Source of the DNA: an uncultured Eubacteriales bacterium
GTDB taxonomy: Bacteria > Bacillota > Clostridia > Christensenellales > CAG-1252
Direction: 5' to 3'
Length of the DNA stretch: 46,520 nucleotides
Assembly: GCA_902797685.1 (NCBI GenBank)
Contig: CADBTQ010000051.1
Span: forward strand, 1-46,520
In this document: in pieces, positions 1 to 46,520 of the stretch
Layout: every line of letters begins with the position of its first letter
Numbering within the stretch: position 1 is the stretch's first letter
The notes under the pieces: model-generated
What the model saw: only the letters and a program-made list of their open reading frames with translations
What the model was told of the DNA's origin: nothing
Database searches by the model: none
Program-made: the position numbers and the translations under genes

Positions 1-2
1 AA

Positions 3-164
3 GGTAGTGGTACCGAACAAGGTAGTGGTACCGAACAAGGTAGTGGTACCGAACAAGGTAGTGGTACCGAACAAGGTAGTGGCACCGAGCAAGGCGGCGG
101 TAACGAGCAAGGTGGAGGTACCGAGCAAGGCGGCGGCAACGAGCAGGGAAGCGGCACGGAAGAC
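3..164 (+). repeat. 18-bp tandem repeat encoding Gly-Ser-Gly-Thr-Glu-Gln
   Basis: Nine consecutive 18-bp units lie in the reading frame of the flanking gene. The first four (3-74) are identical (ggtagtggtaccgaacaa); the next five diverge increasingly, but mostly in ways that keep a Gly-rich hexapeptide ending in Glu-Gln. The unit is a multiple of three, so copy-number change would lengthen or shorten the linker without a frameshift. The array probably extends upstream of the window. Confidence 0.9.
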
Positions 165-1877
165 AATCCCGGCGAGGGGACGGGCGAGCCGCAAGAGAGG
201 AGCGTGTTCGTGGGCAAGCGATTCAATGCGGTTTCCGTCAGCATCCCCGACAACACCGCGCTCGAATCGGAGTTTGAGGGCGCCTATCTTCAACTCTATG
301 CCGACCTCAATTTCGAGTGCGTCAGCGGGCTCGGCTGTATGCTCGGTCACTACTCGGCATACGGTTCGACGTCGGGCAGAGCGGTCCTCAACACGATGAA
401 GATCTATAAGGACGGATTCTTTGATTACGAGCGTGCCGAAAGCATGGAAGAGTGGGAGATCACCCTCTCGGACGGCGTGTATACGCTCGAGTTCGGCATC
501 GTGATCGACGACGAGTATTATGAGGTCGAGATCCAACTCGAAGAGGCGGGCGAAGTGCGCCCGCACGACGACGGCGTTTGCCCCCTCGACCCCAACGGCT
601 ACGGCATCGACACGCTGTATCAGGTCTCGCACGCGACCTGGAACGGTGTTTTCCAAGGGGAGAGACTGTTTGACGAGATCGGCAACTTTACGGTCGAGTA
701 TGCAAGCAACGGTCGGACCTATCCTTTTGAGGGCGCCTTCCAATACGATTATTACAAGCTCAACGACAACGACCGCATCATCTACGAACAAAAGACGTTT
801 GAGGCGGACGAGCAAGGGCAATACGAGTTTGTCGCTTACTACGCGGATGGCGAGGGCGGCTGGCGCAATATGGGGGCCGCGTATTTCGATCTTACCGATT
901 GGTGGGATACGTATACCGGGGCGATTCCCGCCGAGTTTTTGAAAGCGAATTACAACTCGATCTCGCACAACTACTCTATCGGTCAATTCAAATACACCCC
1001 CGTCGGTCAATCGCAAATCACGATCACCAACTTCAAGGCGTGGTTTGAAAACAATCTGCTTATGAGAGTGGAATACACCAAAGACGGCGAGACGTTTACG
1101 TTCGTCTATTCGGATTACGGCGACACCGAAGTCGAACTTCCCAACGTCCAAGGAAGTGATAATCCCGGCGAAGACCCCGGCGAAAACCCCGGTGAAAATC
1201 CCGGCGAAGACCCCGGCGGCGACGAACCGAACGGAGGTGACGATCCCGAGCCCGGCGACGAGCCCGGCGACCAACCGCAAGATCAAAAGGTGTATATCTC
1301 CACCAAATACCCTGCGGTAACGCAAATGGAGTTTGCAATCGGAATGATGAGGGATCACGTTGACGAGGACGGCTTCGAGTTTTCGGTCGTGACCAGCGAC
1401 GGCGACGAGGAGACGACCATCACGTACAAATTGATGATGGATAGCGACAAGATGGTCGTTTACGTCGATCAAGACGGCAAGGAAAGTGTCACCGAGTTTG
1501 TGAAAGCCGATCAAGAAAGCTTTTATGCTTATTCGTTCGACGGCGAAGTATGGTCTTGCGAAGAGGTCGCATACACGGACGCCCAAGGCGATCAAACGAG
1601 CACGTTGCTGTCTATCGCAAACGATATATTCGGTCTACTGTGGATCGGCGACAATTATTACGACATGGAGTTTGACAGCGTTGAGACCGTTAGCGACGAT
1701 AGAGACGCGGACGCTTACGACCTTACGACGAGTATATATTCGCTCTCCGTCGTCGTCGATCAAGAGACGGGCGCAAGATTGTTGTTGCTGATGAAGAACG
1801 CCAACGGCGGCTTGATCATGGCGCAGTACGTGACGAGTTTCAAAGAGGCTGCGACGTTCCCCGATTACGAGGTCTAA
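3..1877 (+). CDS. Surface protein of unknown function with repetitive linkers (5' partial)
   Basis: This open frame enters from outside the window, so the N-terminus and any signal peptide are not visible; 624 residues are seen. It begins with a low-complexity Gly-Ser-Gly-Thr-Glu-Gln linker encoded by the tandem repeat. A globular region rich in Tyr, Asp and Glu follows (about residues 65-385), then a second linker of NPGEDPGE type (about 387-425) and a second globular domain of about 195 residues. Spaced beta-rich domains joined by acidic, Pro/Gly-rich linkers are typical of cell-surface or lipid-anchored proteins of Gram-positive anaerobes. No catalytic motif was recognised. A methionine at 204 is internal, because the frame is open upstream of it. 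Two terminators follow. Function unknown. Confidence 0.75.
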   Translation, partial: GSGTEQGSGTEQGSGTEQGSGTEQGSGTEQGGGNEQGGGTEQGGGNEQGSGTEDNPGEGTGEPQERSVFVGKRFNAVSVSIPDNTALESEFEGAYLQLYADLNFECVSGLGCMLGHYSAYGSTSGRAVLNTMKIYKDGFFDYERAESMEEWEITLSDGVYTLEFGIVIDDEYYEVEIQLEEAGEVRPHDDGVCPLDPNGYGIDTLYQVSHATWNGVFQGERLFDEIGNFTVEYASNGRTYPFEGAFQYDYYKLNDNDRIIYEQKTFEADEQGQYEFVAYYADGEGGWRNMGAAYFDLTDWWDTYTGAIPAEFLKANYNSISHNYSIGQFKYTPVGQSQITITNFKAWFENNLLMRVEYTKDGETFTFVYSDYGDTEVELPNVQGSDNPGEDPGENPGENPGEDPGGDEPNGGDDPEPGDEPGDQPQDQKVYISTKYPAVTQMEFAIGMMRDHVDEDGFEFSVVTSDGDEETTITYKLMMDSDKMVVYVDQDGKESVTEFVKADQESFYAYSFDGEVWSCEEVAYTDAQGDQTSTLLSIANDIFGLLWIGDNYYDMEFDSVETVSDDRDADAYDLTTSIYSLSVVVDQETGARLLLLMKNANGGLIMAQYVTSFKEAATFPDYEV

Positions 1878-2036
1878 GCCGAAGAGCCTGCGTGTGGCGG
1901 CTGGTGCGACTCTGAAAAATGGGAGTACGACGAGGAAGAACGCACGCTCACGTTATATGTGTTCGACGAAGGCGAATGGCACACTGCCGACGCTTTCTCC
2001 GTTTCGGAGGACGGTACGCTCGTCGTTTTGCGCTAA
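1878..2036 (+). other. In-frame open extension after the stop codon (possible C-terminal remnant)
   Basis: Directly after the TAA at 1875-1877 the same frame stays open for 52 more codons, ending at a second TAA (2034-2036). The translation is acidic and beta-like, with the same composition as the upstream protein (for example WEYDEEERTLTLYVFDEG and a VSEDGTLVVLR ending). It resembles the end of a lipocalin-like or META-like domain whose first half is missing. It could be a nonsense-truncated C-terminus, a decayed domain, or a readthrough extension. It has no start codon or ribosome site of its own. Confidence 0.45.
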
Positions 2037-2055
2037 GCGTTCGACCCGATTTTGC

Positions 2056-2081
2056 AAAGCCGCGCTTGGGCGCGGCTTTTT
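2056..2081 (+). terminator. Rho-independent terminator
   Basis: The arms AAAGCCGCGC and GCGCGGCTTT form a 10-bp stem with a short loop, followed by a T tract. It lies about 20 bp after the second stop codon of the upstream frame. Confidence 0.85.
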
Positions 2082-2094
2082 GCGTGGAGCGAGG

Positions 2095-2124
2095 AAAGGG
2101 GGCGCGGTCGGTCCCTTTTTTTTT
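2095..2124 (+). terminator. Second, weaker terminator in tandem
   Basis: AAAGGG and CCCTTT can pair around a 12-nt GC-rich loop, followed by a run of nine T. It probably backs up the terminator just upstream and insulates the next promoter. Confidence 0.5.
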
Positions 2125-2159
2125 GAAACAAGGGGCGACGGTTTCCTTTCGGTTGCGTA

Positions 2160-2188
2160 TTGACGAAAGGCTTGGCTCGTGTTACAAT
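2160..2188 (+). promoter_or_regulatory. Sigma-70-type promoter of the CDF gene
   Basis: TTGACG (2160-2165) and TACAAT (2183-2188) are separated by exactly 17 bp. The predicted transcription start falls at about 2195, at the ATG (2196). No Shine-Dalgarno sequence fits between them, so the mRNA is probably leaderless. The TTG at 2160, which would open a longer frame, is the -35 box. Confidence 0.7.
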
Positions 2189-2195
2189 TATTAAG

Positions 2196-3050
2196 ATGAA
2201 ACAGCGCATTCGTACGTCAATCATATTGCTGGCGGTGGGTGCGGCGCTCAGCCTTGGGCTGGGAATTGCCAAACTGTACGTGGGACTGCATACCAACAGC
2301 GTGTGTATCATGATCGACAGCACCAACAGCTTTTTCGATACGGTCACCACCCTTACCGCCGTGGTGGCGTTTGCGTTGCTCCTTGCCCCGCGTTCCGCTA
2401 AGTATCCGTACGGATGGGGGAGAGGAGAGTACCTGTCGGGCGAGGTGGTCGCCGTGGTGACCGTCGTGATGGGCGTGGTGTTTTTGCTGCAATCCCTCAA
2501 TCGCCTCGCTATGCCCGAGCCCGTGTGGTTTGGGTGGGAAAACCTGATGATCATGATAGCCGCCCTCGTCGTCAAGGTGGGGATGGCGATCGCCTATTTC
2601 CTGTTTAACCGTAGGCTGCACTCGTCGGTGCTCAAAGCCATCGCGCTCGATTGCTTTTTGGACATCGGTATCACCACCGTGGCGGTCGTGTCTTTTGCCG
2701 TTTCGCCTTTGACGGGGTACGCGGTGGACGCATGGCTGGGCATTGCGGTCAGCGTCGTGGTGGCGATCTTTGGGCTCAAAGCGGTGTGGGACAATCTGCG
2801 CCCCCTGTTGGGGTACGGGGATCTATCCGCCGAAAAGCAAGCCCTAAGAGAGGTCTTGGACGGCAAGGCGGAGATACTCTCGGAGGAGTGGCACGACTAT
2901 GGGTATCGTGCCAAAGTGGGCACCGTCACGGTGGCGGTGGGCAGCGAGGATATAGCGGCGGATACCGATACTTGGTCCGCCGAGATACAAAACAATACAG
3001 GCGCGGTCGTGCGTTTCGTCGTCGTCCGCAAAGGAGCAGAGCATGAGTGA
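2196..3050 (+). CDS. Cation diffusion facilitator (CDF) family metal transporter
   Basis: A 284-residue membrane protein with about six hydrophobic segments and a short cytosolic C-terminal domain, matching the CDF family, which exports divalent metals in exchange for protons. The family landmark HPYGHGRxE appears as YPYGWGRGE near residue 77. The transmembrane metal site normally has HxxxD or DxxxD in helices 2 and 5; here the pairs are N44xxxD48 and D152xxxD156. From family knowledge, Asn/Asp-rich sites are associated with manganese or iron rather than zinc, so a Mn-type exporter is possible but unproven. The C-terminal domain is short and lacks an obvious His cluster. The ATG at 2196 was chosen because it sits just after the promoter. 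The stop overlaps the next gene by 8 nt, so the two are translationally coupled. Confidence 0.8.
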   Translation: MKQRIRTSIILLAVGAALSLGLGIAKLYVGLHTNSVCIMIDSTNSFFDTVTTLTAVVAFALLLAPRSAKYPYGWGRGEYLSGEVVAVVTVVMGVVFLLQSLNRLAMPEPVWFGWENLMIMIAALVVKVGMAIAYFLFNRRLHSSVLKAIALDCFLDIGITTVAVVSFAVSPLTGYAVDAWLGIAVSVVVAIFGLKAVWDNLRPLLGYGDLSAEKQALREVLDGKAEILSEEWHDYGYRAKVGTVTVAVGSEDIAADTDTWSAEIQNNTGAVVRFVVVRKGAEHE

Positions 3051-4521
3051 ACAAGATAATTTGACTCCAGAGACTCAACCCGAAGAGCCCCAAGAGCAGG
3101 AAGTCGCGCCCCAAGAGGAAGCGCTCGAAGAGGAGCAACAGGGCAAAGGCAAACGCAAAAAGAAGGAGAAACCCACCAAAGAGCAACGTCGCAAGAGGAC
3201 GATCAGAGGTTTGGTGATCACGGCGATCGTCGTGAGCTGTATCATCGTGCTCTTCGGCATCCTCGCCATCGTCAACGTGACGGGCGTGAGCGCGCTGACC
3301 AAGCAAGCGCAAGCGTTTGCGCAAGTGGACTATGCGGGCGCGCAGCTTACCCCCGACCGCGACGCGGACGGACTGTGGTATTTTGAGACCGACCGCGAGT
3401 TTAAGGTGATGCAACTGACCGACGTGCACATCGGCGCGGGCTTCGCTTCCCAAAAGAAGGACGCTTGGGCGATGAACGCCGTGGCGACCATGATCACCCA
3501 AGAAAAACCCGATCTCGTCATCGTGACGGGCGACATCGCCTATCCCGTGCCCTTCCAGGCGGGTACCTTCAACAACCTCAACGCCACCAAGATCTTCGCC
3601 AATATGATGGAGAAACTGGGGGTGTATTGGACGTTTGGTTTCGGCAACCACGACACCGAGGCGTACAGCATGTACACGAGAGAGGATATCTGCGACTACT
3701 ACGCCGAATCCCGCTTCAAATACTGCCTGTTCCAAGCTAACGGCGCTAACGAAAACCGCGAGGACTTCGGCTTTGGCAACCACATGATCAAGATCAAAAA
3801 CACCCAAGGGTTGACCACCCAAGTGTTGAGCATCTTCGACAGCCACAGCTACACCGACGGGGACGCTTTCGGCGCCTTGTGGAAATACGACAACATCCAC
3901 CAAAGCCAAATCGATTGGTACAAAGAGGGGATCGCGGACATCAACGCCGCCAACAAGGCGATCGATCCCATCTGCGAGCCCGTCAAGAACTTGGCGTTCT
4001 TCCACATTCCTCTGCGCGAGTACCGCAAGAGCTGGGCTGCCGTGCGCACTTGGTGCGAAAACAACAAGTCGGACATCAACTGGTTGAGCGACTACGCCAA
4101 CGCCTATCCCGAAAACCCCGTCGCCATCAACGAGGACCTCAAATTCGTGTACGGCGTGATGGGTGAAAGTGACAAGAGCAAAAACGGGGAGCGCACCTGG
4201 GGCGTGTACTGCGGCGTGCCCGACGCCACCCTCTATCCCGTCGTCGACGGCGTGGAGCAGGACGGCGTGTTCTTTACCACCGGTCTTGCCAACGGCATGC
4301 AGGGTATCTTCTGCGGTCACGACCACTACAACAACTTCTCCATCGAGTACAAGGGTATGCGCTTGACGTACGGTATGAGTATCGACTATTTGGCGTATCC
4401 CGGCATTTGGAAGGAAAAGGTCCAACGCGGTTGCACCGTCATCACCGTCAACCCCGATGGCTCCTTCAACAACGAGCCCAAAAACTACTACGAGGACTAC
4501 ACCGTCACGCAAAAACACTAA
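3043..4521 (+). CDS. Membrane-anchored calcineurin-like metallophosphoesterase
   Basis: A 492-residue protein. The first ~50 residues are acidic and then Lys/Arg-rich, followed by one transmembrane helix at about 55-77, which places the catalytic domain outside the cell. The metallophosphoesterase metal-binding motifs occur in order: QLTDVHIG (about 125-132), VTGDI (about 161-165), GNHD (about 201-204), a lone His in FFHIP (about 321) and CGHDH (about 424-428). These bind two metal ions and hydrolyse phosphoesters; the substrate cannot be told from the sequence, and cell-wall, nucleotide or lipid-linked phosphates are options. The ATG at 3043 follows AAAGGAG inside the end of the CDF gene. 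Co-expression with a metal exporter may be incidental, although the enzyme needs divalent metal. Confidence 0.88.
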   Translation: MSEQDNLTPETQPEEPQEQEVAPQEEALEEEQQGKGKRKKKEKPTKEQRRKRTIRGLVITAIVVSCIIVLFGILAIVNVTGVSALTKQAQAFAQVDYAGAQLTPDRDADGLWYFETDREFKVMQLTDVHIGAGFASQKKDAWAMNAVATMITQEKPDLVIVTGDIAYPVPFQAGTFNNLNATKIFANMMEKLGVYWTFGFGNHDTEAYSMYTREDICDYYAESRFKYCLFQANGANENREDFGFGNHMIKIKNTQGLTTQVLSIFDSHSYTDGDAFGALWKYDNIHQSQIDWYKEGIADINAANKAIDPICEPVKNLAFFHIPLREYRKSWAAVRTWCENNKSDINWLSDYANAYPENPVAINEDLKFVYGVMGESDKSKNGERTWGVYCGVPDATLYPVVDGVEQDGVFFTTGLANGMQGIFCGHDHYNNFSIEYKGMRLTYGMSIDYLAYPGIWKEKVQRGCTVITVNPDGSFNNEPKNYYEDYTVTQKH

Positions 4522-4783
4522 GGCTTGCAAATGCGAAGTGCGCTTCGCGCAATGAGATAGGCGGTGCCTATGATATACCGCGCAGCGGTATGATCTATTT
4601 GGCAAGCCAAACACGATATACGATTCGTAGTCGTATGGCGGATCGAACTAACGGATACCAAAATATCCCTCGACGGGCTCATCCCGTCGAGGGATATATC
4701 CTATTGGCGCAATGCGGCGATCATCATGGCGCAGCCGTATATCATAGCCGCAGGCTATACGCTACGAAGATGCTATGGCTTCG
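4522..4783. repeat. Hairpin array between convergent genes (copy 1)
   Basis: There is no gene here. The stretch is a chain of short inverted repeats separated by ATGATAT/GATATA-like spacers: ATACCGC/GCGGTAT (4575-4591), TTTGGC/GCCAAA (4598-4611), a unit around 4617-4635, and a perfect 15-bp stem with a CTCAT loop (4663-4697). Further degenerate units follow to 4783. The same ATACCGC/GCGGTAT unit occurs twice in the array at 24608-24912. The long stem may act as a terminator in both directions, although it has no T tract. Confidence 0.7.
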
Positions 4784-5497
4784 CTAATAGCAGTATTTGA
4801 CCTTGAAAAACTTTTTGCCGCCCTCTTTGGCGCCCGAGAGGAACACGAGGTCGTCCTCTTCGTGGATAGCCACTTCAAACTCCTCGTCAAACCTCGCTTC
4901 GCCCGCATATTCGGCGGCGACGAGGCGGGGCACTTTGCCCTCTTTGGCGTGACGAGTCAGATCCTCGGTCAGATCAAAATACTTGGTGTTGGTCAAATGC
5001 CCGTTGATGTCGGCGTAGCTGTAGGGTACCCGAAAGGACACTTTCCTTTCTCCCTCCACCGCTTTGAGCGGTCGTGGCAGGGGATATTCGGTGCCCGTCA
5101 CGATCCCCTCGACCGAGATGCCCTCGTCGTCGGGAAAGATCATACGGCGGGACTCGACGTCCATCAGCATCCATACCGCGCTGCCTTTGGCGATCACGTC
5201 GCCCCCCTCGTCCGTCATCTCGTAATAGCGGGGAAACATGACGTGCATGGTTTTGCCCGCCCACGAGGACAAAACGACCTTTTCGTCGTAGACGGGCAGG
5301 CGTTTGATCTCGGCGTGTTGCATGGTGACCACCCACAAAAAACCTCTATCCAAGGTCTTGGCGCGCCCCGCTCCCAGTATCTCGGTATGGTGGATGGCGG
5401 CTTCCTGCATAAAGGTAAAGAGTTTAGACACCCTCAAGCGCCTAAACATATCTACGTCCGAACTCTGTATGACGTACTCTTTGCGGTAGACGTCCAT
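4784..5497 (-). CDS. Acyl-ACP thioesterase (double hotdog fold)
   Basis: A 237-residue protein, the usual size for bacterial acyl-ACP thioesterases of the plant FatA/FatB type, which release free fatty acids from acyl carrier protein. Two hotdog halves can be made out, and the catalytic-type motif DINGHLTNTKYFD, with its conserved Asn-x-His and downstream Asn-Tyr, lies at the start of the second half (about 166-178). An opening Y-x-V-x-x-x-D-V-D block matches the family start. It is the last gene of a minus-strand operon, 3 nt after the ACP gene, so the carrier and the enzyme that unloads it are produced together. No clear Shine-Dalgarno site precedes the ATG, which suggests translational coupling. 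Substrate chain length is not readable from the sequence. Confidence 0.88.
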   Translation of the reverse strand: MDVYRKEYVIQSSDVDMFRRLRVSKLFTFMQEAAIHHTEILGAGRAKTLDRGFLWVVTMQHAEIKRLPVYDEKVVLSSWAGKTMHVMFPRYYEMTDEGGDVIAKGSAVWMLMDVESRRMIFPDDEGISVEGIVTGTEYPLPRPLKAVEGERKVSFRVPYSYADINGHLTNTKYFDLTEDLTRHAKEGKVPRLVAAEYAGEARFDEEFEVAIHEEDDLVFLSGAKEGGKKFFKVKYCY

Positions 5498-5500
5498 AGT

Positions 5501-5752
5501 TTACATTCTGTCGTAGAATGCGTTGACCACGTCCCCCACCGTAAACAGTTTGTTCCACAATTTTTGGGGTACGCGCACGCCCAAATTGGCTTCGAGACGG
5601 CAGATAATGAGGGTCATGCCCATCGAGTCCACGCCCGTGTCGGTGTTAATGACCGTCTCCTCGGTGAGGGGAGTGCCCTCGAGATCGGGAGCGCACTCGT
5701 AAACGGTGTCGGTGATGACCTTCAACAATTCTTCTCTACTCATTTTCGCCAT
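5501..5752 (-). CDS. Acyl carrier protein (stand-alone, pathway-specific)
   Basis: An 83-residue acidic protein with the phosphopantetheine attachment motif VDSMGM; Ser43 would carry the 4'-phosphopantetheine arm. The length and helix pattern fit a free-standing ACP. The motif DSM differs from the DSL of most primary fatty-acid-synthesis ACPs, and the gene lies between an acyl ligase and a thioesterase rather than next to fab genes, so I infer a specialised carrier. The start is set by GGAGG inside the final codons of the upstream ligase, 3 nt between stop and start. It needs a phosphopantetheinyl transferase for activity, and one is encoded at 14916-15506. Confidence 0.92.
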   Translation of the reverse strand: MAKMSREELLKVITDTVYECAPDLEGTPLTEETVINTDTGVDSMGMTLIICRLEANLGVRVPQKLWNKLFTVGDVVNAFYDRM

Positions 5753-5755
5753 GTG

Positions 5756-7102
5756 TTATTCCTCCGATATATGGATTTCCCACCGCTTGACTTTGCCCGT
5801 GGCGGTGCGAGGCAGTGGGTAGTCGACGGTGACGACTTTGCTGATTTGTTGGGCGCGAGGCAAGTTCTCCATGACCGCGCGAAGCGCTTGGGTGATCGCT
5901 TCCTTTTGCTCCTTGGGCGCTTTGATCACCAAAACGGGTCTGTCGCCTAAGAGTACGACGGCAAGGTCGGGATTGCCGAGCGCTTTGATCAACGCCCCTT
6001 CGTATTCGGGCAAAAAGATCTTGGTGCCCGAGGGCAGGACCAGCATCTCCTTTTTGCGCCCCGTGACGTGCAATCTGCCGTCTTGGTCCAAAGTCCCCAA
6101 GTCGCCCGTGTACAGCCAGCCGTCTTTGATGGCTTGAGCGGTGGAGACGGGGTCTTTGTAATAGCCTTGCATAAGACACGTGGGCGCCCAAATAAGGATC
6201 TCGCCGTCAGGGGCGATCTCGATACGATCGTCGGGGCAGATCTCCATAGCGCGCGGGTCGCCCCCCACGCTTAGCGCCACGCCCGAACTGGTCTCGGTGA
6301 GTCCGTAGCCGAAACTGACCCGCTTGCCCATCGCCTTGACCGCGTCCAGCATGGGTTGGGGACAGTCGCCCGCCCCCACCAACACGGTGTGAAGAGCGGG
6401 GTTGAGCAGGTTGTTTTTGAGCAAAAATCCCAATAGCATGGGTACGACCGACACCACGGTGGGCTCGAAGTACCCAAAGTCTTGGGCGATATAGCGCATA
6501 CCGCGCCCAAGCGCCACCTTAGCGCCCGAGGCCAGCCCCCACAACAGGCTGCAAATAAACCCGAACACGTGGGACAAGGGGAGCAAGCACAGCAAGGTAT
6601 CTTCCCTACCCAAGGGCAGCTTGGCGGAGCCGTTGTAGGCGCTCGCCAACAAGCTTTGCTCGCTTAGTACCACCGCTTTGGACGAGGACGTGGTCCCCGA
6701 GGTAAAAAACAACACGCGGCTTGCGTCCTTTTCCACCCCTTGGGTAAGGAAGGGGCTAAACTCACGCACCGTGTCGGGATCGTCCGCAAAAAGACTGTCC
6801 ACGTCGGCGGCGACCAACTGGTCGGCGACGATCTTGTCGCTTTGCCCTTCGTCCAACATCACCACCTGCATTTTGGCGCCGATCGCCGCCAAGATCGTGA
6901 CGACGGTGGGCAGAGTGGGGTTGCAAAAGACGCCTATCGAGGTCTTTCCCTCGGATTGGAGCGAGGCTTGTCTATCTTTGACAAGGGCAAGCAGATCGGC
7001 GTAAGAGACGGTCTCTTTGCCTTGTCCTTGATCAAAGATCAAAGCGGGAGAGTCCTCTTGCGCGTAGTGACCGAGCATTTGTTCAAACGAGGAAAATCTC
7101 AT
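5756..7102 (-). CDS. AMP-forming acyl ligase (acyl-CoA/acyl-ACP synthetase family)
   Basis: A 448-residue member of the adenylate-forming ANL superfamily. The P-loop-like motif FFTSGTTSSSKAV, the GYGLTETSS motif, the YTGDLGTLDQDGRL block and the C-terminal PRTATGKVKRWE with its catalytic lysine appear in order. Such enzymes activate a carboxylic acid with ATP and pass it to CoA or to an ACP thiol. Because the next gene downstream is an ACP, transfer to that ACP is the likely role (inference). It is somewhat shorter than typical FadD enzymes (about 500-560). The frame opens at 7132, but the ATG at 7102 is preceded by AAGGAGG with 5-nt spacing and was preferred. First gene of the ligase-ACP-thioesterase operon, divergent from the PAI-like gene. 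Confidence 0.88.
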   Translation of the reverse strand: MRFSSFEQMLGHYAQEDSPALIFDQGQGKETVSYADLLALVKDRQASLQSEGKTSIGVFCNPTLPTVVTILAAIGAKMQVVMLDEGQSDKIVADQLVAADVDSLFADDPDTVREFSPFLTQGVEKDASRVLFFTSGTTSSSKAVVLSEQSLLASAYNGSAKLPLGREDTLLCLLPLSHVFGFICSLLWGLASGAKVALGRGMRYIAQDFGYFEPTVVSVVPMLLGFLLKNNLLNPALHTVLVGAGDCPQPMLDAVKAMGKRVSFGYGLTETSSGVALSVGGDPRAMEICPDDRIEIAPDGEILIWAPTCLMQGYYKDPVSTAQAIKDGWLYTGDLGTLDQDGRLHVTGRKKEMLVLPSGTKIFLPEYEGALIKALGNPDLAVVLLGDRPVLVIKAPKEQKEAITQALRAVMENLPRAQQISKVVTVDYPLPRTATGKVKRWEIHISEE

Positions 7103-7207
7103 ACCCACCTCCTTAAGCGTAGTTGTCACCATTTTAACATAGATTTCGCCTCTTGGGTAGACCTTTTGTCACTTTTCCGAAAAAATAATATTCTTAAAAA
7201 AGGGGTA

Positions 7208-7236
7208 TTGCAAATTGCGGTCGCGTAGTGTATAAT
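7208..7236 (+). promoter_or_regulatory. Strong promoter of the PAI-like gene
   Basis: TTGCAA (7208-7213) and a consensus TATAAT (7231-7236) are separated by 17 bp. A leader of about 38 nt follows, with GGAGG at 7268-7272, 8 nt before the ATG. Confidence 0.85.
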
Positions 7237-7280
7237 TGAATTGATAGTTTATATCAAACATCAAAACGGAGGAATATTTC

Positions 7281-8669
7281 ATGAACAAAGACATTCGCAT
7301 TTGTATCGTCGGTGGCGGTCCTGCCGGTCTGTCCGCAGGTATGTACCTTGAGCAAAAAGGCTACAACAATTACACCATTCTCGAAAGACTCGACCGCGTC
7401 GGCGGTAAGTGCTGGTCGCCCTACTACAACGGCAGACGTTACGAGATGGGCGCTATCATGGGTGTGGATTCCTACTACGCCGTGCATGACGCCGAGGTGT
7501 TCGGTCATACCGATCACGACGGTCCCAAACTCAACCGTAACTACAAAAACGCCAAAGGCAAAGTCATCGATCCCTTCAACCCCAAGAAGAACCCCCTCAA
7601 GATCCCTCAACTGCTCAAGATGAAGAAGCAGATCAAGAAATTGGGCGAGCTTCTGGAGACCAAGTACAAAGGCTACGACGTCAACGGTCACCGCGGCGTG
7701 GCGCAAGGCAGATACGAGGGTTGCTCCCAACAAAACGCCAAGCGCGAACCCATAAGCGGCGAAAACCCCAACTTGAAAGACCTTGCTTTGCCCTTCTCCG
7801 AGTTCTGCAAACTCAACGGCATCGAATTGACCCAAAAGGTCTGGATCGGACCCTTCACCTCTTTCGGTTACGGCTACTTCGACGAGATCCCCGCGGCTTA
7901 CGTCCTCAAATATTTGGACTTCCAAACCTGCATGAACTTCGTCAAAGTCAACCTCTGGACCTGGAAAGACGGTACCCAATCCATTTGGGAAGGCGTCAAC
8001 AAGTACCTCAAGAACCCCGCTCGTTTGAACAGCAAGATCGAAAAGGTCGAGCGTAAAGACGGCAAAGTGTTCGTCACCTTCAACGGCAAAGTGGAAGAGT
8101 ACGACAAGATCATCGTCACCGCTCCTCTGTTTATCCCCAACAAGCGCGCCGACGGTCAAGTGGGCATGGTGGATTACTTCGACGCCCGCGAGGACGAAAA
8201 AGAGTTGTTCTCCAAGATCGACTACGAGCGTTACGACGTGTTGGCGGTGGAGACCAAACCCGAAGATCACCCCGAGATCTCCTACTACGTGTTCGACAAC
8301 ATGACCCCCGATACCTTGGGCAAACTGATGGTGTACTATCGCCGTTGGAAAGACACCAAGGATCAAGTCATCACCACTTACGCTCTGCGTAAACACAAAA
8401 ACAAAGCCGAGATCCCCTACGACGTGTGCCGTAAGCAAGTGCTCGAGGACCTCAAGACCATGCACAACCCCGCTTCCAACGTCGTCAACGAGTGGAGCGT
8501 CTACTACTTCCCCCATGTCTTCAGCGAGGACTACGCTGCCGGTTGGTATGACAAAGTGGAAGCGATGCAAGGCAAGTACGACACCTTCTACGCGGGCGAA
8601 GTCATGTCCTTCGGCGACATGGACGAGACTGCCGAGTACTCGAGAGAGTTGGTCGAGCGTTTCTTCTAA
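7281..8669 (+). CDS. FAD-dependent enzyme resembling polyenoic fatty acid isomerase (PAI)
   Basis: A 462-residue flavoprotein of the amine-oxidase-like superfamily. The N-terminal Rossmann motif GGGPAG (11-16) is followed by an ILER acidic strand end and RVGGKC. Several blocks match, as I recall it, the Cutibacterium acnes polyenoic fatty acid isomerase, which moves double bonds of linoleate to give 10E,12Z-CLA on a bound FAD: GRRYEMGAIMG, GPKLxR, FGYGxFDxxPAAYVLKYLDF, LWTWKDG, and FYAGEVMSFGD near the end. Arg86 aligns with the arginine (R88 in PAI) reported to hold the substrate carboxylate. Relative to PAI there is an extra stretch of about 25 residues around 140-165. It has its own promoter and terminator and is divergent from an acyl-ligase/ACP operon, which fits a fatty acid substrate. 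A related desaturase- or amine-oxidase-like function is the alternative. Confidence 0.75.
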   Translation: MNKDIRICIVGGGPAGLSAGMYLEQKGYNNYTILERLDRVGGKCWSPYYNGRRYEMGAIMGVDSYYAVHDAEVFGHTDHDGPKLNRNYKNAKGKVIDPFNPKKNPLKIPQLLKMKKQIKKLGELLETKYKGYDVNGHRGVAQGRYEGCSQQNAKREPISGENPNLKDLALPFSEFCKLNGIELTQKVWIGPFTSFGYGYFDEIPAAYVLKYLDFQTCMNFVKVNLWTWKDGTQSIWEGVNKYLKNPARLNSKIEKVERKDGKVFVTFNGKVEEYDKIIVTAPLFIPNKRADGQVGMVDYFDAREDEKELFSKIDYERYDVLAVETKPEDHPEISYYVFDNMTPDTLGKLMVYYRRWKDTKDQVITTYALRKHKNKAEIPYDVCRKQVLEDLKTMHNPASNVVNEWSVYYFPHVFSEDYAAGWYDKVEAMQGKYDTFYAGEVMSFGDMDETAEYSRELVERFF

Positions 8670-8684
8670 TCGATCTGTTATCAG

Positions 8685-8714
8685 CGGGGAGGGAGATATC
8701 CCTTCCCGTTTTTT
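8685..8714 (+). terminator. Strong rho-independent terminator after the PAI-like gene
   Basis: A 10-bp stem (8685-8694 with 8699-8708, one G-T pair) and a GATA loop are followed by six T. It lies between the PAI-like gene and the next flavoenzyme gene, for which I see no clear separate promoter. Partial readthrough may set the ratio of the two products. Confidence 0.88.
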
Positions 8715-8737
8715 GACTGAAAAAAGGAAAGTGAGCT

Positions 8738-10276
8738 ATGAGTTACTTTAAGGACCATTATGAAGTAGTAATCATGGGCGGTGCTTTGGCGGGTATGAGC
8801 GCGGCTTTGCAGCTGCAAGCCAAGGGCGTCAAGGACATTCTTATCCTCGAAAAGCACAATCTGCCCGGCGGTCTCGCCACCGACTTCGTGCGCAACGGAT
8901 TCGAGATCGAAGCCACCTTGCACGAGATGATGTCTATCGGCGAAAAGGGCAACCGCCTCAAAGTGGGTCAGTTCTTCGACGACATGGGCGTGGATATCGA
9001 CTGGCTCAAAGTGCCCGAGTGCTACCGGGTGGCGCTGCCCAATTCGGGTATCGACGCTATCCTGCACGACGGGTACGAGAGGGCGGCTAAGGAAGTGGAC
9101 GCGGTCGTCCCCGGCACCTACGAGAAGGTGCACGAACTATTGCTACTGTGCCGCAGAGTGTACGACAGCATGAACATCTTGTCCGTGTCCCACATGAGCA
9201 AGTTGCAAATGCTCCTCAAACACCCCGATTTCGTCAAGACGGTGGGCTACTCGGCGACCGAAGTCATCAACACCTTCCACCTGCCCAAAAAGGCGGTCGA
9301 GATGTTGACCCCCTACTGGATCTACGTGGGCAACCGCATGGACGATCTGCCTTTCACCATCTACGCTTTCTTGATGGCGGACTACTTTACGGGCAGTTAC
9401 GTTTGCCGCGGCTATTCGCACGAGATGAGTATGAAACTCGAGCGCAAAGTGGAAGAAAACGGCGCTCAATTCGAGTTTAAGCAAGAGGTCGACAAGATCT
9501 TGGTCAAGGACGGCAAAGTGTACGGCGTGCGCACCAAATCGGGCTACGAGATCCATTGCGACTACGTCATCAGCGCGGCGTACCCCAACAAGGTGTACAC
9601 CCAAATGATCGAGCCGTTGAGCGAAGTGCCCAAAGGCGCTATCAAGATGATCAACGGTTTGAGATTGTCCGTGTGCCCCGTATCGGTCATCGCCGTGTTG
9701 GAAGGCACTCCCGAACAAAACGGGATCACCAACTATTCCACCTTCTCGGGATCCACCATGGACACCAACGAGATCTGGGAGAATTACAAAAACCTCACCG
9801 AGCCCTACAACTACATCACCACCATCTGTCTCAACTACGCCAACCCCAACTGCGTGCCCAAAGGGTACTGTCAGATCTCCATCACGGCGCTGGTGCCCGT
9901 GACCGCCTTTGAGGGGCTCAAAGAGGAAGACTATTTCGACCTCAAACGCCGCTTGGCAAACGAGATGATGGAAGAGTGCATCAAGATCACGGGCGTGGAC
10001 TTCCGTCCCAACATCACCGAGATCGAGGTGGAGACGCCCGTCACCGTGTCCCACTACGTGGGCGCTTGGAAGGGCAGCATCTACGGCTACACCCACTCGA
10101 TGGACAACCACGTGGTGGCAAGACTGGGCATGAAGGAAGAAGATCACTTCATCGAGGGCTTGGAGTTCGCTTGCTCGACGGGTATGTCGGGCAACGGTAT
10201 GGGTCCCGCCGTCACCAACGGTAGAGCGGCAGCCAAGGGCGTGTTGGACGCCAAGGCGGCAAAGGAGGGCAAATAA
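8738..10276 (+). CDS. FAD-dependent oxidoreductase, CrtI/CrtISO/retinol-saturase-like
   Basis: A 512-residue flavoprotein with an N-terminal FAD-binding fold (IMGGALAGMSAAL, 13-25, then ILILEKHNLPGGLATDF) and a C-terminal FAD segment ending GMGPAVTNGRAAAKGVL. This layout is that of the phytoene desaturase, carotenoid isomerase and retinol saturase family, whose members remove, move or saturate double bonds in polyenes. The dinucleotide motif is a variant, with Ala in place of the second Gly of GxGxxG. No carotenoid genes lie nearby. Next to a PAI-like gene, action on conjugated or polyunsaturated acyl chains is a reasonable inference. The start is set by AAAGGAAAGTGAG upstream. The stop shares one base with the start of the FNR-like gene, so the two are cotranslated and may work as an electron-transfer pair. 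Confidence 0.75.
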   Translation: MSYFKDHYEVVIMGGALAGMSAALQLQAKGVKDILILEKHNLPGGLATDFVRNGFEIEATLHEMMSIGEKGNRLKVGQFFDDMGVDIDWLKVPECYRVALPNSGIDAILHDGYERAAKEVDAVVPGTYEKVHELLLLCRRVYDSMNILSVSHMSKLQMLLKHPDFVKTVGYSATEVINTFHLPKKAVEMLTPYWIYVGNRMDDLPFTIYAFLMADYFTGSYVCRGYSHEMSMKLERKVEENGAQFEFKQEVDKILVKDGKVYGVRTKSGYEIHCDYVISAAYPNKVYTQMIEPLSEVPKGAIKMINGLRLSVCPVSVIAVLEGTPEQNGITNYSTFSGSTMDTNEIWENYKNLTEPYNYITTICLNYANPNCVPKGYCQISITALVPVTAFEGLKEEDYFDLKRRLANEMMEECIKITGVDFRPNITEIEVETPVTVSHYVGAWKGSIYGYTHSMDNHVVARLGMKEEDHFIEGLEFACSTGMSGNGMGPAVTNGRAAAKGVLDAKAAKEGK

Positions 10277-11472
10277 TGAGCAAAAGCATCAAGGTTAAAG
10301 GATTTTTGAAAGACGTGGGCGGCGCCTCCCGAGTGACGGCTGCCAGACACGAGGTGATCGCCAATGCTTCGGACGTGCCCCAACCCAAGGATTTCGTGAG
10401 GGAATTGGCGGATCAACTGCACCCTGCCAAAATGGCTTTTCGAGTCATCGCCATCAAGGATACCTCTCCCACCTCCAAACTCTTCCGTTTGGCGTCGGTG
10501 GACGGTCATATCCCCGTGTTTCAAGCGGGTCAATACATCAATTTCCGCTTGAAAATCGGTGACAGTTTGCTGACCCGTCCTTACACCATCAGCAGCGCCC
10601 CTTACGAGGCGAGAGGCAAAGACGGCTTCGTGGAAGTGACCATCCGTCGCAATCGTCCCTACCTCGTGCCCGACTACTTCTTCGAGCACGTCAAAGTGGG
10701 GGACGTGTTGGACGCCAATATGCCCTTCGGTTTCTTCTACTGGGAGCCTTTGCGCGACAGCCGCAACGTGGTCGCTTTGGCGGGCGGTAGCGGTATCACC
10801 CCCTTCCTGTCCATGGCGCGCGAGATCGCGTACGGCAAGATGAAAGGGGTCAAACTCACCATTCTCTACGGCTCGGTCAACTCCAAGGACATCGTCCTCA
10901 AAGAGGAACTCGATCGAGTGGAGAAGGATTGCCCCGACGTCAAAGTCGTGCACGTGTTGTCCGACGATCCCGACTGGGAGGGCGAAAAGGGCTTCGTCAC
11001 CAAAGACGTCATCGCCAAGTACGCGGGCGAAGACCCCACCTTTATGTTCTGCGGGCCTCTGCCTATGTACAAACTGATCGTCAAGGCGATGAACGAGTTG
11101 GGCGTGCGTCCCAAACGCTTCCGTCACGACGTGATGAACAATCCCGTCGATTCCACTCGCATCCCCGGGTACCCCTTGGGCAACGAGAGCAAGACCTTCC
11201 ATATCACCGTGGTGCGCGGTGTGGACGAGACCGTGATCAAAGCCAGCGGCAACGAGCCCGTGGCGGTCGCTTTGGAGCGCGCGGCTATCCCCGTGGATAC
11301 CCACTGCCGCTGCGGCGAATGCGGATTTTGCCGTACCCAACTGTTGGAAGGCACCATCTTCGTGTCTCCCGACGGCGACGGCAGACGCTTGATGGACAAG
11401 GAGATGGGCTGGTTCCATGCCTGCGCTTCCTATCCCACCAGCGATCTCAAGATCAAGATTCCCATCATGTAA
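10276..11472 (+). CDS. Ferredoxin-reductase-like flavoprotein with C-terminal 2Fe-2S domain
   Basis: A 398-residue protein. After about 55 unassigned residues comes an FNR-type FAD-binding barrel (RPYTISSAP, about 101-109), then an NAD(P)-binding domain (GGSGITPF, about 171-178; FMFCGPLPMYK, about 256-266). A plant-type ferredoxin domain follows with C344, C349, C352 and C383 as likely 2Fe-2S ligands. This order (FAD, NAD, 2Fe-2S) is that of oxygenase reductases such as phthalate dioxygenase reductase: electrons pass from NAD(P)H through FAD to the cluster and on to a partner. The start overlaps the stop of the CrtI-like gene by one base and is preceded by AAAGGAGGG, so that flavoenzyme is the obvious partner. 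An oxygenase partner was not seen, which fits an anaerobe. Confidence 0.87.
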   Translation: MSKSIKVKGFLKDVGGASRVTAARHEVIANASDVPQPKDFVRELADQLHPAKMAFRVIAIKDTSPTSKLFRLASVDGHIPVFQAGQYINFRLKIGDSLLTRPYTISSAPYEARGKDGFVEVTIRRNRPYLVPDYFFEHVKVGDVLDANMPFGFFYWEPLRDSRNVVALAGGSGITPFLSMAREIAYGKMKGVKLTILYGSVNSKDIVLKEELDRVEKDCPDVKVVHVLSDDPDWEGEKGFVTKDVIAKYAGEDPTFMFCGPLPMYKLIVKAMNELGVRPKRFRHDVMNNPVDSTRIPGYPLGNESKTFHITVVRGVDETVIKASGNEPVAVALERAAIPVDTHCRCGECGFCRTQLLEGTIFVSPDGDGRRLMDKEMGWFHACASYPTSDLKIKIPIM

Positions 11473-11484
11473 TCGACCGACAAA

Positions 11485-11524
11485 GAGCACCGTTAAGGGT
11501 ACGCCTTTAGCGGTGCTCGTTTTG
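11485..11524 (+). terminator. Terminator between the FNR-like and HypA-like genes
   Basis: GAGCACCG (11485-11492) pairs with CGGTGCTC (11511-11518), with a further AAGG/CCTT pairing inside, followed by GTTTT. The T tract is short, so some readthrough into the HypA-like gene 15 bp further on is likely. Confidence 0.7.
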
Positions 11525-11538
11525 TCTAAAGGAGCGCT

Positions 11539-11892
11539 ATGCACGAAATGAGTATCATCTTTCATCTGGCGGAGACGCTGGATGAGACTGCCAAAGAACA
11601 GCACCTTACCAATATCGGCAAAGTCGTATTGCAGGTGGGGGAAGTGTCGGGCATTTTGACCGACTTGTTTGTGGATTGTTGGAACTATTTTAAGGGGCGC
11701 CACCCCGTGCTCAAGGATAGCGAACTGGTCTTGGAGACCATCCCCGCCGTGACCTATTGTTCGGCGTGCGGCGGGCGGTACGAGACGGTGCGTTACGGCA
11801 AGGAATGCCCTTACTGCCACAGCGATAAGACTTGGTTGGAGCAGGGCAACGAGTGCGTCATCAAAGAGATCGAAGCGGAAGGAGAGGAGTAG
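11539..11892 (+). CDS. HypA-like nickel metallochaperone (no hydrogenase nearby)
   Basis: A 117-residue protein, the usual size of HypA. It starts with MHEMSI, the HypA N-terminus in which His2 binds nickel, and has two CxxC pairs (C74/C77 and C90/C93) that form the structural zinc site. The opening LQVGEVSGIL and closing ECVIKEIE blocks also match the family. HypA delivers nickel to NiFe hydrogenase or urease, but none of hypB-F, hydrogenase subunits or urease genes is in the window. It sits instead among FAD and iron-sulfur enzymes. Either it serves a distant hydrogenase or it has been recruited as a small zinc protein of this cluster. AAAGGAG lies 6 bp before the ATG. Confidence 0.85.
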   Translation: MHEMSIIFHLAETLDETAKEQHLTNIGKVVLQVGEVSGILTDLFVDCWNYFKGRHPVLKDSELVLETIPAVTYCSACGGRYETVRYGKECPYCHSDKTWLEQGNECVIKEIEAEGEE

Positions 11893-11906
11893 ACCTCTCC
11901 TTTTTT
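11881..11906 (+). terminator. Terminator overlapping the end of the HypA-like gene
   Basis: GGAGAGG (11881-11887) and CCTCTCC (11894-11900) form a stem around the stop codon, followed by six T. Confidence 0.8.
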
Positions 11907-11940
11907 GCCAAATATTGTCGATTTTTACCCAAAATAGGTC

Positions 11941-11969
11941 TTGAAAAAAGACGGGTTTAATTATATAAT
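11941..11969 (+). promoter_or_regulatory. Promoter of the GltD-like iron-sulfur flavoprotein gene
   Basis: TTGAAA (11941-11946) and TATAAT (11964-11969) with a 17-bp spacer. The leader holds a GC-rich hairpin (11978-11994) and GAGGAG shortly before the ATG at 12020. Confidence 0.85.
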
Positions 11970-12019
11970 TAAAAAAGGCGCGCGCTTCGCGCCCATACGA
12001 TAATTTGAGGAGAACGATT

Positions 12020-14833
12020 ATGCCCAAAGATGTCAATCCGCACATTCACGTCAACGAATTTGATTTTCCGCACGAGGACTATCATTGCGACGACCCCGAA
12101 AAGAAAAAGTTAGTCAAAAAACTGGCTTTGATGATCACCGACAACATTCCCCGTAAGTTGCCCGGCGGTATGAAAGAGAATCACATGGATTTTTGGATCC
12201 TCGACCGCCTGCTTACCAAGGAAGAAGTCAAGTTTATGCTCAGCTTCAAAAAGCGCCGCACTCCTTTGCGCGTGGGCGAATTGGCGGAGCGTAACCACAT
12301 GTCGGTGGAAGAAGCGCAAAAGATCATCGACCATATCCTGTGGATCGGTCTTTTGGAGCAAAACCGTGAAAATCCCGATCGCGAGCGCCAATTTCTCATC
12401 CCCAAGTGGGTGGTCGGCTCGGGCGAGTACATGGTGGAGCACAAGACCCTCACCGACACCAATCCCGAAGTGGCGACCATGTTCAACCTAGCGCCCCAAG
12501 AGCCCTTGGAGTTGGCGTCTAAGTTGATCCCCCCGGGAGGCGCGGGCATCGGTATGCACGTCATCCCCGTGGAAAAAGCCATCGAGCACGAAAGCACCTC
12601 GGTCAGCGTGGAGCACTTGTCCCACTGGCTCAACAAGTACGACAAGTTCTGTTCCATGGTGTGCGCCTGCCGCAAAGCGCAAAGAGTGCGCGGCGAGGGC
12701 GTGGGCGATATCGAAGGTCATATGTGTATCGCCGTAGGCGATATGGCGGAGTTTTTGGTGGAGTCGGGCAAGGACGCCCGCTACATCACCCGCGAGCAAG
12801 CCTTGGAGATCATCATGCGCGCCGAAAAGAAGGGTTACGTCCACCAGATCACCAACTTGGACGGTCCCGACAAGATCGTGGGTATCTGCAACTGTTCGGC
12901 GGGCAGTTGCTACGGCTTGCGTACTTCGCAGCTGTTCAACACCCCCAATATGTCCCGTTCGGCTTACCGTGCGCACGTCGACCCCGCCAAGTGCGTGGCT
13001 TGCGGCAAGTGCGTGGAGGTCTGTCCCGCGGGCGCGGCGAGATTGGGTCAAAAACTGTGCAAAAAGGACGGCACCAAGGTGGAGTATCCCATGCACGATC
13101 TGCCCGACGATCTGCCTTGGGGAGAGGACAGATGGGACAAGGACTACCGCGATCACAACAAGATCAACTGTTACGACCAAGGTACGTCCCCCTGCAAGAC
13201 CGCTTGTCCCGCGCACATCGCCGTGCAAGGGTATATCAAGATGGCTGCCGAGGGTCGGTATAAAGACGCGCTCAAACTCATCCGTCAAGACAACCCCTTC
13301 CCCGCAGTCTGCGGCGCGGTGTGCAACCGTCGTTGCGAGGATAGATGTACCCGCGGTACCATCGACAAACCCGTCGCCATCGACGAGATCAAAAAGTTTT
13401 TGGCGTATCGCGAGTTGGATCAAGGGGACGATTATATCCCCGAACTGTGCTGCAACGGCGTGGGCGAACAATGGGACGACTACAAGATCGCCGTCATCGG
13501 CGCGGGTCCCGCGGGTCTGTCCGCCGCTTACTATCTGCGCACCGAGGGCTATCCCGTGACCGTGTTTGAAAAGGAGAGCCGTCCCGGCGGTATGCTCACC
13601 AACGGTATCCCTCGCTTCCGCTTGGACAAAAAAGTGGTGGAAGCCGAGATCGACATCATCCGCAAAATGGGCGCCGAGATCAAGTGCGGCGTGGAAGTGG
13701 GCAAGGACGTCACGTTGGACGAATTGCGTAAGCAAGGCTACAAAGCCTTCTATATCGCCATCGGTCTGCAGGGCGGCCGTCTTGCGGGCGTACCCGGCGA
13801 GGACGCCAAGGGCGTGGAGAGCGGCGTGAGCTTTTTGCGCCGTATCAACCAAGACGAATCCATCCGTTTGCACGGTGACGTCGTGGTGGTCGGCGGCGGC
13901 AACGTGGCTGCCGACGTGGCTCGTACCGCGGTGCGCGCTACCGACGGCAAGGTGACCATGCTGTGCTTGGAGCAACGAGACGAGATGCCCGCCGCCAAGG
14001 ACGAGGTCGCCGAGTGCGAAGAGGAAGGGATCGCCGTCCGCAATGGTTGGGGCCCCAAAGAGATACTCAAAGACGAAGAGGGCAACGTCAAAGCCATCGT
14101 CTTCAAAAAGTGTCTGTCCGTCTTTGACAAAGATCACCGTTTCGCGCCTCGTTACGACGACAACGACACCCTCACCGTCGAGTGCGGCAACGTGTTGATG
14201 GCGATCGGGCAGAGCGCCGAGTGGGGCGACCTGCTCAAGGGCAGCAAGGTCAAACTCAACCGCAACGGTACCGCCCAAGCGGACAAGGTGACCTACCAAA
14301 CCGACGAGCCTGATATCTTCGTGGGCGGCGATATTTACCACGGCGCACGCTTCGCCATCGACGCTATCGCCGAGGGCAAAGAGGGTATGGTGTCCATCAA
14401 CCGCTTCGTCCATCCGGGGCAGAGCTTGACCATCGGTCGCGACCTCAGGCAATTTATCGAGTTCGACCGCGACGACATCACCATTCCCGAGTCCTTTGAC
14501 AACGCCGCTCGTCAAGCGCCCGGTATGCGCGAGGGAGATCCTACCAAGACCTTCGAGGACTTGCGCACCACCCTCACCGAGGAGCAGATCAAAAAGGAAG
14601 CCGCTCGCTGCTTGGGTTGCGGCGCTACCACCGTGGACCTCAACCAATGCATTGGCTGCGGACTTTGCACCACCCGCTGCGAGTTTGACGCCATCCACCT
14701 CTCCCGCGATATCCCCGCCGCCAGCGAAATGCACCTCGCCGAGGATATGATGAAGGTGGTCGGGCCCTACGCTCTCAAACGTATGGTCAAGATCGTTAAG
14801 CGCAAACTGACCGGCAAACCCCAAACCAAATAA
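12020..14833 (+). CDS. Large iron-sulfur flavoprotein with GltD-like NAD(P)H oxidoreductase core
   Basis: A 937-residue fusion. An N-terminal region of about 310 residues contains a winged-helix-like stretch and a cysteine cluster (CSMVCACRK, about 211-219). Next are a ferredoxin-like 4Fe-4S motif (CVACGKCVEVCP, about 326-337) and a GltD-type N-terminal cluster domain (CPAHIAVQGYIKMA, then CGAVCNRRCEDRC). The FAD site (VIGAGPAGLSAAYYL, about 492), the NAD(P)H site (VVVGGGNVAADVA, about 622) and a C-terminal ferredoxin-like pair (CLGC, CIGCGLCTTRCEF, about 865-887) follow. The core is that of the glutamate synthase small subunit and NfnL/HdrA-like electron-input proteins; no glutamate synthase large subunit is nearby. 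It probably moves electrons between NAD(P)H and a low-potential partner. The frame opens at a TTG (12005), but the ATG at 12020 follows GAGGAG and was preferred. Own promoter and terminator. Confidence 0.85.
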   Translation: MPKDVNPHIHVNEFDFPHEDYHCDDPEKKKLVKKLALMITDNIPRKLPGGMKENHMDFWILDRLLTKEEVKFMLSFKKRRTPLRVGELAERNHMSVEEAQKIIDHILWIGLLEQNRENPDRERQFLIPKWVVGSGEYMVEHKTLTDTNPEVATMFNLAPQEPLELASKLIPPGGAGIGMHVIPVEKAIEHESTSVSVEHLSHWLNKYDKFCSMVCACRKAQRVRGEGVGDIEGHMCIAVGDMAEFLVESGKDARYITREQALEIIMRAEKKGYVHQITNLDGPDKIVGICNCSAGSCYGLRTSQLFNTPNMSRSAYRAHVDPAKCVACGKCVEVCPAGAARLGQKLCKKDGTKVEYPMHDLPDDLPWGEDRWDKDYRDHNKINCYDQGTSPCKTACPAHIAVQGYIKMAAEGRYKDALKLIRQDNPFPAVCGAVCNRRCEDRCTRGTIDKPVAIDEIKKFLAYRELDQGDDYIPELCCNGVGEQWDDYKIAVIGAGPAGLSAAYYLRTEGYPVTVFEKESRPGGMLTNGIPRFRLDKKVVEAEIDIIRKMGAEIKCGVEVGKDVTLDELRKQGYKAFYIAIGLQGGRLAGVPGEDAKGVESGVSFLRRINQDESIRLHGDVVVVGGGNVAADVARTAVRATDGKVTMLCLEQRDEMPAAKDEVAECEEEGIAVRNGWGPKEILKDEEGNVKAIVFKKCLSVFDKDHRFAPRYDDNDTLTVECGNVLMAIGQSAEWGDLLKGSKVKLNRNGTAQADKVTYQTDEPDIFVGGDIYHGARFAIDAIAEGKEGMVSINRFVHPGQSLTIGRDLRQFIEFDRDDITIPESFDNAARQAPGMREGDPTKTFEDLRTTLTEEQIKKEAARCLGCGATTVDLNQCIGCGLCTTRCEFDAIHLSRDIPAASEMHLAEDMMKVVGPYALKRMVKIVKRKLTGKPQTK

Positions 14834-14851
14834 TCCTTGTAAGCAATAACG

Positions 14852-14880
14852 AAAGAGCAGGCGAACCGCCTGCTCTTTTT
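14852..14880 (+). terminator. Rho-independent terminator
   Basis: An 11-bp perfect stem (AAAGAGCAGGC with GCCTGCTCTTT), GAACC loop and T tract after the GltD-like gene. The A-rich left flank is too short to be sure that it also works for the convergent PPTase gene. Confidence 0.9.
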
Positions 14881-14915
14881 GACATAAAATCGAAAACGAT
14901 CGATTTTGACTCCCT

Positions 14916-15506
14916 CTACCTTGGCAAAACTTCCTCTCGCCATTCTATCTCAAACGGCGCGCCCTCTTGGGAAAGGGAGAGGACGAGGTCGCAGATCTTG
15001 TGGCTTTGCCGCCAAAACGGGCGGTCGCGGTAGACGATCTTGCCCGTCAAGGGGAGAGCGGGGATATGGCGAGGCTGACGATCCACACCCCAACCGCCCG
15101 CTTTGACGAGGCTTTCTTTGCTCGTCCAAATGCGGTAAAAATCCTCGTCCGAACGGATAGAGGCGTACTCCTCGTCGGTGGAGATATACCGTTTGAGATC
15201 GTCGGGGACGGGTCTGATCCTCTCGATATCCACCCCTATGGGGTGGGAAGACAGCGCCAACGCCACCGCGCCCTCGGTATGGGACACGTTGAAATGGATA
15301 CGAGCGGATTGCGGTTTTCCCCCCTCGTCCACCCACCACTCGCCCACGTAGCGGCGTTTGAGATAGGCGGAAAGGAGGTGGATGGCTTTGTCCTCGTCCT
15401 TGACGTAGCGCAAAGCCGCCTCTCTGTCTTGGGCAGCGACGGGTAGGGGAAGAGAAAGGACGGACGCGTCCACGTCTTTACACAAGATCACGGTGATTTT
15501 GTCCAT
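14916..15506 (-). CDS. 4'-phosphopantetheinyl transferase, Sfp type
   Basis: A 196-residue Sfp-family enzyme (usual size 200-240), which transfers the phosphopantetheine arm of CoA to a serine of carrier proteins. The three family signatures are present: FNVSHTEG (72-79), GVDIERI (91-97; D93 and E95 bind Mg) and WTSKESLVKAGG (127-138; E131 and K135). Sfp-type enzymes usually serve secondary or dedicated carrier proteins rather than only the primary ACP. The only carrier protein in the window is the ACP at 5501-5752, about 9 kb away at the other edge of the flavoenzyme block, so that is its likely client (inference). It has its own promoter and a GAGGAGGG ribosome site, and is divergent from the DUF362 gene. 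Confidence 0.92.
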   Translation of the reverse strand: MDKITVILCKDVDASVLSLPLPVAAQDREAALRYVKDEDKAIHLLSAYLKRRYVGEWWVDEGGKPQSARIHFNVSHTEGAVALALSSHPIGVDIERIRPVPDDLKRYISTDEEYASIRSDEDFYRIWTSKESLVKAGGWGVDRQPRHIPALPLTGKIVYRDRPFWRQSHKICDLVLSLSQEGAPFEIEWREEVLPR

Positions 15507-15532
15507 AACTCCCTCCTCGTCGGTTTGGTACT

Positions 15533-15561
15533 ATTGTACCACCTATTACTCGTCTTTTCAA
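15533..15561 (-). promoter_or_regulatory. Promoter of the PPTase gene
   Basis: On the minus strand TTGAAA (15561-15556) and TACAAT (15538-15533) are separated by 17 bp, about 27 bp upstream of the start codon. Confidence 0.8.
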
Positions 15562-15611
15562 CGGGTTTTGCTCTTTGATAGGGCAAAGGCGGGGGACGGA
15601 ATGTTTTTTTG

Positions 15612-15640
15612 TTGCGACGTAAGGCAAAATATGGTATGAT
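15612..15640 (+). promoter_or_regulatory. Promoter of the DUF362 gene
   Basis: TTGCGA (15612-15617) and TATGAT (15635-15640) with a 17-bp spacer; the leader carries ATAGGAGG before the ATG at 15669. Confidence 0.8.
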
Positions 15641-15668
15641 GATATCACAAAAAAGATAGGAGGACGTT

Positions 15669-16673
15669 ATGAGCATCGTCAAAAAATTATCCGGACGGGA
15701 CGGTCAGATCTACGTGCCGTTTGAAGAACGCACGGGCGACAAATCGGTCGTTTATTTTACCCGCGACCTCTCTCCCGAGGGGCTCAAAAAGATCTACGAA
15801 AAAGTCAACGGCAACCTGACCGGCAGGATCGCCGTCAAGTTGCACACCGGGGAAAAGAACGGTCCCAACATCATCCCTGCCGCGTGGGTCAAGGAACTGT
15901 TGTCGAGCGAGCCCACCCTCAAAGACGCGACCATCGTGGAGACCAATACCTACTACGAGGGGGATCGTTACACCACCGAGCAACACCGCGAGACCCTCAA
16001 AGTCAACGGCTGGACCTTCTGTCCCGTGGATATCATGGACGAAGAGGGTACCGTGCTACTGCCCATCGAGGGCGGCAAGTGGATGAAAGAGATGTCCCAC
16101 GGCTCGCACATGCTCAACTACGACTCGATGTTGGTGCTGACCCATTTTAAGGGACACACCATGGGCGGTTTTGGCGGCAGCAACAAAAATATCGGTATCG
16201 GTTGCGCCGATGGTCGTCTCGGCAAAAAATGGATCCACACCCACGAGGGTAAGGGGATGTGGTCGATCGCCGAAGAGGAGTTGATGGAGCGCATCAGCGA
16301 GTCCACCAAAGCCACCGTCGATCATTTCGCCCCCCATATCACCTTTATCAACGTCATGCGCAATATGTCGGTGTCCTGCGATTGCGAAGGCACCGCCGCC
16401 CAGCCCGTCGTGACCCCCAACGTGGGCATTTTGGCGTCTAACGATATTTTGGCGGTCGATCAAGCCTGCGTGGATCTGATCTACGCGATGGAGCCCAACG
16501 ATCGCAAAGCCATGGTCAAGCGCATCGAGTCCCGCCACGGTCTGCGCCAGTTGTCCTACATGAAAGAGTTGGGCATGGGCAACGACCGCTACACCCTCGT
16601 TGATCTGGATAACGGGGAAGTGGAGATCTCGTCGCACGAGGCGGTCAAGGACGTCAAACCCTTCCGCCGATAA
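15669..16673 (+). CDS. DUF362 family protein
   Basis: A 334-residue soluble protein that I recognise as DUF362-like from its layout: a start with repeated references to ligand-like loops (VKLHTGEKNGPN, about 56-67), a central HFKGHTMGGFGGSNKNIGIG segment (about 159-178) and a late DQACVDLIYAMEP block (about 267-279). Many DUF362 proteins carry ferredoxin-type cysteine motifs; here only a CDC pair (about 237-239) and isolated cysteines are seen, so a 4Fe-4S cluster is not evident. Biochemical function is not established for the family as far as I know. It stands alone with its own promoter, ATAGGAGG ribosome site and terminator, and may or may not belong to the neighbouring redox cluster. Confidence 0.75.
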   Translation: MSIVKKLSGRDGQIYVPFEERTGDKSVVYFTRDLSPEGLKKIYEKVNGNLTGRIAVKLHTGEKNGPNIIPAAWVKELLSSEPTLKDATIVETNTYYEGDRYTTEQHRETLKVNGWTFCPVDIMDEEGTVLLPIEGGKWMKEMSHGSHMLNYDSMLVLTHFKGHTMGGFGGSNKNIGIGCADGRLGKKWIHTHEGKGMWSIAEEELMERISESTKATVDHFAPHITFINVMRNMSVSCDCEGTAAQPVVTPNVGILASNDILAVDQACVDLIYAMEPNDRKAMVKRIESRHGLRQLSYMKELGMGNDRYTLVDLDNGEVEISSHEAVKDVKPFRR

Positions 16674-16734
16674 TTCACCTGCCGCTATGCGCCCAAGTGC
16701 CGAAAGGCACGACGCGCCTAATGGCAACGCGATC

Positions 16735-16763
16735 ATCCCGCCTTGGTCAAAGGCGGGATTTTT
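16735..16763 (+). terminator. Rho-independent terminator of the DUF362 gene
   Basis: A 10-bp stem (ATCCCGCCTT with AAGGCGGGAT) is followed by a T tract. Confidence 0.9.
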
Positions 16764-16834
16764 CGTATCGGCTCTCGGTCGACAAGGCGATAGGCGTTAA
16801 AAATATCTTTCTTAACGGCACCATATTTTGCCTG

Positions 16835-16864
16835 TTGCAAACGCTTGATGGCTTGTGGTATGAT
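16835..16864 (+). promoter_or_regulatory. Promoter of the surface-protein operon, probably giving a leaderless mRNA
   Basis: TTGCAA (16835-16840) and TATGAT (16859-16864) are separated by 18 bp. Only six bases lie between the -10 box and the ATG at 16871, so transcription should begin at the start codon and there is no room for a ribosome binding site. Confidence 0.65.
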
Positions 16865-16870
16865 AGTAGT

Positions 16871-19800
16871 ATGAAAAAGTATGTCCTTTGCCTTTCAATC
16901 GTGTGTTTGGTGCTCGCGTTTGCCCTATCGCTTGCGGGCTGTAAACCCAAGACGATCGCCACCCCCGCCGATTTGGAATACGACGGGGCGCTCTTGTTTT
17001 GGGCGCCCGTCGAGGGGGCGGAGGGCTATCAAGTGCAACTCAACGGGGAGATCTGCGCAGACGTCAAGCAAGCGCATTACGCCGTGTCGGTGCAACAGGG
17101 CACTTTTGCGGTGCGCGCTACGAACAGCAAAGGGCTAACGTCCGAGTGGAGCGCACCCTTGACCTATTCGGGCAAAAGCGACCGTCCCCAAGCCTTGACC
17201 ACCCCCACCGTGTTGGAAGTGGACGGGGAAGGGCTTTTGCGTTGGACGCCCGTGGTGGGCGCCGTCTCTTATCGCGTGTGGGTCAACGCCGACCTCTATA
17301 CCACAGTGGAGACCCCTTATTGTACTCTCGTATTATCCGGCTCGGGCTATCGCACCGTGCAAGTGTCCGCCGTGGCGGGCGAGGGGCGCGGCGACAGCGC
17401 CCGTTCGGCAAGCTACCGTATCGAATTGGCGGACGGCAGAGTGGTCGCCCCCAAGTTGACTTCGCCGTCGGTGAGTTTCGAGCCGTCTACCCGCTGTCTC
17501 GGTTGGAGCGCGGTGCGCAACGCCACGGGGTACGCCGTGTACGCCACCTCTCCCTCGTGGGGGGACAACAGGCGTTTGATGGCGACTCTCGACGCGGACA
17601 GTGCCAAAGCGAGTTATCGCTACACCGTCAATCCCCAAGAAGGGGGCGCCACCTATCGCGTGGTCGCGTTGGGTGACGGGATCAAATACGCCAATTCGGC
17701 GGACAGCAACGCGCTGTCCTTCCCGCTTGCCGCCGCTTCCGCTCCTCGCCACTTGCATTTGGCGGTCATCGACGGGGTGGTGCAACTGTGTTGGGACGCC
17801 ATCGCCAACGTCAACGGGTACGAACTCCGCTTAGAGCGAGAGGGAGAGAGCCGTTTGATCGGCAGCGATACGCCCAACGTCCGCTTGCGTGCGGACGGCA
17901 CTTGGTCGGTGTGCGTGCGCGGCTTGGGAGACGACAAGATCTATCGTTCCACCGTCTATTCCGAGCAGATCGTCGTGACGGTCGAGGGCGGGGATATCGC
18001 CCCTCTCCCGTTGGACTCGCCCAAGGGACTGTACGTCAAAGACAACGTGATCTATTGGGACGCGGTGCCTTACGCTTCGGGCTATCAGATCACCATCGAC
18101 ACGCCCGCGGACGATCAAGTGGGGACGTACAACCTGTCCTCCAACGTCAACCGTCTCGATTTGGACAGTCACTTGTGGGATAGCGTGTTGGAGATCTACG
18201 TGCGCGCGCTTCCCACCGCGGGTTATGCCGCTTCTTCGTGGGGCGAGGGGTATATCCAAGTGCCTCAAGAGGAAGACGAGGAGGGGAGACCCCTTCCGCC
18301 CGCCTACACCTATTTGGCGCCGCCCTCTCCTCTCGTCTACGACGGGGAGCGATTCGCCTGGAGCGAGGTGAGCGGCGCGTCGGGCTATCTGTTGATCGTC
18401 AACGATCACCCCTACGAGGTGGAAGGTACCCGCCTCGACTTGGCGGTAATCGGCGCCGTCACCGCCAAGGTGCGGGCGCTGTCCGCCGAAGAAGGGGTGT
18501 TGTCCTCGGCTTGGAGTGCCGAATACACTTTCGTTTATCCCCTTAGTCTGTCCGCCCCCACGGGGCTTAGTTCCAAAGGGGAGATCCTGAGTTGGAACGT
18601 GGTGGACGGGGCGACGGGCTACGTCGTGAGGGTAGGCTCTTTGCGTATCGACACCCCCGCCAATACCCTCAATTTGTTTACCTACCTGCCTTACGACGGC
18701 AACTACGACTTGGCGGTCAAGGCGGTGGGGGACGGCTACGCCGATTCGCCTTACAGCGAGTGGTACGTCTTCGTCGCCGACTACGAGGAAGAGGGCACCG
18801 AGCACAAGCCCTACGCCATCCCCTCGGCGGACGACCTGCCATTACTTGCCCACTATCCGGGCGCATACTTTGCGTTGACCGACGATCTCGAGTTGGACGA
18901 AGCGGAGAGTTTGTTTGACTACAACGTCCCCTTTGCGGGCTCGATCGACGGGAGAGGGCACGTGATCACCGTGCATACGGTCAAAGGTACCGCCACCTCG
19001 AGCGGCTTGTTCGGCTACTTGTCGGGGGCGACTTTGACCGACGTCGATTTCGTATTTGACCAAGTGGTGGCGGGCGGCTACCGCGTGGGCGGTATTTTGG
19101 CGGCTTACGCCACCGATTGCACCTTGGCCGGTGTATCGATCGCCGTCAGCGCTCAAACGTCCCATGGCGTGGTGGGTATCGCCACCGGCTCCGTCTTCCG
19201 TGACGTGACGGCAGACCTTCGTCTTACCGGCACGGGCGCGTATTTGGGCTTAGTAGGACAAGCCACCTCTTGCCGCTTTGAGGGGATCAAGGTCAAAGGC
19301 TCCCTCGCGGGCGGCTCGTACACCTTGGTCGGCGGCGTGGCGGCAATGGCGGTCGATTGCGACTTCGAGAGGGTGACGATAGGCTCCGAGGACGAGCCCT
19401 TCGTCCTTAGCGGCAACGTCAACACGGGCGCGATCGTGGGCTCGGGCGACGGCTCCATTAAGCAAGCCGTGGTATGGGCTACTCTTACCGGCAGGGGCAA
19501 TCTCGGATCTTCGGGCACCTTTACGGGCGATTTCGACGGGCAAGTCCAACTGTCCGTGGCCCTTACGGACGACGGCTCGGTCGGCGGTGTGGCGGGCCAC
19601 GGCGGCGGCAAAGCGAGCGGCGATTTTTCGCTCACCGTCGAGGGAGAGGCTTCCAACGCCTATATCGGCACCGCTTGGGGGGTAAGCGACAACGCCATAG
19701 TGGAAGGCACGCCCGCTTTTGACCTTACCGTCGACGCCCGTTTGACTTCGGGTTACGTGGGCGGGGTGGTCGGCTTGGGACAATGCGCCTACTCGGGCGT

Positions 19801-19909
19801 AACGCATGGTTTGATCACCGTGGCAAACGGTGTGCGTATCGGCAAAATCAGCGGTTTGGTCGAGGAGACCGACCAATATTGGCAAATCAACGAAGAGGTA
19901 TCACGATGA
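16871..19909 (+). CDS. Surface lipoprotein with FN3-like repeats and a GLUG-like C-terminal region
   Basis: A 1012-residue protein with a lipoprotein signal peptide ending LSLAGC; Cys24 would be lipidated. Seven repeats of roughly 75-105 residues follow, each with a W-x-x-V-x-G-A-x-G-Y-x-V/L core (for example FWAPVEGAEGYQVQLNG, LSWNVVDGATGYVVRVG), which is the fibronectin-type-III-like pattern. From about residue 640 the sequence changes to Gly-rich repeats with GLFGYLSG, VGGILAAY and LVGGVAAM segments, resembling GLUG/beta-helix repeats. Such proteins usually bind polysaccharide or other surface ligands; no enzyme motif was seen. The ATG at 16871 was chosen over upstream in-frame starts because it begins the signal peptide just after the promoter. 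The stop codon overlaps the next start (ATGA). Confidence 0.85.
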   Translation: MKKYVLCLSIVCLVLAFALSLAGCKPKTIATPADLEYDGALLFWAPVEGAEGYQVQLNGEICADVKQAHYAVSVQQGTFAVRATNSKGLTSEWSAPLTYSGKSDRPQALTTPTVLEVDGEGLLRWTPVVGAVSYRVWVNADLYTTVETPYCTLVLSGSGYRTVQVSAVAGEGRGDSARSASYRIELADGRVVAPKLTSPSVSFEPSTRCLGWSAVRNATGYAVYATSPSWGDNRRLMATLDADSAKASYRYTVNPQEGGATYRVVALGDGIKYANSADSNALSFPLAAASAPRHLHLAVIDGVVQLCWDAIANVNGYELRLEREGESRLIGSDTPNVRLRADGTWSVCVRGLGDDKIYRSTVYSEQIVVTVEGGDIAPLPLDSPKGLYVKDNVIYWDAVPYASGYQITIDTPADDQVGTYNLSSNVNRLDLDSHLWDSVLEIYVRALPTAGYAASSWGEGYIQVPQEEDEEGRPLPPAYTYLAPPSPLVYDGERFAWSEVSGASGYLLIVNDHPYEVEGTRLDLAVIGAVTAKVRALSAEEGVLSSAWSAEYTFVYPLSLSAPTGLSSKGEILSWNVVDGATGYVVRVGSLRIDTPANTLNLFTYLPYDGNYDLAVKAVGDGYADSPYSEWYVFVADYEEEGTEHKPYAIPSADDLPLLAHYPGAYFALTDDLELDEAESLFDYNVPFAGSIDGRGHVITVHTVKGTATSSGLFGYLSGATLTDVDFVFDQVVAGGYRVGGILAAYATDCTLAGVSIAVSAQTSHGVVGIATGSVFRDVTADLRLTGTGAYLGLVGQATSCRFEGIKVKGSLAGGSYTLVGGVAAMAVDCDFERVTIGSEDEPFVLSGNVNTGAIVGSGDGSIKQAVVWATLTGRGNLGSSGTFTGDFDGQVQLSVALTDDGSVGGVAGHGGGKASGDFSLTVEGEASNAYIGTAWGVSDNAIVEGTPAFDLTVDARLTSGYVGGVVGLGQCAYSGVTHGLITVANGVRIGKISGLVEETDQYWQINEEVSR

Positions 19910-22900
19910 AAAAAGCACTTTGGGGACTGGGCGTTTTGTTGACGATCTTGCTCCTCTGCTCGCTGCCTATGGGGGTGGCGTTGGCGGACGAGAGCAAGGA
20001 GTTGGTGCTACTGGACAACGGGGTGGAGATGACCGAAGTCACCGTGAAAGAGGAGACGGTATCGGGTCAAAAATACACCGTCTATCAAGTCACCTATCAC
20101 GAGGGACTGTTTTTGACGATCGACCCCACCACCAAAGGGGGCGAAAGCATTACGGACGGCGACCCCCAATCGGTGCGTATCACGGGGGTGGGGGATTACG
20201 CCTATACCTTCGTCATCGCCAATTCGCTCGAGCGGGTGTTGATCCGAGTCAGTCCCATTCCCGTGACGCTTGCGTGGGTAGAGGACAGTTTGACTTGCGA
20301 ATACGGACAGACCCCCCGTCCTCAAGCGGTGGTGACCTCGGGGCAACAAGACGTCCCCGTCACCTATCACAACCTCAATTCGGACGATGACTTCGCCGTG
20401 TCGGGCGTGGGCAACTATACCGTGATCGCTCAAGCGAGCGGCAACTACGCGGGTAGCCTTACGGGCACGTTCGTCGTAAACAAGTGCAACGCCTCTATCG
20501 TGGTCTCCAACCCGCCCACCGAGGGGGTGGTGTGGGACGGACCCTATCAAGTCCTTTCCCGCATGGGCGTGACCGTGCAAGAGGGGTACGACCTATTGCA
20601 AGGCAAGATCAAAGTGTTGTCTAACGGCAGCGCCGTCAACTCGGGCACGTTGGGCTCAGTGGGCAGCTACCAGATCTCTTTTTGCTTTGACGACAACAAC
20701 AGCAACAATTTTGCCCGCTCTAACTACAATTTGACAGAGACCTATTCGCTCACCCTGTTGCGCGCGCCCCTGTCGATCACTTGGGAAGCGGGCGGTATTT
20801 CGGTGCCGTATCGACCCGACCCTTCCTATCCCCAACTGATTTACGACTCGTTTGCCAACGATACCGTGCGCCTTGTCAGTGCGGGCGCTAAGGCGGAAGG
20901 CTTGGATCTGTCCTTGCTGTCTATCGCCTATCTCGATCAAGACAAAACCGTGTTGTCCCAAGGGCCTATCGACGTGGGATCGTATTGGGTCCGGTTGAGT
21001 TATCCCGCCACCGCGACCTACGACGCGGCGGGGGAAGTGGACGTCCCCTTGACCATCGTCAAAGCGGATATCTCCTCTCAGATCGTCGTGTATCTCAACG
21101 GCATGGCGGTAAGCCCCAAAGTGACTAGCGAATTCAACTACGGCGACTCGTTCGCCTATGCTCATTCCCTTCCTTCGGTGTACGCGGAGTTGGAGCCAAA
21201 CGCCGTCGGCAATTATCAACGGAAAGCGGGGGAGAACTGGGATACCTTGGACGAAGCGCCAACCTCTCCCGGCACTTATCGCTACACGGTGGTGCTGACC
21301 GATAGCAACGTGACCGCCACAACCTCTCGCTCGTTCGTCATCGCGCGCGCAAGTTTGACGGTGGAGTCGCTCGACGAGCTGTTGACCGTCCCCGTTTTGA
21401 CCTACGGGGACGAGATCGATTTGCGTCCCGACGTGCCCGACTATCAAGAGGACGGGAAGTGGATCGTGATGTACGAAGGGGAGGGCTATCCCCGCTCGGT
21501 CACGCCGCCCGTTGCGGCGGGGACGTATAGTTTGGCGCTTACCTTGGACGGGGACTCCTTCTACGTCTTTTCGCAAGTGTACCCCGACTGCTTAACGATC
21601 GCGCCCAAACCTCTCGCCGTTACGGTGGAAGACAAGACGGTCGCCTATGGCAACGTTTGGGCGGGCAACACCTTGCGGCAGGGTATCGACGTCAGCTTTG
21701 ACAGTGGCGCTATGGTCAAGGGGTCGGACGAAGCCGAACTCCTGTCCGCTCTTTCCTTGGTGGCTATGGATGGGGAGACCCGCTACGCCTCGCCCGATCG
21801 GGTGATGGTCGTGGGCAACCGCTACGATTTGGTGCTTGAGGGCAGCCACCCCAACTACTCGATCACGGCGCAAAACGGCCATTTGTACGTCAGTCGCCGC
21901 ACCCTTACCGTGACCGCGTCGAGCGCGACCGTGTACAAAGGCGCTTCCGAGCGGGATTTGGGGGTGGAACTTGCCAACGTGTGTCCGTGGGACGACGAAG
22001 AGGCGTTGATCGCCCTGTTCGGCGTGCGCCTCAAAGACGACTTGGAGTGGGAAGCGGCGGTCTCGTCGGTCACGACCCGTGCGTTAAGCTACGAGTTGGA
22101 GCCGTACAAAAAGGCGGACAGCCCCTTGCTCGACAATTACAATCCCACCTATCGCACGGGCAAACTGACCGTGCGGTCGACCACTTTGGTGACTTCCGAC
22201 CCCGACAACTTTGGGGTGGAAGGGCAGTTTTCGCAAGAGGACAGCCTGACCTTGGTCAAAGGGAGCCCGTCGCAGTATCAGGGCGCGGTGTCGTCCGTAC
22301 TCAAAGGGTACGTCGCCAAGACGGTGTACGAGATCAACAAGACGGTGTCTACCGAACGCAATACGGGCATCGTGGTGTCGATCACCGCTCCCCAAGACGC
22401 CAAGATCTTGGTGAGTTACGACGGAGTCAACTACGACGAAGTGGACTTTAGCTACGTAGGCGGCAAAGCCGTGTTTAGCCAAACGGTCATGGCGACCCGC
22501 TACGTGGTGTGCGTCAAGCGGGATATTCCTTGGACGTTGATCGGCGCGATAGGCGGCGGGGTGGTAGGCGTACTCGTCATCGTGATCGTGGCGGTCGTGG
22601 CGACCAAAAAGAAAAAGCGAAAGAAACAACAAGAGGAGTTGCAAGCGGTGACGACCGCTCCCACCAAGGGGTTGCAACACAAGAGCGAGGAAGAGGAATT
22701 GGACGAATTGATCCAAAACTTCGACGAAAGCACGGTAAGACGGGAACTGACTCCCGCCGAGCGGATCGCTCTTAGGGAAAAAGAGGAAAAATACAATCAA
22801 TATCGCTTGCGCTTGCAGCGTATGCGCGGCTCGGGCGACAAGTCCATGCAGGACAAATTGGCGGGATTGCAGTTGGGCGCGGCGGACGACGACGCCATCA

Positions 22901-23085
22901 TCGCGCGCATGATCGCCGAGGACGAAGCGCGCGCTAAGGAGTTGGAGGAGGAATTGCTCAAAGAACAAGAGGAAGAGGAGCAATCCAAACCCGCCGCCGT
23001 GATCTTGGAGCGCAAGGAAGGGGAACTCAAACAGCGTTCGTTTGCCCCCACGGTCAAAGACGATGACGACGACGTCGACATTTAA
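19906..23085 (+). CDS. Membrane-anchored MBG-repeat surface protein with a long cytosolic tail
   Basis: A 1059-residue protein with a cleavable signal peptide (likely cut after GVALA, about residue 27). The extracellular part holds several beta-sandwich repeats of the MBG (YGD-type) family, for example LTCEYGQTPRPQAVV, VLTYGDEIDLRPDVP and KTVAYGNVWAGNTL. One transmembrane helix lies at about 876-902, followed by a KKKKRKK stop-transfer cluster. About 155 cytosolic residues follow, highly charged and probably coiled-coil, ending in a poly-Asp stretch. A tail this long suggests a link to cytoplasmic partners, not just anchoring. The start overlaps the lipoprotein stop (ATGA) and the 3' end overlaps the AMP-ligase start by 23 nt, so the three genes form one operon. 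Confidence 0.85.
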   Translation: MKKALWGLGVLLTILLLCSLPMGVALADESKELVLLDNGVEMTEVTVKEETVSGQKYTVYQVTYHEGLFLTIDPTTKGGESITDGDPQSVRITGVGDYAYTFVIANSLERVLIRVSPIPVTLAWVEDSLTCEYGQTPRPQAVVTSGQQDVPVTYHNLNSDDDFAVSGVGNYTVIAQASGNYAGSLTGTFVVNKCNASIVVSNPPTEGVVWDGPYQVLSRMGVTVQEGYDLLQGKIKVLSNGSAVNSGTLGSVGSYQISFCFDDNNSNNFARSNYNLTETYSLTLLRAPLSITWEAGGISVPYRPDPSYPQLIYDSFANDTVRLVSAGAKAEGLDLSLLSIAYLDQDKTVLSQGPIDVGSYWVRLSYPATATYDAAGEVDVPLTIVKADISSQIVVYLNGMAVSPKVTSEFNYGDSFAYAHSLPSVYAELEPNAVGNYQRKAGENWDTLDEAPTSPGTYRYTVVLTDSNVTATTSRSFVIARASLTVESLDELLTVPVLTYGDEIDLRPDVPDYQEDGKWIVMYEGEGYPRSVTPPVAAGTYSLALTLDGDSFYVFSQVYPDCLTIAPKPLAVTVEDKTVAYGNVWAGNTLRQGIDVSFDSGAMVKGSDEAELLSALSLVAMDGETRYASPDRVMVVGNRYDLVLEGSHPNYSITAQNGHLYVSRRTLTVTASSATVYKGASERDLGVELANVCPWDDEEALIALFGVRLKDDLEWEAAVSSVTTRALSYELEPYKKADSPLLDNYNPTYRTGKLTVRSTTLVTSDPDNFGVEGQFSQEDSLTLVKGSPSQYQGAVSSVLKGYVAKTVYEINKTVSTERNTGIVVSITAPQDAKILVSYDGVNYDEVDFSYVGGKAVFSQTVMATRYVVCVKRDIPWTLIGAIGGGVVGVLVIVIVAVVATKKKKRKKQQEELQAVTTAPTKGLQHKSEEEELDELIQNFDESTVRRELTPAERIALREKEEKYNQYRLRLQRMRGSGDKSMQDKLAGLQLGAADDDAIIARMIAEDEARAKELEEELLKEQEEEEQSKPAAVILERKEGELKQRSFAPTVKDDDDDVDI

Positions 23086-24607
23086 TTACGATCAATCTCT
23101 ATACGACTTTTTGAAGGACGGTCTCGAAAAGGACCGTCCCGCTCTTACTTTTTGGGGCAAAACCGTCAAGGGCAGGGAACTGCTTGCCTATATCGCCGAT
23201 TTCGCCGCCTTTTTGGCAGGATACGGGGTCAAACGAGGGGACGTCGTGACTTTGGTCTTGCCCAATCTGCCCGTCTCGGTCGTTGCGTTTTACGCGGTCA
23301 GTTATTTGGGCGGGGTCATCTCGGTGTTGCACCCATTGACCCCTCGCGACAAGATCCTGTCCGAGATGGACAAAACGGGGAGCAAAGTGGTGGTCGCATT
23401 CGACAAACTCCACTTCGATTGGGATCCTGAGGGCGTGCGACTGCTCCTTGTCGGGGCGGGCGCTTTCCGCTCCAAACTCTTTGCCAAAGGGGTGGATATC
23501 GTCAACAGGGTAGGCAAGTGCCTATCCCCCCGCTACGAGAGTATGAAGCACGGCTTTGTCCCGCACGAAAGCCAAACGGGAGAGGACGTGTGTTTGTACC
23601 TGCACAGCGGGGGCACTACGGGCGAGCCCAAAACGGTGGTGCTGACTTGTCACGCGCTCAACGCCTCGCTGCCCGCCACCGTGGGGATCAACCCCCCGCC
23701 CACCGATCACGAATGTATGCTGATGCTGTTGCCTCTTTTCCACGGCTTCGGGGTGTCGGTGTGTATGCACGCGGTGTTGCCCTACGGGGTGCGGATCGTC
23801 CCCGTCCCCAAGTTCGAGCCCAAACGGATCGCCAGGCTATTAAGACGACATCACGCCACCTTGCTGGCGGGCGTGCCCGCACTGTATAGCAAACTGTTGT
23901 CGGTGGGAGCGTTCGACCGCAAAGGGCTGTCGTTGACCACCGCCTATTGCGGGGGAGACGTGCTCGACCCCGCCATCAAACGGGAGTTCGATCGCCGTAT
24001 GCAAGACTTGGGTTTGCCCTGCCGCCTGTACCAGGGGTGGGGGCTTGCCGAAGGGGTCGCCGTGTGCTGTGCCAATTCCGCCGTATGGGGGGACAAACCC
24101 GGCTCGATCGGCCGTCCCGTCGAGGGGGTGGACGTCCTCGTGTGGACGGGAGAGCGGATTGCCGATCCCAACGAGAAGGGCGAACTGCTCCTTGCGGGCG
24201 AGACCTTGATGAAAGGTTATCTCGAAGGGGGAGAGCGTTGGGTCACCGTGGACGGCAAACGCTATCTCGCCACGGGCGACGTGGGATACCGAGACGAGGA
24301 CGGTTGGCTCTACTACGTGGGGCGCAACAAGCGTATGAGCGTCTTTGCGGGGGTCAACGTGTACCACCAAGAGGTGGAGCAACAAGCCCTCGCCCTCTCT
24401 TCGGTCAAAGAATGCGCGGTCGTGGAAACGGTCGCGGACGGCAAACCCTGTTTGGCATTGTACTACGTGGGCGAGATCGACAAAAGCGACCTGATCGCCG
24501 CACTTTCCCGCACTCTCAACCGCTATCAGTTGCCCCGCCTGATCGTTCGACGGGCGGAACTGCCCAAGACTCCCACGGGCAAGGTGGACTATCGGCGATG
24601 CGAGTGA
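23063..24607 (+). CDS. Second AMP-forming acyl ligase, coupled to surface-protein genes
   Basis: A 514-residue ANL-superfamily enzyme: LHSGGTTGEPKTVVL (about 189-203), QGWGLAEGVAV, YLATGDVGYRDEDGWLYYVG (about 411-430), and PKTPTGKVDYRR with the catalytic lysine at the extreme C-terminus. It would adenylate a fatty or other carboxylic acid and transfer it to CoA or a carrier. It is not a close copy of the ligase at 5756-7102. The best start is the ATG at 23063, inside the 3' end of the MBG-protein gene, in another frame and without a ribosome site, implying translational coupling. An acyl ligase in an operon of surface proteins is unusual; modification of a surface polymer or lipid is one idea, without direct evidence. 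Confidence 0.85.
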   Translation: MTTTSTFNYDQSLYDFLKDGLEKDRPALTFWGKTVKGRELLAYIADFAAFLAGYGVKRGDVVTLVLPNLPVSVVAFYAVSYLGGVISVLHPLTPRDKILSEMDKTGSKVVVAFDKLHFDWDPEGVRLLLVGAGAFRSKLFAKGVDIVNRVGKCLSPRYESMKHGFVPHESQTGEDVCLYLHSGGTTGEPKTVVLTCHALNASLPATVGINPPPTDHECMLMLLPLFHGFGVSVCMHAVLPYGVRIVPVPKFEPKRIARLLRRHHATLLAGVPALYSKLLSVGAFDRKGLSLTTAYCGGDVLDPAIKREFDRRMQDLGLPCRLYQGWGLAEGVAVCCANSAVWGDKPGSIGRPVEGVDVLVWTGERIADPNEKGELLLAGETLMKGYLEGGERWVTVDGKRYLATGDVGYRDEDGWLYYVGRNKRMSVFAGVNVYHQEVEQQALALSSVKECAVVETVADGKPCLALYYVGEIDKSDLIAALSRTLNRYQLPRLIVRRAELPKTPTGKVDYRRCE

Positions 24608-24912
24608 AAACGATATACCGCCGGGCGGTATGATATAGATCTTCGTCAATGATATATTTGCCGTGGCAAATATGAGATATGCCCTGTATTTAGCAAAATG
24701 CAGGGCATATTTTGGTGATACAAAAAAATGGGATGCGTTATGGGAGATAATTGACTTAAACGATTACCGTCTATTGCAACCGCAATATCCCGCTCCGTCT
24801 TGCGGATGGGTGGGATATATCATATTCGAGCAAGCGAGAATATATCATAGACCTTTGGTCTATATCATACCGCAAAGCGGTATATCATCGCGCCGCGCTC
24901 CTTGTAGTGCGC
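24608..24912. repeat. Hairpin array between convergent genes (copy 2)
   Basis: No gene is seen. Inverted repeats joined by ATGATAT/ATATCAT spacers fill the stretch: ATACCGC/GCGGTAT (24615-24631), ATATTTGCC/GGCAAATAT (24654-24673), ATATGCCCTG/CAGGGCATAT (24677-24710), ATAGACC/GGTCTAT (24847-24863) and a second ATACCGC/GCGGTAT (24867-24883), plus a weaker unit near 24823-24840. Arms vary while the ATATCAT spacer stays constant. A middle part (about 24715-24810) shows no clear structure. One ATACCGC unit type is shared with 4522-4783. A short open frame here has no ribosome site and is not credible. Confidence 0.75.
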
Positions 24913-25572
24913 TTATCGCTTTAGCACTTTGACCGATTCCAAGGTCACTACGGGGTAGGGGAAGGTCGTAAACATGGCGTCCACGTACACGACGTTGACC
25001 TTTTCGAGTGCCAGTACCACCGCTGCCGATTCCTCGTCGATGATCTTGCCGAAGGCGGCGTATTGCCCGTCGAGGTGGGGAGAGGTCGCCGACACGATAA
25101 AGAATTGCGCCGTCGCCGAATCCATTTGGGTCGCGCGCGCCATGGACAGCACGCCCAAGGTGTGTTTGACGTCGTTGGTTACGCCGTTGGCGCTAAACTC
25201 CCCCTTGATGGGAGAGTGGGTGGACTTGGGGGTGATGGTGTTGCCGTCCAAATAATACCCGCCCCCTTGGACCATAAAGTCCTTGATGACGCGGTGCAAC
25301 ACGGTGCCGTCGTAAAACCCTTCGTCCACGTAGGTCAAAAAGTTGGCGACCGACAAGGGCGCGACGTCGGGGTACAACTCCACCCGCACCTTGCCGTACG
25401 TGCCGAAGTCAAACTCCACGATGGGGTCGCTATTCTTTTGCACGCCGTATTCGCCCGCCGTAAAGGACGCCAAATATTCGTCCGCGTTTAAGTCGGTTTT
25501 GGTGCTTTTGCATCCCGCCAAAGCAAGGGCGGATAGGGTCAAAATGATGATTATCGTCAAAATCTTTTTCAT
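24913..25572 (-). CDS. Cyclophilin-type peptidyl-prolyl isomerase lipoprotein
   Basis: A 219-residue protein with a lipoprotein signal peptide (LALAGC, Cys21), so it acts on the outer face of the membrane, probably helping exported proteins fold. The cyclophilin core is clear: APLSVANFLTYVDEGFYDGT (about 75-94), then LHRVIKDFMVQGGG with the catalytic Arg-x-x-x-x-Phe-x-x-Gln pattern, GVLSMARA and SATAQFFIVSA (about 153-163). The tryptophan that binds cyclosporin in human CypA is not apparent, as in many bacterial forms. It starts 9 nt after the ABC exporter gene, with AAGGAG overlapping that stop region, so the two are cotranscribed. Substrates are not indicated, though the many large surface proteins here are candidates. 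Confidence 0.9.
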   Translation of the reverse strand: MKKILTIIIILTLSALALAGCKSTKTDLNADEYLASFTAGEYGVQKNSDPIVEFDFGTYGKVRVELYPDVAPLSVANFLTYVDEGFYDGTVLHRVIKDFMVQGGGYYLDGNTITPKSTHSPIKGEFSANGVTNDVKHTLGVLSMARATQMDSATAQFFIVSATSPHLDGQYAAFGKIIDEESAAVVLALEKVNVVYVDAMFTTFPYPVVTLESVKVLKR

Positions 25573-25581
25573 AATCTCTCC

Positions 25582-27330
25582 TTAGCCGCAGTCGATCGTA
25601 TCCGTCTTGGCGGACGTGTATAAGTCGTAGTACACCCCTTTCGCCGCCATCAATTCTTCGTGCGTGCCCTTCTCTTTGATCACGCCGCGGTCGATCACCA
25701 CGATGCAATCGGCGCCCCTTACGGTAGTCAGACGGTGGGCGACCACGATGGACGTGCGCCCCTTCGCCAACTCGTTAAGCGCCCCTTGTATCAACGCCTC
25801 TGTGGCGTTGTCCAGCGCCGAGGTCGCCTCGTCCAGGATGAGGATGGGGGGATTTTTGAGGAAGATACGGGCGATGGACAGCCGCTGCTGTTGCCCGCCC
25901 GACAGTTGTACGCCCCTCTCTCCGATGGGGGTGTCCAATCCTTGGGGTTGCTCCTTGATAAAGTCCCATATATGCGCCCTTTGGGCGGCTTCGACGATCT
26001 CCTCTTCGGTGGCGTCGGGTCGTCCGTAGGCGATGTTGTCGCGGAAAGTGCCCGTAAAGAGAAACACCGACTGTTGCACGATGCCGATATTGTCCCGTAT
26101 CGAGCGATTGGTGATTTGGGTTAGGGGTTTGTCGTCGATGTAGATCATGCCCTCTTGCAGGGGATAAAACTTGGGAATGAGGTGGCACATGGTGGTCTTG
26201 CCCCCGCCCGAAGCGCCCACCAAGGCGTAGGTCTTACCGCTCGGGATATGCAAGGTCAAGTCGTCGAGGATGATACGGCGCTCCTTGCTGTAACGGAAGG
26301 TGACGTGGTCAAAGCGAATATCCCCTTTGACGTCGGTCAAGTCCTCGGCACCCTCCGCGTCCTCTTCCACGGGGACTTGCATGATCTCGTAAAAGCGCTT
26401 GTAGCCCGTCGCGCCGTCTTCCAGTTGCTCAAAAAAGTTGACGAGCGTCTGTATGGGGGACAAAAACAGGTTGATGGACAGCATAAACACCATCAGATCG
26501 GCGTAGGCAAAACTGTCGTCGTACACGCAGAACAGCGCGCCCGCCACCAGCACCACCACGTTGTACAAAGAGGTGACGAAACCCATCGTGGAGTGGAAAA
26601 AGCCCATCGCTTTGTACGCCAGCGAGCGGGCTTGGATAAACTTGCGGTTGACCGCGTCGAACTTGTCCTCTTCGTAGCGGTCGTTGCCGAACGCCTTGGT
26701 GGTACGCACCCCCGACAGGCTGTTTTCCAACACCGCGTTGACCTCGCCGATGGCTTCCTTGCTCTTAGTAAAGGCGCGGCGTTGATCCCGTCTTGCCTTG
26801 TGGGTGATGACGAACATCAAGGGAAGGAAGGCGAACACGATCAGGGACAACTTCCACGAAATGGTGCATAGATACGCAAACGACCCCAAGGTCATAAAGG
26901 TGGTGATGAATAGATTTTCGGGGCCGTGGTGCGCCAATTCGGACACGTTGAACAGGTCGTTGGTCATGCGGCTCATCAGTTGCCCCGTCTCGGTGCGATC
27001 GTAGTAGGAGTAGGGGAGTCGTTGCAGGTGGGCGAAGAGGTCGGTGCGCATCCTCGCTTGCATCCTCACGCCCATAGAGTGACCGTAATAGCACACGAAG
27101 TAGTCGGTCAACGTCCTCACGATATACACCCCCAAGAGCGCGGCGCAGTAGATGACGATGGATTTGGTATCCGCATTGGGGATAAACGTGTTGAGTATAG
27201 GACGGGAAAGGATGGGATAGCACAATCCCCCCGCCGCGAAGATAAACGCGCAAAACATATCCATCAAAAAGGTGGGTATATCGTAGCGATAATAGGAAAC
27301 GAAACTTCTCAGTACGGGTGCTTTTTTCAT
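25582..27330 (-). CDS. ABC exporter, fused transmembrane and ATPase domains
   Basis: A 582-residue half-transporter of the type-IV (MsbA/BmrA-like) exporter class: about six transmembrane segments in the first ~310 residues, then an ATPase domain with Walker A GASGGGKTT (about 370), the signature LSGGQQQR (about 475) and Walker B ILILDEATS (about 495). It would work as a homodimer, exporting lipids, drugs or peptides; the substrate is not indicated. The open frame begins at 27336, but the ATG at 27330 (MKKAPVL) is 8 nt from the TTGGAG ribosome site and is preferred; the earlier ATG is only 2 nt away. Upstream is a promoter with TATAAT, and the cyclophilin gene is downstream in the same operon. 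Confidence 0.9.
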   Translation of the reverse strand: MKKAPVLRSFVSYYRYDIPTFLMDMFCAFIFAAGGLCYPILSRPILNTFIPNADTKSIVIYCAALLGVYIVRTLTDYFVCYYGHSMGVRMQARMRTDLFAHLQRLPYSYYDRTETGQLMSRMTNDLFNVSELAHHGPENLFITTFMTLGSFAYLCTISWKLSLIVFAFLPLMFVITHKARRDQRRAFTKSKEAIGEVNAVLENSLSGVRTTKAFGNDRYEEDKFDAVNRKFIQARSLAYKAMGFFHSTMGFVTSLYNVVVLVAGALFCVYDDSFAYADLMVFMLSINLFLSPIQTLVNFFEQLEDGATGYKRFYEIMQVPVEEDAEGAEDLTDVKGDIRFDHVTFRYSKERRIILDDLTLHIPSGKTYALVGASGGGKTTMCHLIPKFYPLQEGMIYIDDKPLTQITNRSIRDNIGIVQQSVFLFTGTFRDNIAYGRPDATEEEIVEAAQRAHIWDFIKEQPQGLDTPIGERGVQLSGGQQQRLSIARIFLKNPPILILDEATSALDNATEALIQGALNELAKGRTSIVVAHRLTTVRGADCIVVIDRGVIKEKGTHEELMAAKGVYYDLYTSAKTDTIDCG

Positions 27331-27352
27331 CTGCATTACTCCAAGTAAGATA

Positions 27353-27382
27353 ATTATATCTTATCGGTGGGGGTGGGCGCAA
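27353..27382 (-). promoter_or_regulatory. Promoter of the ABC exporter-cyclophilin operon
   Basis: On the minus strand TTGCGC (27382-27377) and TATAAT (27358-27353) with an 18-bp spacer. Confidence 0.75.
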
Positions 27383-27413
27383 GCGTTTGTCTCACCACAG
27401 TGAAGTAAATAGA

Positions 27414-27442
27414 TTGACATAAACCCGTTATTTTGATACCAT
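27414..27442 (+). promoter_or_regulatory. Promoter of the Na/Pi cotransporter gene, with hairpin in the leader
   Basis: Consensus TTGACA (27414-27419), 17-bp spacer, TACCAT (27437-27442). The ~30-nt leader contains a 6-bp perfect hairpin (GTCGGG 27452-27457, CCCGAC 27462-27467) and no recognisable Shine-Dalgarno sequence. Confidence 0.7.
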
Positions 27443-27479
27443 TATAGAGAAGTCGGGGCTGCCCGACAGAGTATCGTGT

Positions 27480-29126
27480 ATGAACATTTTTAAGGCGATT
27501 TGTTTATTACTGTGCGGCGTAGGCGTCTTTTTGGCGGGTATGAAGCTGATGGGCGAGGGGCTTGGCAAAGGGGGTAACAAGGGTATCCGCTCCCTCTTTG
27601 GCAAGATCAGCGACAATCGGTTGGCTTCGTACGCCTTGGGCGCGGGCTCTACCGCCATCGTGCAGTCCTCGGCGGCGACCACCGTCATGAGCATGGGTTT
27701 GGTCAACGCGGGCATCATGTCGGTGGCGCAAGCGTCCGCCTTCGTGCTGGGCGCAAGGCTGGGTACCACCATCACGGGTATTTTGGTGTCCTTGTCCTCT
27801 ATCTCGGTCACCGAGGTGCTCATGGCGATGGCATTCGTGGGGATCTGCTTGATCTTATTCGTCAAACGCAACGACCGCGCGGTCGCCATCGGCTTCGTTT
27901 TGTGCGGCTTGGGCGTGTTGTTTGCGGGTATGAAGATCATGAAAGGCGCCATCTTGGACGAACCCGAGATGCAGTCCTTCTTCGTGAGGATGTTCGAGGC
28001 GATCGACTTCCCCTTGCTGTTGGTGGTCGTCGGCGCGGCGTTTACCGCACTCATCCAATCTTCGTCCGCTACCGCCGGTATCGTCATCACGCTGATCGGC
28101 GCGGGTACCCTCAACATGAGCCAAGCCATGTTTTTGACTATCGGTGCCACCGTGGGTACTTGCGGTACCGCCCTACTTGCCGGGATCGGCGCGGGCACCA
28201 ACGCCAAACGCGTCGCCGTGTTCAACCTTCTCACCGCCATAGTGGGCGTGCTGACCGTGGGCGCACTGGTGTGGGGGATCCGTCCCTACGTCGTCAAGTT
28301 CTTCGCTCTGTGGATACCCCAGCAAGAGTGGCAGGTGTCCGTGTTCGGCGTGTTCTACAGCCTGTTGGCGTCCTTGATCTGCCTGCCGTTCGTCAAGCCT
28401 TTGGATAAATTGGTGGCGTTGATCGTCCGTGACAAACCCGCCAAAGAGAGCGCTCTGCATTGTTACTACATCGACGAGCGCTTGCTCAAGACCCCCGCCG
28501 TCGCGGTGCTGCAAGCCAAGCAAGAGGCGGTCAAGTTGGCGGAGTTGGCAAGACAAAACCTCGAGAGGGGTATGGATAGCCTACTGTACAGCGGGGAGAA
28601 AAACGCCAAACTCATCGAGGACAGCGAGGACGAGATCGACTTTATCACCAACAAGCTGAGCGAATACTTGGTCGCCTTGGCGGGGCTCGACCTCTTGTAC
28701 GAGGACGAGTTGTTGGTGGGTAGTCTGCACCACGTCATCGACGACATCGAGCGTATCGGCGATCACGCGGCGGACTTTTATAAGATGGGTCGCAAAATGA
28801 GGGAAGCGAACGTGGCGTTTTCGCCCTCGGCTATCGACGAGCTCAAGGATATGACCGACAACCTGTTTTTGTTGTACGACGCGGCGTACACCACCTTTGC
28901 CGAGGGGAGCGAGACTCTGCTTCCTCGGGTCAATCAGTTGGAACAACGCATTGACGACGAAAAGAAGTGTCTTGCCAACAACCACGTGGAGAGGTTGGTC
29001 AAAGGGGAGTGTACCATCGAGACGGGCACCTACTTCTATACCGCCATCTCCTCTTTGGAGCGGGTGGGCGACCACCTCGAAAACCTGGCGTACTCGGTGC
29101 GCTCCATTACGGGCGACACCGAATAA
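27480..29126 (+). CDS. Na/Pi cotransporter family protein with PhoU-like domain
   Basis: A 548-residue protein. The membrane half has two inverted repeats, each with the QSS signature of the type-II Na/phosphate cotransporters: STAIVQSSAATTVMSMG (about 58-74) and FTALIQSSSATAGIVI (about 188-203). About eight hydrophobic segments precede a cytosolic region (about 345-548) that is helical, acidic and PhoU-like, with HHVIDDIERIGDHAADF and SSLERVGDHLENLAYSV blocks. Such proteins import phosphate with sodium, and the PhoU-like part is thought to regulate flux. The start at 27480 gives the family-typical MNIFKAICLLLCGVGVFL opening, although no ribosome site is seen; a hairpin sits where it would be expected. 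Confidence 0.9.
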   Translation: MNIFKAICLLLCGVGVFLAGMKLMGEGLGKGGNKGIRSLFGKISDNRLASYALGAGSTAIVQSSAATTVMSMGLVNAGIMSVAQASAFVLGARLGTTITGILVSLSSISVTEVLMAMAFVGICLILFVKRNDRAVAIGFVLCGLGVLFAGMKIMKGAILDEPEMQSFFVRMFEAIDFPLLLVVVGAAFTALIQSSSATAGIVITLIGAGTLNMSQAMFLTIGATVGTCGTALLAGIGAGTNAKRVAVFNLLTAIVGVLTVGALVWGIRPYVVKFFALWIPQQEWQVSVFGVFYSLLASLICLPFVKPLDKLVALIVRDKPAKESALHCYYIDERLLKTPAVAVLQAKQEAVKLAELARQNLERGMDSLLYSGEKNAKLIEDSEDEIDFITNKLSEYLVALAGLDLLYEDELLVGSLHHVIDDIERIGDHAADFYKMGRKMREANVAFSPSAIDELKDMTDNLFLLYDAAYTTFAEGSETLLPRVNQLEQRIDDEKKCLANNHVERLVKGECTIETGTYFYTAISSLERVGDHLENLAYSVRSITGDTE

Positions 29127-29204
29127 TCGGCTCGAAACGCTTCGAGATCCGCTAAACAAACGATATAGTAAACAATGGGTAGCATCCCATACGGAGGAAT
29201 AAAA

Positions 29205-29579
29205 ATGAAAAGTGCATCCAAAATCATGTACGTCATCGGACGTGTCTTCAATATCATCGCCTTGGTTTGCGCGGTCATCGGTATCGTTATCGGCGCTATC
29301 GCTATGTCTATGCCCGCCAAGATCGCCGATCAATCCAACGGTGCCATCGAGGCCGCGCAAGCGCACGCCGTGGGATTGGGCATCGTCATCGGCGCCGCTA
29401 TTTCGTTTGTCGTTTACTTGGTGCTCATTTTGCTCGCCACCAAAGCCAGCAAATCCCTTGACAACGGCAAAAAGGACACCGCTCCCCACGTGTTGATGAT
29501 CATCGTCGGTATCTTCGGCGACATCTTCTATCTGTTGGGCGGTATCTTCGGTCTGATCGCCGAGGACGAAGAAAACTAA
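29205..29579 (+). CDS. Small membrane protein of unknown function
   Basis: A 124-residue protein with three or four hydrophobic segments (about 8-35, 55-80 and 92-118) and a short acidic C-terminus (EDEEN). I recognise no family with certainty. The start at 29205 is supported by GGAGG 8 bp upstream; an in-frame ATG at 29175 lies before that site and is not used. It lies 78 bp after the Na/Pi cotransporter gene, with a possible weak promoter between (TATAGT near 29162), and is followed by a strong terminator. Confidence 0.75.
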   Translation: MKSASKIMYVIGRVFNIIALVCAVIGIVIGAIAMSMPAKIADQSNGAIEAAQAHAVGLGIVIGAAISFVVYLVLILLATKASKSLDNGKKDTAPHVLMIIVGIFGDIFYLLGGIFGLIAEDEEN

Positions 29580-29596
29580 CGGTTTTATTCCAAACA

Positions 29597-29625
29597 AAAA
29601 GCCCCGAGCCTTCGGGGCTTTTTTC
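29597..29625. terminator. Bidirectional terminator between convergent genes
   Basis: GCCCCGA/TCGGGGC stem (29601-29607 with 29612-29618), flanked by an A run on the left and a T run on the right, so it can serve both the small membrane protein gene and the YdeI-like gene on the other strand. Confidence 0.9.
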
Positions 29626-29638
29626 GTCTTTTCGCGTT

Positions 29639-30199
29639 TTATTCTTCCGTCAATCTGCCGTAGTCGTTCCACTCGCCGTAGAGTTTGCCCTCTTTGGTGG
29701 CTTGAAGGAGTCGCTCGAGCGCCCGCTCATACGAGACGGGATCGCGGGAGCGATAAAAGGCGACGTTGTACGAGCGCACTCGTTGGTAGAGGGGCGGAAA
29801 GGTGCAAAACTTGCTATATACCCTTGCCTTTTTGAGGGCGGACAAGACGAACGGATCCATACGGAAGGGCGCGTCCAAGTCGGGCAAAACCGCCAAGCCT
29901 TGGGGGGTCATCAGCCCCAATCGTCTCAGCCTTCGCGCCCGTTCTTTGTTGAGTTCGGTGCAGGGGCTCGACTTCTTGCGGGGGCTAAAGCGTTGCCAAA
30001 TCACCCCGTCTATCTTTTTTTGAGTGCTGTCGATCCACCCGTAAGAGAGGGCTTCTTCCACCGCGTCGATATACCAAAAACAGGTACCGTCCGTGGGACG
30101 TCCTCTCTTGAGTGCCACCCAACACTCTTTTTGGTCGGGATGGGTGGCGAGCCACTCTCTAAAGGCGTGGCGATCGGTGACAAACAGTTGATTTTCCAT
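29639..30199 (-). CDS. YdeI/OmpD-associated family protein
   Basis: A 186-residue soluble protein matching the YdeI (OmdA) family: an N-terminal HAFREWLATHPDQKECWVAL segment, then YIDAVEEALSYGWIDSTQKKIDG (about 49-71), RFSPRKKSSPCTELNKERARRL (about 75-96) and a charged helical C-terminus. Members are often annotated as bacteriocin-protection or OmpD-associated proteins, but the biochemical role is not settled. The open frame extends upstream into the aminotransferase gene; the true start is the ATG at 30199, overlapping that gene's stop (TGATG). It is the last gene of the DUF3737-aminotransferase-YdeI operon. Confidence 0.85.
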   Translation of the reverse strand: MENQLFVTDRHAFREWLATHPDQKECWVALKRGRPTDGTCFWYIDAVEEALSYGWIDSTQKKIDGVIWQRFSPRKKSSPCTELNKERARRLRRLGLMTPQGLAVLPDLDAPFRMDPFVLSALKKARVYSKFCTFPPLYQRVRSYNVAFYRSRDPVSYERALERLLQATKEGKLYGEWNDYGRLTEE

Positions 30200-31359
30200 C
30201 AGCGGCGATAGGTCTCGATCCCCTTTTTCAGCCTCTCCAACCCGTCCGAAAGGGTGGAGCGGGGGCAGGCGATATTGACCCTGACGAAGCCCTTGCCGTC
30301 CCCTCTGTATTGGTTGCCCGCCGTGATCCACAGTCCCGTGGTCGCACGGATATGACGGCACAGATCGTCCGCGTCGAAGGTCACTTGGGACACGTCCAAC
30401 CACATGAGGTAGGTCGCCTCTTGTTTGACCGAGTGTAGTTGCGGCAGTTCCTTCGCCAAAAAGTCCTCGACCACGTTGCGATTTTGGGCAAGATATACCC
30501 TCAATTCGTCCAGCCAATCGGCGCTTTGGTCAAAGGCGGCGGTGATACCCGCTATGGCAAAGGCGTTGGGCTCGGCGACTTCGTCCGCGTTGAGCCCTCT
30601 CTCCACCACACGTCTTAACGTGGGGTTGGGCACGATGACGGCGGCGCCCTGTAGCCCCGCCAAATTGAACGCTTTGCTGGCGGATACGCACACCACCAAG
30701 TCGTCGGCGTTGCCGGTGACTTCGCCAAAGGGGTTGTAGCGCACGTCGGGCAGGGTCAGATCGCAGTGGATCTCGTCCGATAGCACCTTGACCCCGTGAC
30801 GGGCGCATAGGTAGCCTATCATGGACAATTCTTCCTTGCTCCACACGTGCCCGGTGGGATTGTGCGGGTTGCACAATATCATCAAGGTCGCGTTGGGTCG
30901 GGCGAGTTGGGCTTCCAACCCTTCCCAATCCACAAGGTAGCTACCGTCTCGATACAGCAGGGGACTTTCGGCGACGTGTCGACCGGTGTTTTCGATACTG
31001 TGGAAAAAGATGTCGTACACGGGGGTCATGATCACCACGTCGTCTCCCACGTTGGTCAGTCGCTTGACGATGGACGTCACGGCGGGGACCACGCCGGTCA
31101 CGAAGATGACCCACTCGGGGTTGACCGCCCAACGGTGCCGTCTCGTCCACCACTCGGCGACCGAGCGGGCAAAGCGGTCGGGCACGATGTGATAGCCGAA
31201 CACGTGGCTATCCAACTTGTTTTGCAATGCTTCGATCACCTTAGGGGGTGCGGCAAAGTCCATATCCGCCACCCACATGGGGAGTTCGCCCTCTCGGGTG
31301 TCCCATTTGAGGCTGTCCGTGCCCCGCCTGTCGACGGGAGCGTCAAAGTCGTATTTCAT
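30199..31359 (-). CDS. PLP-dependent aminotransferase, PatB/MalY (cystathionine beta-lyase) type
   Basis: A 386-residue fold-type I PLP enzyme. The opening DRRGTDSLKWD and LPMWVADMDF (26-35) blocks are typical of the MalY/PatB group, which cleave C-S bonds of cystathionine or cysteine conjugates. Active-site features are CNPHNPTG (163-170), SDEIHCDL (194-201; Asp195 pairs with the PLP nitrogen) and SASKAFNLAG (226-235; Lys229 forms the Schiff base). A late NIACPR block supplies the arginine that binds the substrate carboxylate. The start uses GGAGG encoded in the last codons of the DUF3737 gene, one base between stop and start. Beta C-S lyase activity is the best guess; plain aminotransferase activity cannot be excluded. 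Confidence 0.9.
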   Translation of the reverse strand: MKYDFDAPVDRRGTDSLKWDTREGELPMWVADMDFAAPPKVIEALQNKLDSHVFGYHIVPDRFARSVAEWWTRRHRWAVNPEWVIFVTGVVPAVTSIVKRLTNVGDDVVIMTPVYDIFFHSIENTGRHVAESPLLYRDGSYLVDWEGLEAQLARPNATLMILCNPHNPTGHVWSKEELSMIGYLCARHGVKVLSDEIHCDLTLPDVRYNPFGEVTGNADDLVVCVSASKAFNLAGLQGAAVIVPNPTLRRVVERGLNADEVAEPNAFAIAGITAAFDQSADWLDELRVYLAQNRNVVEDFLAKELPQLHSVKQEATYLMWLDVSQVTFDADDLCRHIRATTGLWITAGNQYRGDGKGFVRVNIACPRSTLSDGLERLKKGIETYRR

Positions 31360-31360
31360 A

Positions 31361-32200
31361 TTATTCCTCCACGATGATTTGGGTCTTGGCGGGGTCGATC
31401 TTGGTGGGATCCATCGTCAATTCCCCGATACGGCGGGCTTTGATCACGCCCGACGAGGGATTGAACACGCTGTCCACCTCGTCCACTTGGGCGTCGATAT
31501 CTTCGCAGTACTCAAAGGACAAACTCGTGCCTTTGAGGTGGCAGTTGACCAATTTGAGGTGTTGGATATAGCACAATCCCTGCAAACTCTCGATAGTGCA
31601 GTTGACCAAGGTCATGTGGCGGGTATTCCACCCGATGTATTCGCCTACGATCACGCTGTCGTACACTTCCACGTTTTGGCAATTCCAAAAGGAATCCTTG
31701 GAATTGAGCACGCTGTCGTACACTTTGACGTCGCTCGCCCCGTCGAAACAGTAGTTGCCGTCAAGGTGCAAATTGTGCGCTTCGATATGGTGTGAACCAA
31801 ATCCGAAGTAGTCGCCCGCCGCTTCGACGTCCTCGAGACGGACGCCGTCGCAGTTCCAAAAGGTCTCTTTGGCGTTGGGCATTTTGACCCGCTTGAGGGT
31901 CACGTTGCCCGCGCGGCGGAAGGTCTTGGGCGCTTCGATCAAACTATCTACGATCTCGATGTCGTGGGTGTACCAGATCCCGCTGCGGGCGGTCTCGTTG
32001 AGGGTGGACCGGTCGACTTTGACCCCGTGGCTGTACCACATGGGATATTTCCAGTCAAACACGCACTCGTGCACCTCGATCCCGCGGCTCTCTTTGAGGG
32101 GAGATTCCCCGTTGCGAAAAGTACAGCCCTCAAATCGGGTGTCTTTCGCCCAAAACGCCGCTCTTTCTCCTTCCAATACCTTGTTGCTTACGATTTCCAT
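31361..32200 (-). CDS. DUF3737 family protein (right-handed beta-helix-like)
   Basis: A 279-residue protein built of short repeats of about 20 residues with a regular pattern (for example FWNCDGVRLEDVEA, FWNCQNVEVYDSVI, HMTLVNCTIES, HLKLVNCHLKG), which suggests a right-handed beta-helix. It matches my recollection of DUF3737, a family found next to PatB/MalY-type aminotransferases in many Firmicutes. No signal peptide is seen, so it is probably cytosolic. The frame opens at 32218, but the ATG at 32200 follows AGAGGT and is preferred. First gene of its operon, with a promoter about 70 bp upstream. Confidence 0.85.
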   Translation of the reverse strand: MEIVSNKVLEGERAAFWAKDTRFEGCTFRNGESPLKESRGIEVHECVFDWKYPMWYSHGVKVDRSTLNETARSGIWYTHDIEIVDSLIEAPKTFRRAGNVTLKRVKMPNAKETFWNCDGVRLEDVEAAGDYFGFGSHHIEAHNLHLDGNYCFDGASDVKVYDSVLNSKDSFWNCQNVEVYDSVIVGEYIGWNTRHMTLVNCTIESLQGLCYIQHLKLVNCHLKGTSLSFEYCEDIDAQVDEVDSVFNPSSGVIKARRIGELTMDPTKIDPAKTQIIVEE

Positions 32201-32267
32201 TTTTCTACCTCTAAACAAAACGCGACGCGTCCGCTAACCGCCTTTGGCGGTTGACGCGTGCTCTATT

Positions 32268-32296
32268 ATCATATCACAACTTTTAGAGGTTAGCAA
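32268..32296 (-). promoter_or_regulatory. Promoter of the DUF3737-PatB-YdeI operon
   Basis: On the minus strand TTGCTA (32296-32291) and TATGAT (32273-32268) with a 17-bp spacer. The leader between it and the ATG contains nested inverted repeats (ACGCGT arms around an ACCGCC/GGCGGT hairpin, 32225-32258), which may influence expression. Confidence 0.7.
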
Positions 32297-32430
32297 CAAC
32301 ACAGGGCGAAAAATTGTTAGCATTCAAACAATTTTTCCTTTCGCCTGTCGTTCGGTCGCAAAAAGCGGCGGGGCAAGGCGGTCAAATCGGGCGGCAAAAC
32401 CCGCCGTTTGCGAAAAGGCGGGGCAAATTG

Positions 32431-32460
32431 TTGCGTTTTGCTTTCGTTCTTTGGTACAAT
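32431..32460 (+). promoter_or_regulatory. Promoter of the M18 aminopeptidase gene
   Basis: TTGCGT (32431-32436), 18-bp spacer, TACAAT (32455-32460); AAGGAG follows at about 32479, before the ATG at 32492. The rest of 32297-32430 is a GC-rich stretch with short inverted repeats and no recognisable gene. Confidence 0.7.
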
Positions 32461-32491
32461 AGAGGTGAAAAAAACTGTAAGGAGATCGCTT

Positions 32492-33853
32492 ATGGAAAAC
32501 AAAGATTTACTGTACAAACGCACCCAAGCCAAAGACGCGGCGCTCTTAGAAGCCGCGCAAAAGTACGCCGAGGGCTACAAACGCTTTTTGGACAACGGCA
32601 AGACCGAGCGTGAAGTCGTCAAAGAGACGGTCGCCATGGCGCAAGCCGCCGGCTACAAAGAGTATCGCTTGGGCGACAAGATCAACGCGGGTGACAAACT
32701 CTTCTACAACAACCGCGGCAAAGCCCTGTTTTTGATCCGCGCGGGGCGTGCCGACTTAGCCAAAGAGGGCGTGCGCATTTTGGTCGCGCACGTGGATAGT
32801 CCCCGTCTCGACCTCAAGCAAGTGCCTCTCTACGAGGAGAACGACATCGCCTACCTCAAGACCCACTACTACGGCGGCATCAAAAAGTATCAATGGTTGA
32901 CCATTCCCCTGGCTTTGCACGGCGTGATCGCCAAAAAGGACGGGGAAGTCGTCGAGATCAAAGTGGGCGAAAAAGAGGAAGATCCCGTATTTTATATCAC
33001 CGATCTACTGCCTCACCTCTCCCAAGAGATCGTCACTAAACCGGTGTCCGAGGCGTTCCCTGCCGAAAATCTCAACGTCATCGTGGGCGGGCTGCCCTTG
33101 GACGGAGAGGAAAAGGACGCGGTCAAATTGGCGGTACTGCGCTACCTCAACGACGCTTACGGCGTGACCGAAGAGGACTTCCTCTCGGCGGAGATCGAAG
33201 TGGTGCCCGCCGTCAAAGCGCGCGACGTGGGCTTTGATCGCGCTTTCCTGGCGTCCTACGGCCACGACGACAGAGTGTGCGCCTATCCCGAGATCACCGC
33301 GACCTTGGAGACCGAGACCGAGCAGACGGTGGTCACCATCTTGGCGGACAAAGAGGAGATCGGCTCGGAAGGCAACAGCGGTATGCAATGTATCCTCATC
33401 AAGGATATCCTCGATCTGTTGGCGGAGTCCTACGGGGTGTCGTCCGCCTTGGTGCGCTCCCACTCGGCTTGTCTGTCCGCCGACGTGACCGCAGGTTACG
33501 ATCCCAACTACAAATCCGCGTTCGAAGCCAAAAACGTGGCGTACGTGGGCTACGGCGTGGGTATGTGCAAGTTTACGGGCTCTCGCGGCAAAGGCGGTAG
33601 CAACGACGCGCACGCCGAGTTTATCGGCAAGATCCGCAAGGTCTTCGCGGACGGCGGCGTGATCTGGCAAACGGGCGAATTGGGTAGAGTGGACTTAGGC
33701 GGCGGCGGTACGGTCGCCAAGTTCTTGGCGTCCTACAACATCGACACCGTGGACGTGGGCGTGCCCGTGCTCAGTATGCACGCTCCCTACGAGTTGATCG
33801 CCAAGACCGACCTCTATTCCGCCCACCTCGCTTTCGTCGCGTTTATCCGATAA
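32492..33853 (+). CDS. M18 family aminopeptidase
   Basis: A 453-residue cytosolic metallopeptidase of family M18 (aspartyl aminopeptidase/yeast Ape1 type). The metal-ligand and catalytic motifs are in order: LVAHVDSPRLDLK (about 105-117; His and the catalytic Asp), ILADKEEIGSEGNSGM (about 284-299; the Glu-Glu pair), SADVTAGYDPNY (about 330-341) and the C-terminal MHAPYELIAKTDLY (His ligand). It also has GHDDRVCAYPE, typical of the family. It removes N-terminal residues, often acidic ones, from peptides and forms large tetrahedral assemblies. Length is normal. The start at 32492 follows AAGGAG; the frame upstream is open but precedes the promoter. Confidence 0.93.
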   Translation: MENKDLLYKRTQAKDAALLEAAQKYAEGYKRFLDNGKTEREVVKETVAMAQAAGYKEYRLGDKINAGDKLFYNNRGKALFLIRAGRADLAKEGVRILVAHVDSPRLDLKQVPLYEENDIAYLKTHYYGGIKKYQWLTIPLALHGVIAKKDGEVVEIKVGEKEEDPVFYITDLLPHLSQEIVTKPVSEAFPAENLNVIVGGLPLDGEEKDAVKLAVLRYLNDAYGVTEEDFLSAEIEVVPAVKARDVGFDRAFLASYGHDDRVCAYPEITATLETETEQTVVTILADKEEIGSEGNSGMQCILIKDILDLLAESYGVSSALVRSHSACLSADVTAGYDPNYKSAFEAKNVAYVGYGVGMCKFTGSRGKGGSNDAHAEFIGKIRKVFADGGVIWQTGELGRVDLGGGGTVAKFLASYNIDTVDVGVPVLSMHAPYELIAKTDLYSAHLAFVAFIR

Positions 33854-33880
33854 TCGCGTTCGATCTTAGCAAACCAAACA

Positions 33881-33914
33881 AAAACCCTTCGTTCGGTCGA
33901 GCGAAGGGTTTTTG
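33881..33914. terminator. Bidirectional terminator between the M18 and thrS genes
   Basis: AAAACCCTTCG (33881-33891) pairs with CGAAGGGTTTT (33902-33912) around a 10-nt loop, with A and T runs on either side, so it can end transcripts from both convergent genes. Confidence 0.9.
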
Positions 33915-33942
33915 TTTACCCCAAAGGGGTCGAAAGTCGTAC

Positions 33943-35727
33943 TTACTTGCGGTCGTGGATCTTGTCCACGAGCAGTCTGCCAAACTCTTCGAGCGAGCAG
34001 CCCGTGGTTTGGTCGGTGTCGCGGTCGCGCACCGAAAGGGTGTGATTTTCGATCTCCTTGGCGCCCACGATGACCATGTAGGGCACGCGGTCGACTTGAC
34101 GAGCCTCGCGGATCTTGTAACCCACAGTCTCGTTGCGGTCGTCCAATTTGACCCGTATATCCAAGTCGTCCAGATACTCGGTGATCTCTTTGGCAAAGGC
34201 GGGATCGGTGCCGGGGAGGGTCAACACCTTGACTTGCAAGGGAGCCAACCACAGGGGGAACTTGCCCTTGGTCTCCTCGATCAGGTACGCCATAAAGCGA
34301 TCCAAGCTGCCCAAGATGGCGCGGTGCAAGACCACGGGGGTCTTTTCGGTGCCGTCTCTGTCGGTGTAGGTCAGGTGGAACTTAGCGGGCAAGCAGAAGT
34401 CCAATTGGCAGGTGGAGAGGGTGTATTCCGCGCCGATGGCGGGTTGCACGTTGACGTCCAGTTTGGGACCGTAGAAAGCCGCCTCGCCGATCTCCTCGGT
34501 AAAGTCGATGCCGATGTCGGTCAGCACCTCTCTCAAAGCGGTCTCCGCCTTTTCCCACATGGCGTCGTCTTGGTGGTATTTGACCTTGTCCTCGGGGTCG
34601 CGCAGCGACAGCACGCAGCGATAAGAGGTGATGCCGAAGTCCTTGTACACGTCAAAGATGAGTTTGACCACCGAGGCGACCTCGTCCTTGATCTGCTCGG
34701 GGGTCACGAACAAGTGGGCGTCGTTTTGGCAGAAGTGGCGACCGCGCTCAATGCCTTTGAGGGTGCCCGAAGGCTCGTAGCGGAAGTCGTGGGCGATCTC
34801 GCCGATACGGATGGGCAGATCGCGGTAGGAGTGGATCTGGTTGGCGTAGATCATCATGTGATGGGGGCAGTTCATGGGGCGAAGGACAAACTCCTCCTCG
34901 TCCACTTGCATCATGGGGAACATATTGTCGCGATAGTGCTCCCAGTGACCGCTGGTGCGGTACAAATCGACGGTGCCCACGCAGGGGGTCAATACGTGCA
35001 AGTAGCCCAATTTGCGCTCCTTATGCTTGATGTAGTTTTCCAACTGTTGCCACACTTCGTAGCCGTTGGGCAAAAACATGGGCAAGCCCTTGCCGATCAG
35101 ATCGTCGGTCATAAACAAGCGCATATCCTTGCCGATCTTGCGATGGTCGCGCGCTTTGGCTTCTTTGACTTGCTCCTCGTAAGCCGCCAGTTCGTCCGCC
35201 GTGCGGAACGCCACGCCGTTGATACGGGTGAGCATCTTGTTGTCCTTGTCGTTTTTCCAATACGCGCCCGATTGTTGGGTGAGCTTGAAGGCTTTGAGGG
35301 CTTTGGTGTAGGTCAGGTGAGGACCGGTACACATATCGATGTACTCGCCCTGTTGATAAAAACTGATGACGGCGTCCTCGGGCAAGTCCCCGATGTGCTC
35401 CACTTTGTACTTTTCGCCGCGGCTCTCCATCAGGGCGATGGCTTCCTCGCGAGGCAGGATAAAGGACTTGATGGGCAAGTTCTCTTTGACGATCTTTTGC
35501 ATCTCCTTTTCGATCTTGACGAGATCTTCGTCGGTCAACTTGGTGTCGCCCAAGTCGATATCGTAAAAGAAACCTTTTTCGGTCGCGGGACCATAGCCGA
35601 AATCGGCGTGGGGGTACAGTCTTTTGACCGCTTGCGCCATGATATGCGCCGCCGTGTGGCGGATCACTTGCAGTTCTTCCTCTTGAGGACATTCGGCGAC
35701 GGTGCCGTCTTTGTAGATAATCTTCAT
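33943..35727 (-). CDS. thrS: Threonyl-tRNA synthetase lacking most of the TGS domain
   Basis: A 594-residue class II aminoacyl-tRNA synthetase that charges tRNA-Thr. Only about 20 residues precede the editing domain, whose zinc-type motif is HTAAH (24-28) with a later CTGPH. Typical ThrRS (about 640 residues) has a 60-residue TGS domain first; it is missing here, as in some known short forms. The catalytic domain shows motif 2 (FRYEPSGTLKGIERGRHF), MNCPHH with the zinc cysteine, the LHRAILGSLDR motif 3, and an anticodon-binding C-terminal domain (about 490-594). AAGGAG lies 5 nt upstream of the ATG. No T-box leader was seen: only about 47 nt separate the predicted transcription start from the gene. 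Confidence 0.95.
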   Translation of the reverse strand: MKIIYKDGTVAECPQEEELQVIRHTAAHIMAQAVKRLYPHADFGYGPATEKGFFYDIDLGDTKLTDEDLVKIEKEMQKIVKENLPIKSFILPREEAIALMESRGEKYKVEHIGDLPEDAVISFYQQGEYIDMCTGPHLTYTKALKAFKLTQQSGAYWKNDKDNKMLTRINGVAFRTADELAAYEEQVKEAKARDHRKIGKDMRLFMTDDLIGKGLPMFLPNGYEVWQQLENYIKHKERKLGYLHVLTPCVGTVDLYRTSGHWEHYRDNMFPMMQVDEEEFVLRPMNCPHHMMIYANQIHSYRDLPIRIGEIAHDFRYEPSGTLKGIERGRHFCQNDAHLFVTPEQIKDEVASVVKLIFDVYKDFGITSYRCVLSLRDPEDKVKYHQDDAMWEKAETALREVLTDIGIDFTEEIGEAAFYGPKLDVNVQPAIGAEYTLSTCQLDFCLPAKFHLTYTDRDGTEKTPVVLHRAILGSLDRFMAYLIEETKGKFPLWLAPLQVKVLTLPGTDPAFAKEITEYLDDLDIRVKLDDRNETVGYKIREARQVDRVPYMVIVGAKEIENHTLSVRDRDTDQTTGCSLEEFGRLLVDKIHDRK

Positions 35728-35737
35728 ACATACTCCT

Positions 35738-35754
35738 TGCCACGGACTGTGGCA
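35738..35754 (-). promoter_or_regulatory. Hairpin abutting the thrS ribosome binding site
   Basis: In the thrS leader TGCCAC and GTGGCA form a 6-bp stem with a 5-nt loop, and AAGGAG begins at its base. A TGATAT spacer and a further short inverted repeat (around 35757-35776) follow upstream, the same style as the intergenic hairpin arrays. It could modulate ribosome access or protect the mRNA 5' end. Confidence 0.5.
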
Positions 35755-35780
35755 TGATATTTCGCCGTAGCGATATACTT

Positions 35781-35809
35781 AGTTTAGTCCTTTTTGTCCC
35801 CAAAGTCAA
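35781..35809 (-). promoter_or_regulatory. Promoter of thrS
   Basis: On the minus strand TTGACT (35809-35804), 17-bp spacer, TAAACT (35786-35781). A perfect 20-bp palindrome lies 14 bp upstream of the -35 box. Confidence 0.75.
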
Positions 35810-35823
35810 CGGCTAAGGGCTAC

Positions 35824-35843
35824 TTTATCCAATATTGGATAAA
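35824..35843. promoter_or_regulatory. 20-bp perfect palindrome, candidate operator
   Basis: TTTATCCAATATTGGATAAA is a perfect 20-bp inverted repeat, much more AT-rich than its surroundings. It lies between the divergent thrS and nucleotidyltransferase genes, just upstream of the thrS -35 box and about 110 bp before the other start codon. The symmetry with no loop suggests a dimeric DNA-binding regulator rather than an RNA hairpin. No regulator gene is adjacent. Confidence 0.55.
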
Positions 35844-35950
35844 TGTGTCATAGCAAACGAATAGTCTCTACCATGGGGCAGATCGTCGAGATCGCGCCAA
35901 TCGTGCCGTCTTTCGGTGTCAAAGCGGGGTCGGGACGCATATAGTGCGCT

Positions 35951-36814
35951 ATGCTCGGAGTGGATTTGGTGATATTGGCTGCGGGATTGGGACGGCGTTT
36001 CGGCGGGGACAAACAGGTGTGCGAAGTGGACGACAGAGGGCAACTTTTGATGGAGTACACCCTCTACGACGCTTGTCTTGCGGGGGTAGAGCGCGCGGTC
36101 TTGGTGATAAGGGAGCAAGACCAAAGCAAGTTCGCCCCTCTTTGCGACAGGTGGAAAGGCAAGGTCAAGATGGAGTTTGCCTATCAGATCCCGCCCGCCG
36201 CATACGGGTTTGAGAGGGAGACCCCCTTGGGGACGGGACACGCTCTGCTTTGCGCGGCGGGCGCGGTCAAGGGCTCGTTCGTCCTCGTCAATGCGGACGA
36301 CTACTACGGCAAAGGGGCGATCGCCTTGGCGGTAGCGCACGCAAAGAGGGGCGAAAACGCGCTCATCGGCTATCCTTTGGGCTCGACGGTGCCCCCCGTG
36401 GGGCGGGTGTCCCGCGGGATCGTGCTGCAAGAGGACGGCTATCTCAAAGGGGTCGTCGAGTGTAGCACTTACCGAGTGGGGGAGCGAATTGCTGTCGAGG
36501 ACGGCAAAGTCAAGCGATATTTGCCCTCGTTCGTTCCCGTTTCCCTCAACCTGTTCGCGTTGTTCCAAGGGATATTCGCCTCGGCGGGGCGGGTGTTCGG
36601 CGGCTTTTTGTTGGAGGCGGACGAGGGGGCGGAATGTCTGCTCACCCAAGTGATCGCGGACTATCTCTCCCGCGGCGGGACGATCAAAGTCGATTCCTCT
36701 CCCGACCGCTGGATGGGCATGACCCACCGTAGGGAGTTGGAGGAAGTCAAACGATACTTGGCGGCGTTGCAAAAGAGCGGGGCGTATCCCTTGCGTTTGG
36801 CGGAGGCAATATGA
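35951..36814 (+). CDS. Nucleotidyltransferase (sugar-nucleotide pyrophosphorylase-like)
   Basis: A 287-residue GT-A-type NTP transferase. The N-terminal nucleotide-binding signature LAAGLGRRFGGDKQ (9-22) and the metal-binding VNADDYYG (about 112-119) are clear; TPLGTGHALLCAAG (about 93-106) is the substrate-pocket loop. It would join a nucleotide to a sugar phosphate or similar alcohol phosphate. It is shorter than GlmU or GalU, and substrate specificity is not readable. The next gene, overlapping by 4 nt (ATGA), encodes a hexapeptide-repeat protein, so together they recall the two halves of GlmU as separate proteins. No ribosome site is seen; a TATAGT 5 bp before the ATG could give a leaderless transcript, but its -35 match is poor. 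Confidence 0.85.
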   Translation: MLGVDLVILAAGLGRRFGGDKQVCEVDDRGQLLMEYTLYDACLAGVERAVLVIREQDQSKFAPLCDRWKGKVKMEFAYQIPPAAYGFERETPLGTGHALLCAAGAVKGSFVLVNADDYYGKGAIALAVAHAKRGENALIGYPLGSTVPPVGRVSRGIVLQEDGYLKGVVECSTYRVGERIAVEDGKVKRYLPSFVPVSLNLFALFQGIFASAGRVFGGFLLEADEGAECLLTQVIADYLSRGGTIKVDSSPDRWMGMTHRRELEEVKRYLAALQKSGAYPLRLAEAI

Positions 36815-37416
36815 CGGATTGGTGGCAGGACGAAGATTTTGTTGTAGACGAGCAAGCGCCGTGGGCGATTTTGGACGAGTTGCCCGCTTTGATCGAGCGC
36901 AAGGCTACGCAAAAAGGCTATCCCCAAGTGCGGCAAGGGGTGTGGATCGCCCCCACCGCGTTCGTTGCCTCTACCGCCGTATTGCTGCCCCCGTGTTTGG
37001 TGATGGACGGCGCGACCGTGGGGGAATGGGCGTATCTTAGGGGCAACTGTATCATCGGTAATGGCGCACGCGTGGGACACGCGGTAGAGGTCAAAGGGAG
37101 CGTCCTCATGCGAGGGGCTACCGCCGCCCACTTCAACTACGTCGGAGACAGCGTGCTGGGCGCGCACGCTCATTTGGGCGCGGGAGCGGTGCTATCCAAT
37201 CTTCGGTTGGACGAGGGGTCGGTCAAGGTGACTTGGCGAGGGGAGAGAGTCGACAGCGGTCGGCGCAAATTGGGCGCCATCGTGGGCGCTTACGCCCAAA
37301 TCGGGTGTAACGCCGTCCTCAACCCGGGGACGGTGGTGGAGCCTAAGGCTTGGGTGTTGCCTTTGGAGCGGGTGACGGGCTATCGCCCCAAAGAAAAAGG
37401 CGACTTTCGACCTTAG
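36811..37416 (+). CDS. Left-handed beta-helix (hexapeptide-repeat) protein
   Basis: A 201-residue protein. After about 45 residues come hexapeptide repeats with the [LIV]-G-x4 pattern (GVWIAPTAFVASTAVLLPP, ATVGEWAYLRGNCIIGNGAR, GDSVLGAHAHLGAGAVLSNL), followed by KLGAIVGAYAQIGCNAVLNP. This is the fold of acyltransferase domains such as GlmU-C and of nucleotide-sugar pyrophosphorylase C-terminal domains; the AHFNYVGDS and AGAVLSN segments echo the GlmU acetyl-CoA site region. It starts at 36811, with GGAGG 4 nt upstream, overlapping the nucleotidyltransferase stop. An acetyltransferase working with that enzyme, or a non-catalytic partner, are the options. Downstream lies a predicted antisense RNA whose end overlaps this gene. 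Confidence 0.85.
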   Translation: MTDWWQDEDFVVDEQAPWAILDELPALIERKATQKGYPQVRQGVWIAPTAFVASTAVLLPPCLVMDGATVGEWAYLRGNCIIGNGARVGHAVEVKGSVLMRGATAAHFNYVGDSVLGAHAHLGAGAVLSNLRLDEGSVKVTWRGERVDSGRRKLGAIVGAYAQIGCNAVLNPGTVVEPKAWVLPLERVTGYRPKEKGDFRP

Positions 37417-37485
37417 GGGGAGTCGTCAGCCGCCGAGTTGACCGACAAAGGGGGTTGTCGGGTAGGGCGAAGGGGGTCGCCTTAC
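37391..37485 (-). ncRNA. Predicted small RNA with repeated CCCCCT motifs
   Basis: A complete minus-strand unit: a promoter at 37521-37492, then two 7-bp hairpins (37483-37464 and 37461-37442), both with the identical loop CCCCCT, a third single-stranded CCCCCT (37420-37415), and a terminator-like hairpin (37414-37397) followed by TTTTTCTT (37398-37391). The unit is about 95 nt and its 3' end is antisense to the last codons of the hexapeptide-repeat gene. C-rich loops in Gram-positive sRNAs pair with G-rich ribosome sites, which suggests a translational regulator. The alternative is that the hairpins belong to the plus-strand 3' UTR. No expression evidence is available. Confidence 0.45.
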
Positions 37486-37491
37486 GTGTAC

Positions 37492-37521
37492 AGTATAGGT
37501 CATAATCCTTCTACTTGGCAA
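37492..37521 (-). promoter_or_regulatory. Promoter of the predicted small RNA
   Basis: On the minus strand TTGCCA (37521-37516), 18-bp spacer, TATACT (37497-37492). The fit to the promoter style of this genome is good, and no protein-coding gene lies downstream on this strand. Confidence 0.55.
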
Positions 37522-37563
37522 GGTCGAATTGTACCGTTAAAAGGACAGTCCGACCTTTTGTTT
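37520..37563 (+). terminator. Terminator of the nucleotidyltransferase/hexapeptide-repeat operon
   Basis: AAGGTCG (37520-37526) and CGACCTT (37551-37557) can pair around a 24-nt loop, or AAAAGG/CCTTTT closer in, followed by TTTTGTTTT. The long loop makes it weaker than the other terminators here. Confidence 0.6.
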
Positions 37564-37652
37564 TAGGGCTCAAGCGCAAGTTGCCGTTCCTCTCTTTGGG
37601 CGCAAAAAAATACAAAGGCAGGCAAAAAGAGACGTGGTTTTGCGCCAAACGG

Positions 37653-37682
37653 TTGGTTTCGGCGCGGTTTTTGTTGTACAAT
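37653..37682 (+). promoter_or_regulatory. Promoter of pheA
   Basis: TTGGTT (37653-37658), 18-bp spacer, TACAAT (37677-37682); GAGGTG lies 7 bp before the ATG at 37705. The stretch 37566-37652 shows no gene and no attenuator-like leader peptide. Confidence 0.65.
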
Positions 37683-37704
37683 AAAAGAAAAACGAGGTGA
37701 ACTT

Positions 37705-38820
37705 ATGAGTGATCGGGACAGGATCGAGTCGATAGACGATCAAATCGCCGCCCTTTACGTCGAGCGCATGGCGTTGATCAAACGTCAAGCGGAAGAAGAG
37801 CCGATCTCGGGTCAAGCGGATGAAAAGTCGGTCGTTTCCCGCGTGACCAAAGACGTCCCCGACGACATGGCGCGGTATCTCAAGCAGGTGTTCGACGGGG
37901 TGTTGGAGACGGGGCTTGCCTACCGCCGTAGTTTGACCCTGCCCGACTCGCCCTTGCGCGACAGGATACAGGGGGCGCTGTCGGCTGCCGACCGTACCTT
38001 CCCCGCTCGCGCGGTGGTCGCCTGCCAAGGGGTGGAAGGCGCTTATTCGGGCATCGCCGCCTCTCGCGTGTTCGCCATACCGCAGACGGTGTTTTTCAAG
38101 GATTTCGACGGGGTGTTTTCGGCGGTGGAAAAGGGCTTTTGCCGCTACGGCGTGCTGCCGATCGAAAACTCCGCCGTGGGCAGCGTCAATGCGGTCTACG
38201 ACCTCATGAAAAAGCACCGCTTTTATATCGTGCGTTCGGTCAGATTGCAGGTCAGCCACCATCTGTTGGCAAAACCCGGCACGTCCTTGGACGAGATCAC
38301 CGAGGTGTTCAGCCACGAGCAGGCGCTCAACCAATGTTCGGCGCTTTTGGCGAGTTTGCCCCAAGGGGTCAAGGTGACGGTCGCCACCAATACCGCGGTC
38401 GCCGCCAAGACGGTGGCGGAGAGCGATGGCAAAACGGCTTGTATCAGCAGCAGAGATTGCGCCGCCCTTTACGGGTTGAGTATCCTCAAAAGCAACGTGC
38501 AGGATCGAGACAACAATTTCACTCGCTTTATCGTCATCAGCAAGGATTTGACCATCTATCAAGGCGCCGACCGCATCTCCATCATGATGACCTTGCCCAA
38601 CTACGCTGGCTCGCTCAATCGCACCCTCAACAAGTTTTCGACCTTGGGACTCAATCTCACCAAGTTAGAGAGCCGCCCCCTGCCCAACACGACGTTTGAG
38701 TTTATGTTCTATTTTGACTTCGAGGGACGCCCCGACGATCCCGCCGTTTTGTCTCTTTTGTCCGAGTTGGACTTGGGCTCGGAGGAGTTTGCATTCCTCG
38801 GCGCTTATCGGGAGATTTAG
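37705..38820 (+). CDS. pheA: Bifunctional chorismate mutase/prephenate dehydratase
   Basis: A 371-residue enzyme catalysing the steps from chorismate to phenylpyruvate in phenylalanine synthesis. Residues 1-80 form a type-II chorismate mutase (RIESIDDQIAALYVERMALI at the start). The prephenate dehydratase domain (about 100-280) has CQGVEGAYSGIAA, GVLPIENSAVGSV, SHEQALNQC and the catalytic NFTRFIVIS. The C-terminal ACT domain (about 290-371) carries LESRPLPNTTFEF, the ESRP motif that binds phenylalanine for feedback inhibition. The first residues of the dehydratase motif read ACQG rather than the usual YLGP, a modest departure. It is a single gene with its own promoter; no other aromatic-pathway gene is nearby. 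Confidence 0.93.
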   Translation: MSDRDRIESIDDQIAALYVERMALIKRQAEEEPISGQADEKSVVSRVTKDVPDDMARYLKQVFDGVLETGLAYRRSLTLPDSPLRDRIQGALSAADRTFPARAVVACQGVEGAYSGIAASRVFAIPQTVFFKDFDGVFSAVEKGFCRYGVLPIENSAVGSVNAVYDLMKKHRFYIVRSVRLQVSHHLLAKPGTSLDEITEVFSHEQALNQCSALLASLPQGVKVTVATNTAVAAKTVAESDGKTACISSRDCAALYGLSILKSNVQDRDNNFTRFIVISKDLTIYQGADRISIMMTLPNYAGSLNRTLNKFSTLGLNLTKLESRPLPNTTFEFMFYFDFEGRPDDPAVLSLLSELDLGSEEFAFLGAYREI

Positions 38821-38869
38821 ACTATCTTTACCGCATTACGTTGGCGAAAAGACGTATAGACAGACGACT

Positions 38870-39529
38870 ATGACTATCGAACGACAGACTTTTGACAAAT
38901 ACGTGATCGACCCCGCCAAGTTGCGAGAGTACGGGTTTAGCCCTTCGGGGGACAAACTCGTCTACACCCGCCCTTTGCCCCAAGACGATATGATGATCGT
39001 CCTTACCTACCATGAGGGGATAGAGGGCAAGATATTGGACTTGACGATGGGTGAGGAGTATCTCGCCTACCGCGTGGACGATGCCACCGGTTACAGCGCG
39101 ACCATTCGCCGAAAATATCTCGATCTATTGGAAGATATTCGGGACAAGTGCTGTCAAAACGTCTACTACCGTTCCCCTCAAGCGCGGCGGCTGATCGACT
39201 ATATCCAAAGGACGTATGACGTAAGTCCCGAGTTTTTGTGGGACAAGTTCCCTTCGTTTGCGGCGTTTCGCGCGTCGAGCGGCAAGTGGTTTGCCTTGAT
39301 GGGTACCGCCCCTATGGCAAAATTGACCCTTAAGGCAAACAGCGATGACAAGGCGGAAGTGCTCAACGTCAAGTTAGATCCCGCCGTGATACAATCCCTC
39401 GTCGCCAAGACCGGCTACTATCCCGCTTATCACATGAACAAAAAGAGTTGGGTCACCGTGATCTTGGACGACACCCTCTCGGACGAGGAACTCGAGACGC
39501 GCATCGGGGAGAGTTTCGCCCTAGTATAG
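38870..39529 (+). CDS. MmcQ/YjbR-like protein
   Basis: A 219-residue protein. Its C-terminal half (about 100-219) matches the MmcQ/YjbR fold, a CyaY-like domain sometimes described as DNA-binding: WDKFPSFAAFRASSGKWFALM (about 124-144), then LNVKLDPAVIQSLVAKTGYYPAYHMNKKSWVTVILDD (about 165-201). The N-terminal 100 residues (EYGFSPSGDKLVYTRPL, MIVLTYHEGIEGKILDL) form a second domain seen fused in some members. Function is unknown. The longer open frame upstream overlaps pheA and is not credible; the ATG at 38870 begins the domain, although no good ribosome site is visible. A terminator follows. Confidence 0.82.
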   Translation: MTIERQTFDKYVIDPAKLREYGFSPSGDKLVYTRPLPQDDMMIVLTYHEGIEGKILDLTMGEEYLAYRVDDATGYSATIRRKYLDLLEDIRDKCCQNVYYRSPQARRLIDYIQRTYDVSPEFLWDKFPSFAAFRASSGKWFALMGTAPMAKLTLKANSDDKAEVLNVKLDPAVIQSLVAKTGYYPAYHMNKKSWVTVILDDTLSDEELETRIGESFALV

Positions 39530-39614
39530 TGGATAAAAGAATTATTAAATAAGTTGTTTTTTTGTATAAAGCACCCCCCAAAAAAAGGGGATCGTTATTC
39601 GATGATCAAAAGAG

Positions 39615-39644
39615 AAGCACCGACCTTGATAGTCGGTGCTTTTT
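39615..39644 (+). terminator. Rho-independent terminator
   Basis: A 10-bp perfect stem (AAGCACCGAC with GTCGGTGCTT), 7-nt loop and T tract, 85 bp after the YjbR-like gene. The stretch before it (39530-39614) is AT-rich and shows nothing else recognisable. Confidence 0.85.
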
Positions 39645-39882
39645 GCGTTATGTTTGCCAGGAAAAACGAGATATGATACCGTGTATCACGCGATATGTAC
39701 GCTCGCCCGATGGCGAAATGATATCGCTCCCTATCCGCTACATTCCGTAGGAATATATCGCATTCGGCTTGACCGAATATATCGCAAAACAGCCTCCTTG
39801 TCAAAAGGAGGCTGTGTTATTTCGCAAATCCCTTAGGGATTTATATCGCTTAGGCGTTGCGGAAGACGCCTAAAATCGGTGC
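39645..39882. repeat. Hairpin array between convergent genes (copy 3), including a minus-strand terminator
   Basis: No gene is seen. Short inverted repeats are joined by ATATATCGC-like spacers: ATTCC/GGAAT, ATTCGG/CCGAAT, an 11-bp stem ACAGCCTCCTT/AAGGAGGCTGT (39789-39815), AAATCCC/GGGATTT and TAGGCGT/ACGCCTA. The 11-bp stem is followed by TTTTG on the minus strand and may end the giant lipoprotein transcript. The style matches the arrays at 4522-4783 and 24608-24912, although the arm sequences differ. Confidence 0.65.
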
Positions 39883-42800
39883 TTAGTTCCAGCTCGTGCC
39901 GTTGTAGGTGTACGTTCTGCCCTTAGCCGCCGTAACCGAGCCGCCCATCAAGGTCAGAGCGGATTGACTTTCGGTATAGGTGATATTGAGGTAGAAGGTC
40001 ACCGAGTGGATGCCCGAGCCGCGCGTGCCGTAGCCCTCTTTGCTGGACATACTGAACGAAGCGTTGCTGCCCGTGACGACCCTGCCGCCCGAGCCTTCGC
40101 CATAGACTTTGCCGGCTAAAGTACCCGTCACGTTGAGAGTACCGCCCGCCACGATCAATTTGGCTTCGCCTTTGCCCGAGGGGTAGTTGGTGACGGGTTT
40201 GTTGCTATCCGTCCAACCTCCGCCGTAGATGATGGCGCTGCCCGTCACGTTGAGGGTGCCGCCCGACTCCACGCGGACGGTGCTGCCGTTGAGCATCTTG
40301 AACTTTTTGCTCACGGTAAAGGTCCCGCTCTTGACGGTGATGGAGTATTGATAGGGAAGACCCAGTATCACCTTGTCCATACTGACGGTCACTTCGCTGA
40401 TGATGGGGATACCCGTCTTGATATCCATGCTCAACGATCCGGTCTCCACGTTGCCGTACATCTTGATATCCACGGTGGTGGGATACTTGTTGGCAAAGTC
40501 CTTAGCCCCTGCCGACGCGCTGTAACCCTCGCTGAACTTGATGGTCATATAACCGCTGGTGAGGTTGAGCACGGCGCCCGAAGACGCGATGGCGGGCGCG
40601 TCCGTCTTGTTGTACTTGCTGTCCGCCCACATGACCGCGTGTCCGATGACTGTGGCGCCCGAACGAATGGTTTGCAACACTTGCACGTTGGGCATCTCGT
40701 AGATGGAGAAGGGGGCGATACCTTTGGCATTTTTGTAGCCGGTGATCAAAGTGCCCGATCCCTTTTCGTCCAAGTACATACCCACGGTACAAGTACCGCC
40801 CTGGAAGTCGCGCACCACGAAAGGCATCTTGAGGACGCCGCCCGATACCACCTCCAGTGCGCCGTCGCCCTTGACGTAGCCGTAGCAGTCCATGGTGCCG
40901 GTCACTTTGATGCTTGCGCCCTCGAGGACGTTGATCTGCGCGTAGTTGCCCGAGGTATGACCTTGGAACTTTTGTCCTTCGCAACTGACGACGCCGCCCA
41001 CGTTGAGGGTACCGCTGACCGTCATCGTGCCGCTCTTGACGGTGAGCAAGCGTTTGAGATAGGTGCTCTCTTTGGCGATATCGATGTAATAGCCTTCGCT
41101 GCCGCCGTCGGTGGTGACGTTGTTGCTACTGCTGCCGTCGTAAGGCAGGGTCAACGTGCCCGCGATGGTCACGTTGCCCGACACGAAGGCGTCGCCGATG
41201 AGGATAAAGGTGCCCGTCTTGCCGCTGATCTCTTCCACCGTGTAGTAGGACGAGCCGCTAAGCACCGCCTTGATGGAGTAGGTCACCGTCTTCTCCGCGC
41301 CCGTGTAGTTGGTCGAGGCGGGCAGGGTGATGACAACGGTGTACACGCCGCCGTCACGACCCGAGATGTTCGTACCCGTTTCGCCCGTGGTGATGCACTC
41401 GTATTCCAAAACGGCGCCGTCGGTATTGTTGGAAGTCGCGCCGAACGCGCTGACGAAGGGGATGGCGTTGCCCGTAAAGGTGGCGGTCAATTCTTCGTTG
41501 GCACTAATCACGCCCGTCGCCTTATCGAGTACCACCTGCAGTCCCACTTGCGAGGGATAATCCACGTAGTTGATACTGTTGGGATTGTAATAGGCGTAAT
41601 AGGTCGTCACGTCGCAGGTGGGGATCACGCTGCTGTTGACCCATCTCCAGGCGCTGCCCAAAGCAAAGCGATAGCTTTCCAACGTGTCGGTGGTATAGGT
41701 CTTACCGCCAAACGAAGGCAGGGTCGAGGGCAGGGTCGGAACGGCTTTGTTGACCACCAATTTCTTGGCGGCGCCCACCGACAAACTGTAGTTGGCTGCC
41801 GAGGACTTGGAGAGGTCCACGTTGAAGTTGTAGCCCGCGCTCGAGGCGTTGGCGCCTTTGGTGTAAGCGGTGGTGTAGCCCACGGTCACCGCCGACAAAG
41901 TATCGTCGTAGGCAAAGCCTTGGGCGGTGCAAGCGAAATCGGTAGGCACGTTGTCTCCGTAGGTGATGGCGTCGTGCGCCGATACGGTCAGGGTCAACGC
42001 CTTCTTGCCGACGGTCAGGGTGCCTTGGGTGTAGCTGATGGCGTAGTTGTCGCTCTCCAGTCCGCTCAAAGTCACCGCAAACGTGGTCGCGGCGGGAGAG
42101 GTCGTGTAGTCGCAGTCGACCGCGATCGAGCCGCCCAGTACCGAGGCGTTGTCGTCGTAGACGAAGCCCACGTAGCGGTAGGTCAAAGCGGGCATCGCGT
42201 CACCGTAGGTGATGGAAGGCACGGTGGCGGACACGGTCAAAGCCGCTTTGGTCACGGTCAGGGTACCGGTGACGAATTCGTAATGATAGTTGGCGGTATC
42301 CGCGGTAGCGGGGGTGATGGTGTGATCGCCCACGTTGCGCCAATCGCTCTCCAAGCCGTAGGTCACGTTTTGGACCTTGTCGCTGCCGTAGAGGTTGGTC
42401 GCTTGGAAGTTGTAGACAGGCGCCACGCCGTAGACGGCGGACACGTTGGTCGCTTTGACCGTGGCGGTACGCTTGCCCACCACCACGTTGGCTTTGGGCA
42501 GCGAGAAGGAGTAGTTGGCGTTGACGCCCGCGGTGGCGATGGCGTCGGAATAAGTGCCCGCGCCGTTGCCCACACGGTAGGTGGTGGACACCGACACGAA
42601 GTTGTTGTCCCAAGCGGTCAAGCCTTCTACAACGAGCAGGGCACGCAACTGCTCCCTGCCGATAGCGTCGCCGTAGGTCACGTCGATGCCGCTCGTTAAG
42701 GAGACGGTCAAGGTCTTGGGCGACACGGTCAAGGTCGCCGCTTTGACCGCGATCTCGTAGTTGGAGAGGGCGGTAAAGGTGGCGGTGATGTCGTAGCTGC

Positions 42801-45800
42801 CGACCCCCTTGCGTTGGGCGTAGGTGGTCGCCAAGGTGATGGCGGCGTTGTCCTCATCCTCGCCCAAGAAACGCTCGGCGGTGTAGGTCAAAGCCGGTAC
42901 TTCGTCGCCGTAGGTCGCGGTCTTGTTAGCCAACGTCACGGTGGCGGCGCGTTTGGTGATGGTGACGACGTATTCCCCTTCGGTGGGAGTCTTGCCCTCT
43001 TGGGTGAGTTGATAGTACACGGTGTAGGTGCCCACGTTGACCCACCCTTCCAACGAGGTGAGGGTGTAGGTGCCTTCCTGCCCGTCGAGGGAGTAAGTCA
43101 CGGTCACGCCGCTCTCGGCGGGAATGACCTCGCCGATGTGCAAAGTCGCGTCGTACTCGGCGATCACGTCGTTGGCGGTGTGCGCGATATTTTGGATGCT
43201 GATGACGATCACCAGATCGTACGACAGATCGTAGCAATCGGTCACGTCCTCCAAGGACACGTTGTAAATGTGGTAAGCGGTGGTCCAAGCGAATTGATCG
43301 CCCAACTCGCCGTCGTCCGATTGATACACGCCCACTTGACCCGAGGTGGTCTCCAATACGCCGCTCATCGAGTCGCCCGTGTACATATCGGTGATACCCT
43401 CGGACGTAAAGGTACGGCTGTAGGTAACGTCGTTGTTGTACGCCTTGGTACGGTCGAGCGCCAAAGTGATGGCGCGTTTGCCCACGGTGAGCAAGCCGTC
43501 CACCGTGCTGACGTCGTAGTTTTGAGCGACTTCGTCCTGTTGGACGGTGACGATCACTTGATAGGTGTCCACCACGCTGCCCACGCGGTAGGCGGTGGAG
43601 TAGGTCACAGTGAGTTGATCGCCGTTGACCACGTTGCCCGAGGTAAAGGCGTAGGTGCAAGCCGCCACGTTAAAGGCGTTGCCGTAGGTCACTCGGTAGT
43701 CGTCGGGCACGTCGATGGTGACCGCGCGGCGGGTCACGTCTACGGGAGCGGACAAAACGGTGAGGTTGTAGTTTTCACTGACTTCGTCGCCGTCCGCGGG
43801 GCTAGCCGAAATATGGGCTACACCCACGCCCACGCCCAACGTCACGCGGTAATCGGTGGAATAGAGTAGGTCAAACACATCTTGTCCGTACACGCCTTCC
43901 ACCACGCTGTAATTCCAACTGCTCACGTCAAGCGTTTCACCGTAGATACGGCTGGCGCCCGACACTTGCAAAGTCGCTTCCCTCTTGCCCACGATGACGT
44001 TGGCGGTGGGGAGCGTATAGGTGTAGTTGGCATTGGGAGTCGCGGTGGTCACGATGGATTTGCGATAGGTACCCGCGGCGTCACCCACTTGATAGTCGCA
44101 CGATACGACGATAAAAGCGGGATCTTTGTCGAGCATACCCTCTACCGACAGCAAGCTTTCCACTTTGCCGTCGGGGATGGCGTCGCCGTAAGTCACGTTG
44201 ATATTGCCCGACAAGGAAACATTGATTGCTTTGGGCGTGACGTCGAAACGGTCGCCCACGTAGCTGAACGCAAAGTTGGAATAATAGTCCTCGTCTACTT
44301 TGACCGAGGCGGTATAAGTGCCCACGTCGTCGCCCGCTTGGTAGGGGGTGGTCAAAGTCACGTACTCGGCGGTCACCACGGTGCCGAAGGTGTCGCCCTC
44401 CACGACGTAACCCAAGGTGGGTTGATCGCCGTAGATCAAGTCGAGAGCGGTCGCATTGACCGTCAAGGGGGCTTTGCTGACCACGTAAGTCAACTGGTAG
44501 GGGGCGGGCTCGTAGTTTTCGCCGCGCGTAACGCGCACGTTAATGGTATAGGTGCCCACGTCCACCAACTGGGGCAATTCGGTCGAAAAGTCGTCCATAG
44601 ACCCCACGCTGTACTCGGTCACACAGTCGTTGACGGTCACCGCCACCGTGTGGGGCGCGCCGTCGTATTGGTGGGTGAGGTCGTCGCCCGAAGGCAAACG
44701 CACGTTGCTGATCATACCTTTGATGATCTCGCAGTTGAGGTCGTAGGTGATGTCGTAACTCGAGGTCACGATGGACTTGTCGGTGTTTTTGGCGCTGACG
44801 TAGACCACCTTGATCGTGCCTTCGTCCGACGTGTAGGTCTTGCGGTCGCTGCCCGAGGTGACGTAGGACAACTCGATGGTGTCGCCCGCAAAGATCTTGT
44901 CGTTGCTCTCCCTATCCACGATCAAACTGGAACGGATCGCCGCGCCTGTGTAGCCGCGCGACTCGCGGTTGGTCACGGTGATGGGACGGGGTTTGACCTT
45001 GAGGTTGCCGTCCATGATGGTCACTTCGTAGTTGGCGGAAGACAACCCTTCGGCGGACAGACGGTAGACTTGGGCGGGCGAGCCGGGTTGATATCCGTCG
45101 GCGTGTACCAACATGTCGCTAAGATCCACCGCGCTCTCGTTGTCGTCGTAGACGAATCCGTCGTACGTGATCGACCACTCGGCGCTATCGGGGATGGGGT
45201 CGCCGTAGACGATCTCCAAGTCGCCGATGGTGGCGGTAAGGTGCGCTTTGTCTACTGTCACCTCGATGGGCGTAACACTGGATTGAGGCTCGAAGCCATT
45301 TGCCGAGGCGGTCAAGCGCAGGGCGAATTGATAGGTGCCCGCTTGCAGATTTTCCACTTTGACGGTGTCCTCTTTGACCTCGTCATCGCCCAACAACCAA
45401 GCGTATTCGTAGGTGATGCCCTCGCCGATCACTTCGGCTTGCTCAACGCGAAGATTGAGGTTGTCGCCGTAGGATAGGGACGTGCTGCCCCAATACATGG
45501 GCTCGGCTACGGGCGCTATCGACCAACGGGGACGGAAGGTCGCGTCCTTCTCAAACACGGTCGAGCGGGCTTCGTACTTGTCGCCGTCTTGGTCAAACCA
45601 CCCGTCGAACACGTACCCCTCTTTGCTAAGAGCGGCCACGTCGGGTATGTACTCGTTGCGTTTGCCCGTGTAGGTGATGGGTTTGTCCCCGCCCACGAAG
45701 TTGACGGTCAAACTGACGTCCGCTCTGAGGTTGGCGGTGACGGTCTTGCCCGACACGATGTAGTCGAAGGTGTCGTTCCACCCCTCAAACAGCCAAGTCG

Positions 45801-46311
45801 TATTGGAATCGGTGCCGCCGTTGAGTCGGTCGAGCGCCCGCTCGAGTTCGGCGATAGGCTCGCTTGCCGCCTGCCCGTAGCCGACTTGTTGGGTGGAGAT
45901 GACCTTGTCGTCCACGACAAAGTCCACCTTAAAGGTCTTGATCTCCCATTGCGCCCACAGATCGAAGGACAATTTGTTTTTGCTGCCCTTGACCTCTTCG
46001 GCATACTCTTCCACCAAGTCCGCTTCGTACGGCTCGTTGCCCTCTTGGTCAAACGTCCACCCCGCAAAATCGTAGCCCGTGCGGGTACGATTGGGAGTAC
46101 GCGTGGTCTTGCTCCAAGTACGAGTGGTGGTTTCGTCCTCGTCGTAGTTGTTGTGATACACGACGCTGATCGTCACCTTGGTCGGCTCTTCCACCGGCTC
46201 TTCTTGGGTCGTCTCTTGGGGCTTATCCTTTTCGCCGCACGCCGACAAAGCGAACGTGAGCGCTAAGGTGAGTACCACCAATACTGCTATCCAAAATACT
46301 GATTTTTTCAT
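39883..46311 (-). CDS. Giant surface lipoprotein with InlB-like, MBG and beta-helix-like repeats
   Basis: A 2142-residue protein with a lipoprotein signal peptide (ALSAC, Cys25). Three InlB-type B-repeats follow (GYDFAGWTFDQEG, TTWLFEGWND, GYVFDGWFDQDG; about 45-270). About ten MBG-type beta-sandwich repeats come next, each marked by a Y-G-D/N/E/V core (IVYGDPIPD, LIYGDQPTLGY, VTYGDAIPDG, ATYGDEVPAL and others; about 350-1470), and then a C-terminal region of about 550 residues with regular SGTLNVTG-type turns, likely a beta-helix. No catalytic motif is seen; adhesion or ligand binding on the cell surface is the likely role. AGGAGG lies before the ATG, and the gene follows 17 bp after another minus-strand gene, suggesting an operon. 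Confidence 0.9.
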   Translation of the reverse strand: MKKSVFWIAVLVVLTLALTFALSACGEKDKPQETTQEEPVEEPTKVTISVVYHNNYDEDETTTRTWSKTTRTPNRTRTGYDFAGWTFDQEGNEPYEADLVEEYAEEVKGSKNKLSFDLWAQWEIKTFKVDFVVDDKVISTQQVGYGQAASEPIAELERALDRLNGGTDSNTTWLFEGWNDTFDYIVSGKTVTANLRADVSLTVNFVGGDKPITYTGKRNEYIPDVAALSKEGYVFDGWFDQDGDKYEARSTVFEKDATFRPRWSIAPVAEPMYWGSTSLSYGDNLNLRVEQAEVIGEGITYEYAWLLGDDEVKEDTVKVENLQAGTYQFALRLTASANGFEPQSSVTPIEVTVDKAHLTATIGDLEIVYGDPIPDSAEWSITYDGFVYDDNESAVDLSDMLVHADGYQPGSPAQVYRLSAEGLSSANYEVTIMDGNLKVKPRPITVTNRESRGYTGAAIRSSLIVDRESNDKIFAGDTIELSYVTSGSDRKTYTSDEGTIKVVYVSAKNTDKSIVTSSYDITYDLNCEIIKGMISNVRLPSGDDLTHQYDGAPHTVAVTVNDCVTEYSVGSMDDFSTELPQLVDVGTYTINVRVTRGENYEPAPYQLTYVVSKAPLTVNATALDLIYGDQPTLGYVVEGDTFGTVVTAEYVTLTTPYQAGDDVGTYTASVKVDEDYYSNFAFSYVGDRFDVTPKAINVSLSGNINVTYGDAIPDGKVESLLSVEGMLDKDPAFIVVSCDYQVGDAAGTYRKSIVTTATPNANYTYTLPTANVIVGKREATLQVSGASRIYGETLDVSSWNYSVVEGVYGQDVFDLLYSTDYRVTLGVGVGVAHISASPADGDEVSENYNLTVLSAPVDVTRRAVTIDVPDDYRVTYGNAFNVAACTYAFTSGNVVNGDQLTVTYSTAYRVGSVVDTYQVIVTVQQDEVAQNYDVSTVDGLLTVGKRAITLALDRTKAYNNDVTYSRTFTSEGITDMYTGDSMSGVLETTSGQVGVYQSDDGELGDQFAWTTAYHIYNVSLEDVTDCYDLSYDLVIVISIQNIAHTANDVIAEYDATLHIGEVIPAESGVTVTYSLDGQEGTYTLTSLEGWVNVGTYTVYYQLTQEGKTPTEGEYVVTITKRAATVTLANKTATYGDEVPALTYTAERFLGEDEDNAAITLATTYAQRKGVGSYDITATFTALSNYEIAVKAATLTVSPKTLTVSLTSGIDVTYGDAIGREQLRALLVVEGLTAWDNNFVSVSTTYRVGNGAGTYSDAIATAGVNANYSFSLPKANVVVGKRTATVKATNVSAVYGVAPVYNFQATNLYGSDKVQNVTYGLESDWRNVGDHTITPATADTANYHYEFVTGTLTVTKAALTVSATVPSITYGDAMPALTYRYVGFVYDDNASVLGGSIAVDCDYTTSPAATTFAVTLSGLESDNYAISYTQGTLTVGKKALTLTVSAHDAITYGDNVPTDFACTAQGFAYDDTLSAVTVGYTTAYTKGANASSAGYNFNVDLSKSSAANYSLSVGAAKKLVVNKAVPTLPSTLPSFGGKTYTTDTLESYRFALGSAWRWVNSSVIPTCDVTTYYAYYNPNSINYVDYPSQVGLQVVLDKATGVISANEELTATFTGNAIPFVSAFGATSNNTDGAVLEYECITTGETGTNISGRDGGVYTVVITLPASTNYTGAEKTVTYSIKAVLSGSSYYTVEEISGKTGTFILIGDAFVSGNVTIAGTLTLPYDGSSSNNVTTDGGSEGYYIDIAKESTYLKRLLTVKSGTMTVSGTLNVGGVVSCEGQKFQGHTSGNYAQINVLEGASIKVTGTMDCYGYVKGDGALEVVSGGVLKMPFVVRDFQGGTCTVGMYLDEKGSGTLITGYKNAKGIAPFSIYEMPNVQVLQTIRSGATVIGHAVMWADSKYNKTDAPAIASSGAVLNLTSGYMTIKFSEGYSASAGAKDFANKYPTTVDIKMYGNVETGSLSMDIKTGIPIISEVTVSMDKVILGLPYQYSITVKSGTFTVSKKFKMLNGSTVRVESGGTLNVTGSAIIYGGGWTDSNKPVTNYPSGKGEAKLIVAGGTLNVTGTLAGKVYGEGSGGRVVTGSNASFSMSSKEGYGTRGSGIHSVTFYLNITYTESQSALTLMGGSVTAAKGRTYTYNGTSWN

Positions 46312-46328
46312 GAGGTCTTCCTCCTAAA

Positions 46329-46520
46329 CTACTGATTGACCGTTTGTTCGTACGAGTTGGCGTCGTACATGATAAAGCGGAAATCCCTTGTCCCCGCGGC
46401 AAGGGGCAAAAACTCGCCCTGCGCCGAGATGTTGGGATCCTCGCTGTTTTTCAACACGCTGAGATTGACTTGATAGGTGGTGGCAAGGGAAGCGTAGTCC
46501 CACAAGTGAGTGTCCACGAT
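46329..46520 (-). CDS. 3' end of a gene of unknown function (5' part outside the window)
   Basis: The last 63 codons of a minus-strand frame that stays open to the window edge. The residues (ending FIMYDANSYEQTVNQ) look like part of a beta-rich extracellular or secreted domain, but no family is recognisable. A GTG near the edge is unlikely to be the true start. The stop is 17 bp upstream of the giant lipoprotein start, so the two are probably cotranscribed. Confidence 0.65.
   Translation of the reverse strand: MVDTHLWDYASLATTYQVNLSVLKNSEDPNISAQGEFLPLAAGTRDFRFIMYDANSYEQTVNQ

Follow-up and report, generated by a model that had tools for sequence, protein, structure and literature searches.

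Sequence analysis of the window, the whole 46,520-nucleotide stretch of DNA under study, points to a small RNA (sRNA) gene on the minus strand at 37391-37485, between a hexapeptide-repeat transferase-like gene and pheA (Table 1). As a prediction this gene is well supported, because a promoter, a hairpin at the predicted start, three hairpins in all and an intrinsic terminator occur together, and because of the outcome of a genome-wide scan for such units. All three hairpins present the same CCCCCU motif in a loop. The analysis establishes the sequence elements, the predicted fold, its rarity and the use of AGGGGG as a Shine-Dalgarno variant; that the RNA is transcribed with these exact ends, and that its loops are accessible, pair and repress, is inferred. 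It would be a well-formed candidate sRNA in a lineage with almost no described regulatory RNA.

Table 1 Coordinates of the predicted sRNA, its elements and the flanking genes within the window
Feature	Position	Strand	Basis
Hexapeptide-repeat transferase-like gene	36811-37416	+	Pfam Hexapep
pheA, prephenate dehydratase	37705-38820	+	Pfam
-35 box TTGCCA	37516..37521	-	sequence
-10 box TATACT, spacer 18 nt	37492..37497	-	sequence
Predicted sRNA transcript, ~90-95 nt (~92)	37391..37485	-	start placed from -10 box
Hairpin 1, GGCGA[CCCCCT]TCGCC, 5 pairs; outer GUA/UAC pairs past A.C mismatch	37466..37481	-	
Loop 1, CCCCCT	37471..37476	-	
Hairpin 2, CCGACAA[CCCCCT]TTGTCGG, 7 pairs	37442..37461	-	
Loop 2, CCCCCT	37449..37454	-	
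Terminator hairpin, 7 + 5 pairs, 2x2 internal loop, apical loop CCCCCTAA	37399..37434	-	
Third CCCCCT, within terminator hairpin apical loop	37415..37420	-	
Terminator U tract, TTTTTCTT	37391..37398	-	

Promoter, hairpins and choice of strand

The TTGCCA-18-TATACT promoter named in the original prediction is present on the minus strand (37521-37492), where it matches the consensus at 10 of 12 positions; the TTGCCA hexamer is also found upstream of three tRNA genes in the same genome. With +1 placed at ~37485, hairpin 1 begins at the predicted start. The same earlier reading described a self-contained unit of ~95 nt, and with its own predicted promoter and intrinsic terminator, a hairpin followed by a U tract, the locus agrees with that description. 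It had also proposed two successive 7-bp hairpins with an identical CCCCCT hexaloop and a third CCCCCT. The shared hexaloop is there, and hairpin 2 does have seven pairs, whereas hairpin 1 has five uninterrupted Watson-Crick pairs, or eight if counted across the A.C mismatch. The third CCCCCT is likewise present, not as a separate element but inside the terminator hairpin, whose 8-nt apical loop (CCCCCTAA) contains it.

Folding of the 95 nt gave -37.8 kcal/mol, against -21.3 +/- 3.1 kcal/mol in shuffled sequences (z -5.4), and 0 of 200 shuffles were as stable. The minimum free energy (MFE) and centroid structures agree in placing all three CCCCCU motifs in hairpin loops. Direct reading of the sequence shows CGA..CCCCCT..TCG in each of the three modules, which may have arisen by duplication of a single hairpin, followed by paired changes in the stems. 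At the 5' end, AAGGCGAC (37476-37483, minus strand) is complementary to GTCGCCTT (37397-37404, minus strand) in the 3' arm of the terminator, so that hairpin 1 and the terminator could swap partners.

The plus strand could instead be the functional one, as a structured 3' UTR of the hexapeptide-protein mRNA that carries AGGGGG loops (mimics of ribosome sites) or a G-quadruplex, with readthrough to a plus-strand terminator at ~37522-37565. Both hexaloop hairpins form on that strand too, hairpin 1 gaining a G-U pair and a slightly better outer stem. The window's single canonical G-quadruplex motif, GGGGGTTGTCGGGTAGGGCGAAGGGGG (37449-37475, plus strand), lies there as well; the genome has 44 such motifs. 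This reading is nevertheless improbable: it leaves the promoter on the minus strand, the U tract and the position of hairpin 1 at the predicted start as mere coincidences, the terminator stem fits the minus strand better, its two G-U pairs forming there only, and the plus-strand MFE structure of the same 95-nt segment alone lacks the hexaloop hairpins. Among the functional readings we therefore strongly favour the minus strand.

Rarity of the unit and search for relatives

We scanned the 1.78-Mb genome (98% complete) for CCCCCT hexaloops on stems of at least five Watson-Crick pairs and found three, two of them at the sRNA locus. Two hairpins with the same hexaloop within 60 nt occur at only two places in the genome, the sRNA locus being one, compared with a single case in 12 shuffled genomes together. 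The other pair (L262 ~15896-15958) consists of ATCTGTTGTCACAGAT twice, 46 nt apart, as an exact repeat; it is surrounded by a GATGCGATATATC repeat and looks like a repeated operator or repeat element.

A scan for units, defined as a promoter with at least 10 of 12 matches followed 50-130 nt downstream by a hairpin and T tract, started from ~526-533 promoter-like sites in the genome and about 150 in shuffled genomes. It returned 20 units, against 0-3 (mean 1.8) per shuffled genome; intergenic composition is not kept in the shuffles, so part of this excess reflects AT-rich spacers, and per promoter-like site the excess is about threefold. Eight of the 15 other distinct intergenic units are tRNA genes (ARAGORN) and one is a TPP riboswitch (Rfam), which argues that the scan mainly recovers true RNA units. 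By folding density the sRNA locus comes fifth among the units, and no other unit has C-rich loops. Six further units outside called genes (L278:496 +, L217:13070 -, L197:9855 -, L288:6510 +, L233:19644 + and L235:6981 +) had no tRNA or Rfam match at their positions and are candidate sRNAs or leaders.

No Rfam 15 family matched the predicted sRNA at E values up to 10. The covariance model R1 found only the locus itself in its own genome, with no paralogue, and gave no convincing match among 248 relatives and 396 members of the order (overlapping sets), under stricter Infernal filters that weak homologues can escape. Its best non-self matches lacked the CCCCCT loops and were rejected; their E values were 0.002 and 0.05 per genome, in a search that spanned hundreds of genomes. 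A free-stem descriptor model was set aside after the aligner put its designed stems in the wrong places. DNA searches of 41 genomes gave chance matches of 15-29 nt only, and the triple-CCCCCT and double-CCCCCT-plus-T-tract patterns were run on 61 and 121 genomes. Pattern matches were folded on the matching strand, a few being judged from the matched string alone; among those folded, only the window's own locus had CCCCCT in two hairpin loops. Phages and plasmids yielded no match, and an 18-nt match on viral contig L338 was set aside since it covers hairpin 2 only and such matches are about as numerous as expected by chance.

In the relatives examined the gene neighbourhood is not conserved and nothing is equivalent to the intergenic region of the sRNA: pheA sits next to shikimate genes, and the hexapeptide gene is found beside the NTP transferase. 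PheA is about 45-50% identical within the broad 'genus', and even the nearest one detected elsewhere, from a Clostridia MAG of roe-deer rumen, reaches 65% identity. These neighbours point to an uncultured member of the Clostridia as the window's organism. Small RNAs often turn over faster than this evolutionary distance, so that missing homologues (none in five same-genus, 14 same-family and several hundred same-order genomes) are weak evidence against function. With neither a homologue nor synteny, selection on the CCCCCT loops cannot be shown, and the case for it would come solely from the three modules inside one RNA.

The locus might also be a product of chance, stable inverted repeats between two genes that are neither transcribed nor functional. 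That no relatives carry it, and that shuffling alone produces units at the rate given above, would fit such an origin, which we nevertheless consider very improbable given the z score of the fold, the three CCCCCT loops in a single unit and the number of units at this folding density, five in the genome versus two in 12 shuffled genomes.

AGGGGG sites and possible modes of action

CCCCCU pairs perfectly with AGGGGG, the hexamer that the original prediction had proposed to look for in start regions. In a crude gene set of 666 ATG starts with a good Shine-Dalgarno sequence, AGGGGG occurs 19 times at -20..-4, six times at -60..-44 and 0 times at +40..+56, whereas AGGAGG is found in 144 of the 666. 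The canonical Shine-Dalgarno sequence here is AGGAGG-like, and AGGGGG is a true minority variant of it in this genome; the 16S 3' end was not found in the genome's contigs. From these counts, the loop would select about 3% of genes, and AGGGGG is a plausible target site for the sRNA. Translations read by eye suggest that the genes with AGGGGG starts resemble dapB, dxs, a RecJ-type nuclease, a glycerophosphodiesterase and a prepilin; they are functionally mixed, with no common theme and no standout target. Pfam searches found neither Hfq nor CsrA in the genome, so the predicted sRNA would act without them.

On balance, we think that the locus probably encodes a stand-alone regulatory RNA of ~92 nt that represses G-run ribosome sites in trans and without Hfq. 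It would be transcribed leftward from its own vegetative promoter and end at the intrinsic terminator, its three hairpins serving as scaffolds that each display CCCCCU in the loop. Most likely the loops would base-pair with Shine-Dalgarno sites that contain a G-run (AGGGGG or near it) on other RNAs and thereby keep ribosomes from loading on a minority of mRNAs; with three copies, contact could become more probable or one RNA could hold several sites. Against this explanation stand the missing homologues, the mixed functions of the genes with AGGGGG starts, the incomplete match of CCCCCU to the canonical AGGAGG-like sites, and the short pairing, since 6 nt in the loop of a stable stem allow about six pairs only.

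A real minus-strand sRNA could also work in other ways. It could be a sponge that takes up a C-binding protein or G-rich RNA, or act in cis as an antisense RNA against the hexapeptide-protein mRNA, which it overlaps at the 3' end and 3' UTR. Multiple identical exposed motifs are a trait of sponges such as CsrB and RsmZ, and the three loops resemble them in this; the predicted sRNA is also complementary over its full length to the plus-strand region 3' of the hexapeptide-protein gene, with its terminator overlapping the last codons of that gene. We regard these modes as rather unlikely, as the loops carry CCCCCU rather than the GGA of CsrB/RsmZ-type sponges, no CsrA was found in the genome, and identical loops on different stems are not required of an RNA that acts purely as antisense.

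Comparison with known sRNAs

C-rich loops that act on ribosome sites, invoked in the original prediction as a Gram-positive sRNA device, are indeed established in Firmicutes (PMC9410917, PMC3053349), and in S. aureus C-rich loop motifs are described as a recognition signature for ribosome sites (PMC3053349). The candidate resembles this class in its predicted promoter and intrinsic terminator and in the exposure of the motif in loops in both the MFE and centroid structures. RsaE/RoxS and RNAIII bind the ribosome site through C-rich motifs that are looped or single-stranded (PMC3053349), but the predicted sRNA gave no covariance-model match to them and differs in hairpin number and layout. The staphylococcal IsrR uses three C-rich regions against Shine-Dalgarno regions, and two of the three lie in hairpin loops (PMC9410917); the predicted sRNA is like it in belonging to Firmicutes and in having three C-rich regions that include hairpin loops. 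IsrR, however, is under Fur control and is conserved among staphylococci, stems included, whereas no conservation was found for the predicted sRNA, whose third motif, unlike that of IsrR, lies in the terminator loop. No clear Fur box was seen by eye at ~37490-37560.

A similar architecture is that of the alpha-r14 sRNAs, in which an identical anti-Shine-Dalgarno motif, CCUCCUCCC, is carried on three hairpins with diverged stems (PMC10746234). In alpha-r14/NfeR1 of the Rhizobiales, as in the predicted sRNA, one motif sits on three differing stems, but the motif is CCUCCUCCC in Alphaproteobacteria and CCCCCU in Clostridia; with identical unpaired CCUCCUCCC absent and no Rfam 15 match, the predicted sRNA does not belong to that family. 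The device is known; the RNA itself appears to be new and is assigned to none of the known RNAs named above. With alpha-r14 it would make two independent cases in which a single anti-ribosome-site motif is repeated on three scaffolds, and this suggests a layout that has been reached more than once. It also leads to a simple prediction, that a G-run as opposed to AGGAGG decides which ribosome sites respond. More tentatively, it could represent an sRNA class specific to a lineage of uncultured Clostridia that lack Hfq and CsrA, its three identical loops reading AGGGGG, a G-run variant of the Shine-Dalgarno sequence, and not the canonical AGGAGG, so that one RNA would address a sequence-coded subset of mRNAs.

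Elsewhere in the window, the minus strand at 39883-46311 encodes a predicted surface protein of 2142 aa with a lipoprotein-like start and, from reading of the sequence, many repeated MBG/YDG-like domains.
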